Assembly (NCBI RefSeq): GCF_032842345.1
Contig: NZ_WBKO01000001.1
Span: 310,001-374,000, forward strand
Direction of reading: 5' to 3'
DNA length: 64,000 nucleotides
From: Methanoculleus caldifontis
GTDB taxonomy: Archaea; Halobacteriota; Methanomicrobia; Methanomicrobiales; Methanoculleaceae
Part shown: piece after piece, positions 1 through 64,000 of the stretch
How the letters are laid out: the number at the start of each line of letters is the position of its first letter
Position numbering within the stretch: position 1 is the stretch's first letter
Notes under the pieces: model-generated
The model's input: the letters and a program-made list of their open reading frames with translations, nothing else
Database searches by the model: none
Told to the model about the DNA's origin: nothing
Translations under genes and position numbers: made by a program

Positions 1-423
1 GCCGATGGCGAGGATCTGCACCGAGGTCCAGAAGAGGAGCGTGGGGAGGGAGAGGAAGGAGGCGATGAGCGCACCCCGCGTCCCGTAGCGGAGGTAATAC
101 ATCTCGCCGAGGGACGCGATCTTCATCTTCCGCAGGATGGTCACGAAGAAGACCGCCATCAGGAGGAGCGTGATGCCCGATGCCCACGGGTCCGCGATGG
201 TGGCGAGCATGTGGCCCCCGTAGGCCGCGCCGGCGCCCCCGAGCAGGGTGCCGCCGCCCCAGAACGTGGCAAAGAGCGTCCCGCCGATGAGCAGCGGACC
301 GACGTTTCTGTTGGCGACCAGGTACCCCTTCGAGGTCTCGACGCCTCCCCGGCGCTGGACGATGAAACCGATGGCAAGCATCGATGCGAGGTACAGCAGG
401 ATAATCAGAAGTTCAAGGGTCAT
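1..423 (-). CDS. Sodium:solute symporter family transporter, N-terminal part (cut by window edge)
   Basis: The reverse strand encodes the first 141 residues of an inner-membrane transporter. It begins MTLELLIILLYLASMLAIGF, which is TM1, and continues with a segment rich in Gly and Thr (GGTLFATFWGGGTLLGGAGAAYGG) typical of SSS-family TM2, where the sodium site lies. A third hydrophobic stretch follows (ASGITLLLMAVFFVTILRK), then GEMYYLRYGTRGALIASF, also typical of SSS proteins. The family imports solutes such as proline, pantothenate or acetate with Na+; the substrate cannot be told here. The gene runs off the left edge, so about two thirds is missing. The start is the ATG at 421-423; no strong ribosome-binding site is visible. 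Confidence 0.8.
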   Translation of the reverse strand, partial: MTLELLIILLYLASMLAIGFIVQRRGGVETSKGYLVANRNVGPLLIGGTLFATFWGGGTLLGGAGAAYGGHMLATIADPWASGITLLLMAVFFVTILRKMKIASLGEMYYLRYGTRGALIASFLSLPTLLFWTSVQILAIG

Positions 424-724
424 CCAGCAACTAATATAGGTTTTCCTCAGGTGTTTTGAGGATTTCGGAATGTATCGCCGCGGGTTAACGGAAATGTCCG
501 GGAAATTTCGGCCGAATAGGACATTACGGGGATTCAGAGGCGGGATCGGGTATTATGCCCGATACCGCAGAGGAGAGGGGAGAAGGCCGACTGCGCATAC
601 AGGGAGCCCCGGTGCACTCCTCCCGAAGAAACGGAAGGGGGTACCCGCCGTCTCGACCCGGACGGTATGTTCTCAGGACGTCTTCAAAGACCCCGCTCGC
701 GGGGGATCGGGAAAAAAGAGGATA
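424..724. other. Intergenic region, no gene seen
   Basis: These 300 bases separate the symporter start from the 3' end of the Cache lipoprotein gene. No ORF has coding character. A CTATATTAG box near 432-440 is too close to the symporter start to drive it in the usual geometry. The right part holds the terminator of the lipoprotein gene. Confidence 0.5.
691..717 (-). terminator. Oligo-T run plus hairpin after the Cache lipoprotein gene
   Basis: On the minus strand a run of six T (712-717) lies just after the stop, followed by the hairpin CCCCGC-TC-GCGGGG at 691-704. Oligo-T runs are the main archaeal termination signal. Confidence 0.5.
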
Positions 725-1642
725 TTATTCGCTATTGTCCCGGTGCAGGGTCAGGGCCCCTGCCATCGTTGCCGTAGCACCGCCCGGGTTCGTCCAGGCG
801 ATGAAGAGGGTGTCCGGATCGGCCAGGGATCCCGTCGCCCATCCTCCCGGCCCGTCGATGAACGATAGGGTCTCTTTGTCCGGGTTGAATATGCCGACAA
901 ACGTCTGGTTCTCCATCGTTCCGTCCGGCAGGGAGAACGTCTTGAACCCGCTGATGACCCGATCGCTCTGCGCGGTGACCACCCACGTGTTCTCTCCGGC
1001 GGGGACCCTATCGATCGTATCGTTCAGGAAGTACACGGCTCCGTCATCTGCTCTCCAGACGCCGATCATCGCGGGGTAATCGGCCCGGACCGCCGGGTTT
1101 GCCGCCGCGGGCAGATCGGCGGGCCCCGTGTAGATCCCGGACCCCAGCCACCAGTCCTCGTCCACCTGCACCCCGTACACCAGTTTCGACTCAAGCGTCC
1201 GATCATGCGTGGGGTTGATGTATGCAATCCGGGCGAACCCGTCCCCGTTCCTGACAGCATCGCCTGTCTCGCGGAGGAACGCCCCCACACCCCCCTCGGT
1301 CTCGTTTAAGCGGTTGACGCCGACCATCTCCGGGTTGACCGGGTGGGCGAGGGTGGTGCCGTTGAAGTCATACGCGTAGATATAGAGTTCGCCCCGGACG
1401 AACGATCCGTTCGGGTCGTTAAACTCGGCAAGGGCGGCCTCCTTGCCGTTCTCTTTCACATAGGCAACCGCGCTCTCGACGAAGGCGACGAGTGTCTCGT
1501 TCGAGGTGTACTGTGCCTGTGGTACGGTGGTGGTCTCTGGTGTCAGGAGAGCGGCACCGGACTCGCTCTGCATGCAGCCGGCCGAGATCAAAGACAGGCC
1601 AAGAAGAAGCAGGACAGTGAATGAAATCGCAAGAGATCTCAT
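725..1642 (-). CDS. Lipoprotein with Cache-type sensor domain
   Basis: A 305-residue exported protein. The ATG at 1640-1642 gives a lipoprotein signal: MRS, a hydrophobic core, then the lipobox ISAGC with the lipidated Cys near residue 22. The ATG further upstream would bury this signal inside the protein, so it was rejected. The region VAFVESAVAYVKENGKE to ELYIYAYDFNGTTLAHPVNPEMVG matches extracellular Cache domains, which bind small ligands; DEDWWLGSGIY closes the domain. Free-standing Cache lipoproteins are common in methanogens and may deliver ligands to membrane receptors (inference). A C-terminal second domain (VWRADDGAVYFLNDTIDRV onward) is not recognised. Confidence 0.75.
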   Translation of the reverse strand: MRSLAISFTVLLLLGLSLISAGCMQSESGAALLTPETTTVPQAQYTSNETLVAFVESAVAYVKENGKEAALAEFNDPNGSFVRGELYIYAYDFNGTTLAHPVNPEMVGVNRLNETEGGVGAFLRETGDAVRNGDGFARIAYINPTHDRTLESKLVYGVQVDEDWWLGSGIYTGPADLPAAANPAVRADYPAMIGVWRADDGAVYFLNDTIDRVPAGENTWVVTAQSDRVISGFKTFSLPDGTMENQTFVGIFNPDKETLSFIDGPGGWATGSLADPDTLFIAWTNPGGATATMAGALTLHRDNSE

Positions 1643-1751
1643 CCTATCAGGTTGATTTTGCCTGCATATATGATTTGCCCGCAATTGGAGCCCCGATAGC
1701 CGAAGGGGCCGCATCCCAGCCACCGACCGCCAACCAGGGGCGCCGGCGGCT

Positions 1752-2246
1752 CTACCTCCCCCCTGCCCCGCTCGCCGCCCGCTCCGTCAGCCACACGTAG
1801 AACTTCCGGTGCCAGAACGGCACGTCCATTGGCCGGGAGAGCGACTGCCAGGCCGCCCAGATCAACCGTTCGGAGACGCTCTGCCACTCGCCCGCCCGTC
1901 TGGCCATGTCGTCCGCGGGTTGCCCGACCGCGTGCAGGATCTCGTGCCAGATACGGAGGATGACCGCGTCGTCGTCCGTGTCCCGCGGCGTGACCCGGAC
2001 GCTCGCGCGGTTCTGCATCCCGCCCCCGAGCGCCCGGGCAGGGATATCGTCGTCGAAGACGTAGACGGTCTTGTCGGGGACGGGGAAGGGGAACCCCTTC
2101 CACATCGGGTCCTTCGGGTCGAAGTAGCGGACCTCCGGCGTCCCGGTCCGGACGGTGAACTGGAAGAACGGCGGGATGAGGCTGAGGTGCGGCTCAAGCC
2201 TCCGCCGCAGTTCCTCGGTCTTGAAGAAGAGGTCGAAGTGAGGCAT
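1752..2246 (-). CDS. Conserved protein with HExxH zinc-protease-like motif
   Basis: A cytosolic protein of about 164 residues that I cannot assign to a named family. It holds ILRIWHEILHAVGQPADDMAR, an HExxH helix (HEILH) of the kind that binds catalytic zinc in metallopeptidases, in the second half. The rest is rich in aromatic residues and ends ERAASGAGGR. The start is either this ATG or a GTG at 2268-2270 that adds eight residues; neither has a clear ribosome-binding site. The hydrolase role is inferred only from the motif. It reads toward the lipoprotein gene with about 110 bases between them. Confidence 0.6.
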   Translation of the reverse strand: MPHFDLFFKTEELRRRLEPHLSLIPPFFQFTVRTGTPEVRYFDPKDPMWKGFPFPVPDKTVYVFDDDIPARALGGGMQNRASVRVTPRDTDDDAVILRIWHEILHAVGQPADDMARRAGEWQSVSERLIWAAWQSLSRPMDVPFWHRKFYVWLTERAASGAGGR

Positions 2247-2297
2247 CGGGGCCGGATGGGCGCAGGTCACTGATAAAGCATGGGGTCGGCCGGACCC

Positions 2298-2591
2298 TCA
2301 TCCTCTGCCCACGCCCGGCGGGGACCCTTCGACAGGCACCGCCTGCCGCTCGTCGATCCAGGCACGGGTCCAGGTGCCGAGATCGCGGATGGTGGCGGAG
2401 CCCTGCCGGGCACGCATCGCCCGCAGATGGCTCTCGAGATCGTCGGCCATCGAGAAGATCAACGCCTCGGAATCCGCTTCCGATAACGGCCCCGCCGCTC
2501 GCAGGCGGGCGGCGCCGAGGTCAAGAAAGTGCTGCAGCTCGCCCGTCGCCTCGAGGATCCGGGTGAGATTCAATCTGATGGTGGACTCCAT
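2298..2591 (-). CDS. Small conserved hypothetical protein
   Basis: A 97-residue, mostly helical, acidic protein, MESTIRLNLTRILEATGELQHFL at its N-terminus, with no motif I recognise. A TATA-like box TTTAAATAG lies on the minus strand near 2628-2636, about 40 bases before the ATG, which supports expression. It sits 51 bases upstream of the HExxH protein on the same strand and may be cotranscribed with it. Function unknown. Confidence 0.5.
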   Translation of the reverse strand: MESTIRLNLTRILEATGELQHFLDLGAARLRAAGPLSEADSEALIFSMADDLESHLRAMRARQGSATIRDLGTWTRAWIDERQAVPVEGSPPGVGRG

Positions 2592-2836
2592 GAAGAGGGG
2601 ATTGACGCACCCAGTACATAACTTAATCTATTTAAACCAGAGGTTTTATCCGCCCCCCCGGTGCGAAATGGCGCAGCAATCTCACGCAACTGCCGAGAGA
2701 GCGCACACCGACCGTCGGCCGGGCGTCAGGCCGACGGAGACATCCCGGGACCCCGGGCCTTCCCGGTGCAAAACCATTTTAAGGACTCCCGGCACTCACT
2801 GCACCCCCGCGAGAGGGAGGTGCCTCCCGCGGGGTG

Positions 2837-3328
2837 ATGGAGATGAAAGAGATGCAGGAGCGATCAGATGTCATTCTGGAACGCAGGACGCGGACGACCG
2901 GCGAGGAATGGTTCATGTCGGCCGACGACATCCTGGACAAGAAGGTGATCAACCCGCAGGGGGACAGTCTCGGGGAGATCTCGGACATGCGAGTCTCGTT
3001 CCCCGAGGGCAAGGTGCATTACCTGGTGCTCAAGTACGGGGGCACGCTCGGTATCGGGGCAAAGCGGTTCGCCATCCCGCCGGAGGCCGTGATCTACCGG
3101 GCCGGGGACGATGCTTTCATGGTGAACATCGACGAGCAGCGGCTGAAGGACGAGCGGGGGTTCGACGAGGACCACTGGCCGAGAGAGGCGGACTTCAGCC
3201 TGATCCAGTCGGCAGGGACCATAGCGCCCCCTACCCGGGAAGAGGCGGAGGCCGTGAAGCGACAGGAAGCCCCGCCGCCGGAGGTCGTGAGGACGGAGAC
3301 AGTCGAGACACGGCCCCGGCGCAGGTAA
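2837..3328 (+). CDS. PRC-barrel domain protein
   Basis: A soluble protein of 163 residues. Residues about 28-95 form a PRC-barrel: SADDILDKKVINPQGDSLGEISDM, then VHYLVLKYGGTLGIGAKRFAIPPEAV. PRC-barrels occur in photosynthetic reaction centres, RimM and many small archaeal proteins, where they bind protein or RNA partners. A charged segment follows (DERGFDEDHWPREADFS), then a Pro/Glu/Arg-rich tail (REEAEAVKRQEAPPPEVVRTE). The ATG after GGGGTG is preferred to the GTG three bases earlier. A TATA-like TTTTAAGGA lies near 2776. An eight-T run after the stop suggests a single-gene unit. The partner is unknown. Confidence 0.7.
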   Translation: MEMKEMQERSDVILERRTRTTGEEWFMSADDILDKKVINPQGDSLGEISDMRVSFPEGKVHYLVLKYGGTLGIGAKRFAIPPEAVIYRAGDDAFMVNIDEQRLKDERGFDEDHWPREADFSLIQSAGTIAPPTREEAEAVKRQEAPPPEVVRTETVETRPRRR

Positions 3329-3357
3329 CCCGGAGAGCGGATTCGCAGAACGGAATC

Positions 3358-3365
3358 TTTTTTTT
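3358..3365 (+). terminator. Oligo-T terminator after the PRC-barrel gene
   Basis: Eight consecutive T, 30 bases after the stop codon, followed at once by a G-run. This matches the archaeal oligo-T termination signal. Confidence 0.6.
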
Positions 3366-3455
3366 GGGGGCTACAGGGCCTGCCCCCTCTCGCTGCCGGG
3401 GGCCCACCGCAAGGAAGATTATCGAGGAGCATGCACTGGCCGCATCGTGCCCCCC

Positions 3456-4727
3456 ATGCCAGCACCCACGGACGACCCGGAGCCGCCGGGAGTACCGGGC
3501 GGGGACGGGACCCTGAGGATATGGCAGATCGCCCTCATCGCCGTAATCGCCATCGCCTTCACCGTCGCCTACCTGGGCCTGTACGGGCTGCTGAATAACG
3601 CCGTCTGGCACGAGAACGCCTTCGTGCAGGCCAATCCCTGGGCGGTTCCGGCCGGGGTGCTCCTCTTCTCGCTGCTCGTCGGCCTCTCCCGCAGGTACCT
3701 CCGCGCCCCGACCGTGATCCAGGGCGGGTTCGCGGACTCGCTCAAGGGCGGGGAGGGAAAGCCCGATTACCGGACCTTCCCCGGCGCCCTCCTCTCATCG
3801 CTCTTCTCGCTCCTCTCCGGCGCAAGCATCGGCCCGGAAGGGACCATCACCGTCCTGATCGCGTATATATCGTCCTTCATCAGGGAGAGACTCAGGATCG
3901 GTTCTCCCGTGGCCGCACTCGGATTCGACGTCGCCGCCCTCGCCTCGGCGTTCAACGGCATCGTCGGGAGCGTCCTCTTTACAGGGGTCTTCGCCACCGA
4001 GTTCCAGGTCGGCGGCAACAAGAACGCCTTCCGGCTCCTCACCTGGAACCTGCTCGCCGGCACCATCGGGTTCCTCTTCTACCTGCTCATCGGCCTCCCG
4101 TCCTTTGCGAGGAGCATCCCGTTTGAGCCGATCCACGAACTCCTGCCCGCCCACATCCTCTACGCGATCGTCCTCGGCGCCCTCGGCTCGCTCCTCGCGG
4201 TCTTTGCCGGGGTATCCATGCAGGCCGCCGGAAAGATCATGGACCGGGCCTTCGGGGACGCAGTCGTCACCCGCGTCCTCGCCGCAGGCGCGGTGGTCGC
4301 GGCCGTCGGCTACCTCATCCCCGAACTGCTCTTCTCCGGCGAGGCCCAGATCCACGGGATCATCGCCGACCCCGCCCGGTTCGGGGCCGGGATGCTCCTT
4401 CTGATGGCGGTCGCCAAGCTCCTCCTCCTCGGGCTCGCGTTCAAGAGCGGGTACATCGGCGGCCCGCTCTTTCCGATCATCTTCTCGTCCACGCTCGTCG
4501 GGCTCGCGCTGAGCCTCGTCTTTCCGGGCGTCCCGGTCGGGATCTTCGTCCTCTGCATCGAGGTCGCGGCCCTCACCTTCGCCCTCGGAGCGCCCCTGAC
4601 CGCCATCCTCCTGGTCGCGATCGTGGGGACGGCCGACCAGTATACGGTCGTGCTCCTCACCCTCTCGGCGGTCACCGCCATGCTGATCGCCGCCAGGGTG
4701 AAGGAGAGGATGCGAGGGCAATCGTAG
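3456..4727 (+). CDS. ClC-family chloride channel or Cl-/H+ antiporter
   Basis: A membrane protein of about 423 residues with ten or more hydrophobic segments. Family marks are SGASIGPEGTI (the GxxxGPEG anion-selectivity loop), a following VAALASAFNGIVGSVLFTGVFATEF region, and FKSGYIGGPLFPIIFSSTLVG, the GGxxxP element of helix N. ClC proteins move Cl- or swap it for protons and help control pH and membrane potential. The usual GREGP reads GPEG here. There is no C-terminal CBS pair, so this is the short form. The start is the ATG at 3456 or the GTG at 3447; the cytosolic N-terminus is Pro-rich either way. Confidence 0.88.
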   Translation: MPAPTDDPEPPGVPGGDGTLRIWQIALIAVIAIAFTVAYLGLYGLLNNAVWHENAFVQANPWAVPAGVLLFSLLVGLSRRYLRAPTVIQGGFADSLKGGEGKPDYRTFPGALLSSLFSLLSGASIGPEGTITVLIAYISSFIRERLRIGSPVAALGFDVAALASAFNGIVGSVLFTGVFATEFQVGGNKNAFRLLTWNLLAGTIGFLFYLLIGLPSFARSIPFEPIHELLPAHILYAIVLGALGSLLAVFAGVSMQAAGKIMDRAFGDAVVTRVLAAGAVVAAVGYLIPELLFSGEAQIHGIIADPARFGAGMLLLMAVAKLLLLGLAFKSGYIGGPLFPIIFSSTLVGLALSLVFPGVPVGIFVLCIEVAALTFALGAPLTAILLVAIVGTADQYTVVLLTLSAVTAMLIAARVKERMRGQS

Positions 4728-4892
4728 TGTGCCAGACTATTATACTCCAGGAGGAATACGGTCTTCCGGCTGATCGAGACGGACGACCCGGTCGCCCTCA
4801 TGAAGATCAATTTTCCCTGGAGCGACCTCGGCTACAGAGAGATGCACCCGGCCATGGAGTCAAAAGAAGCGCTGGCTATTCTCAGGAGATAA
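4728..4892 (+). pseudogene. 5'-truncated gene remnant, possibly DUF3303-like
   Basis: Directly after the channel stop one frame stays open and encodes about 45 residues, including VFRLIETDDPVALMKINFPW and a tail ending EALAILRR, then TAA at 4890-4892. This looks like the C-terminal half of a small ferredoxin-fold protein of the DUF3303/GYD type, which ends with an E-T/D-D-P-x-x-L helix and a short strand. There is no start codon before the internal ATG at 4800. I read it as the tail of a deleted gene; a 30-residue product from 4800 is possible but less likely. Family call is tentative. Confidence 0.4.
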
Positions 4893-4925
4893 GGCGGAGA
4901 GAGGAGGGCCGCACCCCTCCCCGGC

Positions 4926-5434
4926 TTACGGGCCGCCCGCCCCTCCGGCAAGGCGGTTGCGCATCTCCTCTTCGGTGTAACCGGACACCTTCCCGGTCAG
5001 CGTCTCGATATCGACGCGGATCACGGTTATCGCGCGGAGCGCCGCCTCCGGGTAAGACCATCCCCCGCCCCCGGCGTACTTCTCCATGAAGAGGTCGAGA
5101 ACCCGGCTCTTCTCCGCGAGGTCCGTGATGAACGACGCGGTCCCGCGCCGATGACGGAGAGGTACCGGGCCCCGAAGTCGCAGGCCTTCTCTGCACGGAC
5201 GAGTTCCACGCCGGTCTCCGCCTCGAAACAGACCCGGTTGTTCCGCCCCAGGATCTCGATCTTCCTCCCCTCTCCCGCGGAGTGGAGGTAGAGGCAGCCC
5301 CCGGAGTGCGCGAAGTTCATCGGGACCACGTAGGGCCGGTCTCCGTCGACGAGGCCGAGCCTGCAGACGAACGCCTCGCGGAGGACCGCGGAGAGGAGCG
5401 CGGGGTCGGTGATCTCCTTATCCTTTCGTCTCAT
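4926..5434 (-). pseudogene. Pyridoxamine 5'-phosphate oxidase-like flavoprotein, one-base frameshift
   Basis: The 5' frame encodes MRRKDKEITDPALLSAVLRE, then LVDGDRPYVVPMNFAHSGGC and IEILGRNNRVCFEAE, typical of the split-barrel FMN-binding PNPOx-like family. Near 5139-5144 the frame turns to arginine-rich nonsense. Adding one base in the G/C run there restores SFITDLAEKSRVLDLFMEKY, then a Tyr/Pro-rich stretch and ETLTGKVSGYTEEEMRNRL, ending at TAA (4926-4928). The rebuilt protein is about 169 residues, normal for the family. The gene is either a recent pseudogene or carries a sequencing error. Confidence 0.75.
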
Positions 5435-5462
5435 CGCAGCAGGTGTTATACGCAGGCCCCCA

Positions 5463-5870
5463 TTACACCATGCCCTCCAGCCCCATCGCGACGAGCAGCA
5501 TCGCCGAGGCCGCCGAGAGGAGGAAGATCGTCACCGCCCAGACAACCACAAACGCGACGATCATGAGCGCGCTCGTCTCCCGGTAGGGGACGAGGCCCTC
5601 GTTCATCCGCCGGGCCGTGGCCCAGGCATCGTAGACGCCCCAGAGCCAGATCGCCACGCCCGGCACGATCAGGACGAAGAGGCCGAGGAGGCTCCCGAGC
5701 AGCACCAGGACGCCCCGCACGAACTGCCCGTTGTAGGCCTGGCCGAGGCCGTTGAAGACGAGGGAGAGGCCTGCCGCCACCGCCGGGATCTTCTTTTGTT
5801 CGCGGCGGGAGACCTCCGCCGCCGCGAGAGCCTCCCTGATCGAGACCGGTTCCGCCGCTTCGCCGCGCAT
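5463..5870 (-). CDS. Small membrane protein, TM2-like
   Basis: A 135-residue protein. After a charged N-terminus (VSRREQKK) come hydrophobic segments near residues 28-45, 52-77 and 100-130. The stretch SLVFNGLGQAYNGQFVRGVLV followed by GVYDAWATARRMNEG resembles the TM2 fold, in which a GxGxxY turn and a WxxYDxxxxA motif frame two helices. TM2-like proteins have no settled biochemical role. The start ATG at 5868-5870 gives the expected charged cytosolic N-terminus. It lies about 30 bases downstream of the frameshifted flavoprotein start and is transcribed the same way. Confidence 0.65.
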   Translation of the reverse strand: MRGEAAEPVSIREALAAAEVSRREQKKIPAVAAGLSLVFNGLGQAYNGQFVRGVLVLLGSLLGLFVLIVPGVAIWLWGVYDAWATARRMNEGLVPYRETSALMIVAFVVVWAVTIFLLSAASAMLLVAMGLEGMV

Positions 5871-5953
5871 GATCGTCAGGTACGCCGGATGAGGCTATCA
5901 GCCTTTCCCGGGTTTCCGGCAGGGTTCTGTGCGCAACCGGGGAGCGGCGCACC

Positions 5954-5963
5954 TGCTATATAC
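5954..5963 (+). promoter_or_regulatory. TATA box for the voltage-sensor/CorA gene
   Basis: GCTATATACGG lies about 60 bases before the ATG at 6022. A start site about 25 bases on would leave a short leader holding the ribosome-binding site GGGGGTGA. Confidence 0.5.
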
Positions 5964-6021
5964 GGAGAAGGACTGATACCCGGAGGGTCCCGGTATCGCG
6001 GGGCCTGCCGGGGGTGAGAGT

Positions 6022-7473
6022 ATGGATACGGCGACTGAGAAGGGCGGGGAGGGGCGAAAAGCCAGAGCGCGCGACCTCGTCTACCTCCTCCTCCCGGACG
6101 GCCTGATGATCTTCCTCGCCCTGGTGATGGCCCCCATCGTCGTCATACCCCTTCTGGTCCCAGCGCTGCCGCAGTCGGTCGCCGGGTTCCTCAATATGGC
6201 CGACACCACGATCATCGCCGTCTTCGTCCTCGAGTACGCCCTCAAACTGGGCCTTGCCGAGGACCCGGCGAGCCATTTCCTGGACCGCTGGCACCTCCTC
6301 GACCTCGCCATCATCGCGCTCCCCTTCCTCGAGGTGCTGCCGTTCGCCGGGTCGACCCTCGCCCGGTCGTCTCCAACGCTCCGGCTCCTCCGGGTGGCCC
6401 GGGTGGCGGCGGCCGGGGGGAGAACCGTGGAGCGGCAGATCGAGCCGGAAGTGGCCGTCTCCGGGCCTGCGACCCCGGCGGTCTCGACGATGCGGATCCG
6501 GGGACGGGTGGAGGAAGCCGGAGGCGATGGGAGGGAGTTCTCCCCCGCCGAGGTGAAAGGATACCTCGCAGATCCCGCGGCAGGGGCATGGTTCGAGATC
6601 TCCGGCGTCTCCCGGCTGGACTTCCCGGTGCTCTCTGACCTCTTCGGTCTCCCCGCCGCTTACTTCGAGAGCAGGCTGGTGAGACCGACGCACCCCGGGA
6701 TAACCTCTGCCGGCGCTACCCGGCTCATCTTCGTGCAGGAGCCGGAGCAGGGGTTCCAGGTCCGGAAGGGGGTGCGGGTCCCGGTCGTGACGAGCACCGG
6801 GCTCGTCATCGTGAGCCGGGGGGAGACGATCGTCACCGTCTCAAAGGCAGAGGGACGGATCTTTGAGCCGCTCCCGGCAGGTCTCGACGGGAGCGCCCCG
6901 GCCGGAGAGCCCCTGGCCGCCAGGGTGCTCTACGGGCTCCTCGACCGGATCAACGAGGATTACGCCCGCATCCTTGCGGAGATGGAGGCCGAGATGATGC
7001 GGCTTGAGAGTATCCCCAACAACCAGATGCCGGAGAACTTCCTCGACTCCGCCTTCCAGTTCAAGAGGGTGAGCAGCGCCCTGGCTTCAAGCCTCTTCCA
7101 CCAGAAGGAGGTGACGGCGATCATCGCGAGAAGTATTCCTGCCACGGGCCCGTGGGCCGGGCAGAAGAGCATCTTCGATGCGCTTGCCGGCGAGACGGTC
7201 TACCTGCACGAGACCGCGGGGAACATCCGCGAGGGCCTCCTCTCCCTGATCGACGTCCACATCAACACCGTCTCCTACGAGATGAACCGGGCGATGCGGG
7301 TGATCGCCGTCCTCTCGGCCCTCGTCCTGATCCCGACGCTGGTCGGGCAGATGCTCGGGATGAACATCCTCGGCATCCCGTTCGACCTCTATCTCTGGCA
7401 GGTGACCGTCTGGACCGTCATCGCGATGCTCGCGGTCGGGTGGATCTTCTATAAACTGGGGTGGCTGAGGTGA
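6022..7473 (+). CDS. Voltage-sensor-like domain fused to a CorA-family cation transporter
   Basis: A 483-residue two-part membrane protein. Residues about 20-131 look like a voltage-sensor S1-S4 bundle: S2 FVLEYALKLG with the FxxE pair F68/E71, S3 RWHLLDLAIIALPFLEVLPF with D94, and S4 TLRLLRVARV with arginines at 121, 124 and 127. Residues about 165-483 are CorA-like: a soluble alpha/beta domain, a long helix with RINEDYARILAEMEAEM, TM1 from about 425, the GMN motif at 446-448, then TM2. CorA channels carry Mg2+ or Co2+ as pentamers. Tyr before GMN is replaced by Leu. No pore helix of a cation channel lies between the two parts. The start follows GGGGGTGAGAGT. Confidence 0.85.
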   Translation: MDTATEKGGEGRKARARDLVYLLLPDGLMIFLALVMAPIVVIPLLVPALPQSVAGFLNMADTTIIAVFVLEYALKLGLAEDPASHFLDRWHLLDLAIIALPFLEVLPFAGSTLARSSPTLRLLRVARVAAAGGRTVERQIEPEVAVSGPATPAVSTMRIRGRVEEAGGDGREFSPAEVKGYLADPAAGAWFEISGVSRLDFPVLSDLFGLPAAYFESRLVRPTHPGITSAGATRLIFVQEPEQGFQVRKGVRVPVVTSTGLVIVSRGETIVTVSKAEGRIFEPLPAGLDGSAPAGEPLAARVLYGLLDRINEDYARILAEMEAEMMRLESIPNNQMPENFLDSAFQFKRVSSALASSLFHQKEVTAIIARSIPATGPWAGQKSIFDALAGETVYLHETAGNIREGLLSLIDVHINTVSYEMNRAMRVIAVLSALVLIPTLVGQMLGMNILGIPFDLYLWQVTVWTVIAMLAVGWIFYKLGWLR

Positions 7474-7980
7474 ACGCAGGCGGTACGAAGTCTCCAGGCC
7501 TCTTCGCCCGGGTTCAGGTCGCTCAATCCGGTGTTACCGGTCAAACACCTTCTCGATCCGGACGCGCCGCCCGAGCACCGTCTCGTACCACTCCTGCTGC
7601 TTTAAGGCCTGCTTTATGCTCCGGATCCGGTGCCGGACCCGCGTCCCGGTCTCTACGTCGATCAACACCAGTTTCGGCACCCCGATCACCCCGTCGATGG
7701 ATAGAATCCGGCACCCGGGAATAGGAAGATTTGGTTTCGTGCCGGCGACGGGGCGGCTCCGCCGGGGGTATGCCGGACCCCCCCGACCTGGGGCCGGGGC
7801 GGGAGGGAGCCTTGATTCATAACGGGATCTCCATACGCGGCCCGATTACTGAAGGTGCGGGATAATAAAGATAGTCGATCCACAAACTTGACGGATCCCC
7901 TCTACAGCAATTAATAAGAAAAATCCGGATCCATTCGATGATCTCCAGAGGATTACTATCGTCTCACCCGGTGACGCGCA
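7474..7980. other. Intergenic stretch between transporter and kinase genes
   Basis: Apart from the minus-strand gene fragment, this holds an A/T-rich promoter-like zone near 7900-7925 (AATTAATAAGAAAAAT) about 70 bases before the kinase start. No other gene is seen. Confidence 0.4.
7534..7845 (-). pseudogene. Orphan 3' gene fragment without a start codon
   Basis: On the minus strand a frame stays open from about 7845 to the TAA at 7534-7536. Its last 65 codons look coding: PNLPIPGCRILSIDGVIGV, then PKLVLIDVETGTRVRHRIRS, then KQALKQQEWYETVLGRRVRI and EKVFDR. Upstream the frame turns into low-complexity Arg/Pro/Gly, and a TAA blocks it; no usable ATG, GTG or TTG lies before the conserved part. 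I do not recognise the family. It may be the tail of a gene whose 5' end was lost, or a gene hidden by a frameshift in the C/G runs near 7770-7790. Confidence 0.4.
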
Positions 7981-10731
7981 ATGCAGAGTTCGAAACAATC
8001 ACCCGATACAGACCCTCCCCGGCTGCCGCGCAAGGAGGAACTCCTTCGCGTACTCGAGGATCTCTACGGCGGCTTCGCCGAGGCGGAAGAGACACTCTCG
8101 GCGATCCGGCGAGGGGAGGTCGATGCTTTTCTCGTCTCGACGGACGAGGGCGAGAAGGTCTACACCTTAAAGACCGCCGAGCATCCCTACCGGGTGCTCA
8201 TCGAGCAGATGCAGGAAGGCGCGGCGATCCTCTCCGTCGACGGCACCATCCTCTATGGCAACCGGAGCCTCGCCCGCCTGTTGCAGATGCCCCTCGAGAA
8301 GGTGCTGGGAGAGTCGATCCATGCCATCATCGCTCCGTCATATGCGGAGGAGTTCCGCCGAGTGCTTGAAGCCGAAAGCAATTCGGGAAGCATCGGCGAG
8401 AGCACGCTGGAGGGGCGGGAAGGAGGGCGGGTCCCGGTCCACCTCTCCCTGCAACCGTTATCGATGGACGGGATGCGGGCGTTCTCCCTGGTCGCCACGG
8501 ATCTGACCGAACGCAAGCAGGCGGAGGAGACCCTGCGGAGGGCGTACGACGACCTCGAGGACAGGGTCCGGGAGCGGACGGCCGAACTCGCCCGGACCAA
8601 TGCCCGGCTCCAGGTCGAGATCGAAGAGCGCACGCGGGCACAAGAGGCACTCCGGCGGAGCGAGCAGTCCCTCGCGGAGGAGCTGGACGCCGCGCGGCGC
8701 CTCCAGCAGGTCAGCACGCAGTTGATCCAGGCCGACAGGGTCGAGACGCTCTACGAGGAGATCCTCGATACCGCGGTGACGATCCTCCACGCCGATTTCG
8801 CGAGCATCCAGATGCTCCACCCGGACCGCGGGGCCGGGGGGGAACTCCGGCTTCTGGGCCACCGCGGGTTCACCGAGGAGGCCGCGAAGTTCTGGGAGTG
8901 GGTGCGCCCGGACTCCGGGAGTTCATGCGGTGAAGCGCTCTCTACCGGGCGGCGCGTCGTTGTCACGGACATTCGGGACTGCGAGTTCCTGGCCGGCAGC
9001 CCCGACCGGGAGGTATATCTCCGGGCCGGCATCAGGGCCGTCCAGACGACGCCGCTCTACTCGCGCTCCGGCATCCTGCTCGGGATGCTCTCCACGCACT
9101 GGCGCCGCCCCCATGACCCCACGCAAAACGAGCTGCGCTCCATCGATCTCCTGGCCCGCCAGGCCGCCGATCTCATCGACCGCAAGCGGGCTGAGGAGGC
9201 ACTGCGGGCGAATGAGGAGAGGTTCAGGCTGCTCACCGAGAATGCCTCGGATATCGTCGTCGTCCTCGACGCAACGGGACACATCAAGTACGCAAGCCCT
9301 TCGGTGAGACAGGTCGGGGGATATGCGCCCGAAGGACTCATCGGACGAAATATCATCGAACTGTTGCATCCCGGAGATCTGCTGCCGGCGATGGACGCCT
9401 TGCGTACATCGGCCACTCATCCTAAAGAGAGGATGACCCTCGAAGTCCGGGTCCGCGACGCCTCGGGAGACTGGCTGCACCTCGACCTGATCGGCGTCAA
9501 CCTTCTCGAAGAGCCGGCTGTTCGGGGTTTTCTAGTGAATGCACGTGACGTCACCGAGCAGAGACAGGCAGCAAAGATCCTCCGGGAGAGCGAGGAGAAG
9601 TACCGGAACCTGGTCGAGAACAGCATCGACGCCGTCCTTCTCACGGCCCCCGACGGCTCGATCTACGCCGCCAATGCCGAGGCCTGCCGGATCTTCGGGA
9701 TGACCGAGGAAGAGTTGATCCGCGCCGGCAGGGACGGCATCGTGGACCTCGCGGACCCCCGCCTCCGACCCGCTCTCGAGGAGAGGGGCCGAAAAGGGCG
9801 GTTTAAGGGAGAACTCAGGTTCCGGCGCAGAGACGGGACCGTCTTCCCCGGCGAGATATCGTCGGCGGTCTTTACGGACAGGGAAGGCAACGTCAGGATG
9901 ACGACGTTCATCCAGGATATCACAGGGCGGAAACGCGGGGAAGAAGCGCTTGCACGCCACACCGAAGCCCTCATCCGGGCGAGCCGGGAGGTCGAGGCGG
10001 CACGGGACGAGGCGAACATCTACCTCGACATCATGACCCACGATGTCCGGAACGCCAACAACGTCTCGAGCATGTACGCCGACCTCTTCATCGAACTCGC
10101 GGAGGGCGAGATGAAGACCTATGCCCGGAAACTGCAGGAGAGCATCGGCCGGAGCACCGAGATCCTCAAGAACGTCGCCACCATCCGCCGGACGCAGCAG
10201 GATTCCGACCGCCTGGTGCCGGTGAACCTCGATGCGGTCGCCCGGGAGGAGATCGCGAACTTCCCCGGCGCTTCGATCCGCTACCAGGGCGCTCATGCCG
10301 AGGTGCTGGCGGACGGCCTCCTCCCGACCGTCTTTAACAACCTCATCGGCAACGCCGTCAAGCACGGCGGTCCCGGCGTTGAGGTCACGGTCTGGACGGA
10401 GACACGGGACGGTGAAGTCTGCGTCTCGGTCGAGGATACCGGTCCCGGGATCCCTGACGAGATCAAGAAGAGGCTCTTCACCCGGTTCGAGCGGGGCATG
10501 GCGCGGGGGAGCGGCCAGGGCCTCGGTCTCTTCATCGTCCGGACGCTTGTTCTGCGTTACGGCGGAGAGGTCCGGGTCGACGACCGCATACCGGGCCGGC
10601 CGGAGTGCGGAGCGGCGTTCCGCTTCTCGCTCCGGCAGGCGGGTCCCGGCAGGGTGAGAGGTCCCGAGCCCGGAGCGGAGCGGCCATCACGGGCCGCAAC
10701 GGAGGGTGAAGCACGGAGCGGGGTGCGCTGA
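7981..10731 (+). CDS. Soluble multi-PAS/GAF sensor histidine kinase
   Basis: A 916-residue cytosolic signal kinase without membrane segments. Order: N-terminal helices (1-65); PAS1 (about 68-180) ending DLTERKQAEE; a coiled coil (about 185-245); GAF (about 250-400) with DSGSSCGEALSTGRRV; PAS2 (410-525); PAS3 (535-650); a dimerisation helix with the phosphate-accepting His near 686 in IMTHDVRNANNVS; and an ATPase domain with N-box NLIGNAVKHG near 787, VEDTGPGIPD and GQGLGLFIVR. It should autophosphorylate in response to a bound small molecule or redox cue, not identified. No receiver domain is attached. Its stop overlaps the next kinase start by one base, so the two are translationally coupled. 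Confidence 0.88.
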   Translation: MQSSKQSPDTDPPRLPRKEELLRVLEDLYGGFAEAEETLSAIRRGEVDAFLVSTDEGEKVYTLKTAEHPYRVLIEQMQEGAAILSVDGTILYGNRSLARLLQMPLEKVLGESIHAIIAPSYAEEFRRVLEAESNSGSIGESTLEGREGGRVPVHLSLQPLSMDGMRAFSLVATDLTERKQAEETLRRAYDDLEDRVRERTAELARTNARLQVEIEERTRAQEALRRSEQSLAEELDAARRLQQVSTQLIQADRVETLYEEILDTAVTILHADFASIQMLHPDRGAGGELRLLGHRGFTEEAAKFWEWVRPDSGSSCGEALSTGRRVVVTDIRDCEFLAGSPDREVYLRAGIRAVQTTPLYSRSGILLGMLSTHWRRPHDPTQNELRSIDLLARQAADLIDRKRAEEALRANEERFRLLTENASDIVVVLDATGHIKYASPSVRQVGGYAPEGLIGRNIIELLHPGDLLPAMDALRTSATHPKERMTLEVRVRDASGDWLHLDLIGVNLLEEPAVRGFLVNARDVTEQRQAAKILRESEEKYRNLVENSIDAVLLTAPDGSIYAANAEACRIFGMTEEELIRAGRDGIVDLADPRLRPALEERGRKGRFKGELRFRRRDGTVFPGEISSAVFTDREGNVRMTTFIQDITGRKRGEEALARHTEALIRASREVEAARDEANIYLDIMTHDVRNANNVSSMYADLFIELAEGEMKTYARKLQESIGRSTEILKNVATIRRTQQDSDRLVPVNLDAVAREEIANFPGASIRYQGAHAEVLADGLLPTVFNNLIGNAVKHGGPGVEVTVWTETRDGEVCVSVEDTGPGIPDEIKKRLFTRFERGMARGSGQGLGLFIVRTLVLRYGGEVRVDDRIPGRPECGAAFRFSLRQAGPGRVRGPEPGAERPSRAATEGEARSGVR

Positions 10732-12416
10732 TGAGCGGATCCGGCGATGTGCAGGCAACCGACGCGATACGCTCCACCCTGCAGATACTGCGGGAAGAGG
10801 CCGATCCTGCCGGCTGCCGCCTCATCGACGCGCTCGCGGACCGGATCGACGCGCTCGAAGAGCGCGCCCGGCAGGCTGAAGAGGAGCGTGACCGGCTCAG
10901 AGAGGAGGGCGAAGTGGAACACGCCATGCTGCGGGCGACGATCGACCGGCTGCCTGCCGGCGTGATCGTCGTCGATGCGCCGTCAGGAGAACTGGTCCTC
11001 GGCAACGAGCAGGCGAGCCGGATCCTGGAGCACCGCTACCCCGCGACCGGCAGGGTGCAGGACCTTTTTGCGGGGATCGGCCTTCACCCCGACGGGCGGC
11101 CATACAGGCCCGACGAGTGGCCGGTCTGCCGGTCGATCGCCGCAGGAGAGAGGGTCGCGGGCGAAGAGATCAGGTTCGTCCGGGCGGACGGCACCACGGG
11201 GTTCATCGAAGTCAGTTCCGCACCCATAGCCTGTTCGGGGGGCGAACCCCGGTACGGCGTCGCCGTCTTCTCGGACATCACCGAGCGGAAGCGGGCGCAG
11301 GAGGCCCGGCTTGAGCAGGAAGAGCAGTTGCGGAGCCTGATCGAGAGCTCCGCCGATGGGATTCTCATCACCGACGAGGCAGGCAGGATCACCACCTGGA
11401 ACATGGGGATGGAGGCGATCACCGGTCTTTCCGCCGGGAGCGTCTCCGGAATGCCTGCATGGGAGGTCCTCTCGCGGGTCGTGAACGAGGAGTGGGCGGG
11501 GCCGGATAACCGGGCGCGGTATCGCGCCATCTGGGAGAGGCTGTTGCGGGACGGGGCGTACCGGCACCTCAACCGCCTCCTGGAGGTCCAGATCCAGACT
11601 CCGCAGGGCATCCGGCACCTCCAGCAGAACGTATTCGTGACTCCTACCCGGCAGGGTTTCCGCGTCGGGTGCATCGTCAGGGATATCACCGACGGCAGAT
11701 GGACGGACGAGGCCCTCCGGCACCACGCCGAGGACCTCGCCCGGCTGAACGCGGACCTCGAATACGCCCAGCGCGAGGCGAACCTCTATCTCGACATCCT
11801 GACGCACGACATCGGGAACACCGAGAACGTCTCGAACCTCTACGCCGACCTCCTCGTCGAGAGCCTGCAGGAGGAGACAGAGGCGACGGATTATGCCAGG
11901 AAACTCCGGCGGAGCGTCAGGAGGAGTATCGAGATCCTGGGTATGGTCTCCAAGATCCGCCGGATTCACTTCGGCAAAGCGGAACTCGCGCCCGCAGATC
12001 TCGATGCGGTCATCCAGGACGAGATCGGCCGCTATCCTGCGGGAGCCGTCCGGTACCGGGGCCATGCGAGCCGGGTTCTGGTCGACGAACACCTGGCGGA
12101 AGTTCTCTCGAACCTGATCGGCAACGCCGTCAAGCACGGCGGCCCCGGCGTCGCGGTCACTGTCCGGACGGAGGATGCGGGGGAGTTCGTCCGGGTCTCG
12201 GTCGAGGATACCGGTCCGGGCGTGCCGGACGGGGAGAAGGAGGCGGTCTTCCACCGCTACGAGCAGCAGAAGCGGGGCGTCGGCGAGGGGCTCGGCCTCT
12301 ACCTCGTGAAGATCCTGGTCGAGCGCTACGGCGGGAAGGTCTGGGTCGAGGACAGGGTGCCGGGCCGACCGGAAGAGGGGGCGGCGTTCCGGTTCACGCT
12401 GAGGACTGCCGCGTGA
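10731..12416 (+). CDS. PAS-domain sensor histidine kinase, second of a coupled pair
   Basis: A soluble 561-residue kinase. After an N-terminal coiled coil (DRIDALEERARQAEEERDRL) come PAS1 (about 65-190, ending DITERKRAQEARLEQEEQL) and PAS2 (about 200-325), then the helix with LTHDIGNTENVSNLYADLL (His near 358) and an ATPase domain with NLIGNAVKHG near 461, VEDTGPGVPD and GEGLGLYLVK. The His box and ATPase domain closely match those of the upstream kinase, pointing to duplication. The ATG shares one base with the upstream stop (TGATG), so both are made from one message. The cognate response regulator is not in this window. Confidence 0.87.
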   Translation: MSGSGDVQATDAIRSTLQILREEADPAGCRLIDALADRIDALEERARQAEEERDRLREEGEVEHAMLRATIDRLPAGVIVVDAPSGELVLGNEQASRILEHRYPATGRVQDLFAGIGLHPDGRPYRPDEWPVCRSIAAGERVAGEEIRFVRADGTTGFIEVSSAPIACSGGEPRYGVAVFSDITERKRAQEARLEQEEQLRSLIESSADGILITDEAGRITTWNMGMEAITGLSAGSVSGMPAWEVLSRVVNEEWAGPDNRARYRAIWERLLRDGAYRHLNRLLEVQIQTPQGIRHLQQNVFVTPTRQGFRVGCIVRDITDGRWTDEALRHHAEDLARLNADLEYAQREANLYLDILTHDIGNTENVSNLYADLLVESLQEETEATDYARKLRRSVRRSIEILGMVSKIRRIHFGKAELAPADLDAVIQDEIGRYPAGAVRYRGHASRVLVDEHLAEVLSNLIGNAVKHGGPGVAVTVRTEDAGEFVRVSVEDTGPGVPDGEKEAVFHRYEQQKRGVGEGLGLYLVKILVERYGGKVWVEDRVPGRPEEGAAFRFTLRTAA

Positions 12417-12493
12417 AACCGCCGGCACATTCCGGGTGAAGCAGAAGATCACCGGCTCTACGCAGACTGGAAGCCCTGGAATGGACGGTGGAA

Positions 12494-12502
12494 AGATTTA
12501 TC
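12494..12502 (+). promoter_or_regulatory. TATA box, microprotein copy A
   Basis: AGATTTATC lies 46 bases before the ATG. The whole upstream stretch aligns with that of copy B, where the box reads AGATATATC, 45 bases before its ATG. Confidence 0.55.
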
Positions 12503-12539
12503 CCCCGGCGTACCTCCTCCATCCCCGGGTGAAGTTGCC

Positions 12540-12755
12540 ATGCCGGGTTCTCTTCATTGCGAATATTGCGGGCGGGAGTTTCTTGCGGAGCATCAGACCG
12601 CGCACGGAAACGTGCGGTTTTGCAGCGCCGGGTGCCTGACGGCGGCGGGAGAGCAGGACGCCGACCGGAGGGAAAGCCGGCCGGAGAGGTTCCTGGTCTC
12701 GGGCCGGTCGCCCTGGGGCGAGGCTCCCCGCCGGACGAGAGATACCTCTCGATAG
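12540..12755 (+). CDS. Zinc-finger microprotein, copy A
   Basis: A 71-residue protein with two Cys pairs, CEYC (Cys7, Cys10) and CSAGC (Cys28, Cys32), which should bind one zinc ion. The C-terminal half QDADRRESRPERFLVSGRSP is nearly identical to copy B at 15300. I know no function. The 10 extra C-terminal residues differ from copy B, because the stop seen in copy B is lost. It converges on the epoxide hydrolase gene, the two stops being two bases apart. Similar small Cys4 proteins bind nucleic acid or act as adaptors (inference only). Confidence 0.7.
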   Translation: MPGSLHCEYCGREFLAEHQTAHGNVRFCSAGCLTAAGEQDADRRESRPERFLVSGRSPWGEAPRRTRDTSR

Positions 12756-12757
12756 GG

Positions 12758-13951
12758 TTACCTGCGGTGCGGTCCCGGCATCGCCGGCTCCCCCGCCGAT
12801 ACCGGGGGGTTCCGGAGCGGCCGGAAGAACGCCCGGATCTCCCGGGCCATCAGCTCCGGGACCTCCATCGGCGCAAAGTGGCCGCCCCGCTCGAGCACCG
12901 TCCACCGCCGGATATCCTTTAAGTTGCGCTCCGCGTACTCCCGGGGGGGAATCGGATCGATATCCTTCGGCGGGAGCGCAAGCCCCACCGGGACGTCGAC
13001 CTGTTGATCCGGTGCAAGCGAACCCGACACCCATTCCTCGCGGTAACTGAGCGCCCTGACCGAAGGCCCGCCCGTCCAGTAGAGCATGATGTTCGTCAGC
13101 AGTTCGTCTTTCGTGTAGACCGTCTCCAGGTCCCCGTCGCAGTCGCTCCAGGTGTGGAACTTCTCGACGATCCAGGCGGCGTAGCCGGCGGGGGAGTCGT
13201 TCAGTCCGTAGGCGAGCGTCTGCGGTTTCGTGCCCTGGAGCACCGCATACGCACCCTCAGAAAAACCCTGCGCCTGCGATCTCGCGAGGTACTCCCGCTC
13301 CGCATCGGAGAGGTCCGGGAAGTTCGCCATCATTATGGGGAAGCCGATGTCGGTGAGGTGGAGGCCGACGACCGATTCGGGGTGGCGCACGCCGAGGATC
13401 TGCGAGATCGGGCTGCCGCCGTCCCCGCCGCCGGCGCCGAAACGCTCATACCCGAGCTCTTCCGTCATCAGCCGATACGAAATCTCCGCTATTTTTGCAA
13501 GCGGTTGTCCTGTATCCGATCGCGACATGCCGGGATCGCCGATCAGCGAGGGGACGACGACGTCGAACGAGTCGGCGGGATCGCCGCCATACGCCGCCGG
13601 GTCGGTGAGCATCGGGATCAGTTTGAGGTAACGGCAGATCGAGTCCGGCCAGCCGTGGAAGAGGACGAGCGGCATCGGATCCGGCCCCTTCCCCCGCTCG
13701 TGGACGAACCGGATCTCCGTCCCGTCGATATCGGCGGTATAGTGGACGAACCGGTTCAACTCCGCTTCGCGGGCCCGCCAGTCGTAGGTGTGCCGCCAGT
13801 ACTCGACCAGTTCCCGCAGGTAGTCCGGGTCCGTGCCGTAGTCCCAGCCCGCGCCCTCGACCGCGTCGGGGAAGCGGGTGCGGGCGAGGCGGGAGCGGAG
13901 GTCGTCGAGCGTCTCCTCCGGGACGGCGAGGGTGAACGGCCGCACCGTCAT
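12758..13951 (-). CDS. Epoxide-hydrolase-like alpha/beta hydrolase, downstream copy
   Basis: A 397-residue protein. The N-terminal lid domain found in microsomal-type epoxide hydrolases (residues about 1-100, PEETLDDLRSRLARTRFPDA and WDYGTDPDYLRELVEYW) precedes the alpha/beta core. The oxyanion-hole motif is FHGWPDS, the nucleophile region FGAGGGDGGSPIS has Asp as the likely nucleophile, and the catalytic His lies in RGGHFAPME. Where the upstream copy has PGYGFSDRP, this copy reads IGDPGMSRSDTG, so the substrate pocket has diverged. The ATG overlaps the upstream copy's stop (ATGA), so the two are coupled. A longer open frame running upstream to 14827 is antisense-type noise inside the sister gene. 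Confidence 0.85.
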   Translation of the reverse strand: MTVRPFTLAVPEETLDDLRSRLARTRFPDAVEGAGWDYGTDPDYLRELVEYWRHTYDWRAREAELNRFVHYTADIDGTEIRFVHERGKGPDPMPLVLFHGWPDSICRYLKLIPMLTDPAAYGGDPADSFDVVVPSLIGDPGMSRSDTGQPLAKIAEISYRLMTEELGYERFGAGGGDGGSPISQILGVRHPESVVGLHLTDIGFPIMMANFPDLSDAEREYLARSQAQGFSEGAYAVLQGTKPQTLAYGLNDSPAGYAAWIVEKFHTWSDCDGDLETVYTKDELLTNIMLYWTGGPSVRALSYREEWVSGSLAPDQQVDVPVGLALPPKDIDPIPPREYAERNLKDIRRWTVLERGGHFAPMEVPELMAREIRAFFRPLRNPPVSAGEPAMPGPHRR

Positions 13952-15126
13952 CGCGACACCTCCAGGGGCTTCCGGTGCTCCGCCCGCAACGGCCGGAAGA
14001 ACGTCCGGATATCCTCGGCAAGCAGTTCCGGCTCCTCCATCGCCGTAAAATGGCCGCCCCGCGGCATTTCGGTCCAGCGCTGCACATTCAATCTCCGCTC
14101 CACCCATTCGCGGGGGGGCGGGATGAAGTCTTTCGGGAAGACCGCCATCCCCATCGGGACGTCGATCCGCTGCTCCAGGAAGTCTAACGGCAGGGCGTGC
14201 ACGTTCTCGTAGTAGAGGCGGACCGACGATGCGATCGTCTCGGTCGCCCAGTAGATCATGATGTTCGTCAGGAGGTCGTCTTTGCTGAAACGCCGCTCGA
14301 TATCCCCGCCGCAGTCGCTCCACGACCGGAACTTCTCGACGATCCAGGCGGCAAGGCCCGCGGGAGAGTCGTTCAGACCGTAGGCGAGCGTCTGCGGCTT
14401 CGTCGACTGCACCATGCTGTAGGCGCCCTCCCGCATCCACAATTCCTGGATCGCATCCAGGTACCTCCGCTCGTTCTCCGAGAGGTCCGGGATATTGGCG
14501 CCGAGGGAGAAGAAGCCAGGATCGGTGAGGTGGAGGCCGACGACCCGATCGGGGTGCGCGAGCGCCAGGAGCTGGGAGACCCCGCTCCCGATGTCCCCGC
14601 CCCCCGCGGCGAATCGCTCGTAGCCGAGGACGTCCGTCATCAGTGTTGCCCAGAGGCCGCCGATCCGCTTCGACGTCATACCCCGATCGTGCGGGCGGTC
14701 GGAGAACCCGTAGCCGGGCATCGACGGGACGACGACGTCGAACGCGTCGGCCGGATCGCCGCCGAACCGGGCCGGATCGGTAAGGAGCGGGATCAGTTTG
14801 AGGTAACGGTAGAAGGAATCCGGCCACCCGTGCGTCAGGACGAGCGGGAGCGGGTCAGGGCCCCTGCCCCGCTCGTGGATGAAGTGGATCCCGACGCCGT
14901 CGATCTCGGTGCGGAAGTGAGAGTGCCCGTTCAGTTCTTCTTCACGTGCCCGCCAGTCGAACCGGTTCAGCCAGTGATCGACGATCTCTTCCATATAACT
15001 CAGGTTCGTGCCGTAGTCCCAGCCCGAACCTTCGACCTCATCGGGGAAGCGGGTGTGAATAAGGCGCTCCCGGAGGTCGTCCAGGACCGGTTCGGGAATG
15101 TCGATGCGAAAAGACTGCACTGGCAT
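13948..15126 (-). CDS. Epoxide-hydrolase-like alpha/beta hydrolase, upstream copy
   Basis: A protein of about 392 residues of the same family as its downstream neighbour, similar over the full length. It keeps the standard marks: an N-terminal lid with PEPVLDDLRERLIHTRFPDE, oxyanion hole THGWPDS, PSMPGYGFSDRP, nucleophile loop FAAGGGDIGSGVSQL, and RGGHFTAMEEPE with the base His. The family opens epoxides by an Asp-ester intermediate to give diols; the natural substrate in a methanogen is unknown. The ATG at 15124-15126 follows GGTGGTTGAG and matches the sister's N-terminus; an ATG 12 bases upstream is the alternative. Confidence 0.87.
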   Translation of the reverse strand: MPVQSFRIDIPEPVLDDLRERLIHTRFPDEVEGSGWDYGTNLSYMEEIVDHWLNRFDWRAREEELNGHSHFRTEIDGVGIHFIHERGRGPDPLPLVLTHGWPDSFYRYLKLIPLLTDPARFGGDPADAFDVVVPSMPGYGFSDRPHDRGMTSKRIGGLWATLMTDVLGYERFAAGGGDIGSGVSQLLALAHPDRVVGLHLTDPGFFSLGANIPDLSENERRYLDAIQELWMREGAYSMVQSTKPQTLAYGLNDSPAGLAAWIVEKFRSWSDCGGDIERRFSKDDLLTNIMIYWATETIASSVRLYYENVHALPLDFLEQRIDVPMGMAVFPKDFIPPPREWVERRLNVQRWTEMPRGGHFTAMEEPELLAEDIRTFFRPLRAEHRKPLEVSR

Positions 15127-15254
15127 CTCAACCACCATGCGGGGATTGCTGCAGGCAGGGGAGATAACCCTTTCGTGCTGCAGAGCTATGCGGATTTCGT
15201 CGAAGAAAACGCCCTGGCCGGATCGACGAAGGCGGTTTTCCGGGGCATGTGGAT

Positions 15255-15263
15255 AGATATATC
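15255..15263 (+). promoter_or_regulatory. TATA box, microprotein copy B
   Basis: AGATATATC lies 45 bases before the ATG, at the position equivalent to the box of copy A. Confidence 0.55.
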
Positions 15264-15299
15264 ACCTGACGCACCTTTTCCATCCTGAGGTGAGTTCAG

Positions 15300-15485
15300 A
15301 TGCCTGAATCTGTTTATTGCGGACACTGCGGGCGGGCGTTCCTGGTGGAAGAGCGAAACGCGCTCGAAGGCGTACCTTTTTGCAGCGCCGAGTGTCGGGC
15401 GGCGGCAGGGAAGCAGGACGCCGACCGGAGAGAGCGCCGGCCGGAGAGATTCCTGGTCTCGGGTCGATCCCCCTGGAGCAAGTAG
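15300..15485 (+). CDS. Zinc-finger microprotein, copy B
   Basis: A 61-residue protein with CGHC (Cys7, Cys10) and CSAEC (Cys28, Cys32) and the same C-terminal block RPERFLVSGRSPW as copy A. The ATG follows GAGGTGAGTTCAG, a good ribosome-binding site. Sequence similarity to copy A spans promoter, gene and about 45 bases past the stop, so a unit of about 290 bases was duplicated. Past the stop, CCTGC...GCAGG with an inner ACCTC/GAGGT pair can form a hairpin that may end transcription. Function unknown. Confidence 0.7.
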   Translation: MPESVYCGHCGRAFLVEERNALEGVPFCSAECRAAAGKQDADRRERRPERFLVSGRSPWSK

Positions 15486-15655
15486 CCTGCCGGACAGACC
15501 TCTCCATGAGGTTGTCTGCAGGCGGTGCAAAAACGACATTCACCGCCGAAGAGCGGACGCTTTAGCATCGAGGCGGGCGGCACGCATCCCGCCGCACCGA
15601 CATATCTCCCCTGCGTCCTTTGCAAGGAGGAGCAAGGGCTCAAGAAACACTGAAA

Positions 15656-15677
15656 CAGGTAAAAACCTGAACAAAAA
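15656..15677 (-). terminator. Terminator of tRNA-Asn
   Basis: On the minus strand a T5 run (15673-15677) lies seven bases after the mature tRNA end, followed by CAGGT-TTTT-ACCTG, a five-base-pair hairpin. Confidence 0.5.
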
Positions 15678-15683
15678 GGAGTA

Positions 15684-15756
15684 CGCCGCCAACAGGACTC
15701 GAACCTGTGACATGCTGGTTAACAGCCAGCCACTCTACCAACTGAGTTATGGCGGC
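15684..15756 (-). tRNA. tRNA-Asn (anticodon GTT)
   Basis: A 73-base tRNA on the minus strand. The acceptor stem pairs GCCGCCA with TGGCGGC and leaves G as discriminator. The D arm is ACTCAGTTGGTAGAGT. The anticodon arm is CTGGCTGTTAACCAG with GTT at the centre, which reads Asn codons AAC/AAU. The T arm is CAGGTTCGAGTCCTG. There is no intron. CCA is not encoded. Confidence 0.95.
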
Positions 15757-15795
15757 ACCGTAATAAGTGCTCTATAATGTCTCGTCTGAACCGTA

Positions 15796-16110
15796 TTAAA
15801 GATTACGGGAGTTCTCCTGCTTGATGACCCGCAGGAGATCGATCAGCTCGTCGACCTCGCCCTCGAGGCCCGAAAGAAGGTCCGAGGCGAGCGGGGTCGC
15901 CACCGCGCCCGCCGGCGAGGCCCGGATGTAGCCTTCCTGCTCCAGGATTCGCAGCGAGTAGCGGACCCGGTGGTAGGGGAGGTCGAGGACCTCGGAGAGC
16001 TTCATGATGCCGATGGGCTGGTGCTCCACGACCGCCCGGATCACCTCAAGGTGCCTTGAGACGAGTTCGATCTCGGATTTGAGTTTTGCGAGCATAGCAT
16101 CCGCCCGCAT
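15796..16110 (-). CDS. Winged-helix DNA-binding protein
   Basis: A 104-residue protein conserved in style with small archaeal regulators. Residues about 15-75 form a winged helix: helix HLEVIRAVVEHQP, then IGIMKLSEVLDLPYHRVRYS with the recognition helix, and the wing LEQEGYIRASPAGAVATP. The C-terminus (LEGEVDELIDLLRVIKQE) is a probable dimerisation helix. The target is unknown; it is encoded next to a small membrane protein and tRNA-Asn on the same strand, so it may act on its own unit. The start is the first ATG of the frame. Confidence 0.75.
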   Translation of the reverse strand: MRADAMLAKLKSEIELVSRHLEVIRAVVEHQPIGIMKLSEVLDLPYHRVRYSLRILEQEGYIRASPAGAVATPLASDLLSGLEGEVDELIDLLRVIKQENSRNL

Positions 16111-16137
16111 GGATACCCTGAAGGCCCACGCGGATCG

Positions 16138-16371
16138 TTATGGTTGTTCGTGCAGCCAGATCTTCGTCCGGGTATACTGCTGCCGGAACGAGAGCGCGAG
16201 GGCCGACCCGACGGCGAGGAGGAGGACGCCGATCGCAAGGCCGATGGTTCCCTCGGGCGCGAACCGGAGGAGGACGAAGACACCCATGGCGAAACAGAGA
16301 ATGATGACGTTCAGCATGACCGTCAACATGATGAACTTGGCCTTGAAGACCCGCTTGGTTGCCTCATCCAT
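16138..16371 (-). CDS. Small two-helix membrane protein
   Basis: A 77-residue protein with two hydrophobic helices: FIMLTVMLNVIILCFAMGVFVLL (residues about 13-35) and IGLAIGVLLLAVGSALALSF (about 43-62), flanked by charged ends MDEATKRVFKAK and RQQYTRTKIWLHEQP. No family recognised. It lies 27 bases upstream of the winged-helix gene, so the two probably share a message. Its start faces the M24 peptidase gene across 59 bases. Confidence 0.65.
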   Translation of the reverse strand: MDEATKRVFKAKFIMLTVMLNVIILCFAMGVFVLLRFAPEGTIGLAIGVLLLAVGSALALSFRQQYTRTKIWLHEQP

Positions 16372-16430
16372 TATTCATACTTGAACGTGGTGGTAAAAGT
16401 ACTTGTGGTTTCAACGAAAGAGGTGGTAGA

Positions 16431-17561
16431 ATGAACGGACTGGAATCTGCTATTCTGGACGCCGGAGCAGCAGCATACGCGGCGTACGGATCGTCCGCGG
16501 ACGCCAACGTGCGCTACCTCACCCGGTTCCGCACCACCGACCCCGTGGCGTATGTCCGGAAGCCCGGCGAGCGCGGAATGATCGTCGTCTCCCAGATGGA
16601 GCACGAGCGGGCGGTCCGGGAATCGATCGCGGCGGTCGTCACCCGCGCCGACGCTGGCTACCTCGAGTACATCAAGGCCGGGGAGACGCGCTGGCGGGCG
16701 ACCGCCCACATGATCGCAGACCTTGCCGGCGGCCCCGTCCTCGTCCCCGCGACCTTGCCGGTCGCCCTCGCCCGCGAACTCGAGTCGTTCCAGCCGGTCG
16801 TCGTCGACACCCGCGGGGCCGTCGAGGGGATCCGGGCGGTCAAGACCCCCGACGAACTCGACCGCATCCGTGCGATCCAGCGGGTCGCCGAGATGGCGCT
16901 TGAGAGGGGGATCGCGCTCATCCGCGCCTCTGTCCCCAGGGGAGGCATCCTTCACCGCGACGGCGAGCCCCTCACCTCCGAGACTGTCCGCGGCGAGATG
17001 CACGCCCTCCTCCTCGCCCACGGCTGCCGGGGAGTCGACACCATCGTCTCCTGCGGCCCCGACACCGCCCTCCCGCACAACGAGGGGTTCGGGCCGCTCC
17101 TCGCGGACGAGCCGATCGTCATCGACATCTACCCCCAGGACGAGCGGACCGGCTACCACGCCGACATGACCCGGACGGTCGTGAAGGGCGAGCCGACCCC
17201 CGAGATCCGGGAGATGTACGAGGCCGTCCGGGACGCCAAGACAATCGCGGCGTCGCAGGTCCGTGCCGGGGCCGTCGGCGCCGATCTCTACCGCGCCGTC
17301 GTCGAGTTCTTCCGCGACCGCGGCTACGAGAGCGACGCGCGCGGGTTCACCCACAGCCTCGGCCACGGGGTCGGGCTCGAAGTGCACGAGGAGCCGTCGC
17401 TCGGCCCCCAGGGCGGCCCCCTCGCCGCCGGAAACGTCGTCACCATCGAGCCCGGGCTCTACTACCCCGGCATCGGCGGTGTCCGCCTGGAGGACATGGG
17501 TGCGGTGACTCCGGACGGATTCGACCGGTTCACCCAATACGCTGAGGAGCTCACGCTATGA
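16431..17561 (+). CDS. M24-family Xaa-Pro peptidase-like protein
   Basis: A 376-residue protein with the two-domain build of prolidase and aminopeptidase P. The N-terminal creatinase-like domain covers about residues 1-150. The C-terminal pita-bread domain carries the metal ligands: Asp in IVIDIYPQ, Asp in YHADMTRT, His in HSLGHGVGLEVHE, Glu in TIEPGLYY and Glu in GVRLEDMG. It should free N-terminal residues next to proline with two Mn2+ or Co2+ ions. The ATG follows AGAGGTGGTAGA; upstream ATGs lack such a site. Its stop overlaps the start of the methionine aminopeptidase gene (ATGA), so two M24 peptidases are made together. Confidence 0.85.
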   Translation: MNGLESAILDAGAAAYAAYGSSADANVRYLTRFRTTDPVAYVRKPGERGMIVVSQMEHERAVRESIAAVVTRADAGYLEYIKAGETRWRATAHMIADLAGGPVLVPATLPVALARELESFQPVVVDTRGAVEGIRAVKTPDELDRIRAIQRVAEMALERGIALIRASVPRGGILHRDGEPLTSETVRGEMHALLLAHGCRGVDTIVSCGPDTALPHNEGFGPLLADEPIVIDIYPQDERTGYHADMTRTVVKGEPTPEIREMYEAVRDAKTIAASQVRAGAVGADLYRAVVEFFRDRGYESDARGFTHSLGHGVGLEVHEEPSLGPQGGPLAAGNVVTIEPGLYYPGIGGVRLEDMGAVTPDGFDRFTQYAEELTL

Positions 17562-18439
17562 TCATGGACGATGAGGTTTACGACGCCTACCGCGAAGCAG
17601 GGGCGCTCGCACGAAGGGTGCTCCGCCGCGGCGCGGGGCTCGTGAAGGAGGAGACGAGCCTCCTTGAGATGGTCGAGGCGACGGAAGCGATGGTGACGGA
17701 GGAGGGAGGGCTCCTCGCCTTCCCCTTAAACGTCTCCTTCAACGAGGCCGCGGCCCACGACACCGCCATGCCCGGCGACGAGCGGGTCTTTGCCCGCGGG
17801 GACCTGATCAAGGTCGACCTCGGGGTCGAGATCGACGGCTACATCGCAGACACCGCGATGACCGTCGACCTCGGCGACCACGGCCCGCTCGTCGAGGCAT
17901 CGCGCGCAGCGCTCGAGGCGGCGATCGGGCTCGTCCGGCCGGGGGTCGTCGTCGGGGAGCTCGGCGCGGCCATCCAGGCGGCGATCGAGGAGCACGGCTA
18001 CAAACCGGTCGCAAACCTCACCGGGCACGGCCTCGACCGCTACAACCTCCACGGGAAACCCACCATCCCGAACGTCGCGATGGCCGGCGGGGCCGTCCTC
18101 GAGGAGGGGATGGTCTTTGCCATCGAGCCGTTCGCGACGACGGGGTCGGGCAAGGTCGGGGAGGCGACGCGCGTCGAGATCTACCGGCAGATCGCAGCCC
18201 GTCCCGCCCGTCTCCCCTCGGCAAAGCGGATTCTCGATACGGCGCGGCCGCGCCGGGGCCTTCCGTTCTCCCGCCGCTGGGTTCCCGGCGACAAGGTCGA
18301 GATCGGCCTTACCACCCTCGTGCGGAACGGGATCCTCCACCCCTTCCCGGTGCTGCACGACGTGCCGGGATCGTTCGTCTCGCAGGCGGAGCACACCCTG
18401 ATCGTCACGGAGGCCGGGTGCGAGGTCACCACCCGGTGA
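17558..18439 (+). CDS. map: Methionine aminopeptidase, type II
   Basis: A 293-residue cytosolic enzyme that removes initiator Met from new proteins. Pita-bread metal ligands are present: Asp in KVDLGVEIDGYIAD (both Asp), His in LTGHGLDRYNLHG, Glu in FAIEPFATTG and Glu in SQAEHTLIV; the substrate His is in AAAHDTAMPGDE. The archaeal type II insertion, a helical subdomain, spans about residues 195-250 (YRQIAARPARLPSAKRILD). It starts within the stop of the upstream M24 gene; an in-frame ATG two codons on is an alternative start. Confidence 0.93.
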   Translation: MIMDDEVYDAYREAGALARRVLRRGAGLVKEETSLLEMVEATEAMVTEEGGLLAFPLNVSFNEAAAHDTAMPGDERVFARGDLIKVDLGVEIDGYIADTAMTVDLGDHGPLVEASRAALEAAIGLVRPGVVVGELGAAIQAAIEEHGYKPVANLTGHGLDRYNLHGKPTIPNVAMAGGAVLEEGMVFAIEPFATTGSGKVGEATRVEIYRQIAARPARLPSAKRILDTARPRRGLPFSRRWVPGDKVEIGLTTLVRNGILHPFPVLHDVPGSFVSQAEHTLIVTEAGCEVTTR

Positions 18440-18483
18440 GTTACGCTTATTGATGGCGCGCACCCATATGTCAGTTCATTGAT

Positions 18484-19773
18484 ATGACCGGCGACACTGG
18501 TACGCATGACGTTCTGCGAGTCATAGAACTCCTGCTCACCGCGGAGATATTCAACCGGAACGAGGACCTCGGCATCAACGACCTCCATCCGCGCTGCCGG
18601 GAGTTCTTCGGCGCCGGGAGCGGCGGGAGCACCGAGGTGAAACGCCCCCTGATCGTGAGCGAGGGGGCGATCAAGAAGGTGCTCGGCACCCCCGACGCCG
18701 CCTACCAGACGATCCGCCAGAACCCCTTCGTCGGCTACGACGAGTTCGGGCAGCGCCTGAGCCTCCCCTCGCTCGATGCGGCGGCGGGATGGTTCCTCAA
18801 GAAGGGCGGCGCGGAGAGGGTCGGGGAGAACCCCGTCCTCGCCTCCTACTATGAAGGGAAGGACGGCGTCGGCGCCCGGTACCAGGACGTCAGGGCCAGG
18901 AACCCTCGGTTCGAGGACACGAAGGAGTACATGGAGGCGAGGGTCTCCCGGATCATCGGCGAGAGCGAGGAGATGCGGGAAGCCCGCGACCTGATCATCA
19001 TCAGCGCCCCGAACGAGGTCGAGTTTTCGCTCGATAAGTTAGTCTGCACCCCGCGGCAGGAGGAGATCATCAGGAAGATCGGCGTCGCCCTCGAACACCG
19101 CGAGTTCTTAAAGCAGCGCGGGATCTACGAGTTCGGCCGGCTTCTCTTCGTCGGCCCGCCCGGCACCGGGAAGACCTCGCTCGCGCTCGCGATGTCCCGG
19201 ACGCTCCACATGCCGGTCCTCGAGGTCCGGCTCGCGATGGTCACCTCCCAGTACCTGGGCGAGACCTCGAAGAACATCGACCGGATCTTCGACCTCGCAA
19301 AGAAACTCGCCCCCTGCATCCTCTTCATCGACGAGTTCGACTTCGTCGCAAAGACCCGGGTGAGCGACGACCACGGCGCGATGAAGCGCGCGGTGAACAT
19401 GCTCTTAAAGAACATCGACCAGATCAGCTTCGTCAAGAACGGCGTCCTCCTGATCGGGGCGACGAACCACCCCCGGATCCTCGACGAGGCGGCCTGGCGG
19501 CGCTTCGACGAAGTCGTGGAGTTCCCGCTCCCCGACCGCGAGATGCGGCAGGCGATCCTCGAGAAGATCGGCGCGGCCGTCGAGTGCGACTGCGACTTTT
19601 CAGACCTCGCCGGCCGGACGGAGGGGTTCTCGGGCTCCGATCTGCGGATGATGATGAAGGAGGCGGTGATGTCGGCGCTGATGGACGACCGGCACCGCCT
19701 CGACGCGGCGGACATCGAGCAGGGTCTTCTCAGGGTCGAGGAGCGCAACGTCATCCGCGGCACTGGATACTGA
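18484..19773 (+). CDS. AAA-family ATPase
   Basis: A 429-residue protein. The N-terminal half (1-190) is an unassigned region including FFGAGSGGSTEVKRPLIVSE. Residues about 195-429 form one AAA module: Walker A GPPGTGKTS near 222, Walker B CILFIDEFD, sensor 1 GATNH, arginine finger region EAAWRRFDEVVEFP, and the C-terminal helical lid with GFSGSDLRMMMKEAV, similar to proteasome-regulatory and FtsH/Cdc48 ATPases. It probably remodels or unfolds a partner; no protease domain is attached. It begins a run of four same-strand genes (ATPase, PhnP-like, RpoL, methyltransferase) with gaps of 4, about 50 and 6 bases. Confidence 0.85.
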   Translation: MTGDTGTHDVLRVIELLLTAEIFNRNEDLGINDLHPRCREFFGAGSGGSTEVKRPLIVSEGAIKKVLGTPDAAYQTIRQNPFVGYDEFGQRLSLPSLDAAAGWFLKKGGAERVGENPVLASYYEGKDGVGARYQDVRARNPRFEDTKEYMEARVSRIIGESEEMREARDLIIISAPNEVEFSLDKLVCTPRQEEIIRKIGVALEHREFLKQRGIYEFGRLLFVGPPGTGKTSLALAMSRTLHMPVLEVRLAMVTSQYLGETSKNIDRIFDLAKKLAPCILFIDEFDFVAKTRVSDDHGAMKRAVNMLLKNIDQISFVKNGVLLIGATNHPRILDEAAWRRFDEVVEFPLPDREMRQAILEKIGAAVECDCDFSDLAGRTEGFSGSDLRMMMKEAVMSALMDDRHRLDAADIEQGLLRVEERNVIRGTGY

Positions 19774-19777
19774 TAGC

Positions 19778-20503
19778 ATGCAGATCACGCTGCTCGGTAC
19801 CGGGGACGCCATCGGGACGCCGAAGATCGGGTGCGGCTGCGAGAACTGCCGGACGATGGTCGCCGCGGGGAGGTCGAGACTCCGGACCTCCCTCCTTATA
19901 GAGACGGAAGGAAAGCACATCCTCATCGAGTCCTCGCCCGACCTCCGGCAGCAGCTCCTCCGCGCCTCCTCGCCCCACATCGACGCGGTCATCTGGTCGC
20001 ACGGCCACTACGACCACTTCCTCGGCTTCGGAGAGTTCTACCGGGTGCAGAAGGTGCCGCCGGCCTACGCGGCGCCGCCGGTGATGGACTACTGCTCCGG
20101 CTACCTTCACTTCCTGCCGTTCGAGAAGCACCCGGTCCCGGTCCACGAACCCTTCGACCTCTTCGGGATCACCTTCCGGTTCTTCGAGGTGAACCATCCC
20201 CCGGTCTACACCTGCGGCCTCCTCATCGAGCACGACGACGTCGCCATCGCCTACACCGCCGACACGCGGGAGGATATACCGGCGGCAAGCCGCGACCTCC
20301 TCCGGAAGACCGATATCGATCTCCTCTTCGTCGACGCCATCGCTCCCGACGGCTACTCCATCGCCAAGCACATGAACTACGCCGAGGCCGTCCGGTTCGC
20401 CCGCGACGTCGGGGCGAGGGACTACCGCTGCGTTCACATGAGCCACCTGGTCCCGCCGGGGATGCCGCACGCGGGATACGACATGGAGACGTTCTGCTGG
20501 TGA
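19778..20503 (+). CDS. Metallo-beta-lactamase-fold hydrolase, PhnP-like
   Basis: A 241-residue protein beginning MQITLLGTGDAIGTPKIGCG, with a Cys pair (GCGCENC) that binds an extra zinc in PhnP-type enzymes, then WSHGHYDHFLGFGEF, the HxHxDH motif, HMSHLVPPG near the end, and TADTRED. PhnP cleaves cyclic phosphates such as phosphoribosyl 1,2-cyclic phosphate. In archaea lacking phosphonate genes the substrate is unsettled. The ATG is four bases after the AAA ATPase stop, so the two are likely cotranslated. Confidence 0.82.
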   Translation: MQITLLGTGDAIGTPKIGCGCENCRTMVAAGRSRLRTSLLIETEGKHILIESSPDLRQQLLRASSPHIDAVIWSHGHYDHFLGFGEFYRVQKVPPAYAAPPVMDYCSGYLHFLPFEKHPVPVHEPFDLFGITFRFFEVNHPPVYTCGLLIEHDDVAIAYTADTREDIPAASRDLLRKTDIDLLFVDAIAPDGYSIAKHMNYAEAVRFARDVGARDYRCVHMSHLVPPGMPHAGYDMETFCW

Positions 20504-20554
20504 GGGGGCTCACCCATATGTATAACCCCTCCCGGAGTCAAACATAGGGTGCGT

Positions 20555-20839
20555 ATGGCCATGAAACTCAAACTTCTGGAGTTGACTGACGATAAGGCCC
20601 GGATCCTCTTCGAAGGCGAAGGCAATACTTACATCAACGCGCTCGCCGCCGAGCTCTTGAACGATCCCGACGTGGACGTGGCGCAGCACCGGCAGGCGTT
20701 CAAGTTCACCGACCCCGAACTGGTCGTCACGACGGTCAACGGCCGGTCGCCTCTCCTCGCTATCACCGACGCGGCAAAGCGGCTCTCCGACGTGGCCGGG
20801 GAAATCCTCCGCAAGGTGGAAGCCCTCGAGACCGCATAG
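20555..20839 (+). CDS. rpoL: DNA-directed RNA polymerase subunit L
   Basis: A protein of about 94 residues homologous to archaeal Rpo11/RpoL and eukaryotic Rpb11. It pairs with RpoD in the assembly platform of RNA polymerase. Marks are LLELTDDKARILFEGEGNTY, INALAAELLNDPDVDVAQHR and FTDPELVVTTVNG, all classic for the subunit. The start could be the ATG at 20555, the ATG at 20561 (MKLKLLELTDD, the usual N-terminus) or a GTG at 20549. Confidence 0.92.
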   Translation: MAMKLKLLELTDDKARILFEGEGNTYINALAAELLNDPDVDVAQHRQAFKFTDPELVVTTVNGRSPLLAITDAAKRLSDVAGEILRKVEALETA

Positions 20840-20845
20840 ACCGTC

Positions 20846-21466
20846 ATGAAGAGGAGCGCCGAAGGCTTTGCCCGGATAGCACGGGAGGTCTTTGCCCCCG
20901 TCTACCCTATCATCGCAGAGCAGGCGCTCGCATGGTCCGGTGCGCGGAGCGGGCTCGCGCTCGATATCGGGAGCGGCCCCAGCCTCCTCGCAGCCGCGCT
21001 CGCAAAGAAGAGCGAGCTCTCTATTATCGCTCTCGATACCGACCCGGCGATGGCCCGGATCGCCCGGGAGGCAGCCTGCGATCGGGTGACCCCGATCATC
21101 GGCGACGTCCACTGCATGCCGCTTCGCGATAACACAGTCTCGCTCGCCGTCAGCCGCGGCTCCATCTACTTCTGGAACGACCGATCGAAGGCGTTCTCAG
21201 AGATCGAGCGCGTGCTCCGGCCCGGCGGCGCCGCGTTCGTCGGGGGGAGTTTCGGGACCCCGGCGATCCGTGAGGAGATCTTTTGCCAGATGCGGCGGCG
21301 GAACCCCGACTGGGACGACGACGTCGCCCGGCGGAGCGGGGGAGCGACGCCCGATACGCTTCGCGCAGAACTTGCGGCAAGCGGCGTCGCCCACGGCCGC
21401 ATCCGGAGAGAAGAAGAGGGATTGTGGGTGGAGATCCGGAAAGGCCCGGCTCCGGCAATTCGCTAA
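20846..21466 (+). CDS. SAM-dependent methyltransferase, class I
   Basis: A 206-residue protein with the Rossmann-like methyltransferase core: motif I LALDIGSGPSLLAAAL, motif II IIALDTDPAMA, motif III TPIIGDVHCMPLRDNTVSL, then RVLRPGGAAFVGGSFGTP. It belongs to the broad Methyltransf_11 group; the substrate is not predicted. It begins six bases after rpoL and is the last gene of that run. A structured repeat follows its 3' end. Confidence 0.82.
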   Translation: MKRSAEGFARIAREVFAPVYPIIAEQALAWSGARSGLALDIGSGPSLLAAALAKKSELSIIALDTDPAMARIAREAACDRVTPIIGDVHCMPLRDNTVSLAVSRGSIYFWNDRSKAFSEIERVLRPGGAAFVGGSFGTPAIREEIFCQMRRRNPDWDDDVARRSGGATPDTLRAELAASGVAHGRIRREEEGLWVEIRKGPAPAIR

Positions 21467-21473
21467 AACGTCT

Positions 21474-21680
21474 GAACTTCGCGTTCTTCGCGGCTTCGCG
21501 TGAGGTAACTGGTGTGGATAGCGATACAGTCTCACGCGAAGTGCGAGCGTAAGCGTATCTTTGAGCACCGTAGGTGCGAGGCGCGAAGCCGCGAAATTCG
21601 GTGTCCGGGTGCTGCGGACTCCATGTTAAGTAGTCGTACGAGGCTGCATTGCTCGATGTCGGATATCAAAAATAGTGAGG
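21474..21680. repeat. Dispersed structured repeat, copy A
   Basis: Fills the gap between the convergent methyltransferase and aIF2-beta genes. CTTCGCGTGAG (21494-21504) pairs with CTCACGCGAAG (21531-21541) across a 26-base loop. A GCACC-GTA-GGTGC mini-hairpin follows, then a second CGCGAAGCCGCGAA arm. The tail GCTGCATTGCTCGATGTC with CAAAAAT, just before the minus-strand stop, recurs in copy D. No ORF uses the element. Confidence 0.75.
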
Positions 21681-21693
21681 TACCGGGCCCCGG

Positions 21694-22311
21694 TTAATCC
21701 GCCCGCTCGGTGAAGATGATCGTCCCGGCGATCCGGGTGATCTTCACCTTCACCGTCTGGCCCGGTTTTGCGTTCGCGACGTACATCGTGTAGCGGTCGA
21801 TCTTCACGACGCCGTCGCCGCGCTTGGAGAGGAACTGCGGGGTGACGTCCATGATCGCGCCCTCGACGGGCTTTGCCGCCGCAGTGGGGTCAAACGTGGA
21901 TTTCCGCTTCCGGACCGGCCGGTGGCCGCCGCAGGCGTCGCACCGGAGCGTCAGGACACGCTCGCTCTTGACCAGGCGGGTATCGGGCTTCCCGCACTCG
22001 GAACAGATGACGTAGTCGTCGACGTAGCCTTTGATGATCGTGTTGATCTGCTCCTGCTCGAACTTCCCCGAGAAGACGGCCCGCGTCCCCTCGATCTTGC
22101 CGGCGGTGCCGAGCTCGCCGAGGAGGTGCTTCATCAGGTGGTCCTGGTCGCGCCGGAGGGTGTCGGCGATCTCGGCAAAGTTCTCGAGAACCGTGGTCTT
22201 CCCCTCGATGAAGACGCGGGCGGGAGGGACGGTGAACCGATCCTCAAACTCAGTCGGCTCCGTGATATTGGTATAGGCCTTCTTCAGAAGGTCTTCGTAG
22301 GACGGGGTCAT
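21694..22311 (-). CDS. Translation initiation factor aIF2 beta with C-terminal TRAM domain
   Basis: A 205-residue protein. Residues 1-140 are aIF2-beta: [39 protein letters not shown], then a C-terminal zinc ribbon with [10 protein letters not shown] and [14 protein letters not shown]. The factor joins GTP-bound aIF2-gamma and initiator tRNA. Residues about 148-205 form a TRAM beta-barrel ([20 protein letters not shown] and [16 protein letters not shown]), an RNA-binding fold. Its start (ATG 22309-22311) faces purL across 96 bases. A longer open frame upstream to 22803 is antisense to purL and rejected. Confidence 0.93.
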
Positions 22312-22407
22312 ACCCCAGTATTGGTCGCGCGACGTCAAAAAGTGGTCCCCCTCTACTCCCCGCTCGCGCACACGCTTAAGTGGGTGAGCGGCCCACAGTC
22401 GGATCGT

Positions 22408-24480
22408 ATGCTGCCGGCACAGGATCTTGCGATGCTGCAGAGAACGCTCGGGCGCGACCTGACCGACGTCGAGGCCGCCTGCTTCGAGAACCTCTGGAGC
22501 GAGCACTGCAGTTACCGTTCCACGAAAGTTCTCCTCAAAACGCTGCCTACGGAAGGGAGCGAGGTGCTGCTCGGGCCGGGGGACGACGCCGCGATCGTCC
22601 GGTTCAGCGAGACCTGTGCCCTCGCCGTCGGGATGGAGAGCCACAACCACCCCAGTTACGTCGACCCCTACGACGGCGCCGCGACCGGGGTCGGCGGGAT
22701 CGTCCGCGACGTCCTCTCGATGGGCGCCCGCCCCATCGCCCTGATGGACCCGCTCTACTTCGGGCCCCTGGAGAGTGAGAAGAACCGCTACCTCTTCGAG
22801 CATGTCGTCGCCGGGATCGCCGACTACGGCAACTGCATCGGAGTGCCGGTCGTCCGGGGCGAACTCACCTTCGACCCCTCGTACTCCGGAAACCCGCTCG
22901 TGAACGTCGTCTGTGTCGGCGTCGTCCGCCCCGACCGTTACATCACCGCCCGGGTGAAGAAGCCCGGCAGCAGCCTCGTGCTGGTCGGCTCCCCGACCGG
23001 GCGTGACGGCCTTGGGGGAGCGTCGTTCGCCTCCCGCGACCTCGCGGAGGACGCGGAGGCTGCCGACCGGCCGAGCGTCCAGGTCGGCGACCCCTACACG
23101 GAGAAACTCCTGATCGAGGCGATCCTCGCGATGGCGGGGACGGGGAAGGTCCTCTCCTGCCGCGATCTCGGCGCGGCGGGGCTTGCGGGGGCCTCAAGCG
23201 AGATGGCGAGCACGTTCGGCGCCGTCATCCACGCCGACAGGGTCCACCTCCGCGAGACCGGGATGGTGCCGCGGGAGATCATGCTCGCCGAGTCGCAGGA
23301 GCGGATGCTCGTCGAGGTTGCGCCCGAAGACGTCGGCCTGATGGGGGCGATCGCGGAGAAGTACGACCTCGCCTGGAGCGATATCGGCGAGGTGGTCGCG
23401 GAGCCCCGTTACATCGTGCGGTTCCGCGGCGAGACCGTCGCCGACCTCCCGATCGATCTGCTCGTCGGCGGGGCGCCGCTCTGCGGCCGGGAGGCGAGGC
23501 CCTACGCGGCCGAGACCCCCTTCTCCCGCCCGGCGGCGCCGGTCAGGGACCTCGCCCTCGCGGTCCTGGCGCACCCCGACGTGGCCCGCAAGGACTGGGT
23601 CTACGAGCAGTACGACAAGGAAGTGCAGCTCCGGACGGTCTCGTTCCAGCACGACGCCGCGGTCCTCCGCCTGGAGGATAAAGCCCTCGTCCTCTCCTGC
23701 GGGTGCAACCCCCGGCAGATCTACCTGAAACCCTACGAGGGGACGGCGAACGCCGTCGTCGAGAACGCGAGCAACCTCGCCTGCCTCGGCGCCGACCCGC
23801 TCTGCATCGTCGACTGCCTCAACTTCGCGAGTCCCGAAGACCCGGAGGTTGCCTGGCAACTTGAAGAAGCGGTCCGGGGCCTCGGCGATGCGGCGCGGGG
23901 GATGGGGATCCCGGTCGTCGGCGGCAATGTCTCGCTCTACAACGAGAGCGACGAGTTCGGGACGGCGATCAAGCCGACGCCCTCGCTCGGGATGCTCGGG
24001 CGCGGGGAGGTCAGGGAGTGGACGGCTCCGCAAAGCGGGGAGAAACTCGTCCTGGTCGGGAGGACGCTGCCCGACTTCGGGGGGTCGGTCCTCGACGCCG
24101 TCACCGGGTGCGGGGGGCCGACGCCCGCGCTGGCAGACCCGGCCGCAGTCGGCGTCGTCCGGGAGCTCGTGCGGGACCGCAGGGTCACGGCCGCGACCGA
24201 CCTCTCGCGGGGCGGCCTCATCGCGGCGCTCGCGAAGTTCGCGCCGCGTGCGGACGTCACGCTCCCCGGCGATCCTCTCGCGGAACTCTTCTCGGAGACC
24301 TGCGGCCGGTTCCTGGTCGCGGTCCGCGACGAGAACGCCCTCGCCGGCGTGGAGCACCGGACCATCGGCACGGTCGGGGGCGACGCACTCGTCCTCCGGC
24401 TCGAGGGCGGGACCGTCGCCATCACCCCGGAAGAGATGGAGACGGCACTCTCCGCGACGACCCGGCTGATGCGGTATTAA
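22408..24480 (+). CDS. purL: Phosphoribosylformylglycinamidine synthase subunit PurL
   Basis: A 690-residue purine-synthesis enzyme, the normal length for the small PurL that works with PurS and PurQ (neither is here). It turns FGAR, ATP and ammonia into FGAM. Visible marks are [12 protein letters not shown] near the N-terminus, [29 protein letters not shown] (catalytic and ATP-site loop) and the repeated half with [12 protein letters not shown] and [12 protein letters not shown]. The open frame extends upstream of 22408, but that part is antisense to aIF2-beta. The gene ends inside the stop of the convergent flavodoxin gene. Confidence 0.95.
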
Positions 24481-24968
24481 ACGGCAGCCGCTTTCTGCGA
24501 GCGGCGGACGAGATCGACCAGGACGTCAATCCCCTCTCCGCTCTTCGCGTCCCTTGCCGTGAACGCGACCGCGCCCCGGAGATCGGCGCCCTGGCCGGCG
24601 AGCATCTCGGAGATCCTCTCCAGCGTCTTCCCCGGCACCCCGCCCGACGTGCAGAAGACGACCGCAGCCTTCCCCTCGATGCCCGTGAGGGCCTCGATCG
24701 CCGCGTTCACCGCAGGCGTCGGGCTCCTCGCCCAGACGGGGGTTCCGACGACGACGGTATCGTAGCCGGAGACGTCGATCGCGGCGGGCTCGATAGCGGC
24801 GCGCTCCCCCCTCATGGCCCGGGGAGAGCCTTTCAGGTACATCCCCACCTTCGAGTAGTGCGCCAGATCTTTTACCTCAACGAGATCGCCGCCGACCACC
24901 GCGGCGAGCCGCTCGGCGACGGCCCGGGTGTTGCCGGTCTCGGAATGGTAGACGATACAGACAGCCAT
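24477..24968 (-). CDS. Flavodoxin-family protein
   Basis: A 163-residue FMN-binding electron carrier candidate. The start [20 protein letters not shown] gives the phosphate-binding loop (HSETGNT), and [18 protein letters not shown] and [17 protein letters not shown] match the flavin-ring loops of flavodoxin/WrbA-like proteins. The ATG at 24966-24968 is chosen; longer upstream frames run into the dispersed repeat. A TATA-like TTTATATCC lies on the minus strand near 24989-24996, giving a leaderless message. The stop overlaps the purL stop (TTAA). Confidence 0.85.
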
Positions 24969-25087
24969 ACCGGAGGGTACGGCAGACGGATATAAACGGG
25001 TATCGGGTGGAGCCGTGCAAGGCGGTTCTACAGGACCGCCCCGCATCACCCGCATGAAAGCCGTATGACCGCCGGCAGTCTCCACGT

Positions 25088-25285
25088 ATCTCTTCGCGCC
25101 TTCGCGGCTTCGCGGCTTCGCGTGAGGTCGTATCACCCCCCCAAAATAAACTCACGCGAAGCCGCGAAGTGCGATGGGCCAAAGGGCCGGAGCTCGAGTA
25201 CCATCAGGTGCGAAGAACGCGAAGTGCGACGGTTCAGTGTCTGAGCATGAGAAGCCGTCAGACTTCGCTGTGCGACGGGCGGGAC
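25088..25285. repeat. Dispersed structured repeat, copy B
   Basis: Lies between the flavodoxin start and the ilvC 3' end. Two perfect 19-base arms, CTTCGCGGCTTCGCGTGAG (25108-25126) and its reverse complement (25151-25169), enclose 24 bases. Rightward follow GGCC-AAAG-GGCC (25177-25188), a GTACC-ATCA-GGTGC box and GAAG...CTTC. These are the same modules, read from the minus strand, as in copies D and E but with different stem sequences. Confidence 0.8.
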
Positions 25286-25335
25286 GCCCGGACAGGCGTT
25301 ACCCGGTTTGCAGGAGGCCGGCGCGGCCGTCGGCC

Positions 25336-25341
25336 AAAAAA
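25336..25341 (-). terminator. Oligo-T terminator after ilvC
   Basis: Six T on the minus strand eight bases after the ilvC stop. Confidence 0.5.
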
Positions 25342-25348
25342 TGAGGGA

Positions 25349-26338
25349 TTATTTCCGGAACTGCGGCATGAACGAACGGAGCTCCTTCCCGACCTCTTCG
25401 ATCAGGTGCTCCTCGTCCGCTCTTGTCAACGCCGTGAAGACCGGGCGGTTCACCATGTTCTCAAGCATCCACTCCCGCGCGAACTCGCCGTTCTGGATCT
25501 CTTCGAGAACTTCCTGCATGGCAACATAGGTCTCCGGCCCGATGACGCGCGGTCCCCGGGTCAGGTCGCCGTACTGGGCGGTGTTGCTGATCGAGTCGCG
25601 CATCTTCGTGAACCCGCCCTCGTAGATCAGGTCGACGATGAGCTTCGTCTCGTGCAGGACCTCGAGGTAGGCCATCTCGGGCGCATACCCCGCGTCCACC
25701 AGGGTCTCGAACCCGGCCTTGATGAGCGAGGTGATCCCGCCGCAGAGGACCGCCTGCTCGCCGAAGAGATCGGTCTCGGTCTCTTCGGCAAACGTCGTCT
25801 CCAGCACCACCGCGCGGGTCGCGCCGATCCCGCGGGCGTAGGCGAGCGCAATGGCATGCGCCTCACCCGTGGCGTCCTGGTGGACGGCGATGAGGGCCGG
25901 AACTCCTTTCCCCTCCTCGTAGGTCCGCCGGACCATGTGGCCGGGGCCCTTCGGGGCGACCATGATCACGTCGACGGTGGGCGGGGGGACGATCTGCCCG
26001 TAGTGGATGTTGAACCCGTGCGAGAACATCAGGCAGGCGTTCTCCCTGAGGTTGGGGCTGATCTCGGTGCGATAGACAGCGCCCTGGTTCTCGTCGGGGA
26101 GGAGAATCTGAACGACGTCGGCACGCCTGACCGCTTCCGCCACGGAGTACACTTCAAACCCGTCTTCGGATGCTCTCTGCCAGCTGCTGCCGGGCCGCAG
26201 GCCGATGACGACCTGGCAGCCGGAATCACGCAGGTTCAGCGCCTGTCCGCGACCCTGGGACCCATAGCCGATGACGGCGATGGTCCTGCTCTCCAGGACG
26301 CGGGGGTCTGCATCGGACTCATAAAATTTCTGCACCAT
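25349..26338 (-). CDS. ilvC: Ketol-acid reductoisomerase
   Basis: A 329-residue class I enzyme of branched-chain amino acid synthesis. It isomerises and reduces 2-acetolactate or 2-aceto-2-hydroxybutyrate with NAD(P)H and Mg2+. The Rossmann loop is [17 protein letters not shown], cofactor-specificity loop GLRPGSSW, then [26 protein letters not shown]. The knotted C-terminal domain has [18 protein letters not shown] with the metal-binding Asp and Glu, and [13 protein letters not shown]. The ATG follows AACCT and is the family N-terminus ([10 protein letters not shown]). It stands alone here, without ilvB/ilvN or ilvD. Confidence 0.95.
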
Positions 26339-26465
26339 AGGTTCTCATCCACGGTTGGGCAGCAAACCTGATAAACATTCTATCGGGGAACTTCCTGGTG
26401 CAGGGTGGGTTATTTTAAGGTTGATGAGGAGAAACCTTACTCTCATACACGATTGAGGATTTGCG

Positions 26466-27407
26466 ATGGAACTGCCAGATGTCCAGTCCAGCCTGCCGGA
26501 GGTCCGTATCAATCTGACCAGGGTGGGTGTGAAGAACGTCCAAAAACTCGTTGAAGTCGCCCGGCCCGGCAAGCGGCCGGTAATTTTCATCTCCAACTTC
26601 GACGTCTTCGTCGACCTGCCGGGAAGCCTCAAGGGCGCGAACCTCTCCCGGAACTTCGAGGTGATCGACGACGTGCTGCAGCAGGCCATCGACGGGGATG
26701 TGACGGAGATCGAGGAACTCTGCAGCGCGGTGGCGAGGAAACTCCTCGACCGGCACGAATACGCCGAGCGGACCGAGGTCCGGATGCGGAGCAAGTTCAT
26801 GGTCCGGCGCGAGACGCCGGTCAGCGAGACGGGCTGCCACGAGGTCGTGAACGTCCACGCGAGCGCGATCGCACAGAGGAACGACGGGAGCCCGATCATC
26901 CGAAAGAGCATCGGCGCCGAAGTGACCGGGATGACCGCCTGCCCCTGCGCCCAGAATATCATGAAGGACCATGCCCTGCATGTCCTCGAGAACCTCGGCG
27001 TGGAAGAAGAGAAGATCACCGCATTCTTCGACGAGGTGCCGATGGCCACCCACAACCAGCGCGGACGCGGGTTCCTCTGCATCGAGATCGACGACGACCA
27101 GCACATCAGCCTCGAGAAGATCATCAAGATCCTCAAGGACTCGATGAGCGCCCGGATTTACGAGCTCCTCAAGCGCGGCGACGAGAGTTACGTGGTGATG
27201 GAAGCCCACAAGAACCCACGGTTCGTCGAAGATTGTGTCCGCGAGATGGCCCGCAAGGTGATCGCGCAGTTCCGCGATCTCCCCGGAGATTCCGTAGTTA
27301 CCATAAAGCAGACTAACGAGGAGAGCATTCACCAGCACAACGCCTATGCAGAGCGGAAAGCGACGATAGCCGAACTGGTCGGGGAGATGGACGAAGGGAC
27401 ACTATAA
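26466..27407 (+). CDS. mptA: GTP cyclohydrolase MptA (GTP cyclohydrolase IV)
   Basis: A 313-residue Fe(II)-dependent enzyme that starts tetrahydromethanopterin synthesis by turning GTP into 7,8-dihydroneopterin 2',3'-cyclic phosphate. Marks are SNFDVFVDLPGSLKGANLSR, SETGCHEVVNVHASA, the signature GMTACPCAQN with a Cys typical of FolE2/MptA, and ATHNQRGRGF. Length is normal. The ATG is preceded by a TTGCG stretch; the unit may start from TATA-like TATTTTAAGG near 26409. It precedes the frh operon but is separated from it by 225 A/T-rich bases with its own promoter. Confidence 0.95.
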   Translation: MELPDVQSSLPEVRINLTRVGVKNVQKLVEVARPGKRPVIFISNFDVFVDLPGSLKGANLSRNFEVIDDVLQQAIDGDVTEIEELCSAVARKLLDRHEYAERTEVRMRSKFMVRRETPVSETGCHEVVNVHASAIAQRNDGSPIIRKSIGAEVTGMTACPCAQNIMKDHALHVLENLGVEEEKITAFFDEVPMATHNQRGRGFLCIEIDDDQHISLEKIIKILKDSMSARIYELLKRGDESYVVMEAHKNPRFVEDCVREMARKVIAQFRDLPGDSVVTIKQTNEESIHQHNAYAERKATIAELVGEMDEGTL

Positions 27408-27502
27408 AATCAACAATATTTCTTAATTTATATAACAATTAAATATATTTTAACACCCGGTGTTACTTATTTCCATTATAGTAGCATCAGGGATAGTCCT
27501 GA
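27408..27502. other. A/T-rich spacer between mptA and the frh promoter
   Basis: Strongly A/T-rich (AATTAAATATATTTTAAC near 27434-27453), unlike the GC-rich surroundings. It probably holds the mptA terminator and upstream elements of the frh promoter. No gene seen. Confidence 0.45.
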
Positions 27503-27518
27503 AGCGAAAGATATAAAC
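27503..27518 (+). promoter_or_regulatory. BRE/TATA promoter of the frh operon
   Basis: AGCGAAAGATATAAAC reads as a purine-rich BRE followed by a TATA box. Transcription should begin near 27540, leaving a leader of about 93 bases that begins at the first of three hairpins. Confidence 0.6.
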
Positions 27519-27543
27519 TCTGTTTCCGTCATATTCCTTTTTG

Positions 27544-27606
27544 ACGTACCGGTGTACGTTTCCAGTACAAATTTGTGTGGTAACACAAGTACAGTGTTCA
27601 GAACAC
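27544..27606 (+). promoter_or_regulatory. Three successive hairpins or palindromes in the frhA leader
   Basis: Three perfect six-base arms: ACGTAC-CGGT-GTACGT (27544-27559), TTGTGT-GGTA-ACACAA (27573-27588) and GTGTTC-A-GAACAC (27594-27606). As RNA the first two can form tetraloop stems; the third, with its single central base, fits a DNA operator better. They sit between the likely start site and the TTG start codon. Confidence 0.55.
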
Positions 27607-27632
27607 CATAATATCGGAATGAGGCGATATAG

Positions 27633-29000
27633 TTGTCGAAAGTTGTAGAGATTTCCCCAACAACGAGACATGAAGGCCACTCAAAGCTCGTTCTGAAGGT
27701 CAACGATGAAGGCATCGTCGAGCGTGGAGACTGGCTCAGCATCACCCCGGTGAGGGGTGTCGAGAAGCTCGCCATCGGTAAGACGATGGATCAGGTTCCG
27801 AAGATCGCATCGCGCGTCTGCGGTATCTGTCCCATCGCGCACACCCTGGCGGCTACCGAGGCGATGGAAGCATCCATCGGGTGCGAGATACCCGAGGACG
27901 CAAAGCTCCTGCGTTACATCCTGCAGTGTGCCAACAGGATGCACAGCCATGCTATCCACAACATCCTCGCTCTCCCGGACCTTTACATCCCCGGGACCGA
28001 CGTGAAGGTCAACCCCTTCACCAAGGAAGAACCGGTCAGGAGCGTTGCCCTCCGGATCCAGCGGATCCGTGAGATCGGCCAGACCATCGGCGAGATCGTC
28101 GGCGGAGAGGCAATCCACCCGAGCAACCCCCGGGTCGGCGGTATGTACAAGAACATCAGCCCGCGTGCCAAGGCGAAGATCTACGATCTCGCGAAGGAAG
28201 CCCGTGTCCTCACGCAGCAGCAGATGGAGTTCATGATCGCGGTCTTCCGGAACTACCAGAGGCGCGACTGGGCAGAAGTCGGCGGCGTCGAAGTCCCGAT
28301 CCCGAAGGACCTCGGCTACCACAACCAGGGCTACATGGCCACCGCGCCGGTCTACGGCAGCTCGAGCCTCGACGAGACCCCGATGTGGTTCCCCGAGCGG
28401 TTCACCGAAGTCCGCCCCTGGGACTGGTACATGGGTGAAGTGGAGATCAGCGAAGCCGACCCGAACTACCCGATCGGCGGCACCACCCCCGTAGGCAAGA
28501 AGGCCTGGCCCCAGATGGAGGCCTGCACCGGTGTCCCGCTCTACGACGGCCAGCCCGTCGAGGTCGGACCGCGTGCGCGTATGGCTATGTTCAAGAACTA
28601 CGACGAGAAGGGCACCATCGGTCTGCAGATCGCGCGCCAGATGGAGTTCCCCGAGACCGCCTACGGCATCATCGACGCCGTCGACGCGCTCGACACCTCC
28701 GGATCGGTCCTCGCGGACGAGATCCCGCAGGGTGACGGATCCCTCGGATGGGCCGCGAACGAAGCGCCCCGTGGAGCCGACGTCCACCTCGCCCGGGTCA
28801 AGGACGGCCGGGTGCAGTACTTCTCGATGCTCGTCCCGACCACCTGGAACTTCCCCACCTGCAGCCGCGCACTCGAGGGTGCACCCTGGCGGCTCGCGGA
28901 AGTCGTCATGCGCGGATATGACCCCTGTGTCTCCTGTGCGACGCACATGCTGGTGATCGACGAAGACAAGAGGTTAGTGGCCCAGAAACTCATTCAGTGA
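27633..29000 (+). CDS. frhA: Coenzyme F420-reducing [NiFe]-hydrogenase, large subunit
   Basis: A 455-residue subunit that binds the Ni-Fe site. The complex oxidises H2 and reduces F420 for CO2 reduction to methane. Ni ligands lie in RVCGICPIAH near the N-terminus and DPCVSCATHM near the C-terminus; Cys, not selenocysteine, fills the last position. The tail after DPCVSC (about 16 residues to LIQ) is short; FrhD would cut after the His region. The start codon is TTG with the ribosome-binding site GAGGCGAT seven bases ahead; the next ATG would remove SKVVEISPTTRHEGH, which is conserved in the family. Confidence 0.95.
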   Translation: MSKVVEISPTTRHEGHSKLVLKVNDEGIVERGDWLSITPVRGVEKLAIGKTMDQVPKIASRVCGICPIAHTLAATEAMEASIGCEIPEDAKLLRYILQCANRMHSHAIHNILALPDLYIPGTDVKVNPFTKEEPVRSVALRIQRIREIGQTIGEIVGGEAIHPSNPRVGGMYKNISPRAKAKIYDLAKEARVLTQQQMEFMIAVFRNYQRRDWAEVGGVEVPIPKDLGYHNQGYMATAPVYGSSSLDETPMWFPERFTEVRPWDWYMGEVEISEADPNYPIGGTTPVGKKAWPQMEACTGVPLYDGQPVEVGPRARMAMFKNYDEKGTIGLQIARQMEFPETAYGIIDAVDALDTSGSVLADEIPQGDGSLGWAANEAPRGADVHLARVKDGRVQYFSMLVPTTWNFPTCSRALEGAPWRLAEVVMRGYDPCVSCATHMLVIDEDKRLVAQKLIQ

Positions 29001-29010
29001 GCGTACACGC

Positions 29011-29571
29011 ATGCTATTCCGTGAGATCGTGATCGCAGGATGCGGCAACCCCCTCTTCGGAGATGACGGGTTCGGCCCTGCAGTCGTCGAAGAACTCCAG
29101 AAGTTACAACTGCCCGACAACGTCAAGGTGATCGACGCCGGCCTCGGCGCCCCTCACTTCCTCTTTACACTGATGGAAGATGCAGAGGTGCCGGTGAAGA
29201 AGCTCATCATCATCGACATCACCGATTTCGGTGGAAACCCCGGTGATGTGACGAAGCTCCGGCCCGAAGACCTGCCGCCGGGTTCCTACCGGGATGCCCA
29301 CTCATGGGACCTTTCCGAACCGCTGCAGCGATTGAAGGATGTCATCGATATCACGATCATCGGTTGTCAGCCGAAACGTGTCGCGAGCCATGAGTTTGAA
29401 CTAGGGCTCACTGAGGAGGTTGAAAGGGCCATTCCCAAAACAGTGCGCATTGTACTGGAGGAAATTGGGGTAGAATATGGGGCTGCTATCAACCATCAAG
29501 GAACGCATCTTTGGGCGGCGCCCGGAGAAACCGCCGGAGAACCCGGAGGCAAAACCGGAGAGCAAACCTGA
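29011..29571 (+). CDS. frhD: F420-reducing hydrogenase maturation endopeptidase
   Basis: A HybD-like protease that trims the FrhA C-terminus after nickel insertion. The N-terminus IVIAGCGNPLFGDDGFGPAVVEEL has the GNPLFGDDGFG loop with the metal-binding Asp/Glu, then VIDAGLGAPHFLF and DAHSWDLSEPL with the second metal ligand His. The conserved protein ends near VRIVLEEIGVEYGA. The last 30 residues (NHQGTHLWAAPGETAGEPGG) are the other-frame reading of the frhG extension, so the two genes overlap by 95 bases, an unusual length. It begins ten bases after frhA. Confidence 0.92.
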   Translation: MLFREIVIAGCGNPLFGDDGFGPAVVEELQKLQLPDNVKVIDAGLGAPHFLFTLMEDAEVPVKKLIIIDITDFGGNPGDVTKLRPEDLPPGSYRDAHSWDLSEPLQRLKDVIDITIIGCQPKRVASHEFELGLTEEVERAIPKTVRIVLEEIGVEYGAAINHQGTHLWAAPGETAGEPGGKTGEQT

Positions 29572-30601
29572 GGTGAAACCAGCGGCGAGCCAGCCGCAGA
29601 CGACGCCTGAGGTGAAGGCCGAGGCAAAGCCTGCTGCAACAGTGCCGCAGACGACGCCTGAGGCAAAGCCCGAGGTAAAGACTGCGAGAAGTAAACCGCA
29701 CCGAAAACCTGAGGTAAAGCCGGAGGTGAAACCGGAGGCAAAGCCTGCTGCTACAAGCCAGCCGCAGGAAAAGCCCGCGGTGAAGCCCGCTGATGTGATT
29801 GTAGAAGAAAAGGTGGAAGTTGTAAAGGAGGAAAAGCCTGTGGCAGATAAGATTTCGATAGGTGAATTACACCTGAGCGGATGTACGGGATGCCTCGTCA
29901 CGATTGCAGACAACTACGAGGGTCTCTTCAAGCTGCTCGATGATTACGCCGACCTGGTCTATGCGCTGACCCTGGTCGATGTACGCCACGTCCCCGAGAT
30001 GGACGTGTGCCTGGTCGAGGGTTCCTGCTGTCTGAACGACGAACTCTCGGTAGAGGAACTCAAGGAAGCAAGAGCAAAATCAAAGGTGCTCGTCGCCTAC
30101 GGCGCCTGCGCGGCCTACGGGAACATCACCCGGTTCTGCCGTGGCGGCCAGTGGAACCAGCCCGCTCACGAGTCGTTCGTCCCGATCAGCGAAGTCGTCG
30201 ACGTCGACCTCTACATCCCGTCCTGTCCCCCCTGCCCGCAGCAGGTCAGGAACGTCGCCGTCATGGCCTACCTGCTCCTGAAGGGCAACGACGAGCAGAA
30301 GCAGCTCGCGACCGCCTACCTGACCCCGCTGATGCAGCTCGCACAGCGCGGCAACGAGGCATGCGGCTGCGACCTGATGTATGACGTCATCAACCAGGGC
30401 CTCTGCATGGGATGCGGAACCTGCGCCGGCACCTGCCCGGTCCGTGCCGTCACCATGGAGTACGGCAAGCCGAACGTGAACCGCGACCAGTGCATCAAGT
30501 GCGGCGCCTGCTACTCGCAGTGCCCGCGGAGCTGGTTCAACTTCGACGTCATGAACAACTACGAGGGCATCATGGGCGCCATCAAAGGGGCCATGCAGTG
30601 A
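29477..30601 (+). CDS. frhG: F420-reducing hydrogenase, FeS subunit, with long Lys/Pro/Glu/Ala N-terminal extension
   Basis: The conserved part (from residue 122) passes electrons from the Ni-Fe site: ISIGELHLSGCTGC and VEGSCCLNDE and ACAAYGN bind the proximal cluster, PSCPPCPQQ follows, and CMGCGTCAGTCPVRA with CIKCGACYSQCP bind two [4Fe-4S] clusters. Ahead lie 121 residues in the same frame: a possible amphipathic helix MGLLSTIKERIFGRRP, then repeats such as KPEVKPEVKPEAKPAA. Two start signals exist: ATG 29477 after GGAGGAAAT and GTG 29840 (residue 122) after AAAGGAGG. The GTG start gives the usual size. Both forms may be made. Confidence 0.9.
   Translation: MGLLSTIKERIFGRRPEKPPENPEAKPESKPEVKPAASQPQTTPEVKAEAKPAATVPQTTPEAKPEVKTARSKPHRKPEVKPEVKPEAKPAATSQPQEKPAVKPADVIVEEKVEVVKEEKPVADKISIGELHLSGCTGCLVTIADNYEGLFKLLDDYADLVYALTLVDVRHVPEMDVCLVEGSCCLNDELSVEELKEARAKSKVLVAYGACAAYGNITRFCRGGQWNQPAHESFVPISEVVDVDLYIPSCPPCPQQVRNVAVMAYLLLKGNDEQKQLATAYLTPLMQLAQRGNEACGCDLMYDVINQGLCMGCGTCAGTCPVRAVTMEYGKPNVNRDQCIKCGACYSQCPRSWFNFDVMNNYEGIMGAIKGAMQ
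29824..29842 (+). promoter_or_regulatory. Strong internal ribosome-binding site and GTG for short FrhG
   Basis: AAAGGAGG (29824-29831) stands eight bases before GTG (29840-29842). The product from this GTG begins MADKISIGELHLSGC, the family's normal N-terminus. Confidence 0.6.
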
Positions 30602-30611
30602 GGTGAGAAAG

Positions 30612-31499
30612 ATGGACGTACTCGGAAACTACAAGTCCGCAATCTCGGCACGCTCGACCGATAAGGACATCACCAGGAAGTCCCAGGACGGCGGCATCAT
30701 CACGACGCTCTTCGCGTACGCGCTTGAAGAGGGTATCATCGACGGTGCCATCGTCGCAGGTCCGAGCGACGAGCCCTGGAAGCCCGAACCCATGGTTGCG
30801 ACCACGAAGGCCGAACTTCTGGCCGCTGCCGGAACGCGCTACACCATCAGCCCGAACCTCTACCTGATCAAGGAGGCGACCCGCAGCTACGGTCTTGACC
30901 GTGTCGGTATCGTCGGTGTCCCCTGCCAGATCCAGGCCGTCCGGAAGGCTCAGGTCTACCCGATCGGCATGCGCGACGTCGACGACAAGATCGCCCTCGC
31001 GCTCGGTATCTACTGCATGGAGAACCTCTCCTACCAGGCGCTCGAGGCGATCGTCGAGGACCACTGCAACCAGAAGATGGAGTCCGTCAAGAAGATGGAC
31101 ATCGGCAAGGGCAAGTTCACGGTCTACACCGAGCGCGGTGCAGTCAGCCAGATGCCCCTGAAGCTGATCCACAAGTACGTGCAGCCCGGCTGCCACGTCT
31201 GCCTGGACTACGTCGCGAACCTCGCCGACATCTCCAGCGGGTCCGTGGGCAGCCCCGACGGCTGGAGCACGGTCTTTGTCCGGAGCATGAAGGGCAACGC
31301 GGTCTGGGACGGCGCCATGGCGGCCGGCCTCTTCGAGACGCAGCCGATGGACCAGGTCAAGCCCGGTCTCGACCTCGTCAAGAAGCTCGCTACCGAGAAG
31401 ATCACGAAGAACCAGAAGCACGTGGATGAGCGTAAGACGATCGGCCTCAAGGCGGACGGAACCCCCAAGGGTCTCCGGAACCCCTACGAGTCCCCCTGA
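30612..31499 (+). CDS. frhB: F420-reducing hydrogenase, beta subunit (F420-binding)
   Basis: A 295-residue iron-sulfur flavoprotein that holds FAD and one [4Fe-4S] cluster and reduces F420. Marks are KSQDGGIITTLFAYALEEGIIDGA, YTISPNLYLIKEA, VGIVGVPCQIQAVRKAQ and GIYCMENLSY, and QPGCHVCLDYVANLADIS with cluster Cys. The ATG 30612 after GAGGTGAGAAAG is chosen over a GTG three codons upstream. It ends the frhADGB operon; an eight-T run follows. Confidence 0.95.
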   Translation: MDVLGNYKSAISARSTDKDITRKSQDGGIITTLFAYALEEGIIDGAIVAGPSDEPWKPEPMVATTKAELLAAAGTRYTISPNLYLIKEATRSYGLDRVGIVGVPCQIQAVRKAQVYPIGMRDVDDKIALALGIYCMENLSYQALEAIVEDHCNQKMESVKKMDIGKGKFTVYTERGAVSQMPLKLIHKYVQPGCHVCLDYVANLADISSGSVGSPDGWSTVFVRSMKGNAVWDGAMAAGLFETQPMDQVKPGLDLVKKLATEKITKNQKHVDERKTIGLKADGTPKGLRNPYESP

Positions 31500-31505
31500 A
31501 ACTCA

Positions 31506-31513
31506 TTTTTTTT
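31506..31513 (+). terminator. Oligo-T terminator of the frh operon
   Basis: Eight T, seven bases after the frhB stop. Confidence 0.65.
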
Positions 31514-31794
31514 CGTCATCGATAGTCGACGCCAGCAAACCCTCTGCCTGCATTTCTCGCACCTGCCGGTGCTCAAGCCCGCTCTCGTTCACGCCTCAAA
31601 GCCCTCCGGCCGCCAGTCCCCCCGGGTGGGCCGGGAGAGGCCACGGCAGAGCGTGCGTCTCCGCTCGATTGAGTGGGCGCAGAGACCCGGGAGTCACGGG
31701 CAAAAACTTCGGAAAAACGGGAAAAACGGCTCTGTTGAAATGCTTCACACCCTCTGGAGAACGTCCGGGTACCACGAGATGGTGGTGATGTGAC
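31514..31794. other. Intergenic stretch after the frh operon
   Basis: About 280 bases without a convincing gene. Short open frames here have arginine-rich, non-coding composition. The dispersed repeat copy C follows. Confidence 0.4.
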
Positions 31795-31918
31795 CTCACG
31801 CGAAGCCGCGAAGTGCGAGCGTAGCGAGCTTGAGCACCGTCAGGTGCGAAGAACGCGAAGGAGGCTGTCAGTATCCATTCAGGCTTCGTGCCTTCGCGGC
31901 TTCGCGTGAGTCGAGTCG
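31795..31918. repeat. Dispersed structured repeat, copy C
   Basis: CTCACGCGAAGCCGCGAAG (31795-31813) and its reverse complement (31892-31910) enclose 78 bases that hold GCACC-GTCA-GGTGC and a GCGAGCGTAGCGAGC stretch seen in the other copies. It lies between the convergent ends of the frh operon and the AdoMet decarboxylase-like gene. Confidence 0.8.
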
Positions 31919-32102
31919 TATGGAGAATTCTGCAGACGATTCGATCTCAGGGAGAGGGATTCAACAAAGCCGGAAAAACATAAAATCGAGGGTGGGGGCC
32001 GCCCCCCGTCGCAGGAACCGATTACACGTACGGGGGATGGCAGCGGCTCTCTGCCGTCGTATTACGTACTGATGAGGCGTAGAAGCCCGGGTGTGTTCGT
32101 AT

Positions 32103-32549
32103 TCAATCCCTGAACAGTACCTGGTAGGTTGCCGACTCTGCGCCGAAGAAGTTCCTGCAAAACTCTGCTGCCTTCGAAGGCTCGTATTCTTTGCAGCTGA
32201 AGATATCGAGGTAGGCTGCGTTGGTCTCGTTCGCGAAGTGGCCGGAGATGAGCGACGTCTCGATGAGCTGGGTCATGGAGTAGCCTGCGACCTTCTCACA
32301 GGGGCCGAAGTGGATGATCTGCGGTTCGCCGAACCGGTTCATGTCGATGAGGTCACAGAGTTCGATGATGAACTGGCGGATCTTCTCCGCGTCCCTGATC
32401 GTCTCCGGGTTGCATCCCTTCAGGTCCACGCTCGCATAGAGTCCCCAGGAGCCGCGTTGTCTGAACTGCGCAACAATCTCTGCGTCGCTTACTGTCTCTG
32501 CCATAACGTTGCTTGCCACAGCGTTGTTTGCCATTACCTTGCTTGCCAT
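32103..32549 (-). CDS. S-adenosylmethionine decarboxylase-like protein (SpeH family)
   Basis: A 148-residue protein. The segment LIETSLISGHFANETNAAYL followed by DIFSCKEYEPSKAAEF aligns with bacterial-type AdoMet decarboxylase: a Ser for pyruvoyl formation, His five residues on, and Cys 15 after that, with the same spacing as the T. maritima enzyme. The His that usually follows the Ser is Leu here, so activity is likely but not sure. The N-terminus MASKVMANNAVASNVMAE is a short internal repeat with several possible starts; ATG 32547-32549 follows AAGGTGAGA. The family makes decarboxylated AdoMet for spermidine; no spermidine synthase is nearby. Confidence 0.75.
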   Translation of the reverse strand: MASKVMANNAVASNVMAETVSDAEIVAQFRQRGSWGLYASVDLKGCNPETIRDAEKIRQFIIELCDLIDMNRFGEPQIIHFGPCEKVAGYSMTQLIETSLISGHFANETNAAYLDIFSCKEYEPSKAAEFCRNFFGAESATYQVLFRD

Positions 32550-32760
32550 GATTCTCACCTTCGAGAGGATCTGATGATCTCTTGATCTCTGTAGTTTTCG
32601 ATAGTTCAGATTTTAAACTTATCCATTATACTAAACGAGAATAGCCGTTATTTCGCGGTTAGGTCAGAGCAATCGCTGCCTATCGTAAATTATAAGGCGT
32701 AATCTTGCCTGATTTTGAAATCTATGACTTTGCGTGGTTTATTTGCGTTTTAGTAAGAAA

Positions 32761-32875
32761 TATTATATACATTTTTCATACGGAGTGTGAAGATTTTGAG
32801 GCGCCACCTTTTTCCCGCAGACCCCCCACCGGGGGTTCACAGGCGATCGGGGCTTTAGAAAATAATCCTTTTTCC
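32761..32875 (+). ncRNA. Candidate small RNA with strong promoter and no ORF
   Basis: TATTATATAC (32761-32770) is a strong TATA box. A transcript from about 32790 would contain ACCCCC-CACC-GGGGGT (32821-32836) and meet T5 runs near 32815 and 32869. The stretch is much lower in GC than the flanks, and no coding frame has sensible composition. This is a prediction from promoter and structure only. Confidence 0.3.
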
Positions 32876-33108
32876 AGTACAGTTTCGAGGTTCCTTTTCG
32901 GTGGTGAAAAACCATTAAGTCGGGTTTCAAAAACTTTTACTCCCGCACAGGGCAATACCCCGACCGAAAAGCAATCGGCCGGTGACTACGGAGCCGTTCT
33001 GCCGGGCCCGGAGAGGGGGCGCATCCGCACCATACCGCGCACCCCGGGTCCCCCGTCCGGCGCCTCTCCGGGGTCCTCCGGGCGGCACCCGCCGCACCCC
33101 CCCCGACC
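32876..33108. other. Intergenic stretch before the phosphoesterase 3' end
   Basis: First half A/T-rich with short T runs, second half very GC-rich. I see no gene. Confidence 0.4.
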
Positions 33109-33705
33109 TCACCGGGGGTGCCCCGCTGCGACCTCTGCAAGCGTCCGGCCGGAGACGACCGACCGGGGCTCCGCCGCGACCGGGTCCCGCCCGGGATCCG
33201 CCTCCGCGTCGGCCTTCTTCACGAGCAGCCAGGCCTCACCCTTCCCGGTCCGGAACCGGGTGAGGGCGTACCCGCCTCCGATCTTCTCCCCTTCGAGCCG
33301 GAAGGAGATGTGGCCCCGCCGGAGGCCCTCGGCGATCCCGATCTCCTGCCCGCCCTGCTCCGTGAGGTTCCGGTAGGTCCCCCGGTCCCAGACGAGGACC
33401 GTCCCCGCCCCGTAACTCCCCTCAGGGATGACGCCCTCGAACTCAGCGTAGCCGAGGGGGTGGTCTTCGGTCGGGACGGCGAGGCGCTTCGTTTTCGGGT
33501 CGAGGGACGGCCCTTTCGGGACCGCCCAGGACTTCAGGACGCCGTCGACCTCCAGGCGGAAGTCATAGTGGAGCGCGGTCGCTTCGTGGAGCTGGATGAC
33601 GAAGATAGGAAGGGTGCCGGCCGCGCCGGACTCCCCCGGCGGCTCCGGCGTCAGAGAGAAGTCACGCTTTTCGCGGTAATCGTCGAGCGTGTCGGGTCCT
33701 GCCAT
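33109..33705 (-). CDS. LigD-type 3'-phosphoesterase domain protein, stand-alone
   Basis: A 198-residue protein made of the DNA ligase D 3'-phosphoesterase domain: FVIQLHEATALHYDFRLE, with the HxDxRxE active-site group, LKSWAVPKGPSLDPKTKRLA, TEDHPLGYAEFEGVIPEGSYGAG with catalytic His, and GTVLVWDRGTY. The domain trims 3'-phosphate or ribonucleotide ends before ligation in double-strand break repair. Ku, ligase and primase partners are absent from the window. The ATG 33703-33705 is chosen; the frame stays open further upstream into the dispersed repeat, where it has no coding sense. The C-terminal 30 residues are Ala/Arg-rich. Confidence 0.85.
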   Translation of the reverse strand: MAGPDTLDDYREKRDFSLTPEPPGESGAAGTLPIFVIQLHEATALHYDFRLEVDGVLKSWAVPKGPSLDPKTKRLAVPTEDHPLGYAEFEGVIPEGSYGAGTVLVWDRGTYRNLTEQGGQEIGIAEGLRRGHISFRLEGEKIGGGYALTRFRTGKGEAWLLVKKADAEADPGRDPVAAEPRSVVSGRTLAEVAAGHPR

Positions 33706-33799
33706 ACGGAGATACTCCGGCAGGATCCCGGATAAGGGTTCGCCCGGCTTCAGTACTTCGCTCAGCTTTGAGAGGGGGCCACGGAGGTCAAACCACTGA

Positions 33800-34235
33800 C
33801 TTTCCGTCGCACCTTCGGTGCCCAAACTCCGTTCCTGATGGAACGTCGTTCTTCGAAGCCAGATGGCTTCTCATGCTCGCTATGCTCGCATTTCGCACCT
33901 AACGGTGCTCGAACCCCGACCCAAAGGGCCGTCGTCCTTCGAACCCCTCTGGGTTTCTCATGCTCCGTTCCTGACGGAACATCGCACTTCGCACCTAGCA
34001 GTGCTCAAACTCCACTCCTGACGGAGCGTCGCACTTCGCACCTAGCAGTGCTCAAACTCCACTCCTGACGAAGCGTCGTCCTTCGCGGCTTCGCGTCTTT
34101 CGCGTGAGGCCCTGTTTGTTACCCTTGTACGTCACCTCACGCGAAGCCGCGAAGGACGCGAAGTCCAGGCGCTACCAGCTCCTCTTCGCACCTTCACCCG
34201 ATACTGCATTGTTCGATCTCGAACGCAAAAATTAG
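33800..34235. repeat. Dispersed structured repeat, copy D (largest array)
   Basis: A 430-base string of mini-hairpins: GTTCC-TGAT-GGAAC (33831-33844), GAAGCC-AGAT-GGCTTC, GCACC-TAAC-GGTGC (33896-33908), AACCC-CTCT-GGGTT (33942-33955), GTTCC-TGAC-GGAAC (33967-33980), then CTCC-TGAC-GGAG in a tandem pair, joined by constant spacers such as GCTCAAACTCC and TTCTCATGCTC. It ends in long arms (34081-34109 against 34135-34155) and the tail ACTGCATTGTTCGATCTCG beside the ATPase stop. Confidence 0.85.
33982..34075. repeat. Two tandem 47-base units inside repeat copy D
   Basis: Units at 33982-34028 and 34029-34075 differ by one base. Each begins TCGCACTTCGCACC and contains GCAC-CTAGCA-GTGC and CTCC-TGAC-GGAG (second unit GAAG). 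Confidence 0.85.
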
Positions 34236-34248
34236 CGAAGTGTTGAGC

Positions 34249-36612
34249 CTATAGATCCCGGCCGGAGGCGGGGACGATCCGGACGTTCATCTTCTCCGAG
34301 CCGATGATCAGGATCCCTTCTCCGGGCTGGAAGTTCAGGAGGTCCTTCTCGCTCACCTCGAAGAACTTGGCGTTCTCCTGGGCCTGCTTCTTGTTCTCGG
34401 AACGCATGCAGAACTTGACGGCGATGTTTGCCAGGATCTCCTCGTTGAAGTGGGCGATGAGCTGGGACGCGAGGATGAGCGAGACCCCGAACTTCCGCAT
34501 CTCGGTGGCGTACTTGTTCAGCACCGCCTTGATCGCCGTCTTCGAGCCGCTCTTCTGGCTCACCAGGAGTTTCGCCTCGTCGACGATGACGAAGAGCCGG
34601 AACTTCGCCCGCTCGTCCTCCGTCCCCCGCGGGATCTCGCCCGTCGCCTGGAGGGTGTAGTAGATCCGCCGGAGGAAGAGGTCCGCAAAGAGGTAGCGCA
34701 GGTTCTCGGGGAGCGCGTTTAAGTTGATATGGGTGATCCCGCCCGAGAGGATGGTGGGGATCGAGATCTTCTCCTCGCCCGAGAAGAGTTTGTAGTCGAA
34801 GATATCCTCGAGGTAGGCCGGGATCGCCTCGTCCTCGCAGTCCATGATCTCGCTCTCGATGTCGTCGAAGTCGAGCACCCGCTTCCAGGTATCGGTGTTC
34901 CCCGTGATCCCCGATATCCGGTAGCAGTCCTTGATGATGTTCTTGATCTTCCTCCTCTGCTGGATGCCGAGGGTCGGGAAGTTGATCGAGATGGCGTCGA
35001 CGAAGTCCGAGGTGGCCCGGAGCGGGGTGATCTCGTCGATGTCGGCGTCGAGTTCCAGCGGGTTGAAGTAATACTGGCCGCCCTCGCGGATCTTGTAGGA
35101 CCGGAGAACCCCGGCGCTCGCGGCCATGTCCCCGTGGAAGTCCATCAGGACGACCGGCATCGCCTGGGCGGCGAGTTCCCCCGCGATGCAGCGGATCGTC
35201 TCGGTCTTGCCGGCGCCCGATCCCCCGAGGATGATCATGTGGCCGTTGTTCAGCCTCCCCGGCGACCAGTTGATCCGCCGCCCGTCCGGGGCGTGGCCGA
35301 GGAAGACGTCGAGCCCGCCGGGGCGGGCAGGGTCCGGGGCTGGTGCCGGCGCCGGAGCGGGGGTCGGCCGGGGCGCAACGGTCCTGCGGGGGGAGGGAGC
35401 GGGCGGCGGAGGGAGCGGCACCTCCTCTTCTTCCACGGCCTCCTCCTCTTCCACCAGGTCGTCATCGTCGAAGACGGCGTCCTCCCACCCGTCCGCCTCC
35501 TCCCCGACGTCGACAGGGGGCAGGGGGGCGGGGGCCGGAACTTCGTCCGGCACAACGGGGGGCGCCGCTACAGGGGGGAGCGGCTCTGCGGCCGGAGCCG
35601 GCCGGTCGATCGCGATTTTCTCGGCGACGCCGGCCACCAACGCCCTGCCGAGGTCGCGGAGGCGTGCCTCGTAGAGGTCCCGGTCCCGGACGACGAACCG
35701 CGCGAGACCGACCCCGTCGTCCTCGCGAACCTCCTCAAGGACGTAGACCGCACCGGAGAGCCCGGAGAGCACCCTCGAGAGCTCGCGGCGGTGGGCCGGC
35801 GAGGCCCGTATGCGGTCTACGTCCTCGTCGCAGGCGAGGTAGCGCAGGACGGTGAAGGTCGAGTGGAACGACTCAAGGAGCATGTCGTAGTGCTCCCGGA
35901 CCGCGGGATCGATCGCCTCGAGCATCGCCTTGAGGATGTAGGCGAACTCCGGCGGGAACGTGTAGACGACACCGTCGGTCCTGCCTCCGTCCAGGTCGAA
36001 GGCGTAGGCGAGGACCGCGCAGCCAGCGGCCTTGAGGCGGGCGGCGAACCGCTCGCACTCCTCGAAGAGGCCGGGGCTGTTGTTGAGGAGGAAACCGATG
36101 AACGTCTCCTCGGTCCGGGGGAGCGTCGAGGGGAAGGTCTTGTTGATGTACGATCCCTTGACAGTCCCCGCGAGGAGGACCGGGACGGCCCCATGGATCT
36201 CGCGGGCGAGAACCCCGATATCCAGCGCCCGGATCCGGGCCTCCATCAGCGGCCGGGCGATCGCCTCTCCGCCAGGTGTCGTCCGCACCACCGTCGTGCC
36301 GTTCCGCGAGACAGACTCGATGAGGCCGACCTCGGCGAGCGCAAAGAGCGGTCCCGACGTGTAGGCGTAGCAGCTCTGCTCGACCACGCCCACCCCCTCC
36401 CCGCGGGACGACGAGCTGTTCAGGGCGATGTGGATGTAGAGGAGCGTCTCGATGATGTCGCGGACCTCCAGCGGCCGGAAGTCCTGCAGGTATTCGATGA
36501 CGGCGGGAGGGAACGACAGAGAGAGGGCCGGGATCCCGGCATCCGTATAGCCCATCGCTCTGAGTGCTTCGGTAAGGTCTGTCGACACGGGTTCACCAGC
36601 GGAACAGTTCAT
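34249..36612 (-). CDS. HerA-like ATPase with unknown N-terminal domain
   Basis: A 787-residue protein. Residues 1-335 are an unrecognised, mostly helical domain. Residues about 337-440 are a Pro/Ala linker with an acidic core (FDDDDLVEEEEAVEEEE) and APAPAPAPDP. Residues 441-787 form a HerA/DUF87-type motor: ILGGSGAGKTETIRCI (Walker A near 461), LMDFHGDM, FRLFVIVDEAKLLVS (Walker B near 674) and VSLILASQLIAHFNEE (sensor). HerA-type hexamers move DNA in repair or conjugation. NurA is not nearby. The start is ATG 36610-36612; a GTG 24 bases in, after GGTGA, is an alternative. Confidence 0.85.
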   Translation of the reverse strand: MNCSAGEPVSTDLTEALRAMGYTDAGIPALSLSFPPAVIEYLQDFRPLEVRDIIETLLYIHIALNSSSSRGEGVGVVEQSCYAYTSGPLFALAEVGLIESVSRNGTTVVRTTPGGEAIARPLMEARIRALDIGVLAREIHGAVPVLLAGTVKGSYINKTFPSTLPRTEETFIGFLLNNSPGLFEECERFAARLKAAGCAVLAYAFDLDGGRTDGVVYTFPPEFAYILKAMLEAIDPAVREHYDMLLESFHSTFTVLRYLACDEDVDRIRASPAHRRELSRVLSGLSGAVYVLEEVREDDGVGLARFVVRDRDLYEARLRDLGRALVAGVAEKIAIDRPAPAAEPLPPVAAPPVVPDEVPAPAPLPPVDVGEEADGWEDAVFDDDDLVEEEEAVEEEEVPLPPPPAPSPRRTVAPRPTPAPAPAPAPDPARPGGLDVFLGHAPDGRRINWSPGRLNNGHMIILGGSGAGKTETIRCIAGELAAQAMPVVLMDFHGDMAASAGVLRSYKIREGGQYYFNPLELDADIDEITPLRATSDFVDAISINFPTLGIQQRRKIKNIIKDCYRISGITGNTDTWKRVLDFDDIESEIMDCEDEAIPAYLEDIFDYKLFSGEEKISIPTILSGGITHINLNALPENLRYLFADLFLRRIYYTLQATGEIPRGTEDERAKFRLFVIVDEAKLLVSQKSGSKTAIKAVLNKYATEMRKFGVSLILASQLIAHFNEEILANIAVKFCMRSENKKQAQENAKFFEVSEKDLLNFQPGEGILIIGSEKMNVRIVPASGRDL

Positions 36613-36926
36613 GGGGCCGGGATCTCCCGGAGACCCCGGGAAAGCCGCTCCAGACGGGTACCGGGACGGTACCGCTTCAGTGAAGCAGCCGATTGAATTA
36701 GATTTGCTCTGCGAGCTATTAAACATAGGTTGTTTTGAAAAACCGTCCGCATCCCCGCAAGGATACTCCCCGGCAGAAAGCGCCGCCGCGTTGCGAGAGG
36801 GGGCCGACGGTTGCCGGGGCCTCCCCTCGAAAATCGTTGCATATCTCTTAAAATCAGCGTATCAGGACGATATGGATATTATTATATTATCAAAATTATA
36901 TATACTAGAAGTCAGGGAGCGTGCCC
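36613..36926. other. Divergent promoter region, A/T-rich
   Basis: Separates the divergently read HerA-like ATPase and histidine kinase genes. AAAATTATATATACTAG near 36893-36909 is a strong TATA zone for the kinase, about 20-30 bases before its start. TTTAATAGC near 36714-36722 (minus strand) may serve the ATPase. No gene seen. Confidence 0.55.
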
Positions 36927-38342
36927 ATGACAATCATTACCGAAGAGCGGCGACTGGCCATCCTCATAGCCCTTCTGGCCGCGTCGGTCTTCATGACATA
37001 CTACTTCAACACCGTCGTAATGCTCGGAACGGTCTTTTCGCACTTCTTCTACATCCCGATCATCCTGACCGCACTCTGGTGGAAGAAGCGGAGCATCCCG
37101 GTCGCCCTCTTCCTCGGCGGCCTCGTCATCGCGAGCAGTTTTCTCTACAACAGGCCGGATATCCTGACGTTAAACGACTACGCACGCGTCATGACGTTCG
37201 TCGTCATCGCCTTCGTCGTCGCCTCACTCTCCGAACAACTCAAAGGGCGCGAGCGGGAGGTTGTGGAGCAGAGGGACCTCGTTCAGCGCTACCTGGACGT
37301 GGCGGGCGTCCTCTTCGTCGTCATCAACGCCGACCACACCATCCGGCTCGTCAACCGCCACGGCTGCGAGCTGCTCGGCTACCGCGAGGAGGAACTGATC
37401 GGAAAGAACTGGTTTGAGATCGTCGTTCCCGAAGCATCCCGGAAAGCACGGCAGGAGATCTTCGATGCCGCGATCGCCGGAGGGGCGAGCCTGTCCGGCA
37501 GGCGGGAGAACCCGGTCGTCACCCGGAGCGGGGAGGAACTCATCCTCGCGTGGCAGGACACGGTTCTTGCCGGCGACGGCGACCGGCCGGCCGCGATGAT
37601 CGGATCGGGAGTCGACATCACCGACCGGATCCGGGCGGAAGAGGCGCTGCGGGAGGCCCACGGCGAGGCGAACCTCTACCTCGACATCATGGCGCACGAC
37701 ATCAACAACGCGAACGCCGTCGCCCTCGGCTACTCGGACCTGCTCGCCGGGGAGCTGGAGGGTGAGAGGCAGCGGGAGATGGTCCGGAAACTCAGGGGCA
37801 GCATCGACCGGAGCATCGATATCATCCAGAACGTCTCGACGATCCGGCGCCTCCGTTCCGCAGAACCGTCGACGAGGCCCGTCGACCTCGACGCGGTCAT
37901 CAGGGCCGAGATCGCCCATCACCCCGACGCCAGGATCGTCTACGAGGGAGAGCCCGTCCGGGTCACGGCCGACGACCTCCTGCCCGAGGTCTTCACGAAC
38001 CTGATCGGCAACAGCATCAAGTTCGGGGAGCCCGGCGTCGAGGTGAGGGTCCGGGTCGAGGAAGGCGACGGGGTGGTCGAGGTCACGGTCGAGGATACCG
38101 GCCCCGGCGTGCCCGACGCGGTGAAAGCCGGTCTCTTCACCCGGTTCCGGCGGGGCACGAGCGCCCGGAGCGGGAAGGGGCTCGGCCTCTATATCACCAG
38201 GATGCTCGTCGAGCGATACGGCGGGAGGATCCGGGTGGAAGACCGCATACCGGGTTACCCCGAACGCGGGGCGGCGTTCCGGTTCACCCTTCCCCGGTGC
38301 GGGCGGCCGTGGGAACCGCGGCCGGCTACCGCCAGATCCTGA
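36927..38342 (+). CDS. Membrane PAS-domain sensor histidine kinase
   Basis: A 471-residue kinase. Four hydrophobic segments occupy residues about 8-105 (LAILIALLAASVFMTYYF, VFSHFFYIPIILTALWW, VALFLGGLVIASSFLY, VMTFVVIAFVVASL), a form like the small N-terminal domain of archaeal membrane kinases. A PAS domain follows (about 118-235, ending GVDITDRIRAEE), then IMAHDINNANAVALGYSDLL with His near 256 and an ATPase domain with NLIGNSIKFG, VEDTGPGVPD and GKGLGLYITR. It shares its catalytic half with the kinases at 8-12 kb. The last 17 bases overlap the convergent DUF2124 gene. A GTG two codons upstream is an alternative start. Confidence 0.87.
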   Translation: MTIITEERRLAILIALLAASVFMTYYFNTVVMLGTVFSHFFYIPIILTALWWKKRSIPVALFLGGLVIASSFLYNRPDILTLNDYARVMTFVVIAFVVASLSEQLKGREREVVEQRDLVQRYLDVAGVLFVVINADHTIRLVNRHGCELLGYREEELIGKNWFEIVVPEASRKARQEIFDAAIAGGASLSGRRENPVVTRSGEELILAWQDTVLAGDGDRPAAMIGSGVDITDRIRAEEALREAHGEANLYLDIMAHDINNANAVALGYSDLLAGELEGERQREMVRKLRGSIDRSIDIIQNVSTIRRLRSAEPSTRPVDLDAVIRAEIAHHPDARIVYEGEPVRVTADDLLPEVFTNLIGNSIKFGEPGVEVRVRVEEGDGVVEVTVEDTGPGVPDAVKAGLFTRFRRGTSARSGKGLGLYITRMLVERYGGRIRVEDRIPGYPERGAAFRFTLPRCGRPWEPRPATARS

Positions 38343-38808
38343 CCGGGTCGATCGCGGCGTCGACGATGAGGTCGAAGTCGAAGTCGTCGACCCAGCCCGC
38401 CTTCGCAAACATCTGCATGAAGCAGACGCCCACGACCTTTGCTTCCGGGTGGGCGGCGACGACGGCCCGGACCGCTTCCTTCGTGACCGGGACGCCCGGC
38501 ATCGCGAGCCCGCCCATCAGGACGATCACCTTCGGGTCGACCCGCCCGGCGGGGTCGGAGACCTGCATCCCGACGTTCCCGACGGGCCGGATCGCCTTCG
38601 CCGCGGCCTCGTCGACGTAGGGCACGTAGACCTGCTCGACCGGGAGGTCGCGGACGGCGAACCCGAGGAGTTCGATGAAGGGGGTGCAGGTGCCGGGACA
38701 GCCGTAGTAGACGACCTGGTCGCCCGCACCGAGCCCTGCCTCCTTGAGGTATGCCTTGAAGGGCCGGAGGATGCCGGAGACGCCGGAGAGTTGCTCAACC
38801 TGTTCCAT
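38326..38808 (-). CDS. DUF2124-type methanogen protein
   Basis: A 160-residue protein of a family largely confined to methanogens, function unknown. Visible stretches are GAGDQVVYYGCPGTCTPFIELL (with paired Cys), DPKVIVLMGGLAMPGVPVT, VVGVCFMQMFAKAGWVDD and FDLIVDAAIDPVRIW. The Rossmann-like strand pattern and Cys residues suggest cofactor or metal binding (inference). The ATG 38806-38808 lies 29 bases after GGTATATGC on the minus strand, which fits a leaderless message. A longer frame upstream to 39270 is antisense to the neighbouring gene. Confidence 0.7.
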   Translation of the reverse strand: MEQVEQLSGVSGILRPFKAYLKEAGLGAGDQVVYYGCPGTCTPFIELLGFAVRDLPVEQVYVPYVDEAAAKAIRPVGNVGMQVSDPAGRVDPKVIVLMGGLAMPGVPVTKEAVRAVVAAHPEAKVVGVCFMQMFAKAGWVDDFDFDLIVDAAIDPVRIWR

Positions 38809-38860
38809 AAAGGTCTGGTTGTCGCCGGCGGCATATACCGCTTCCGGATGCGGCCAATCG

Positions 38861-39208
38861 CTACAGCAGCCCGCATTCCGAGAGGCGGTAGAGCTTCCGG
38901 ATACGCTCGGCCGATTCCTCCGAGACCGCATCGCCGATATGGACGAGGATGGTATCGATGTCCTCTTCCGGCATGCAGCCGAGGTCTTCGCGGCCGGAGA
39001 GGATCTGGTCGGCGAGGTAGTTCCAGTCCTCGTTTGAGAGGCGGCCGACCCGCTCTGCAAAATCTTCTTCGTCCACCGCGATGTGGTTCGAGACCGGCGG
39101 GAGGATCGACCGGAAATCGTGCCCGGACTCCGGGCAGAGGATCCCGCTGTGTTCAGGGGCCAGTTTCCGCAGGATGGCAAAATCCTTCTCATCGAGTTCG
39201 CGTGGCAC
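38861..39208 (-). CDS. Acidic conserved hypothetical protein
   Basis: About 115 residues, strongly acidic: LDEKDFAILRKLAPEHSGIL, CPESGHDFRSILPPVSNHIA, then DEEDFAERVGRLSNEDW, DLGCMPEEDIDTILVHI and ESAERIRKLYRLSECGLL. The tail SEESAERIRKLY is helix-like. I do not recognise a family. The GTG 39206-39208 is the most plausible start; the frame runs on upstream without coding sense. TTTATACCG near 39262-39270 (minus strand) fits a promoter. It lies 52 bases ahead of the DUF2124 gene and may be cotranscribed. Confidence 0.55.
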   Translation of the reverse strand: MPRELDEKDFAILRKLAPEHSGILCPESGHDFRSILPPVSNHIAVDEEDFAERVGRLSNEDWNYLADQILSGREDLGCMPEEDIDTILVHIGDAVSEESAERIRKLYRLSECGLL

Positions 39209-39266
39209 GGTATCGTCAACTCCCGACCGGCATGGTTCTGGAGAGTATGGGGCGGGACGGTATAAA

Positions 39267-40187
39267 TCATTGCAGGGGGCAGGCCGGAAAGGGAGGGCTG
39301 CTGTCCGGCATCCCCCCGGCAATCGTCAGCCCGACGATATCCCGGACCACCTGGCCGAGCCCCTCGCGGACCTCCGGCGGCACCCGCTGCCGGGCTTCGC
39401 CGGCGATCCGGGCGATCGCGTCGGCGATCTCCGCGTCAAGCATCGAGCCCAGCGCCCGCCCGGCCCTCTCCGGGCCCGGAGGGAGGCACCGGAGGAGGAG
39501 CGCTTCGGAGCCGGGCCGGCAGCCCCCTGCCCCCGTCGCGATCGCCCGCATATCGGCGATATCGTCGGCGATCTGCATCGCCCTCCCGGTGGAGAGGCCG
39601 TATCCGGCGAAGGCGGCCACGACCGCCTCCTCCTCCCCCGCCGCCATGGCCCCCCAGGCCGCCGCGAGCGAGAAGAGGTGTCCCGTCTTGCCGGTGATGA
39701 TCGCGTCGTAGAGCTCGGCCGCCGGGAACTGCGGTTCCCCGGCCACCTCGCGGGCCACGCCGTGGGCCATGCTCCGCTGCGCCGATGCGAGCATCGTCAC
39801 GTAGCGGCTCCCGTACGGCGCGGCGAGCGCATAGGGGAGGGCGAGGACCCCGACGGCGTCGAGGACCGCCCGGCCCTCCCCGCGGGAGAGGTGGAGAGAG
39901 GGGACCCCCCGCCGGACCGTGTCGCCGTCCAGGATGTCGTCGAGGATGAGGCTTGCGGCGTGGGCGAGCTCGACGGCGCAGGCGAGGTCGAGCGCCTGCC
40001 GGGTGAGCGCCGTCGTCCCGGCGAGGCCTGCGTGGACGCAGAGGAGGAGGCCGGCACGCATCCGCTTCCCCCGCAGAAGGAGCGGAACGATCTCGGGGTC
40101 GATCGTCTCCTCCCCTGCCGCCACCTCCTCGATCCGCCGGTTGACGGCAGGCCGGATCTTCTCGAGGAACTCAGGGAACGGCATCAT
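39267..40187 (-). CDS. Polyprenyl synthetase (trans-isoprenyl diphosphate synthase)
   Basis: A 306-residue enzyme that adds isopentenyl units to an allylic diphosphate, for archaeal lipids or prenyl chains. The first Asp-rich motif is LILDDILDGDTVRRG (DDxxD) and the second is QIADDIADM (DDxxD); RGKRMRAGLLL precedes them as the substrate-binding basic site, and GKTGHLFSLA follows as the GKT element. The ATG at 40185-40187, after GAGTGAGAGCC, is chosen over a GTG three codons upstream. Chain length is not predicted. It diverges from the kinase-like gene that follows. Confidence 0.85.
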   Translation of the reverse strand: MMPFPEFLEKIRPAVNRRIEEVAAGEETIDPEIVPLLLRGKRMRAGLLLCVHAGLAGTTALTRQALDLACAVELAHAASLILDDILDGDTVRRGVPSLHLSRGEGRAVLDAVGVLALPYALAAPYGSRYVTMLASAQRSMAHGVAREVAGEPQFPAAELYDAIITGKTGHLFSLAAAWGAMAAGEEEAVVAAFAGYGLSTGRAMQIADDIADMRAIATGAGGCRPGSEALLLRCLPPGPERAGRALGSMLDAEIADAIARIAGEARQRVPPEVREGLGQVVRDIVGLTIAGGMPDSSPPFPACPLQ

Positions 40188-40303
40188 GGCTCTCACTCAC
40201 GGGAACGCTGGTGCATCCCGCTAAGGCGTCCGGGCGGTAAAAAGGTGTGGGTCTCCCCCCTGCCGCAGGCACCTTCATTGCCCTGCAGGGCCCTCCGGGT
40301 CCT

Positions 40304-41224
40304 GTGGTGAGGGCAGGAGAGGTTGGGCTCATCGAGCCCGGCGACCCGTTCGGGGACTGGCTCGCGAGCGTCGTCGGCGACGGCGGCCCCGTCCGGGTCT
40401 GCCGGATAGAACCCGCGTCCCATGTCGTCTGCCGCTACGAGTTCGACGGCACGGGGACGAGGGTCATCGGCAAGTTCTTCGGGGCGCCGACGGGTGCGAA
40501 GACCGATTACGACGCAGAGAAAGCGCTCGCGAACGAGGTGCGCCGTCTCAACGATGCGGCCGGCCTGATCCGCGTCCCGCGGGTGCTCGCGGCGGAGGAG
40601 CGGTTCGGCGCGGTCCTCGTGACGGAGTGCGTTCCCGGCCCGACCCTCCGGGAGGTCATCGGAACGGGGGCCCCCCCGTACGAACCCCTGACCGGCGTCG
40701 CCCGCCTCCTCCGGCGACTCCACGACGGGACGGGGACCTCGTGGCACCGGGAGCGCGACTTTGCATACTTCCGTGCGGTCCTCGACCAGAACGGCCTCCC
40801 GGCCCGCGAGAGAGAGCGGTTCGACCGCCTGATCGAGGAGTGGCGGCAGAGCCCCCGGCTTTCCGGGGATGCAGGCTGCACGGTCCACGGCGACGCCACG
40901 CCCGGCAACTACCTCTGTGACGGCGAGGTCTGCGCGATCGACTTCGAGGCGGGCCGTGACCACGCGCACCCGATCCGCGACCTCGGCATCCTCGCCGCGG
41001 AGATGAAGGCCTCGCCGGGGAGCAGCCGCCGGGCCGAGGACTGGATCGGGCACCTGCTCTGGCACTACAGCGGGGACGAAGCAGAGTTCCGGGAGAGCAC
41101 CGCCGTCCTCCCCTTCTTCATGGCGCTCGGCCATCTCAGGATCGCCCGGCTGCCCTGGAGGGCGGCGGAACGCGACTGGCTGCTTGAGGAGGCGGAGGCG
41201 TGTCTCTCTGCGGTTCGCCGGTAG
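40304..41224 (+). CDS. Aminoglycoside-phosphotransferase-like small-molecule kinase
   Basis: A protein of about 306 residues with the APH/choline kinase fold. The N-lobe has RVIGKFFGAPTGAKTDYDAE with the ATP-binding Lys; the C-lobe has CTVHGDATPGNYLCD (catalytic HGDxxxxN) and VCAIDFEAGRDH (metal-binding DFE). Substrates of the family range from choline to sugars and aminoglycosides; the substrate here is unknown. The start is unsure: GTG at 40304 or 40307, or 40247 for a longer form. The stop overlaps the HAD hydrolase start by 25 bases. Confidence 0.78.
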   Translation: MVRAGEVGLIEPGDPFGDWLASVVGDGGPVRVCRIEPASHVVCRYEFDGTGTRVIGKFFGAPTGAKTDYDAEKALANEVRRLNDAAGLIRVPRVLAAEERFGAVLVTECVPGPTLREVIGTGAPPYEPLTGVARLLRRLHDGTGTSWHRERDFAYFRAVLDQNGLPARERERFDRLIEEWRQSPRLSGDAGCTVHGDATPGNYLCDGEVCAIDFEAGRDHAHPIRDLGILAAEMKASPGSSRRAEDWIGHLLWHYSGDEAEFRESTAVLPFFMALGHLRIARLPWRAAERDWLLEEAEACLSAVRR

Positions 41225-41862
41225 AGGGGGTCCTCTTCGACTGCTACGGGACGCTCATCGATATCCTGACCGACGAAGAGGATATCGGGACCTACCGGCT
41301 CCTCTCCCGGTGGCTCCTCTACCAGGGGGTGCGGATCGCGCCCGACCGCCTGAAGGAGCTCTACGTAAGCCGCGTCGATGAAGCGGCACGCCGGACGGGG
41401 GAACGCTATCCGGAGGTGCGGGTCGAGGAGGTCTTCGCCGGGATCTGCGCCGAGCACGGCGCGTGGGAGGTCGATCCGGAGCGGCTCGGTATCGAGGCCG
41501 CCCGGGCATTCCGGGCCGCGTCGCTCCGGCGCCTCGCCGTGCTCGAGCGGAGCCTCCGGCTGCTCGACCTCTTCCGCGCACAGAGGCTGGGGGTCGTCTC
41601 GAACGGGCAGCGGATCTTCTCGGAGCAGGAGATGAGGATACTCGGCCTCTACGAACGCTTCGAGTTCGTCATCTTCTCCTCAGACCCCGGCTTCCAGAAG
41701 CCGGACCCCCGGATCTATGCCGCGGCCCTCGACCGGATGGACCTTGCGCTGGAGAGTGTCCTCTTCATCGGGGATAACCCCGAAAACGACGTCCTCGCGC
41801 CCCGGAGGCTCGGGATGCAGGCGCTGCACGTGGAGGAGGCGTGGCGGCGTTACGGGGTATGA
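41200..41862 (+). CDS. HAD-family hydrolase
   Basis: A 220-residue protein of the haloacid-dehalogenase group. Motif I is VLFDCYGTLIDI (nucleophile Asp; Tyr replaces the second Asp, as in L-2-haloacid dehalogenases), motif II VVSNGQ, motif III Lys in PGFQKPDPRIY, and motif IV IGDNPENDV. The helical cap is between motifs I and II. Most relatives dephosphorylate metabolites. The GTG start overlaps the phosphotransferase-like gene by 25 bases, so the pair probably acts in one pathway. Confidence 0.82.
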   Translation: MSLCGSPVEGVLFDCYGTLIDILTDEEDIGTYRLLSRWLLYQGVRIAPDRLKELYVSRVDEAARRTGERYPEVRVEEVFAGICAEHGAWEVDPERLGIEAARAFRAASLRRLAVLERSLRLLDLFRAQRLGVVSNGQRIFSEQEMRILGLYERFEFVIFSSDPGFQKPDPRIYAAALDRMDLALESVLFIGDNPENDVLAPRRLGMQALHVEEAWRRYGV

Positions 41863-41910
41863 GGAGGGCGGCCGCGGCCTTGATGAGCTCCGGTGCATAT
41901 ACCCCGGACG

Positions 41911-42651
41911 ATGAAGAAGAGAGTGTGGTTGATCGTCTTCGGTACGGGGCTTATCGTCCTCTCGATCGCGCTCTACGCCCTGCATTACCTGATCTACCGC
42001 GACTTTTACCACATCGGCATCTACACGCTCGGCGATATCGCGTTCCTCCCGCTCGAGGTCCTCCTGGTGACGCTCGTCGTCCACCAGGTGCTGGAGTCCC
42101 ACGACCGGCGGCAGAGGATTGAGAAACTGAACGTGATCGTCGGCGCGTTCTTCTCGGCTCTCGGAACCTACCTCCTCGCCTACATCTCCGACAACGACCC
42201 CAACCTCGACGAGATCAGGCCGCAGCTGATGGTCGCGGAGACCTGGACCGAGGAGACGTTCTCAAGGGTTGAGGAGCGGCTGAAGCGGCACCCCTGCCGC
42301 ATCGGGGCGGAGGGGATCGATTTTTCGGCCCTCAAAGACCTCCTCGGCTCCCGCGAGGAGTTCCTCCTGCGGCTGCTCGAGAACCCGGTACTCATCGAGC
42401 ACGAGTGGTTCACCGAACTTCTCCAGGCCATCTTTCACTTCAACGAAGAGCTGAAGAGCCGGCCCGGGTTCTCGGACCTGCCCGATGCGGATATAGCCCA
42501 TCTCGCCCGCGACCTCGAGCGGATCTACGGCCTCCTGATCCGCGAGTGGCTGGAATACATGCGCTACCTGCAGAAGAACTACCCGTACCTCTTCTCGCTT
42601 GCGATGCGGAGGAATCCCTTCGACGAGAAGGCTTCGGCGATCATAAGGTGA
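41911..42651 (+). CDS. Membrane protein with two N-terminal helices and a cytosolic helical domain
   Basis: A 246-residue protein. Two TM helices, VWLIVFGTGLIVLSIALYAL (about 5-30) and GDIAFLPLEVLLVTLVVHQV (about 40-62), are followed by a charged, helical cytosolic part with HDRRQRIEKLNVIVGAFFSA and RDLERIYGLLIREWLEYMRY. Similar archaeal proteins are annotated only as conserved. The ATG 41911 is preferred to a GTG 18 bases upstream. Its stop is 14 bases from the convergent HEAT-like gene. Confidence 0.65.
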   Translation: MKKRVWLIVFGTGLIVLSIALYALHYLIYRDFYHIGIYTLGDIAFLPLEVLLVTLVVHQVLESHDRRQRIEKLNVIVGAFFSALGTYLLAYISDNDPNLDEIRPQLMVAETWTEETFSRVEERLKRHPCRIGAEGIDFSALKDLLGSREEFLLRLLENPVLIEHEWFTELLQAIFHFNEELKSRPGFSDLPDADIAHLARDLERIYGLLIREWLEYMRYLQKNYPYLFSLAMRRNPFDEKASAIIR

Positions 42652-42665
42652 ACAGGACGGGGTTT

Positions 42666-43490
42666 TCACCCCACCTGCGCCCGGATGTGCTGCACCGTCT
42701 CGGGATACCGGTCCCGGAGCCGGCTGTCGTCGAGGTTCTCCCGGATGATCCAGCGGATATCCCGGTCGTCGAGCGTCGCAAGCTGCCGCAGGTACTCAAA
42801 CCCGGTCGTGGGCAGGGCCGCGACGACCAGACCGAGCGTGTAGCCGAGCGCATTTTTGAGCGCGAGGAACGCATCGGACTGACGCTCCTCTGCCATATAT
42901 ACCCGGATCAGCGTCTTCCGGTGGAGCCGGAGCGCCGTCTCGGCGAGGTCGGCCTCGGCGAGCAGGTCGGGCTCGGCGATCCCGGCGACCGCGGCCCGCA
43001 TGGCAAGCCATGACCCTCCCTCGACCCAGCCCTCCAGTTCGGGGACGGCCGTGTCCCGCTGCCGGGAGAGGAGGTCCTGGACCCCCAGCGCCACCGCCTC
43101 ACGGACCCGGCACCGCGGATCGGCGGAGGCCTCCGCGAGGTGCCGGGCCGCCTCCCCCGCGCACGCCGGGGAGACGGACCCGATCGCCGCGATCCCCCTG
43201 ATGCCGCAGAAGACGAGGAACTCGTACGGGTCGCCGGCAGGCGCGTCCTCAGGGGAGACGCAGGCGAGTTCGACGCAGAGGTTCCAGAGGGCCCGGTGGT
43301 CGTCGGGATCGGCGACCGCGAACTCCCGCACGGTCTCGCCGAACGCCCCGGCGAGTTCGAGGTTTGTCCGGGGTCCGGGCAGATGGCTTTCGGTAACGAG
43401 GTAGGCGAGGAGGTCTCCGGCGCTCCCGCTCGCGAGGAGATCGGTGAGCAGTCGGGCGATCTCTCTGATATAGATCTCTCTGGCGGTCAT
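42666..43490 (-). CDS. Helical repeat (HEAT-like) hypothetical protein
   Basis: A 274-residue all-helical protein. Repeating helix pairs such as GIRGIAAIGSVSPACAGEAA, DPRCRVREAVALGVQDLLSR and GSWLAMRAAVAGIAEPDLLA resemble HEAT/ARM-type scaffolds. It ends TLDDRDIRWIIRENLDDSRL and HIRAQVG. It probably binds another protein. The gene lies 42 bases downstream of a small GTPase gene on the same strand, so a GTPase-scaffold pair is plausible (inference). Confidence 0.6.
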   Translation of the reverse strand: MTAREIYIREIARLLTDLLASGSAGDLLAYLVTESHLPGPRTNLELAGAFGETVREFAVADPDDHRALWNLCVELACVSPEDAPAGDPYEFLVFCGIRGIAAIGSVSPACAGEAARHLAEASADPRCRVREAVALGVQDLLSRQRDTAVPELEGWVEGGSWLAMRAAVAGIAEPDLLAEADLAETALRLHRKTLIRVYMAEERQSDAFLALKNALGYTLGLVVAALPTTGFEYLRQLATLDDRDIRWIIRENLDDSRLRDRYPETVQHIRAQVG

Positions 43491-43532
43491 CGTCGCTAGA
43501 GATCAACGACCCACGGAGGGTAATAATGATCG

Positions 43533-44018
43533 CTACCGGGCGGCAAGGGTCGCGACGAAAGCGTCGAGCGCTGCGTGGACACTCTCGGCATTCCGGGCCG
43601 AGATGGGGTGCACCGTCTCCCCGGGCAGGTCCCGGCGGACGGATTCGGGCGCCGCGTCCGGGCAGTCGCACTTGTTCGCCATGAACGCGAGCGGCACGCC
43701 CACCGCCTTCAACTGACCGTAAAGGTGCCGCGTCATCGCATCCACGCCCGTGGTGGCGTCCACGATGACGATCGCGCCGTCCATCCCGCGCGAGAGGATC
43801 TGCCGGACGAACTCGAACCGCTCCTGGCCGGGCGTCCCGAAGAGGTAGACCGCATGGTCCCTCACCTGCAGCCTGCCGAAGTCAAAGGCGACGGTCGTGG
43901 GGCCTTCGCTTGAGGATGCTTCGATATGGCGGCTCCGGGGGTCGAGTGCCTGGATGAAACTGGACTTGCCTGCATTGAATGAACCAAAGACGACAATCTT
44001 GAGCCTGCCTTCTGCCAT
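43533..44018 (-). CDS. Small GTPase (Ras/MglA-like)
   Basis: A 161-residue protein with G1 FGSFNAGKSSFIQAL (residues 11-25), a switch I Thr in SEGPTTVAFDFG, G3 LFGTPGQERFEFVR, G4 FMANKCDCP (NKCD) and G5 SAR. G3 reads GTPG rather than DxxG, as in several archaeal and bacterial Ras-like proteins of the MglA/Rup group. Partners are often roadblock or scaffold proteins. The ATG 44016-44018 removes an upstream frame that has no coding sense. The helical-repeat gene follows it. Confidence 0.85.
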   Translation of the reverse strand: MAEGRLKIVVFGSFNAGKSSFIQALDPRSRHIEASSSEGPTTVAFDFGRLQVRDHAVYLFGTPGQERFEFVRQILSRGMDGAIVIVDATTGVDAMTRHLYGQLKAVGVPLAFMANKCDCPDAAPESVRRDLPGETVHPISARNAESVHAALDAFVATLAAR

Positions 44019-44205
44019 CAGCCTTCTATTGGCGCCTGCAGGTTTTAGGGTTTTGCTATTGCGGCGCAGCGAAAGCGGAAGCGGTGCGTCCGGGCGGTGC
44101 GGGAACTGTTTTTTCCAGCGTATCGGTGCCGGGAAAGAATATACCCACGGCTGCGCAGGCGTCATGGGATCAACAGAGATATACCCGCAGATCCAACCTA
44201 GAGGT

Positions 44206-44553
44206 ATGGAGGAGACGGACGCAGTCGTGCAGGAGATCATGGCCGCCCTGAACGGCCTCCTGCACCGGGAGAGGCACGCCGATCTCCAGGCATCAGCTCT
44301 CGAGGAGCGGGAGTACCCCCTGGCCGAGACGTTCCGGATGGTCCAGGACATGGAGACCGAGAGCGCCATCGAGGAAGTCCTCACGAAGTTCGGGTTCGCA
44401 TACTACACCGTCGACGACGATGCAGAGCTCTGGGTCTCCGACGACCACGGCCTGATGGTCTTCCTCTCCTTTACCGCCCCTGACGGGCGCTACTACAACT
44501 ACCGGATCGTCGCGTTCGACGTCGTCGGCGAAGACGAGACGGAGGGGCTATGA
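44206..44553 (+). CDS. Small acidic conserved hypothetical protein
   Basis: About 115 residues, alpha/beta in look: MEETDAVVQEIMAALNGLLH, an acidic helix, TKFGFAYYTVDDDAELWVSD, then GLMVFLSFTAPDGRYYNYRI. The second half suggests a five-strand sheet. No family recognised. ATG 44206 follows AGAGGT and lies about 29 bases after GAGATATACCC; an ATG at 44164 gives a longer N-terminus. Its stop overlaps an ATG that opens the next frame. Confidence 0.55.
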   Translation: MEETDAVVQEIMAALNGLLHRERHADLQASALEEREYPLAETFRMVQDMETESAIEEVLTKFGFAYYTVDDDAELWVSDDHGLMVFLSFTAPDGRYYNYRIVAFDVVGEDETEGL

Positions 44554-44654
44554 GCCTTCTGTCCTTCGCGGGCGACGCGGAGAGGGTTCTTGCGCCAGCA
44601 CTATATACCGCAAGCGAGATCAGGTGGAGAACAGAACCGGGTGGTGGCATCACG

Positions 44655-45185
44655 ATGGAACGTTCGGTAAAACGCCTCATGGAAGATAGGGAGAAGCGGT
44701 GCGAGGAGAACCTCGGCAAATACATCGAACAGCTCTCGGACGAGAGCACGCCCTACCGGCTGCGCGCCGCAGAGGCGCTCGGCGGTTGCGGCGATGAGCG
44801 GGCGGTCGAACCGCTCATCGCCGCCCTCTCCGACCGGGAGAACGAGGTCCGCTGGTTTGCGGCGCAGGGGCTCGGCAAACTCCGCGACCCCCGCGCGGTC
44901 GAGCCCCTCCTCCCGCTCGTCGCCGACCCGCACCGGTGGGTGCGGCGCGGGGCCGCCTGGGCGCTCGGCGAACTCGGCGACTCCCGCGCGGTCGAACCGA
45001 TCCTCCCCCTCCTCGCGGACAGGAAGAAGGACGTCCGGGCGGTCGCCGCCGAAGCGCTCGGCAAACTCCGCGACTCCCGGGCGACCGCCCCTCTCTTTGC
45101 CGCGCTCGAGAGCGAGGAGGAGCCCGAGGTCAGGACGGCGATCCGCCGCGCGCTCCGCGAGATCACCGGCGAGGCGGTCGTTTGA
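44655..45185 (+). CDS. HEAT/PBS lyase-type repeat protein
   Basis: A 176-residue protein of four or five short HEAT (PBS-lyase-like) repeats of about 31 residues: LRAAEALGGCGDERAVEPLI, VRWFAAQGLGKLRDPRAVEP, VRRGAAWALGELGDSRAVEP, VRAVAAEALGKLRDSRATAP. Such repeats bind proteins or act as lyases in cofactor assembly. ATG 44655 follows GGTGGTGGC and a TATA box CACTATATACC near 44598; an ATG at 44550 overlapping the upstream stop is the alternative. Its stop overlaps the TTG start of the M1 peptidase (TTGA), so the two proteins may form a complex. Confidence 0.78.
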   Translation: MERSVKRLMEDREKRCEENLGKYIEQLSDESTPYRLRAAEALGGCGDERAVEPLIAALSDRENEVRWFAAQGLGKLRDPRAVEPLLPLVADPHRWVRRGAAWALGELGDSRAVEPILPLLADRKKDVRAVAAEALGKLRDSRATAPLFAALESEEEPEVRTAIRRALREITGEAVV

Positions 45186-48037
45186 CCGGCGGAGAGGAGA
45201 GCCCTGAACGGCTCTTTCGCTACTACCCGGAGGACTTCGGGGCGCTCCCGGTCCGGGTCGTCCATATGGACCTCGTCTTTGACGTCTACGACGGCCACAC
45301 CCGCGTCGTCTCGGCCCTCACCGCAGAGAACCTTGAATCGCCGCTCGCATCCCTCGCCCTCAACGCCCGCGACCTCGACATCCTCCGCGTCGCCTGCGCC
45401 GGGTACGATACCGCCCACACATACGACCGGAGCGCCGCAGTCCTCACCGTCACCTTCGACCCGCCCGTTCCGCCCCGGACCCGGTTCACCCTCGAGACCG
45501 AGACGATCTGCCGGCCGAGCAGCCACATCCTCGAGGGCCTCTACTACGACGGCTCCCGCCCCGGCGGGGCGCCGACCCAGATCACCCAGTGCCAGCAGTG
45601 GGGGTTCCAGCGGCTGGTCCCCTGCCTCGACGACATGACCGCGAAATGCACCTACAGGACGGTGATCATCGCGGACGACGGTTACACGAACACGATCTCG
45701 AACGGCGACCCTGCAGGATCGCGGCTCCCCTGCGGACCCGGCCGCTCCGTCCAGGAGTATCACAACATCACAACACCGATGGCTCCCTACCTCTTCTTCC
45801 TCGGCGTGGGGTGCTACGAGACCTACCGGCGGGAGTTCGAGTATCCCGACGGCCGGACGTTCGCCCTCGAACTCCTCGCAAAACCCGGCTCCTACCCCGC
45901 GGCCGCGGAGCGTGCGCTCGAGATCCTCGCGGACGGCGTGATGTGGGTCCACCTCTTCACCGGCCGGGGCCGGTACCGGGACCTGGAGGCCCGGAAGGAG
46001 GCATGGCGGCTAATCCGGGTGCGGGACGCGGCAAAGCGCTCCGGCGATGCGGAGGCGCTCGATACGGCGAGAAGGGCTCTCGCCGGGCTTGTCGCGGGGC
46101 TTGAGACCGGATACGCCTACACGGGGGCGGTCTACCGGGAGATCGCGATGCAGAACTCCGACTTCGGCGGGATGGAGAACGTCGGGAACACGACGATCGC
46201 CGCAAACCGGTTGATGCCCGGCCCCGATACGACCGACCCGGCCTTCGAGTACATGGTCGCGGTCAAGGTCCACGAGTACTACCACAACGAGAACGGCTCG
46301 GAGGTGACGGGGTGGAGCCCGTTCGAGATCTGGCTCAACGAGGCCGTGACGGTCCATATCGAGGACCAGCACCACGCCTTCTTCTTCGGCGAGGCCTACT
46401 CCCGCCTCAGGACCGTCCTCGACCTTCTCGAGCCCTCGGCCGGGACGCTCGCCCTCGACCGGGGCGCGGGCTCAATGCCGATCGAGCCGGACGGCTTCAA
46501 CGACCCGAACGACCTCATCACCGGCGTCACCTATGTCAAGGCCCCGGAGTTCGTCAGGATGATCGAGACCCTGATGGGCAGGGAGAAGTTCGCCGAAGGC
46601 CTCGCCCTCTACCACGACCGGTTCCGGCACGGCAACGCCTCCCGCGAGGACTGGATCCGCTGCATGGAGGAGGTCTCGGGCGAGGACTTCTCCGGGATGG
46701 CGGCGGTCTGGCTGAAGGAGAAGGAGTACCCGATCCTCACCGTCACCCCGGCCTACGACCCCGATACCCGGCGGTTCAGCCTCATCTGCCGCCAGAACCG
46801 CTCGCCTGGCGGCCGGATATGGGAGTTCCCGTTCCGGTTCGCGCTTCTGGATGCAGAAGGCCGGGAGCTTGCGGACCGGACCGTCCGCATCGCGGAGGAG
46901 AGCAGCACGGTCGTCCTCGACGGCGTCGATAAGCCCGCGTTCCTCTCGCTCAACCGCGGCTACTCCTTCTACGGGAAGGTGGCATACCGCCCGCCGGAGG
47001 ACGAACTCTACCTCCAGGTCGGGAAGGACCCGGATATCGTCGGCAGGTTCATCGCGTTCGCGGCGCTCGCCGACCGCGAGATGCTCAGACTGCTCGAGAA
47101 CCCGGACGCAACCGTCTCCGGAAAGTTCGCCGACCTCTGCGCCACGCTCCTCGCCGACGACGACCTCATGGACGAGGCGGGCGGTCAGTTCCTGACCATC
47201 TTCCCCTCGGTCGAGGACGAGCGCTTCCGCCACCATTACCGGGCGCTCCACGACGCGCGGAAGAAGATCCTCGCCGCCGTCGCCGCCCGCAACCGCGAGA
47301 CCCTCCTCTCCGTCTACCGGTGGGCCGCAGGCGCCCCGGCCGGGGCCGGCTCCCTTGAGGAGGAGGCCGCGGCGATCCGCCGGCGGCAGAGGAAGAACGC
47401 ATGCCTCGCGATCCTCGCGACCCTCGATGTTCCCGAGGTCCACGAACTACTCCTCCGGCAGTTCCGGGAGGGAACGGCCGCAAGCGACCGCCTCGTCGCG
47501 TTCTCGCTGATCCTCGATAGCAGCGCCCCGGAGCGACGGGAGGTCCTCGCGGCATTCGCGGCCGACTCGGCAGAACGCCCGGTCGCCTGGGAGGCCTTCC
47601 TCGCCGCGGTCGCCGGGAGCGACGCCGACGACCTCGTCGCGATCCTCCGCGGGATCGAGTCCTCCCCCGCCTTCTCGGTCGAGCAGGCCGACCAGCAGCG
47701 GGCGCTCTATGCACGGTTCGCGCTCAACAGGAAGCGGTCGCTCGAGACCGCAGAGGGACGGGCCTACCTTGCGGAGATCCTCCGGCGACTCGCCCCGGTC
47801 AACGAGTACAGCACCGTCCGGGCCCTCGACGCCTTCGCGTTCGTCGAGGCGATAGAGGAGCGCCACCGGGTCCCGGCGGTCGGGGTGCTCGCGGACCTCC
47901 TCGCCTCGCTCGACGCGGAGGCGCACCCGTCCGTCTACAACAGCACCCGCCGGTTCCTTCTCGGTGCGCCGGAGGCGGTCAGGGCATACGAGGCCGAGCA
48001 CGGCCCTATTCCGGCACTCAGGGGATTCAACTCCTGA
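45182..48037 (+). CDS. M1-family zinc aminopeptidase
   Basis: A 951-residue peptidase. The N-terminal beta domain (to about 220) precedes the catalytic thermolysin-like domain: the exopeptidase motif reads FGGMENVGNTT near 328 (GGMEN instead of GAMEN), and zinc is held by HEYYH (H364, H368) and E387 in NEAVT, spaced as HExxH-18-E. A beta sandwich and a long helical C-terminal domain follow, as in aminopeptidase N. It removes N-terminal residues from peptides in the cytosol. A TTG start in the upstream HEAT gene's stop is inferred; the next Met is near 45267. A longer frame upstream is antisense-like. Confidence 0.88.
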   Translation: MTGGEESPERLFRYYPEDFGALPVRVVHMDLVFDVYDGHTRVVSALTAENLESPLASLALNARDLDILRVACAGYDTAHTYDRSAAVLTVTFDPPVPPRTRFTLETETICRPSSHILEGLYYDGSRPGGAPTQITQCQQWGFQRLVPCLDDMTAKCTYRTVIIADDGYTNTISNGDPAGSRLPCGPGRSVQEYHNITTPMAPYLFFLGVGCYETYRREFEYPDGRTFALELLAKPGSYPAAAERALEILADGVMWVHLFTGRGRYRDLEARKEAWRLIRVRDAAKRSGDAEALDTARRALAGLVAGLETGYAYTGAVYREIAMQNSDFGGMENVGNTTIAANRLMPGPDTTDPAFEYMVAVKVHEYYHNENGSEVTGWSPFEIWLNEAVTVHIEDQHHAFFFGEAYSRLRTVLDLLEPSAGTLALDRGAGSMPIEPDGFNDPNDLITGVTYVKAPEFVRMIETLMGREKFAEGLALYHDRFRHGNASREDWIRCMEEVSGEDFSGMAAVWLKEKEYPILTVTPAYDPDTRRFSLICRQNRSPGGRIWEFPFRFALLDAEGRELADRTVRIAEESSTVVLDGVDKPAFLSLNRGYSFYGKVAYRPPEDELYLQVGKDPDIVGRFIAFAALADREMLRLLENPDATVSGKFADLCATLLADDDLMDEAGGQFLTIFPSVEDERFRHHYRALHDARKKILAAVAARNRETLLSVYRWAAGAPAGAGSLEEEAAAIRRRQRKNACLAILATLDVPEVHELLLRQFREGTAASDRLVAFSLILDSSAPERREVLAAFAADSAERPVAWEAFLAAVAGSDADDLVAILRGIESSPAFSVEQADQQRALYARFALNRKRSLETAEGRAYLAEILRRLAPVNEYSTVRALDAFAFVEAIEERHRVPAVGVLADLLASLDAEAHPSVYNSTRRFLLGAPEAVRAYEAEHGPIPALRGFNS

Positions 48038-48104
48038 GAACGCCTCAACATCTTTAGATGGGAGTGGGAAGACTCGCTCATAGCGGCAGGTGCAACCCGG
48101 AGGG

Positions 48105-48345
48105 TAGGAGCGTGCTGATACTTCCCTTCACACCTTCGGTGCTCGAACTCCTTTCCCTTTAGGAAAGTCGTCCTTCAAAGCCTGATGGCTTCTCAAGCTC
48201 ACTTACGTTCGCACTTCGCGGCTTCGCGCCTTCGCGTGAGGTTTTTGCTATCTCTATGATAACCTCGCGCGAAGCCGCGAAAAACGCGAAGTTTGGTATG
48301 TCGCTGAGAGTAACTCCTTTTCGCGCCTTCGCGTGAGCCGGTGCT
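48105..48345. repeat. Dispersed structured repeat, copy E
   Basis: Lies between the convergent M1 peptidase and MBL hydrolase genes. Modules in the same order as copy D: CACC-TTC-GGTG, CTTTCC-CTTTA-GGAAAG (48151-48167), AAGCC-TGAT-GGCTT (48177-48190), then CTTCGCGGCTTCGCG arms (from 48214) and CCTCGCGCGAAGCCGCGAA (from 48263). Confidence 0.82.
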
Positions 48346-48425
48346 GTGTGGATCGTCGCGAAGGCTATTCGACCTCAGGAAGCGAGTATCCACAGAACCC
48401 AGGTCCAGGGGAACCTGCCCCGTGC

Positions 48426-49265
48426 TCACCCGTACTCGAGGTGCAGCCCGACACCGGTCTCGCGGACGTCCGCGACCTTTGCGAGCGCAATCTTTGCCGC
48501 AAGCCCGGTGCAGTGGCAGGGGTGGAGGGCCGCCGGCCGCACCTTTGCAAAATAGTCGAGGATCCCCTCTATCTGCTCTGCCGGAGGGTCGAGGAGGTGG
48601 AACCCCCCGATGACGTCCGCCACCCGGTCTTCGCCGCAGACCTCTCGTGCCTGCTCGACGATCGAGCAGATGCCCGCGTGGGAACACCCTGTTACGATGA
48701 CGAGCCCTTCTTCCGTCCTGCAGGCGAGCGCCGTATCGTCGGGGACAGTGTCGTCGCGGATGCCGTCGGGGGTGTAGATGTAGCCGCCCGAAGGCGCCGG
48801 TTCGAACGGAAACCGCCGCTCGATCTCGCCGAGGAAGACCAGGTTCTCGGTCAGCCAGAGGGGGGCGGCGGTGAGGAGGACCTTCCCGTGCCGGAAGAGT
48901 TCCTCGACCGAGAGGTGGCACCCGATCTCCCCGACGCCGTCGCAACTCCGGGTGAGGAACGCGTCTGGGTGGGCGACGAACGTGGGCTCGACCCGCTCGC
49001 GGCCCTCGATGATCGCCTCGGTGTGGAGCCGGAGCAGCGCATCGAGGCCCCAGGTGTGGTCGAGGTGGCCGTGGGAGAGGACGATCTCGCCGACACGGAG
49101 GAGGTCGATCCCCATCTTGCGGGCGTTCTCGACGAGGATGCCCGAGTAGCCGGTATCGAAGAGGACGCGGGTCTCGCCGTCCTCGATGTAGATCGAGAGG
49201 CCGGGCTCCGCAAGGAAGTAGCGGTCGGTCAGGGTGGCGTTGTCCACGAGAACCGTCAGCCTCAC
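48426..49265 (-). CDS. MBL-fold metallo-hydrolase, dihydropterin-type group
   Basis: A 279-residue protein of the MJ0301-like family, sometimes named as an RFA-P synthase relative in methanopterin work. The N-terminus VLVDNATLTDRYFLAEPGLS is typical, followed by ETRVLFDTGYSG, LSHGHLDHTWGL (HxHxDH), VTGCSHAGICSIV and ALHPCHCTG near the end. It binds two metal ions; its true substrate is unsettled. It stands alone. Confidence 0.8.
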   Translation of the reverse strand: MRLTVLVDNATLTDRYFLAEPGLSIYIEDGETRVLFDTGYSGILVENARKMGIDLLRVGEIVLSHGHLDHTWGLDALLRLHTEAIIEGRERVEPTFVAHPDAFLTRSCDGVGEIGCHLSVEELFRHGKVLLTAAPLWLTENLVFLGEIERRFPFEPAPSGGYIYTPDGIRDDTVPDDTALACRTEEGLVIVTGCSHAGICSIVEQAREVCGEDRVADVIGGFHLLDPPAEQIEGILDYFAKVRPAALHPCHCTGLAAKIALAKVADVRETGVGLHLEYG

Positions 49266-49519
49266 GGACTACGCCCCCTCGGGGAGTTCCGGGGTCGCGA
49301 GCGGGTCCATGCAGGTAATGGGAACGTCGTGGTTAAGAAGGTTTCCAAAAAGCATTCCACAGGATCGTCCCCCTGAGCGCGTTAAACGTATAGAGAGCCC
49401 CCGAAACGCCGAAAAAGGCGCCCTGCCCCCCGGTCCGGCAAGATGGCCCGGGAGGCTGTAATCCGGGGGAGGAAAGAGATCCTCCCTCATCGCAATGGAG
49501 GTTTTGAGAGCGGGCCGGG
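49266..49519. other. Intergenic stretch, no gene seen
   Basis: About 250 bases between the MBL gene start and the cheW 3' end. Short open frames lack coding composition. Confidence 0.4.
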
Positions 49520-50008
49520 TCAGACCGGTCCGCGGCCGCGGGTGACCAGGTCGCCGAGGATCTTCGGGACGTCGATCCAGACGACCAGATCTTTCTCCGC
49601 CTGTCTTCCGCTCCCCTCGCCGCGGCTGAGTTTGATGATGCCCTTGATGTAAGCCGCGCTCGAGAACGATTCGTCCATGGTCTCGGTATCCTCCTCCGGG
49701 ACCTTGATGACGCTGTGGACCTCGTCCACGATGATCCCGATGTTCGAGCCCCCGGCCGCTTCCGGGACCAGGACGATGATCTTCTGGTTCCCGGAGACCC
49801 CTCCGGCCGGCACCTGGTCGAGGAGGCTCGCGAGATCGATGATGTTCGTGAGTTCCCCTCGCAGGTTGATGATCCCGGCGAGGTAGGGGGGCGCCCGGGG
49901 GATCGGGGTGATCGGCATCATCTCGACGATCTCTCGCGCGACGCCGATATCCAGGGCGTAGAGGGAGTTCTTGATCTCGAACTCCACCACGTCTATGGTA
50001 GCTGCCAA
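49520..50008 (-). CDS. cheW: Chemotaxis coupling protein CheW
   Basis: A 162-residue adaptor that links receptors to CheA. It has the CheW fold: VEFEIKNSLYALDIGVAREI, then ITPIPRAPPYLAGIINLRGE (the conserved IxxRGxxxP-type loop), NIIDLASLL, and NIGIIVDEVHSVIKVPEED. It starts 12 bases after the receptor gene on the same strand, which implies a working pair. No cheA, cheY or flagellar genes are in the window. Confidence 0.9.
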   Translation of the reverse strand: MAATIDVVEFEIKNSLYALDIGVAREIVEMMPITPIPRAPPYLAGIINLRGELTNIIDLASLLDQVPAGGVSGNQKIIVLVPEAAGGSNIGIIVDEVHSVIKVPEEDTETMDESFSSAAYIKGIIKLSRGEGSGRQAEKDLVVWIDVPKILGDLVTRGRGPV

Positions 50009-50020
50009 CCGCTCGCCCCC

Positions 50021-51634
50021 CTATACCCTGATACCCTTCGTGCTCGCCCGCAGGCGCGACGCCATGCCGTTGAGCTCGTGAGTGGCGCTCCCGATCTCCT
50101 CGATCGAAGCGCTGGTCTCCTCGGCAAGGGCCGCAAGGTTCTCCATCTGGACCTGGGTCTCCTTGGTCAGCCGGGTCCCCTCGCTCATGGCCTGCACCAC
50201 CTGGTTCGCGGTGGTCGCCTGATCCTCCGTCGCCTTCGCGATCTCCGCGATACTCCGGGTCATGGCCCCGGTCTCGGCGATGATCTCGTTCAAGGCCCCG
50301 ATCGTCTGGTTCACGCTCTCGACGCCGGAGCCGATCTCGCTGCTCGCGGACCGGATCGAGGATGCCGTCTTCGCGCTGCTCGTCTGGATCCCGTCGATGA
50401 CCTGCTCGATATGGCGGGTCGCGCTCTTCGTCTCGCCGGCAAGGTTCCGGACCTCGCCCGCGACGACCGCGAACCCCCGGCCGTGCTCCCCGGCGCGTGC
50501 GGCCTCGATCGCGGCGTTCAGCGCGAGGAGGTTGATCTGGCTCGCGACATCGTTGATCATCTTGGCGATCTTGTCGATCTCGCGGATCTGGGCGTTGAGA
50601 TTCTCGATCTCGGCGACGCTCTGCTCCGCGATCTTCTCGACGCCGCCCATCTTCCTGCCGGCTTCGTTCCCGAGCCCCTGGGCCTCTTTCCCACGGGACG
50701 CGGTCTTCTTAGCCCGTTCGAGGACGTCCTGCGCGGTGCTCGCCACCTCCTCGTTCGAGGCCGAGAGGTCGGCGATCTGGTGGTCGACGGCTTCGATCCG
50801 GCCAAGCACCTGCTTGGCAAGATCGGCGCACCGCTGGCTCGTCATCGCCACCTGTTCGGATGCCTTCGCGATCTCGTCCGAGCCTTTGGTCATCTCCGTC
50901 GTCCCGGCCTCTAACTGGCCGATAGCCTGGTTGAGGTTCGTGACGTTCGCCGAGAGGGCGGTCCCGATGTTGTTTAAGGCCTCCTTGAACCTGCTGAACT
51001 CTCCGGCCGCACGGATCTTCTCGTTGAACCGGACGGTGTAGTCCCTGGCGGCGTACGACTCCGCAAGCCTCATCCCCTCCTCAAGCGGCTCCACTACCGC
51101 CGCGAGGATCCCGTTCATCCCCTCGGCGAGCGTACGGATATCCCCCGTGTAGCGCTCCGTCTCGGTCCTGGCTTTCAGGTTCCCCTCCCTCGCCTCCGTA
51201 GCCACGCGGAGGATATCGGCGACGGCACGCCTCCTCTCGGTCACGTCGGGGAAGTACTCGATCGCCCCCACGACCCTTCCCCGTTCGTCGGTCAGCGGCG
51301 CGCCGGTGCAATCGATGATCCCGCCGCCGCAGGTGTTGTCGCAGCGGTGGACGGTGCGCCGCTCCATAGCGACCCTGCACGGACATTGCGGGGTCTTGCA
51401 GTTGCCGGTCCGGTAGAGGTCGTAGCACCGCTTCCCGAGGGCATCCTCCTTCCTCATCCCGAGAAGGGTCGCGGCCGCCTGGTTGATGTAGATGATCCTG
51501 TATTCGGTGTCGACCAGGTGCATGGGCAGTGCGATGGAGTCGAGCCCCTGGGCGAGAAGCCTGTACCGGGCGAGTTCATCCCCGGATCCTCCGGCATTCT
51601 CTGCCGGGCTATCTGATGGTGGTGTGACGCTCAT
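50021..51634 (-). CDS. Soluble methyl-accepting chemotaxis protein with Cys-rich PAS domain
   Basis: A 537-residue receptor without membrane helices. Residues about 22-130 form a PAS domain with seven Cys in 40 residues (70, 79, 84, 86, 98, 102, 109: [17 protein letters not shown] and HRCDNTC). A HAMP-like linker follows (about 135-235), then the signalling coiled coil with the tip [20 protein letters not shown] and a second methylation helix. The Cys cluster could hold metal or sense redox state (inference). It precedes cheW by 12 bases. Confidence 0.88.
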
Positions 51635-51991
51635 CTCATTTCATCTCGTTCTCCGGCTCCCGTGCGGGCCGGTCGCCCGGCGGGGCCGGGCATCCCCCCT
51701 CCAGATAACCGGCCGGGTAAGGACCGTTTCGACAACCAGGCCCCTCATGCCGATTAATTGCAACGATATCGCGTTATCCGGAGGTATCTGATATATTCAG
51801 AATATGCAATATAATAATTTCCATTCAATATTAAACTTTAATTACCGTTTAAGTTAATAATAATGGATATTCGTTCTGTTTTTTGATAGAAATGGAAATT
51901 TGATCGCCTCGACAGGACCTTCATGGACCCACCCCGCCTGCCGGAGGAAAGAAATCCCGGCCCGTCGAACCACTCCTCCGGAAAGGATACC
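51635..51991. other. Divergent A/T-rich promoter region
   Basis: Lies between the receptor gene (minus) and a small gene (plus). Right half very A/T-rich with boxes such as TTAATAATAATGG near 51853. GAATATATC on the minus strand fits a receptor promoter and overlaps the palindrome ATATTC-A-GAATAT (51793-51805). No gene seen. Confidence 0.5.
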
Positions 51992-52384
51992 ATGACCGAG
52001 ATACTCGATCCCGTCTACTCCCCGGGAAGACCGGAGGAACTCGAACAGTTCGGCCTCGCAGTGGGGGCCCGGGTCCCGCTCTGCGACCTCAAGGCCCTGC
52101 AGGAGCGCCACGGGTTTGAGGCCGTCCTCTACTTCGACGAAGACCTCGCCCGAAACTCGACGCTCGGCGCCGACGCTCACGACTTCCGGATCGTCCCGGT
52201 CCAGGCCCGGCCGTTCATGCCGCTTACCGTGTTCCTGCAGGTTATGGCGGAGCACGACCCGGAGTTCGCGGACCGGGTGCAGAGCGAGCCCCGGCTGGTC
52301 GAGGTGCTCGAGGCCGGGACGATCGACCGCTGCTCCGGGTGCGTCCACTGTATAAAGCCCTACGTCAAGGGGCTGCTGCTGTAA
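51992..52384 (+). CDS. Hypothetical protein with C-terminal CSGCVHC motif
   Basis: A 130-residue protein not assigned to a family. The start MTEILDPVYSPGRPEELEQF follows GGAAAGGATACC. A central RIVPVQARPFMPLTVFLQVM segment and the tail CSGCVHCIKPYVKGLLL, with CxxCxxC, suggest metal or cluster binding at the C-terminus (inference). A longer frame upstream (from 51923) has Pro-rich non-coding sense. The gene is convergent with the 2H phosphoesterase, with a degenerate repeat copy F between them. Confidence 0.6.
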   Translation: MTEILDPVYSPGRPEELEQFGLAVGARVPLCDLKALQERHGFEAVLYFDEDLARNSTLGADAHDFRIVPVQARPFMPLTVFLQVMAEHDPEFADRVQSEPRLVEVLEAGTIDRCSGCVHCIKPYVKGLLL

Positions 52385-52429
52385 GTCATACTCTGCAAAC
52401 GGGGGCGAGTCAGAGCATCGCAGATGCGA

Positions 52430-52506
52430 ACGTCCGGAGCCGCGAAGGCCCGAAGTTGGTGCAGCGGGTAGTTAATCTCTTTCGCGTTCTTCGCGCCTTC
52501 GCGTGA
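52430..52506. repeat. Dispersed structured repeat, copy F (short, degenerate)
   Basis: GAGCCGCGAAGGCCCGAAG and, 47 bases on, TCTTCGCGCCTTCGCGTGAG: the two arms of the dispersed repeat without the mini-hairpin array. It lies between convergent genes. Confidence 0.65.
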
Positions 52507-52595
52507 GACCGCATCGAATCGAAGACCTCCGGGTATTGAAGGGAGAGACGACGACGCGGCCCCAATGGAGGGGTTTATCCAGAGTTGTGGGCTTA

Positions 52596-53255
52596 TCACC
52601 GCGCCGTCCCGCCGGGAGCCGTGAGTTGTCCGGTGCCGAGGCCGAACTCGGCGAGGGTCCGCCGGCAGGTGCAGTGGGCCCCCAGGTGGCAGACGGCCGC
52701 TCTCGCCACCTCGAACCGGAGGGGGAGAGCGAGGCCGGGAACAAGCTCGGGAAGGTCCCCGTAGCCGAGCGTGATGTGCGGGGAGTAATGCTCGTACGCG
52801 CCGGCCTTCCCGAACCGGGCAAGGCAGTCGACGGACGACGCGGAGACCTCGCCCGCGAACATGCCGGGCCCTGCCGGAGGTGCCGCATAGGGCTTTACGG
52901 CGTTCATCACGGTCTTGTGGAAGAGCTGAAGGATCTCAGCCCGGAAGACGTGGAAGACCGGGATGGTCCCTCCGGTGCCCGTGTGGTACTTCGCGACGGA
53001 ATCGATGGTCACGGTCATCGGCGAGCAATGCCGGGTGATCCGGTCCACTCTCGCAACGACGTCGCGGATATCCTCACGCTTCACCGGGAGCATCGCGACC
53101 GTGATATGCGGGAGGCAGTCCTCGCGGTCGAGACGTATCCCCCCGTCATGGTTGCCGGCGAGCAGGGTCCGGTTGGCGTTGATCGCCATATCCATGACCG
53201 GGCCGGGCGGGAGGAGGACGATATCGAGAGCAACAGTATCGGGAAGTTCGTGCAT
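52596..53255 (-). CDS. 2H phosphoesterase / 2'-5' RNA ligase family protein
   Basis: A 219-residue protein with two HxT motifs, LPHITVAMLPV in the N-terminal half and YSPHITLGYGDL in the C-terminal half, the active-site pair of the LigT/2H fold. Such enzymes open cyclic phosphates on RNA ends or nucleotides. The N-terminus MHELPDTVALDIVLLPPGPV fits strand one. Residues between the motifs are usual. Natural substrate unknown. Confidence 0.82.
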   Translation of the reverse strand: MHELPDTVALDIVLLPPGPVMDMAINANRTLLAGNHDGGIRLDREDCLPHITVAMLPVKREDIRDVVARVDRITRHCSPMTVTIDSVAKYHTGTGGTIPVFHVFRAEILQLFHKTVMNAVKPYAAPPAGPGMFAGEVSASSVDCLARFGKAGAYEHYSPHITLGYGDLPELVPGLALPLRFEVARAAVCHLGAHCTCRRTLAEFGLGTGQLTAPGGTAR

Positions 53256-53349
53256 GAAGGCCCGATCGGGCAGCAGAGGTAAAAAAGAGTTTTCCTCCGG
53301 AGGCCGGCAGCCTCCGTCGTGACCCCGCCGGAACAGTGCCGGGCTCCGT

Positions 53350-53550
53350 TCACCACCTCACGCCGAAGACCGGTTCCTCTTCGACGATGTTCGTGATTCT
53401 CCTGACGCTTGCCTCCATCGGGACGTCTTTTCCACTGCAAAGTCCCTGTTTGAGTTGTTCAAGGCCTTCGGCCACCGAATCGTCCTTCGAACGGACACCG
53501 TCCACCGTCACCCGGAACGTCAGCGTCACGAGCCATTGGGTCGTTTCCAT
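53350..53550 (-). CDS. Small hypothetical protein
   Basis: A 66-residue protein, METTQWLVTLTFRVTVDGVR then VAEGLEQLKQGLCSGKDVPM. The ATG follows GAGGGGAAGAG, a good ribosome-binding site, and composition is coding-like. One alpha/beta unit can be guessed (strand, helix, strand). No family recognised. It lies 94 bases upstream of the 2H phosphoesterase on the same strand. Confidence 0.5.
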   Translation of the reverse strand: METTQWLVTLTFRVTVDGVRSKDDSVAEGLEQLKQGLCSGKDVPMEASVRRITNIVEEEPVFGVRW

Positions 53551-53971
53551 CTCTTCCCCTCACAACGAGAGCGGAGTATGCCGCCCGGGGAAGATAAAGG
53601 CAGCTCACGATCGGACCCAAAACCCGCCGCGGTGTTGAGGAGGACAGGTTTCCGGAGGCGAAACGGCAAAAGGACCGGCAAACGAGAACGGAGAGACAGC
53701 ACAGCGGCACGGGCCTCATCCGGATCGCGAGGACGTGTAGAGAAGGTATAGAGCGTTGCAAAAGGAATGGAGGCATATTTTCGACTGCTCATCCGGGTAA
53801 CCCGTCCTGTACTGACTCGCCGTATCCCGCGCAGAGTATAATTTTGAGATGATAAAAATATTTTGAGCGGTGCCATGCCGTGCGCATCCGCGGAAGCGGT
53901 CGGGCGCAACGAATATATAGAAGCATAAGCGACTCCGGGGCTCCAGAGATCAGATCGAGGAGGGAAGAGAC
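53551..53971. other. Intergenic region, no gene seen
   Basis: About 420 bases. Open frames on either strand have poor coding composition. GAATATATAG near 53910-53919 and AGGAGGG-type sequence near 53957 serve the surface-protein gene. Confidence 0.45.
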
Positions 53972-55210
53972 ATGGTCCGGAGATCCGGGAGTATCGCAGG
54001 CGCTATCATCCTGCTCCTGCTGCTCGTCCCGGCGGCGGTTGCACAGGGCCCGACGGTGATGGTCTCCAACTACACCGTCACCCCTGCAGTCCTGATGCCC
54101 GGCGACGAAGGGACGATCACGGTGGTCCTCTCGAGCACCGCCCGGGTGGCTACGGGAGCGCCGTTCGAGATCCGGGTGGACCCCGGCACCGGCGGAGCGA
54201 ACGCCACGCAGCCGGCCGCTCCGGAGAACGCCTATATCGAGAGCGTCCTCTTGAACGGCCAGGGAGTCGAGGTCCTGAGCGGCAGTTTCCAGGATATCGG
54301 CGAGATCGGCCCCGGCCAGTCCTTCCCGATCACCTTCCGGATCCGCGCCCCCGGAGAGGAGGGGATCTACTTCCCCCAGGTCTGGGTCAGGGTGCGGGAT
54401 GCGACGGGCGTGCGCTACCCGGTCCCGGTGAACGTCAACTCCGCGCACGCCCTGACCAGGAGGCCCGCGCTCAGGGTGGAGAGGACCGTCCCGGCCTCGG
54501 TCGACCCCGGCGACCCCTTCAGCATCACGCTCACCATCGTGAACGAGGGCCAGGCGAGCGCAGGCGACGTCGCCGTCCGCATCAACACGACCTCCGGCGC
54601 CCTCACCCTGCGAGACCCTGAGAACTACTACATCCCCGAACTCCGCCCCGGAGAGGCGTCGGTGCTGAACCTGACCTTCGAGACCGACACCGCCGTCCCG
54701 CTCGGCCTCACGCCGGTCCTCGTCGGCATCGAGTACCGGAGCGCCGATCTGGCGACGTTCCGGCAGGCGGCGACGATCGGCATTCCCGTCGTCGGCCGGG
54801 CCGTGATGGGCATCGCCGCCGTCAGGACGGAACCCGCCCGGATCGCCGCCGGGAGCACGGTCGACCTGACGATCCGGCTTGAGAACACCGGGACGGCGAA
54901 CGCGGAGTCGGTCCGCGCAACCGTCGATGAGATCCCTCTCCCGGGGACAAAAGAGGCCTTTCTCGGGACGATCGAGCCGGGGAACGACGCTCCTGCCGTC
55001 TTCGCTCTCGAGGCCGACCGGGCGGGGACGTTCGACTACGTCCTCACGATAGAGTACGCCGACGATTACGGGGCGCACGTGACCCGGCAGAACCTCCAGA
55101 TGGTTGTTGCGGAGAGGGACCCCGTCCCGACGATCGCCGCAGTAGCGGCGGTCCTCATCGTCGCCGCCGCGGTCCTGGTCCTCTGGCGCAGGAGACGGAA
55201 GGAGGAGTGA
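53972..55210 (+). CDS. Exported CARDB-like surface protein of an ABC system
   Basis: A 412-residue protein: signal peptide SIAGAIILLLLLVPAAVAQG (cleavage after AVAQ), three immunoglobulin-like domains (about 28-150, 155-265, 275-380) with VTPAVLMPGDEGTITVVL, PASVDPGDPFSITLTIVNEG and TEPARIAAGSTVDLTIRLEN, then a C-terminal TM helix VAAVLIVAAAVLVLWRRRRK. This is the COG1361/CARDB layout common in archaeal S-layer-linked proteins. The ATG follows GAGGGAAGAGAC. The permease gene starts seven bases after its stop, so it probably serves as the outer-facing partner of the transporter. Confidence 0.8.
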   Translation: MVRRSGSIAGAIILLLLLVPAAVAQGPTVMVSNYTVTPAVLMPGDEGTITVVLSSTARVATGAPFEIRVDPGTGGANATQPAAPENAYIESVLLNGQGVEVLSGSFQDIGEIGPGQSFPITFRIRAPGEEGIYFPQVWVRVRDATGVRYPVPVNVNSAHALTRRPALRVERTVPASVDPGDPFSITLTIVNEGQASAGDVAVRINTTSGALTLRDPENYYIPELRPGEASVLNLTFETDTAVPLGLTPVLVGIEYRSADLATFRQAATIGIPVVGRAVMGIAAVRTEPARIAAGSTVDLTIRLENTGTANAESVRATVDEIPLPGTKEAFLGTIEPGNDAPAVFALEADRAGTFDYVLTIEYADDYGAHVTRQNLQMVVAERDPVPTIAAVAAVLIVAAAVLVLWRRRRKEE

Positions 55211-55216
55211 CCGTCC

Positions 55217-56419
55217 GTGATCACAGGCCTCAGGGTCGCCGCGTTCCTCGCCTGGAAATCCATCCGGCGGGGGAGCAAGGGGACGCTCGTCCTCACCATC
55301 ATGATCGTCGCCCTCATCTTCGTGAACCTGGTCTTCCTGCCCTCGATCATCTCCGGGGTCGTCCAGACCTTCGACACCCAGTCGATCGAGTTCGACTTCG
55401 GGAACCTGGTCATCGAGCCCCGCGAGGGCAGCCGGTACATCGACGGCGTCGCATCCCTCCAGAGGCAGATCGAGCGCATACCGGGGATCACCGGCACGTC
55501 CCCGCGGACGGCCGCAGGCGTTACCTACTTCTATAAGGGCCGCAACACCGCGAGCACGCTCTACGGTATAAACCCGGCAGACGAGCGGTCGGTGACCAGG
55601 ATCGCCGAGTTCATGACCGAGGGGGAGTTCCTCTCGAACGGCGATACCGACGCGATCGTGATGGGCGCGACCCTTGCGGGGACGGAGGGGGACGAGGGGG
55701 GCGGCCTCCCCACGCTTGAGGGGGTCGTGGTCGGCGACTCGGTTGAGGTGGGTTACCCGAACGGGGAAGCAAGGACTTACCGGGTGAAAGGGATCTTTGA
55801 GACCCAGTCCTTCGGGGTCGATACGTCGGCCTTCGTCACCAACCGCGAGATGAGCGGGGTGCTCGGCCTCCAGGACCAGGCGTCCGTGATCCTGGTGAAG
55901 ACCGAAGAGAACGGGAGGGAAGAGGAGTTCCAGAGAGAACTGCTCTCCTACGGCATCCAGGAGGAGGTCCGGACATACCAGGAGAAGGCGGGAGGGTTCG
56001 TCGACCAGGCGATCCAGAGTTTCAACATCATCAACGCGATCTCGACCCTGGTCAGCCTGATCATCGCCATCGTGGTGATCTTCATCGTGATCTTCATCAA
56101 CACCGTAAACCGGCGGCGGCAGATCGGGATCTTAAAGGCGATCGGGATCGACCAGCAGATCATCATCAACTCCTACGTCCTCCAGGTGCTCTTCATCACC
56201 GTGGTCGGGGCGCTCGTCGGGATGGTGCTGAACGCCGGCGTGACGGCCTACCTGACCGCCTACCCGCTCGTCTTCCCCGGCGGCCCGGTCTACCCGGTTG
56301 TTGAGGTGTCGGCGGTCCTCTGGAGCGTCGCGAGCCTCTTTGCGGTCTCGCTCCCGGCAGGCTACATCCCGGCATGGAGGATCGCGCGGGAGGATATCCT
56401 CACCGCGATCAGGGGGTGA
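55217..56419 (+). CDS. ABC transporter permease, MacB/FtsX type
   Basis: A 400-residue permease with one N-terminal TM helix (TLVLTIMIVALIFVNLVFLP), an extracellular domain of about 240 residues, and three C-terminal helices beginning NIINAISTLVSLIIAIVVIF, then the MacB/FtsX motif NRRRQIGILKAIGIDQQIII, and a final VSAVLWSVASLFAVSLPAGY ending EDILTAIRG. Such permeases drive extracytoplasmic movement or export rather than classic import. Start follows GGAGGAGTGACCGTCC. The ATPase gene begins four bases after its stop. Confidence 0.88.
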   Translation: MITGLRVAAFLAWKSIRRGSKGTLVLTIMIVALIFVNLVFLPSIISGVVQTFDTQSIEFDFGNLVIEPREGSRYIDGVASLQRQIERIPGITGTSPRTAAGVTYFYKGRNTASTLYGINPADERSVTRIAEFMTEGEFLSNGDTDAIVMGATLAGTEGDEGGGLPTLEGVVVGDSVEVGYPNGEARTYRVKGIFETQSFGVDTSAFVTNREMSGVLGLQDQASVILVKTEENGREEEFQRELLSYGIQEEVRTYQEKAGGFVDQAIQSFNIINAISTLVSLIIAIVVIFIVIFINTVNRRRQIGILKAIGIDQQIIINSYVLQVLFITVVGALVGMVLNAGVTAYLTAYPLVFPGGPVYPVVEVSAVLWSVASLFAVSLPAGYIPAWRIAREDILTAIRG

Positions 56420-56423
56420 ACGG

Positions 56424-57110
56424 ATGATCGTCGCCGAAGATCTCACCAGGGTCTACACCATGGGCAGGGTGGAGGTCCGCGCCCTCCGGGGCGTCTCGCT
56501 CTCGGTCGCAAAGGGAGAGTTCGTCGGGATCATGGGGGCGAGCGGGAGCGGCAAGTCGACGCTCCTCCACATCCTCGGCCTCCTCGACCGGCCCACCTCC
56601 GGGAAGGTTCTCCTTGACGGAACAGACGTCCTCGCCCTCTCCGACAACCGGCGGACGCAGTTCAGGCTGAACCGGCTCGGTTACGTCTTCCAGGATTACG
56701 CCCTCATCGGGGAGCTCACGGCGCTCGAGAACGTCTACTTAACGTCGCTCGTCCGGGGCGACCAGGAGGAGGATTACATGAGGAAGAGCGTCGACATCCT
56801 CGAACGGGTCGGCCTCGGCGACCGGATGGACCACCGGCAGAGCGAACTCTCGGGCGGGGAGCAGCAGCGGGTGGCGATCGCCCGGGCGCTCGTGAACAGC
56901 CCGAGCATCCTGCTCGCCGACGAGCCCTGCGCGAACCTCGACAGCCAGACCTCAAAGAGCATCCTCGACCTCTTCGCACGGTTAAACGAGGAGCTGGAAC
57001 AGACGATCCTGATGGTCTCGCACGAGGACTGGCATAAAGAATACTTCTGCCGGGTCGCCACCCTGCGAGACGGGCTGATCGAGGACGTGACGGAGTGCAG
57101 GAAGGGGTGA
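56424..57110 (+). CDS. ABC transporter ATP-binding protein, LolD/MacB type
   Basis: A 228-residue ATPase. Walker A is GASGSGKST (residues 38-46), Q-loop VFQDYALIGELTALENV, signature LSGGEQQRVAIARAL, Walker B SILLADEPCANLD, and switch His in MVSHEDWH. The family pairs with MacB/FtsX-like permeases, here the gene just upstream. An N-terminally extended frame has no support; ATG 56424 follows GGGGGTGAACGG. The three genes form one export unit. Confidence 0.92.
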   Translation: MIVAEDLTRVYTMGRVEVRALRGVSLSVAKGEFVGIMGASGSGKSTLLHILGLLDRPTSGKVLLDGTDVLALSDNRRTQFRLNRLGYVFQDYALIGELTALENVYLTSLVRGDQEEDYMRKSVDILERVGLGDRMDHRQSELSGGEQQRVAIARALVNSPSILLADEPCANLDSQTSKSILDLFARLNEELEQTILMVSHEDWHKEYFCRVATLRDGLIEDVTECRKG

Positions 57111-57225
57111 GGCCCGAAGCACGGAGGGGCATCGTGTGGGGCGGACCGGCAACCCCGGACAACCGGATGCGGCCGGCCAGGTTACGCCCGACCATGCGGG
57201 CTACACCAGAAAGAACGGCGACACA

Positions 57226-57234
57226 ATTTTATAT
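57226..57234 (+). promoter_or_regulatory. TATA box for the DUF1059 gene
   Basis: TTTTATATC stands about 40 bases before the ATG 57269, which follows GGTGACAGGT. Confidence 0.5.
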
Positions 57235-57268
57235 CAAATCCAGTATACTTTCCCGGCCGGTGACAGGT

Positions 57269-57445
57269 ATGCAGGAACAGAAGACGTTCAGGTGCAAGGA
57301 TCTCGGCCTTGCGTGCGAGTTCGAGGAGAAGGCTGAGGACGAGAACGAGCTGATGAAGCGCATCGAGGGGCACGTCCAGACCATCCACCAGATGAACCCG
57401 GAGCAGCCGGAGACGCAGGAGAAGATCCGCAAAGCGATGAAGTGA
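57269..57445 (+). CDS. DUF1059 small protein
   Basis: A 58-residue protein: MQEQKTFRCKDLGLACEFEE, then ENELMKRIEGHVQTIHQMNP and QEKIRKAMK. This is the DUF1059 pattern (FRCKDLG-C-F...HV...H), of unknown role, with one Cys pair and two His that could bind metal. The ATG 57269 is supported by a TATA box and ribosome-binding site; the upstream open frame belongs to the ABC gene region. A terminator hairpin and T-run follow. Confidence 0.85.
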   Translation: MQEQKTFRCKDLGLACEFEEKAEDENELMKRIEGHVQTIHQMNPEQPETQEKIRKAMK

Positions 57446-57474
57446 GGGGCGAAAGGCCCCGGGCCATCTTTTTT
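57446..57474 (+). terminator. Hairpin and T-run after the DUF1059 gene
   Basis: GGGGC-GAAAG-GCCCC (57446-57460) precedes TTTTTT (57469-57474). Confidence 0.6.
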
Positions 57475-57549
57475 GTCGGCCTGCGGGGATGAACCCGGAG
57501 AGCCTTCCGGTCCGGCCGTCAACCGGAGTGAGCAGCAGGTTCTTCCCCG

Positions 57550-58149
57550 ATGAAGGCCACCCGAACCGGCATGGCACACCACATGGGATCTTCGCGGCAC
57601 CGGCCGGAGGATGAGGCCGCCCGCAGGCGCTGGCAGCACCCCGAGTCCATCCTTGAGGAGATCGGGCTTGCCGCAGGCGAGACCTTCATCGACGTCGGGT
57701 GCGGGGAAGGCTTCTTTGCGCTCCCGGCGGCCCGGATCGTCGGGCCGCACGGCCGCGTCTGCGGTATCGATATCGACGCGGAGGCTCTCGATCTCCTGCA
57801 GGAGAAGTCCTTCCACGAGAAGCTCGGCAACGTCGTCCTCCACCACGGGGCGGCCGAAGAGGCTGTCCTCTGCGAGGGCTGCGCGGACGTCGTCTTCTTC
57901 GGGATCTCCCTTCACGACTTCGAGGACCCGGTCAGGGTGCTTGCCAACGCAAAGCGGATGGCGGCCCCGGAAGGCAGGATCGTCGACGTGGACTGGAAGA
58001 AGGAGCCGCTCCCCCTCGGTCCGCCGGCTGCAAAGAAGTTTGACACGGAGCATGCGGCGTCGCTGATGGCGGAGGCGGGGCTCCGGGTTATCGCGGTCGC
58101 GGACCTGGAGCCCTACCACTACATGGTCACGGCAGTGCCGGAGAGATGA
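57550..58149 (+). CDS. SAM-dependent methyltransferase, class I
   Basis: A 199-residue protein. Motif I is TFIDVGCGEGFFALPAARIV, motif II VCGIDIDAEALDLLQ, then CADVVFFGISLHDFEDPVRV and RMAAPEGRIVDVDWKKEPLP; the tail is VIAVADLEPYHYMVTAVPER. This resembles the UbiE/arsenite methyltransferase-like branch, but the substrate is not known. Alternative starts at the Met codons at positions 8 and 12 are possible. It converges on the lipoprotein gene 17 bases on. Confidence 0.82.
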   Translation: MKATRTGMAHHMGSSRHRPEDEAARRRWQHPESILEEIGLAAGETFIDVGCGEGFFALPAARIVGPHGRVCGIDIDAEALDLLQEKSFHEKLGNVVLHHGAAEEAVLCEGCADVVFFGISLHDFEDPVRVLANAKRMAAPEGRIVDVDWKKEPLPLGPPAAKKFDTEHAASLMAEAGLRVIAVADLEPYHYMVTAVPER

Positions 58150-58166
58150 AAAATGGGGTTTGTGAG

Positions 58167-58781
58167 TTATTTCAGGTTCGCGAGGCCGCCGTAGTTGACG
58201 GCGTTCACGAACGCGTCGAGGTCCTGCTTCGAGCCGTCGTCGAGACTGACGTAAACCATGAACCGCTCGTTCACGCCGATCCAGGTGCCGTAGGAGGCAG
58301 GTTTGGAGAAGAACTCCCAGGAGGGGTGACCGCTGACCCGGCCCTGCTTGTAGTAGCCCTCGGTCGTCTCGAACGAGACGAGCGAGTCCCACGACTCCCA
58401 GTAGCCCACATCATAGTAGGCAGAGTCCTGGATCAGGATCGCCGCCGTGGCGTCGCCCTTCGTGTAGTCGCGGGACGCCCAGGTCCACTGGCCGTCCTCG
58501 ACGGTCCAGGTGGCCCCGACGGGCTCGCCTGCAGTCCAGCCCGCGGGTGCGCCGGGGAGGTACGATATCAGGGTCGCGAACGGAACGGCGGATACGCTTC
58601 CCTGCGCGGCACCCGAGGCGCCGGCGCCGGCGGCGGGGGTCGTGGCGACAGCGGTGGTCACCGGGGTCGTCTGCTGCGCGCCCTCATCGGGTGGTGCCGA
58701 TGTGCAGCCTGCTGCAAGCAGGCAGATCCCGAGCACGACAAGAAGAGCCGGGAAGATCGTTTTAGGAGAGAGGATTCTCAT
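58167..58781 (-). CDS. Exported lipoprotein, hypothetical
   Basis: A 204-residue lipoprotein: MRI, hydrophobic core FPALLVVLGICLL, lipobox LLAAGC, then a Thr/Ala/Pro-rich linker (TTPVTTAVATTPAAG) and a folded domain from about 65 (VPFATLISYLPGAPAGWTAG to DLDAFVNAVNYGGLANLK). Alternate Trp/Tyr strands suggest a beta-rich domain. No function known. A TATA box TTATAAATAC on the minus strand near 58818-58828 and a GAGG site support the start. Confidence 0.72.
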   Translation of the reverse strand: MRILSPKTIFPALLVVLGICLLAAGCTSAPPDEGAQQTTPVTTAVATTPAAGAGASGAAQGSVSAVPFATLISYLPGAPAGWTAGEPVGATWTVEDGQWTWASRDYTKGDATAAILIQDSAYYDVGYWESWDSLVSFETTEGYYKQGRVSGHPSWEFFSKPASYGTWIGVNERFMVYVSLDDGSKQDLDAFVNAVNYGGLANLK

Positions 58782-58998
58782 AACAATGCCCTCAGAGGAA
58801 CCAAATGGGCAGAATTGTATTTATAAGTTGTTATTTCTCGATGAAGGTCATTCCTGTCGGCCGGAATGAATTTCGGGGTGTTCTTAAACCTCCTCCAGAA
58901 CAGATGATCGGCGAAGAGCCGGAGCAGGACAGGGACCGGGGGGCGCCTCTTCCGGAAGTTTAAGAAAATTATTTAACAATTCTAAGCTACCTTACCCC

Positions 58999-59490
58999 AT
59001 GGTTCGGAGAAAGAGTATCTATACCGTCCTGGTTGCAGGGCTTCTCGCCCTGTGCATGCTTGGTGCCGGCTGCACGACGCAGCCGACTGAACAGGAGAAC
59101 GCGACCGTGACCCCCACCCCGGTGACGACCACGACCGTTCCCGAGGCGAACGCAACGACCGCCCCCGAAGAGGAAGGGACCTACGCCTTCAACGAAGTGG
59201 ACGACAACACGACCGTCACCCTCCCGGTCGGGAGCAACCTCACCATCAGCCTCGGCGAGAACCCGACGACCGGATACCAGTGGAACGTCACCTCGTCGAC
59301 CGGACTGCAGTACGTGAACGACACCTACCTCCCGCCGGAGACCGGACTCGTGGGTGCCGGAGGGGTGCATGTCTGGGAGTACATCGCGGCCGAGACCGGC
59401 AACGCCGAGTTCTCTGCAGTTTACACGCGGCCCTGGGAGAACGTGACCGAGAACGACACCACGTTCTCGATGGCGTTCATCATCGAGTAA
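58999..59490 (+). CDS. Chagasin-like (I42) cysteine-protease inhibitor lipoprotein
   Basis: A 163-residue exported protein. Lipobox LGAGC near residue 25 is followed by a Thr/Glu/Asn linker with glycosylation-type NAT/NTT sites, then an inhibitor domain. All three chagasin loops are visible: NPTTGYQW, GAGGVHVWEY and RPWENVT. The family blocks papain-like proteases. ATG lies about 25 bases after AATTATTTAAC, giving a leaderless message. It is a single gene closed by a strong hairpin terminator. Confidence 0.88.
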   Translation: MVRRKSIYTVLVAGLLALCMLGAGCTTQPTEQENATVTPTPVTTTTVPEANATTAPEEEGTYAFNEVDDNTTVTLPVGSNLTISLGENPTTGYQWNVTSSTGLQYVNDTYLPPETGLVGAGGVHVWEYIAAETGNAEFSAVYTRPWENVTENDTTFSMAFIIE

Positions 59491-59502
59491 ACCCCGACGC
59501 CT

Positions 59503-59538
59503 CCCCCGCGGATCGCGCGGGGGTACTCTTCCTTTTTT
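59503..59538 (+). terminator. Hairpin and T6 terminator after the chagasin-like gene
   Basis: CCCCCGCG-GATCG-CGCGGGGG (59503-59523), eight perfect pairs, followed by TTTTTT at 59533-59538. Confidence 0.7.
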
Positions 59539-59571
59539 CGGCATTCTTCGATACGCCGGAGATCTCCCGGG

Positions 59572-61029
59572 TTACCCCAGGAACTTCCGCCGGTGCGCTG
59601 CTTGCAGGACAAGCGCGGTCAGTCTCCCGGTCTCGTTCTCCCGGAGCGCCCGGGCGATCGCGGCCGTGAGCCGGGCATGCTCCTCGTCCGGCTCGACGTC
59701 CGTCAGGTCGGCGACTCTCGCCGCGAGTTCGGGCGGGACAAAGCCGGTCTCCGTGTTGAGGAAGCGGGCGGCAGCCTTCAGGTCCTCGTCAAAGTTGACG
59801 TAGACCTCTCCGATGAACCCGATATCCGCATCGTCCAGAGCCTCCAGACCGAGGATCTCCGGAGGGAGGCCGATGGAGTAGAGGGCGGCAGTGAACTTGA
59901 TCGCCCTCGGCAGGCTGATCCCCCCGGTGCTCCGGGCATACCCAAACAGGCCGATGTGCAACTTCCGCTTCCGCCGTTCGGGGATGTAACGGGCAACCCG
60001 GTTGATCAGGGGGGCAAGCGGACCGAGGTGTCGCTCGTATGCCCGGGTAGACCTCTCGATCAGGTCGAGCGCCCCCGCCTCATCGACGGGCCGGGGTTTT
60101 CCGGGCGTCCGCTCCTCCAGCCTCCGGACAGCGGTCCGGACGTCTTCGAGCGGGTAGTCGTACTTGAACGCCGACTGGACGGTGAACGTGTGGGCGCTCG
60201 GATACTCGGCAACGACCCGGTCGACGGTCAGCGGTGAGAGGCCGCCCCGGAAGGGTGCCGAACCGACGCCGATGATCGGATAGATCCCGGTCCCGGTCTC
60301 TTCCGAGACCTCGCGGAGATTCTGGAGCGCGATCTGGTTCAGGAAGACTGCGCTGACGAGCCCGTAGTTCATCGCGGGATCGGACCGGGCAAGGAAGACG
60401 CGCTGGTCGGCGATCTCCTTTCCTTCGAGGTAACGACGGACCACGTTGTGCGCGTCGAGCATATGGTCCATCTCCTCAAAGAGCGGGATGACGTTGATCC
60501 TGTCCGGCCGGAACCTCCCGATCCAGTCTGCGATGGTCGTTTTCCCCTCGCCGAGCCTTCTCTCCTGTTTCCCGACGACGATGTCGGTGTAGTAGCGGTA
60601 GATGTTGTCGATGGCGGTATGAGAGGCCGTCATCGGCAGGATCACTTCGAAGATCGGGGGGGACTCGTCCCCGTAAAAGAGCGACGCGGTATCGAACGAC
60701 CGCGGGATACTCTCGAGCGTCTCAAGAAGGATCTTCGCCTCGGCCGTCTCCACCTCGGGGTTCGGGACGCGCATCGTCAGGAAGACATCCCGGCCGAGCT
60801 TCTTCTCCGAAAAGAAGGTGTCGTACCGGGTCAGCAGTTTCCGGACCACGAAGTTGTCGACCTCTTTTCCCTCGCAGTCCCACATCTGCTCGCTGCATCC
60901 CAGGTGGGAGTAGGCGTAATACGCCTCCTGCACCTCATCATCCCCGCCGAGCTCGGGACTCTCGGCAAAGAACGGCAGGTTGGCGTTGTCGGGGTGCTGC
61001 GTGCTCATGCATTGCGGTATCCGTACCAT
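59572..61029 (-). CDS. ppcA: Phosphoenolpyruvate carboxylase, archaeal type
   Basis: A 485-residue enzyme that adds bicarbonate to PEP to give oxaloacetate for biosynthesis. It begins MVRIPQCMSTQHPDNANLPF, the clear N-terminal signature of archaeal PEPC, and has the normal short length. IYPIIGVGSAPFRGGLSP, GEGKTTIADWIGRF and RRKRKLHIGLFGYARSTGGI are typical conserved stretches. ATG follows GAGGATGAAGAT. It stands alone. Confidence 0.95.
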   Translation of the reverse strand: MVRIPQCMSTQHPDNANLPFFAESPELGGDDEVQEAYYAYSHLGCSEQMWDCEGKEVDNFVVRKLLTRYDTFFSEKKLGRDVFLTMRVPNPEVETAEAKILLETLESIPRSFDTASLFYGDESPPIFEVILPMTASHTAIDNIYRYYTDIVVGKQERRLGEGKTTIADWIGRFRPDRINVIPLFEEMDHMLDAHNVVRRYLEGKEIADQRVFLARSDPAMNYGLVSAVFLNQIALQNLREVSEETGTGIYPIIGVGSAPFRGGLSPLTVDRVVAEYPSAHTFTVQSAFKYDYPLEDVRTAVRRLEERTPGKPRPVDEAGALDLIERSTRAYERHLGPLAPLINRVARYIPERRKRKLHIGLFGYARSTGGISLPRAIKFTAALYSIGLPPEILGLEALDDADIGFIGEVYVNFDEDLKAAARFLNTETGFVPPELAARVADLTDVEPDEEHARLTAAIARALRENETGRLTALVLQAAHRRKFLG

Positions 61030-61396
61030 ATCTTCATCCTCGGTTGGACCCCGGGCCGCGCCCTCATGTCAACCGCATCTTGTACTACGGTTGACAAGAA
61101 AAGCCCTCCGGAAGGCCCCTGCAGCGGGCGGGAGTACTCCGGGACCGTTATACTCTGAGCCCGTTACCCTCCCCGAAAACGGCCGGAGAAGGCACCTGCC
61201 GCGCTCTGCGGTACAACAGGCAGCCCTGAACGAGCCCGGCAGCCCGGCGGCTGCTATTATATACAGCCATGGACATTCCCCGTCGGGAAAAGATCACCCG
61301 TGCGGCCTGCTCTCTCACGCCCCGGCGATCGTCCTCGCTCGCTGGCAGTTGCCGCAGAGCCGCCCGGGAGCCTTTCTCCCCAAGGAGGCCCAAACG
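61030..61396. other. Intergenic region with propeller-gene promoter
   Basis: TATTATATAC (61255-61264) is a strong TATA box, which would leave a leader of about 110 bases before the propeller gene, ending in AAGGAGG. A 43-codon frame from the ATG at 61269 overlaps the gene start but begins ahead of the likely start site, so it was not called. Confidence 0.5.
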
Positions 61397-62293
61397 ATGA
61401 ACCGACAGAACCTCAATCTACCGGCGCTTGCCCTGATCGCCCTCGCGCTCCTCGCCGGTAGCGCAACGGCCGCAGAGCACCAGGTCACGAACGCCTCGGT
61501 GGACCAGGTCTATGCCTCGGTCCTCGACGACCGCATCCTCTGGTCCGACAACCGGACCGGGGACTACGACGTCTACCTCTACAACCTGACCGGGGAGACC
61601 GAACAGACGCTCTCCCCGCCGGGGACGGATCAGTTCGCGACAGCACTCTCCGCCGGCATGATGATGAACGGCGGCCGGGTCGTCTGGGAGGACAACCGGA
61701 GCGGGAACCGGGACATCTACCTCTACGACCTTGTCACGGGAGAGGAGAGGCAGATCACGAACGGGACCGGCCACGAGATCAACCCCGCCATCGCCGGGGA
61801 CTGGATCGTCTGGCAGGACAGCCGGGACGGCAACTGGGAGATCTACCTCTACGATCTCGCTACCGGAGAAGAGACCCGGATCACCGAGAACGAGAGCGTG
61901 CAGATGATCCCCGCCGTCACCGCGAGCATGGTCGTCTGGAACGACTTCCGGCACGGCAACTGGGACATCTACGCCTGGACTCCCGATGAGGCGGCGCCCT
62001 CCGGGACACCTGCTCCGTCCGCACCCGGACCGGCCCTGACGCCCGCCTCGCCCGCCACACCCGGAGCGCCCGGCGCAGTCACCCTGCCGCCGACGGCAAC
62101 GCCGACACCGGGAGCAACACCCACGCCGACCGTAATGCCCCCGCCGTATGTAACGGTAACGCCGACACCGGAAACCACGGCGACAACTCCACCGCCGACA
62201 TTCACACCAACAAGAACCCTGACACCAACAAGAACCTTCCCGCCGCTGACCTTCGTAACCCTGGAACCAACCGAGACGCCGTTCCTCCTGTAA
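61397..62293 (+). CDS. Exported beta-propeller-like surface protein
   Basis: A 298-residue protein: signal peptide LALIALALLAGSATAAEH, then about four repeats of the kind LDDRILWSDNRTGDYDVYLY, GGRVVWEDNRSGNRDIYLYD, GDWIVWQDSRDGNWEIYLYD and SMVVWNDFRHGNWDIYAW, as in TolB-like and cell-surface WD40-like domains. The C-terminal third is a Pro/Thr-rich linker (TATPTPGATPTPTV, TPTRTLTPTRTF) likely to be glycosylated or to span the S-layer; it ends without a hydrophobic anchor. ATG follows AAGGAGGCCCAAACG, a strong site. Confidence 0.8.
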   Translation: MNRQNLNLPALALIALALLAGSATAAEHQVTNASVDQVYASVLDDRILWSDNRTGDYDVYLYNLTGETEQTLSPPGTDQFATALSAGMMMNGGRVVWEDNRSGNRDIYLYDLVTGEERQITNGTGHEINPAIAGDWIVWQDSRDGNWEIYLYDLATGEETRITENESVQMIPAVTASMVVWNDFRHGNWDIYAWTPDEAAPSGTPAPSAPGPALTPASPATPGAPGAVTLPPTATPTPGATPTPTVMPPPYVTVTPTPETTATTPPPTFTPTRTLTPTRTFPPLTFVTLEPTETPFLL

Positions 62294-62422
62294 CCGGAAT
62301 CGACGCCGAGACCTGGTATGACTACCGGCCCCGATGAAACCGGATGCGAGTTAGCCCGGGAGAGATGTCCGGCAGGCGATATCCGGGGCCGGCGGCCTTC
62401 ACCGGGCGCATCCGCTTGCCGC

Positions 62423-62435
62423 AAAAAAACAAAAA
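62423..62435 (-). terminator. Oligo-T terminator after EF-2
   Basis: On the minus strand T5, G/C, then T7, about 20 bases after the EF-2 stop. Confidence 0.55.
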
Positions 62436-62456
62436 GGGAGGGTATCGGGGAGGTGA

Positions 62457-64000
62457 TTACGCCAGGTAGTCTTCCGGCCGCGGGAGCTGTTCCTTCAGAC
62501 CCTTGCGCCGGCGGATACCCTTGACCACTTCTTCGACCAGGCCCGCCGGGACGATCTCGAACCCGGCGAACTCGGTGCTCCACATCGCACGGCCTTCGGT
62601 GGCCGACCGGACGTCACCGGCAAACCCGAAGAGCTCGGCGACCGGCGCCTTGCCGACGATCGTCATCGTGTCGCCTTCGCTCTGCATATCGAAGACCTGA
62701 CCCCGCCGGCCCTGGATCTGGGAGGTTGCCGCGCCCATCTGCTCGCTCGGCACCGTGATCTGGATCTTCTGGGTCGGCTCGAGGAGCGAGTCGCCTGCCA
62801 TCAGCAGACCTGCCTTGACGGCGCTCCGGACTGCCGGGATGACCTGGGCGGGACCGCGGTGGATGGCGTCCTCGTGGAGCTTCACATCCACCAGCCGGAT
62901 CTTCAGGTTCTGGACCTGCTCGTCTGCGAGCGGGCCGCCGTGGAGTGCCTCGCGCCAGCCTTCGAGGACCAGTTCCATCGTCTCGTTCAGGTACTGGATA
63001 CCCTTCGTCATGTCGATGAACATGTTGGTCGCTTCGATGGCCTTGACGTTCTTGGCCTCGTCCTTGTCCATGCCTGCAGCCACGAGGGCGTCACGCCGCT
63101 CGATCGCCTGCTGGTTCATCGAGATCTCGCCGTCCAGGATCTTCCTGACGACCGCAGGGTCCATCGGTTCGAGCTCGATGTAGAACCTGTTGTGACGGTT
63201 CGGCGACTTCCCTTCGACCGGGCCGGCACTGCCGGTGACGGTCTCGCGGTAGACGACGATCGGCGGGGAGGTGATGATATCGACACCCTTGTCGCGCCGG
63301 ATACGGCCGGTGATGATCTCGAGGTGGAGCTCGCCCATGCCGCTGATCAGGTGCTCGCCGGTCTCCTCGTTGATCGAGACCTGAACCGTCGGGTCTTCCT
63401 TCGCGACCTGGCGGAGAACCTCGACGAGTTTCGGGAGGTCCTTCATGTTCTTCGCTTCAACCGCGACGGTCATGACCGGCTCGGAGTAGTGCTTCAGCGA
63501 CTCGAAGGGAGTCATCTCGATGAGCGTCGTGACGGTCGAACCGACGATGGCGTCCTTTAAGCCCGTCACGGCGGCGATGTTCCCGGCAGGGAGCGCTTCC
63601 ACCTCGATCCGCTCGGCACCCATGAAGATACCGACCTGAGCAAGGCGGTTTGAGCGCTTCGCGGCACCCATGATGTAGCACTCGGTACCCCGGCGGAGGG
63701 TTCCCGAGAAGAGACGGCCGGTGGCGACCTCGCCCGCGTGCGGGTCAAACGAGATATCGGTGACCATCAGGCAGGCGGGCCCGTTCGGGTCGCAGTTGAC
63801 CATGGACTTGCCCTCGGTGCTCTCGTAGTCGCCGTGCCAGATGATGTGGATACGCCGGTCCTGGGCCTGAAGGGGGTTCGGGAGGTGCGTGACCACCATG
63901 TCGAGGAGGACGGCGTGCAGGGGGCTCTTCTTTGAGAGCCACTTCATGTCGCCGGAGTTGCACTTCTCAAAGACGTCCTTGAACGAGACGTTGCTCCTCT
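62457..64000 (-). CDS. fusA: Elongation factor 2 (cut by window edge)
   Basis: The last 514 codons of archaeal EF-2, the GTPase that moves tRNA and mRNA through the ribosome. The N-terminal G domain is mostly outside the window. Visible parts are domain II ([20 protein letters not shown]), domain III ([35 protein letters not shown]), domain IV with the diphthamide loop region ([20 protein letters not shown]), and domain V ([20 protein letters not shown]), ending PRPEDYLA. Clear archaeal/eukaryal type. Confidence 0.95.

Follow-up and report, generated by a model that had tools for sequence, protein, structure and literature searches.

Results

Hairpin chains and their setting

The window analysed here is a 64,000-nucleotide stretch of the Methanoculleus caldifontis genome. 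At 33.8-34.1 kb it carries an array of alternating mini-hairpins, A and B, with near-constant linkers between them. On its two sides are a HerA-like ATPase gene, whose 3' end faces the array, and a LigD-type phosphoesterase gene, with the array directly at its 5' end (Table 1); these two genes are neighbours in most Methanoculleus species examined. One unit of ~38-47 bp comprises two mini-hairpins (A + B) joined via short linkers. We use R for one strand of the units, which is the minus strand in this array. On R the chain runs GA-[A]-GA-NNNN-GA-[B]-GA-NNNNN-GA-[A]..., for example GAAGTGCGA[TGTTCCGTCAGGAACG]GAGCATGA; GA...GA brackets every hairpin, a short lower stem that also covaries supports it, and its loop is usually of the G..A type (GNA or GNNA).

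Table 1. Genes, hairpin units and host repeats in the window (positions count from its first nucleotide)
Feature	Position	Strand	Basis or detail
Hairpin unit adjoining core pair	21538..21586	+	covariance-model match, 31.1 bits
Two successive hairpin units adjoining core pair	25166..25220 and 25221..25275	+	covariance-model matches
Lone weak unit near 3' end of FrhB-family gene	31550..31597	-	covariance-model match, 22.4 bits
Full-length MITE, ends GGCTCTGTTGAAAT / TTCAACAAAGCC	31728..31971 (C1:341728-341971)	+	8-bp target duplication GGAAAAAC
38-bp hairpin unit inside 31.8 kb MITE	31814..31851	+	linker-only pattern, covariance model
LigD_N 3'-phosphoesterase-domain gene	33109-33825	-	
MITE-like inserted element, holds array and one core pair	33748..34245		imperfect terminal inverted repeats
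Unit (A+B)	33803..33854	- (R)	covariance-model match, 49.8 bits
Unit, B stem GAAGCC/GGCTTC, short A stem GC-ATA-GC	33846..33895	-	linker-only pattern
Mini-hairpin unit	33886..33940	-	covariance-model match, 60.4 bits
Unit, B stem GAACCC/GGGTTT, A stem GTTCC/GGAAC	33932..33990	-	linker-only pattern
Mini-hairpin unit	33982..34037	-	covariance-model match, 69.5 bits
Unit, tandem copy of 33982..34037 unit	34029..34084 (C1:344029-344084)	-	whole-genome covariance-model match, 65.5 bits
Core arm CTTCGCGGCTTCGCGTCTTTCGCGTGAG	34081..34108	+	sequence
Inverted core arm (CTCACGCGAAGCCGCGAAGGACGCGAAG on +)	34136..34163	-	REPIN-like pair with 34081-34108; sequence
HerA-like ATPase gene	34249-36726	-	
Two overlapping units adjoining core arms	48123..48218	-	covariance model 48123-48176; linker pattern 48168-48218
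Single GA-bracketed B-type hairpin, GA GCATC GCA GATGC GA, beside core arm	52413..52429	+	by eye

A pattern of the linkers alone, with the stems left free, gave 89 unit matches in 340 kb of the M. caldifontis genome, sampled as stretches around matches, and none in the same 340 kb read backwards. A covariance model built from 31 of the linker-pattern units was then run on this genome and recovered at least 146 units (146 of the best 150 candidates). In the window it placed units at 21.5, 25.2 (two), 31.55, 31.8, 33.80-34.08 and 48.1 kb. The initial annotation, made by a model from the sequence alone, had reported long arms at six sites and mini-hairpins at five of them. Arms of the CTTCGCGGCTTCGCGTGAG type are indeed present at all six, and the five hairpin sites hold; the sixth, at 52.41 kb, also has a hairpin, which gave no match with the two-hairpin covariance model. 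The units at 48.1 kb present a CTTTCC/GGAAAG slot and then a GAAGCC-type slot. The 31.8 kb unit is identical to units in other backbones (C2:112.7 kb, C2:412.85 kb and C1:229.5 kb), and the sequence at the 31.55 kb site is shorter in the relative G062.

Elsewhere, about ten head-to-tail copies of a ~38 bp unit (AGAAGCGTGAGCGTCAGCGAACGTGAGCACCGGAGGTGG) lie downstream of an FrhB gene (L332, genome G050). Arrays from other families of the order (L094 in G164, L095 in G002) have very different stems, CGGGCC-AAAA-GGCCCG and GGTTTC-TCAT-GAAACC, with the GA-bracket or TC-bracket design kept.

The units are nested in other repeats

The initial annotation gave 33800-34235 as the extent of the element. 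The array is real, but these coordinates fall inside a larger inserted element (~33748-34245), which has CTTCAGTACTTCGCT at 33.75 kb and AGCGAAGTGTTGAG at 34.24 kb as its ends; its boundaries are approximate, the ends having been read by eye. At the orthologous site of the nearest relative, G060 (95% nucleotide identity), there are 14 bp vs 513 bp here, and ends alike or related to those of the element occur in G070, G071 and G076. Ends of the AGTACTTCGCT type recur around several other core sites of the genome.

The host element at 31.8 kb is a MITE of the 207-bp type. It has terminal inverted repeats (GGCTCTGTTGAAAT) and 8-bp duplications, and its site is uninterrupted in G062 (96% identical next door), where it reads CCGGAAAAACATAAAATCG. 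Its ends and the 8-bp duplication are reminiscent of the IS6 family. No IS240/IS6-type DDE transposase (PF13610) that could serve the host MITEs was found in the M. caldifontis genome.

The core pattern TTCGCGNCTTCGCGTGAG, allowing up to two mismatches, has 127+120 = 247 matches genome-wide and none when read backwards. Its many intergenic copies mostly form inverted pairs (-+ and +- dominate) with two alternating spacers, as in BIMEs. G073 and G079 contain 62 and 53 hairpin units, respectively, without a single core match. Therefore, the core and the hairpin units are independent families, and the initial annotation had merged two separate repeat families in describing long arms and mini-hairpins as one. 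A third host backbone (CAGTGGACCGTGGGGATATCGCCATTGGGGG-like) carries units in core-less species (L087, L098, orthologues of the 31.5 kb site in G063, G073 and G052).

The inverted pairs and alternating spacers of the core would fit a classical REP/BIME (REPIN) mobilised by a RAYT/IS200-type Y1 transposase, and specificity for one single DNA strand is also typical of REP (PMC8266576). We consider this origin improbable for the hairpin units. Their stems vary freely, and no GTAG-type tetranucleotide was found at the hairpin foot, the units being bracketed by GA...GA instead. The M. caldifontis genome has no match to the Y1 (HUH) transposase family PF01797. Of the 35 genus genomes, 7 have matches, and these are mainly genomes poor in hairpins or devoid of them; G078, for example, combines 19 Y1 matches with none for the hairpins. 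Y1 is rare across the genus and, if anything, anti-correlated with the units. The reverse transcriptase (PF00078) by which a retroelement would be recognised was likewise not found in the M. caldifontis genome and occurs in 3 of 35 genus genomes.

Stems change on both sides

The initial annotation had noted that stems change together on a constant scaffold and had set paired changes against random expectation as the test. Among 31 distinct units, 91.8% of pair cells hold standard pairs, compared to 79.1±1.1 after shuffling, and the covariation score is 0.455 vs 0.222, a value reached in none of 500 shuffles. Cells changed on both sides number 60 (23.4 in shuffled sets), and 10 of the 15 pairs show such changes; since the units are related through copying, these pair-cell counts are not independent. 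Slid versions of the pairing all reach only 32-43% in the same set. With 81 units from this and other genomes, in an alignment that had been fitted to the covariance model, 92.6% are paired vs 75.6 and the score is 0.415 vs 0.159±0.009. The lower stem, which spans the linkers around A, covaries too (TGC/GCA, AAC/GTT, CGC/GCG). Thus, covariation exceeds the shuffled controls in both sets, and the proposal that structure is selected or maintained was right.

These matched changes also bear on one option of the initial annotation, an array of double-strand protein-binding sites, as in nucleoid organisation. The regular spacing and constant linkers would suit such an array. However, duplex binding would conserve sequence and not pairing, and it leaves unexplained the tolerance, on one strand, of G-T but not of A-C pairs (below). 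We regard a duplex array as very improbable.

R is the folding strand

Counted over distinct hairpins, R has 42 G·T pairs and 8 A·C pairs (p=1e-6), with ratios of 28:5 in the M. caldifontis genome and 26:3 at loci from other genomes. This excess identifies R as the folding strand. In addition, under RNA and DNA parameters alike, 66 of 67 units fold more stably as R than as the complement. Of 68 triloops on R, 47 have the form GNA, and of 56 tetraloops 37 have the form GNNA; C-G closes most of these loops. Loops of the G..A kind make up ~67% in the units vs 4% in the background (12 of 291 other C-G-closed hairpins of the same DNA). A GNA or GNNA loop on at least two G-C pairs is the extra-stable, nuclease-resistant DNA mini-hairpin motif of Hirao, of which d(GCGAAGC) has a Tm of 78 C (PMC4686876); about two thirds of unit loops are of this form.

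The loop types of R point to DNA, short of proof. The RNA fold of R is equally favoured by energy, so the case for DNA is built on the loop type, the lack of strand bias and the turnover of units; RNA also tolerates G-T pairs, which counts against a reading as DNA only. Two RNA motifs were considered and set aside. The GA/GA motif is not a kink-turn, as its flanks pair directly, without a 3-nt bulge (AAC/GTT, TGC/GCA, CGC/GCG; by eye), and the RNA GNRA tetraloop is not the main loop type on R, where GNYA (26) outnumbers GNRA (11).

Position relative to genes and transcripts

Gene calls and Pfam bear out the earlier statement that all copies in the window are intergenic and at gene 3' ends; four of the six sites are convergent and two tandem. 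The window also has diverged long direct repeats, probably paralogous genes (10000-12400 and 37650-38290; 12530-15480). In a sample of 42 arrays, 17 are convergent, 22 tandem and 1 divergent, and 2 lie inside gene calls or at edges; the single divergent array compares with 40 of 184 intergenic regions in the sample.

This placement raised the possibility that the hairpins are structured RNA, selected in transcripts for a role at the 3' end (as terminators, mRNA stabilisers or protein-binding RNA). Covarying stems, G-T tolerance on one strand, a strong RNA fold of R (z=-5.5) and the location of copies at the 3' ends of genes, convergent pairs included, all favour it. A 3'-UTR RNA would fold on the sense strand of the upstream gene. 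Among arrays at tandem-gene sites, which had been chosen via nearness to the core motif, R is the sense strand 10 times and the antisense strand 12 times. This lack of bias argues against a 3'-UTR RNA. Relative to replication, no obvious strand bias of R was seen by eye. Further points against an RNA are the GNYA-rich tetraloops, the absence of the element from the same gene ends in close relatives, the presence of units in either arm of MITEs and an Rfam scan whose only match was a tRNA, with none for the hairpin elements. Together, these results make structured RNA unlikely, and the structured 3' elements of the initial annotation, taken in the RNA sense, find no support. Covariation in a genome is not proof of a functional RNA; here it occurs without a transcript-strand bias.

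Units differ as wholes between near-identical hosts

MITE backbones with 0, 1 or 2 units at one point are nearly identical. The copies at C1:255.7 kb and C3:54.0 kb lack a unit, the copy at C2:112.6 kb has one of 38 bp, and that at C2:412.7 kb has two (40+38 bp), the 38-bp unit being that of C2:112.6 kb at the same point. A diverged MITE (~83%) at C2:192.9 kb holds a 40-bp unit identical to that of C2:412.7 kb. Similarly, the orthologous core between the HerA-like and LigD_N genes has no unit in G056, one in G048 and two in G047. Unit boundaries fall on the short repeat GCGA/GCGAAG. Gain or loss is not set by a tree, and these whole-unit differences are therefore unpolarised. Of the options in the initial annotation, the mobile non-coding element is the one supported, by the empty sites and by the 0/1/2-unit differences in near-identical MITEs and orthologous loci.

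Model matches were found in 53 of 232 genomes of the order, including 33 of 35 in Methanoculleus; one other genus of the same family has many units, and matches elsewhere in the order are sparse. Within Methanoculleus, unit counts are low in G055, G064, G065, G066, G068, G075 and G078. Unit-pattern records among the matches listed come from Methanoculleus, other Methanomicrobiales and unclassified Euryarchaeota MAGs. The single Chloroflexi match among them resembles protein-coding sequence and was dismissed as chance, and a plasmid search gave no match.

Discussion

We think it probable that the units are modular, non-autonomous mobile DNA cassettes selected for folding as single-stranded DNA. 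The matched stem changes suggest that a folded single DNA strand is the target of selection or of copying machinery. Within REPIN-like core repeats and MITEs, whole units would come, go and multiply in tandem. R would fold as single-stranded DNA with GA/GA tandem mismatches and GNA/GNNA loops, and the folded strand may be copied into GCGA/GCGAAG sites by a replication or recombination intermediate or by a structure-specific enzyme, while stem sequence would drift freely as long as pairing survives. Spread would thus proceed via folded single-stranded intermediates at GCGA repeats, with or without an enzyme. More tentatively, the units could represent a new class of single-stranded DNA cassettes with a putative enzyme that reads shape and inserts at GCGA-type sites. 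If a shape-reading enzyme recognises the GA/GA brackets, G..A loops and lower stem, an element could change almost all of its letters and stay mobile.

The same features might arise with no selection for structure, as a mutational by-product of single-stranded hairpins that cause template switching, slippage and gene conversion between GCGAAG repeats, with palindrome correction making the matched stems. Unit boundaries at the short repeat, common tandem duplicates, identical units in different backbones and the lack of a dedicated enzyme in searches for Y1 and reverse transcriptase are in keeping with such a process. Simple correction of arms, however, predicts neither G..A loops nor constant GA/GA brackets, nor the one-strand excess of G-T over A-C found in two data sets, and we judge a by-product of this kind fairly unlikely.

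Small hairpin repeats are common in prokaryotes. Three features are seldom seen in one family: stems that evolve by compensation at the DNA level, a folding strand that can be defined, and close species that differ cleanly by whole units. Finding all three in culturable archaea without an obvious transposase makes the spread of transposase-less hairpin repeats directly testable.

For Methanoculleus marisnigri, satellite families with repeats of 45 and 51 nt are on record, described solely as tandem repeats (PMC6749651). These lie near the period of the units and are possibly a tandem form of the hairpin element; we found no description of hairpins, covariation or mobility in that paper (PMC6749651). 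In the open-access literature, which leaves most subscription journals outside, no paper joined Methanoculleus with MITEs. Both host elements look like ordinary MITEs, one of them with an 8-bp target duplication. Unlike MITEs, the hairpin units lack terminal inverted repeats of their own, and they vary within MITEs. The palindrome-associated elements of haloarchaea are MITEs comparable to the host elements. Pneumococcal BOX elements resemble the Methanoculleus chains in being modular repeats whose internal stem-loop modules vary in number; the likeness is one of description, and to our knowledge BOX modules do not covary as these units do. Integron attC sites are folded single-stranded DNA recognised by structure, with drifting stem sequence. 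The comparison is an analogy only, since no R/L boxes or integrase context were seen around the units.

The REP/BIME/REPIN elements served by TnpA-REP (RAYT) share high copy number, intergenic location, an inverted-pair core and strand-specific hairpins. The Methanoculleus units differ in their variable stems and nested cassettes, and they fall outside the RAYT-driven class because neither its transposase nor its GTAG tag was found. Closest in design are the mitochondrial double-hairpin elements (DHE) and related repetitive hairpin-forming elements, which have two hairpins, are mostly intergenic and occur irregularly among close species (PMC2800124, PMC10085805). The units share with DHE two adjacent hairpins, a mostly intergenic location, a patchy occurrence among relatives, a mobile appearance at small size and no known enzyme, a likeness of design for which no homology is expected. 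In contrast to DHE, they lie on an archaeal chromosome and form tandem chains with GA/GA brackets and G..A loops, and their stems vary where those of sponge mitochondrial elements are conserved.
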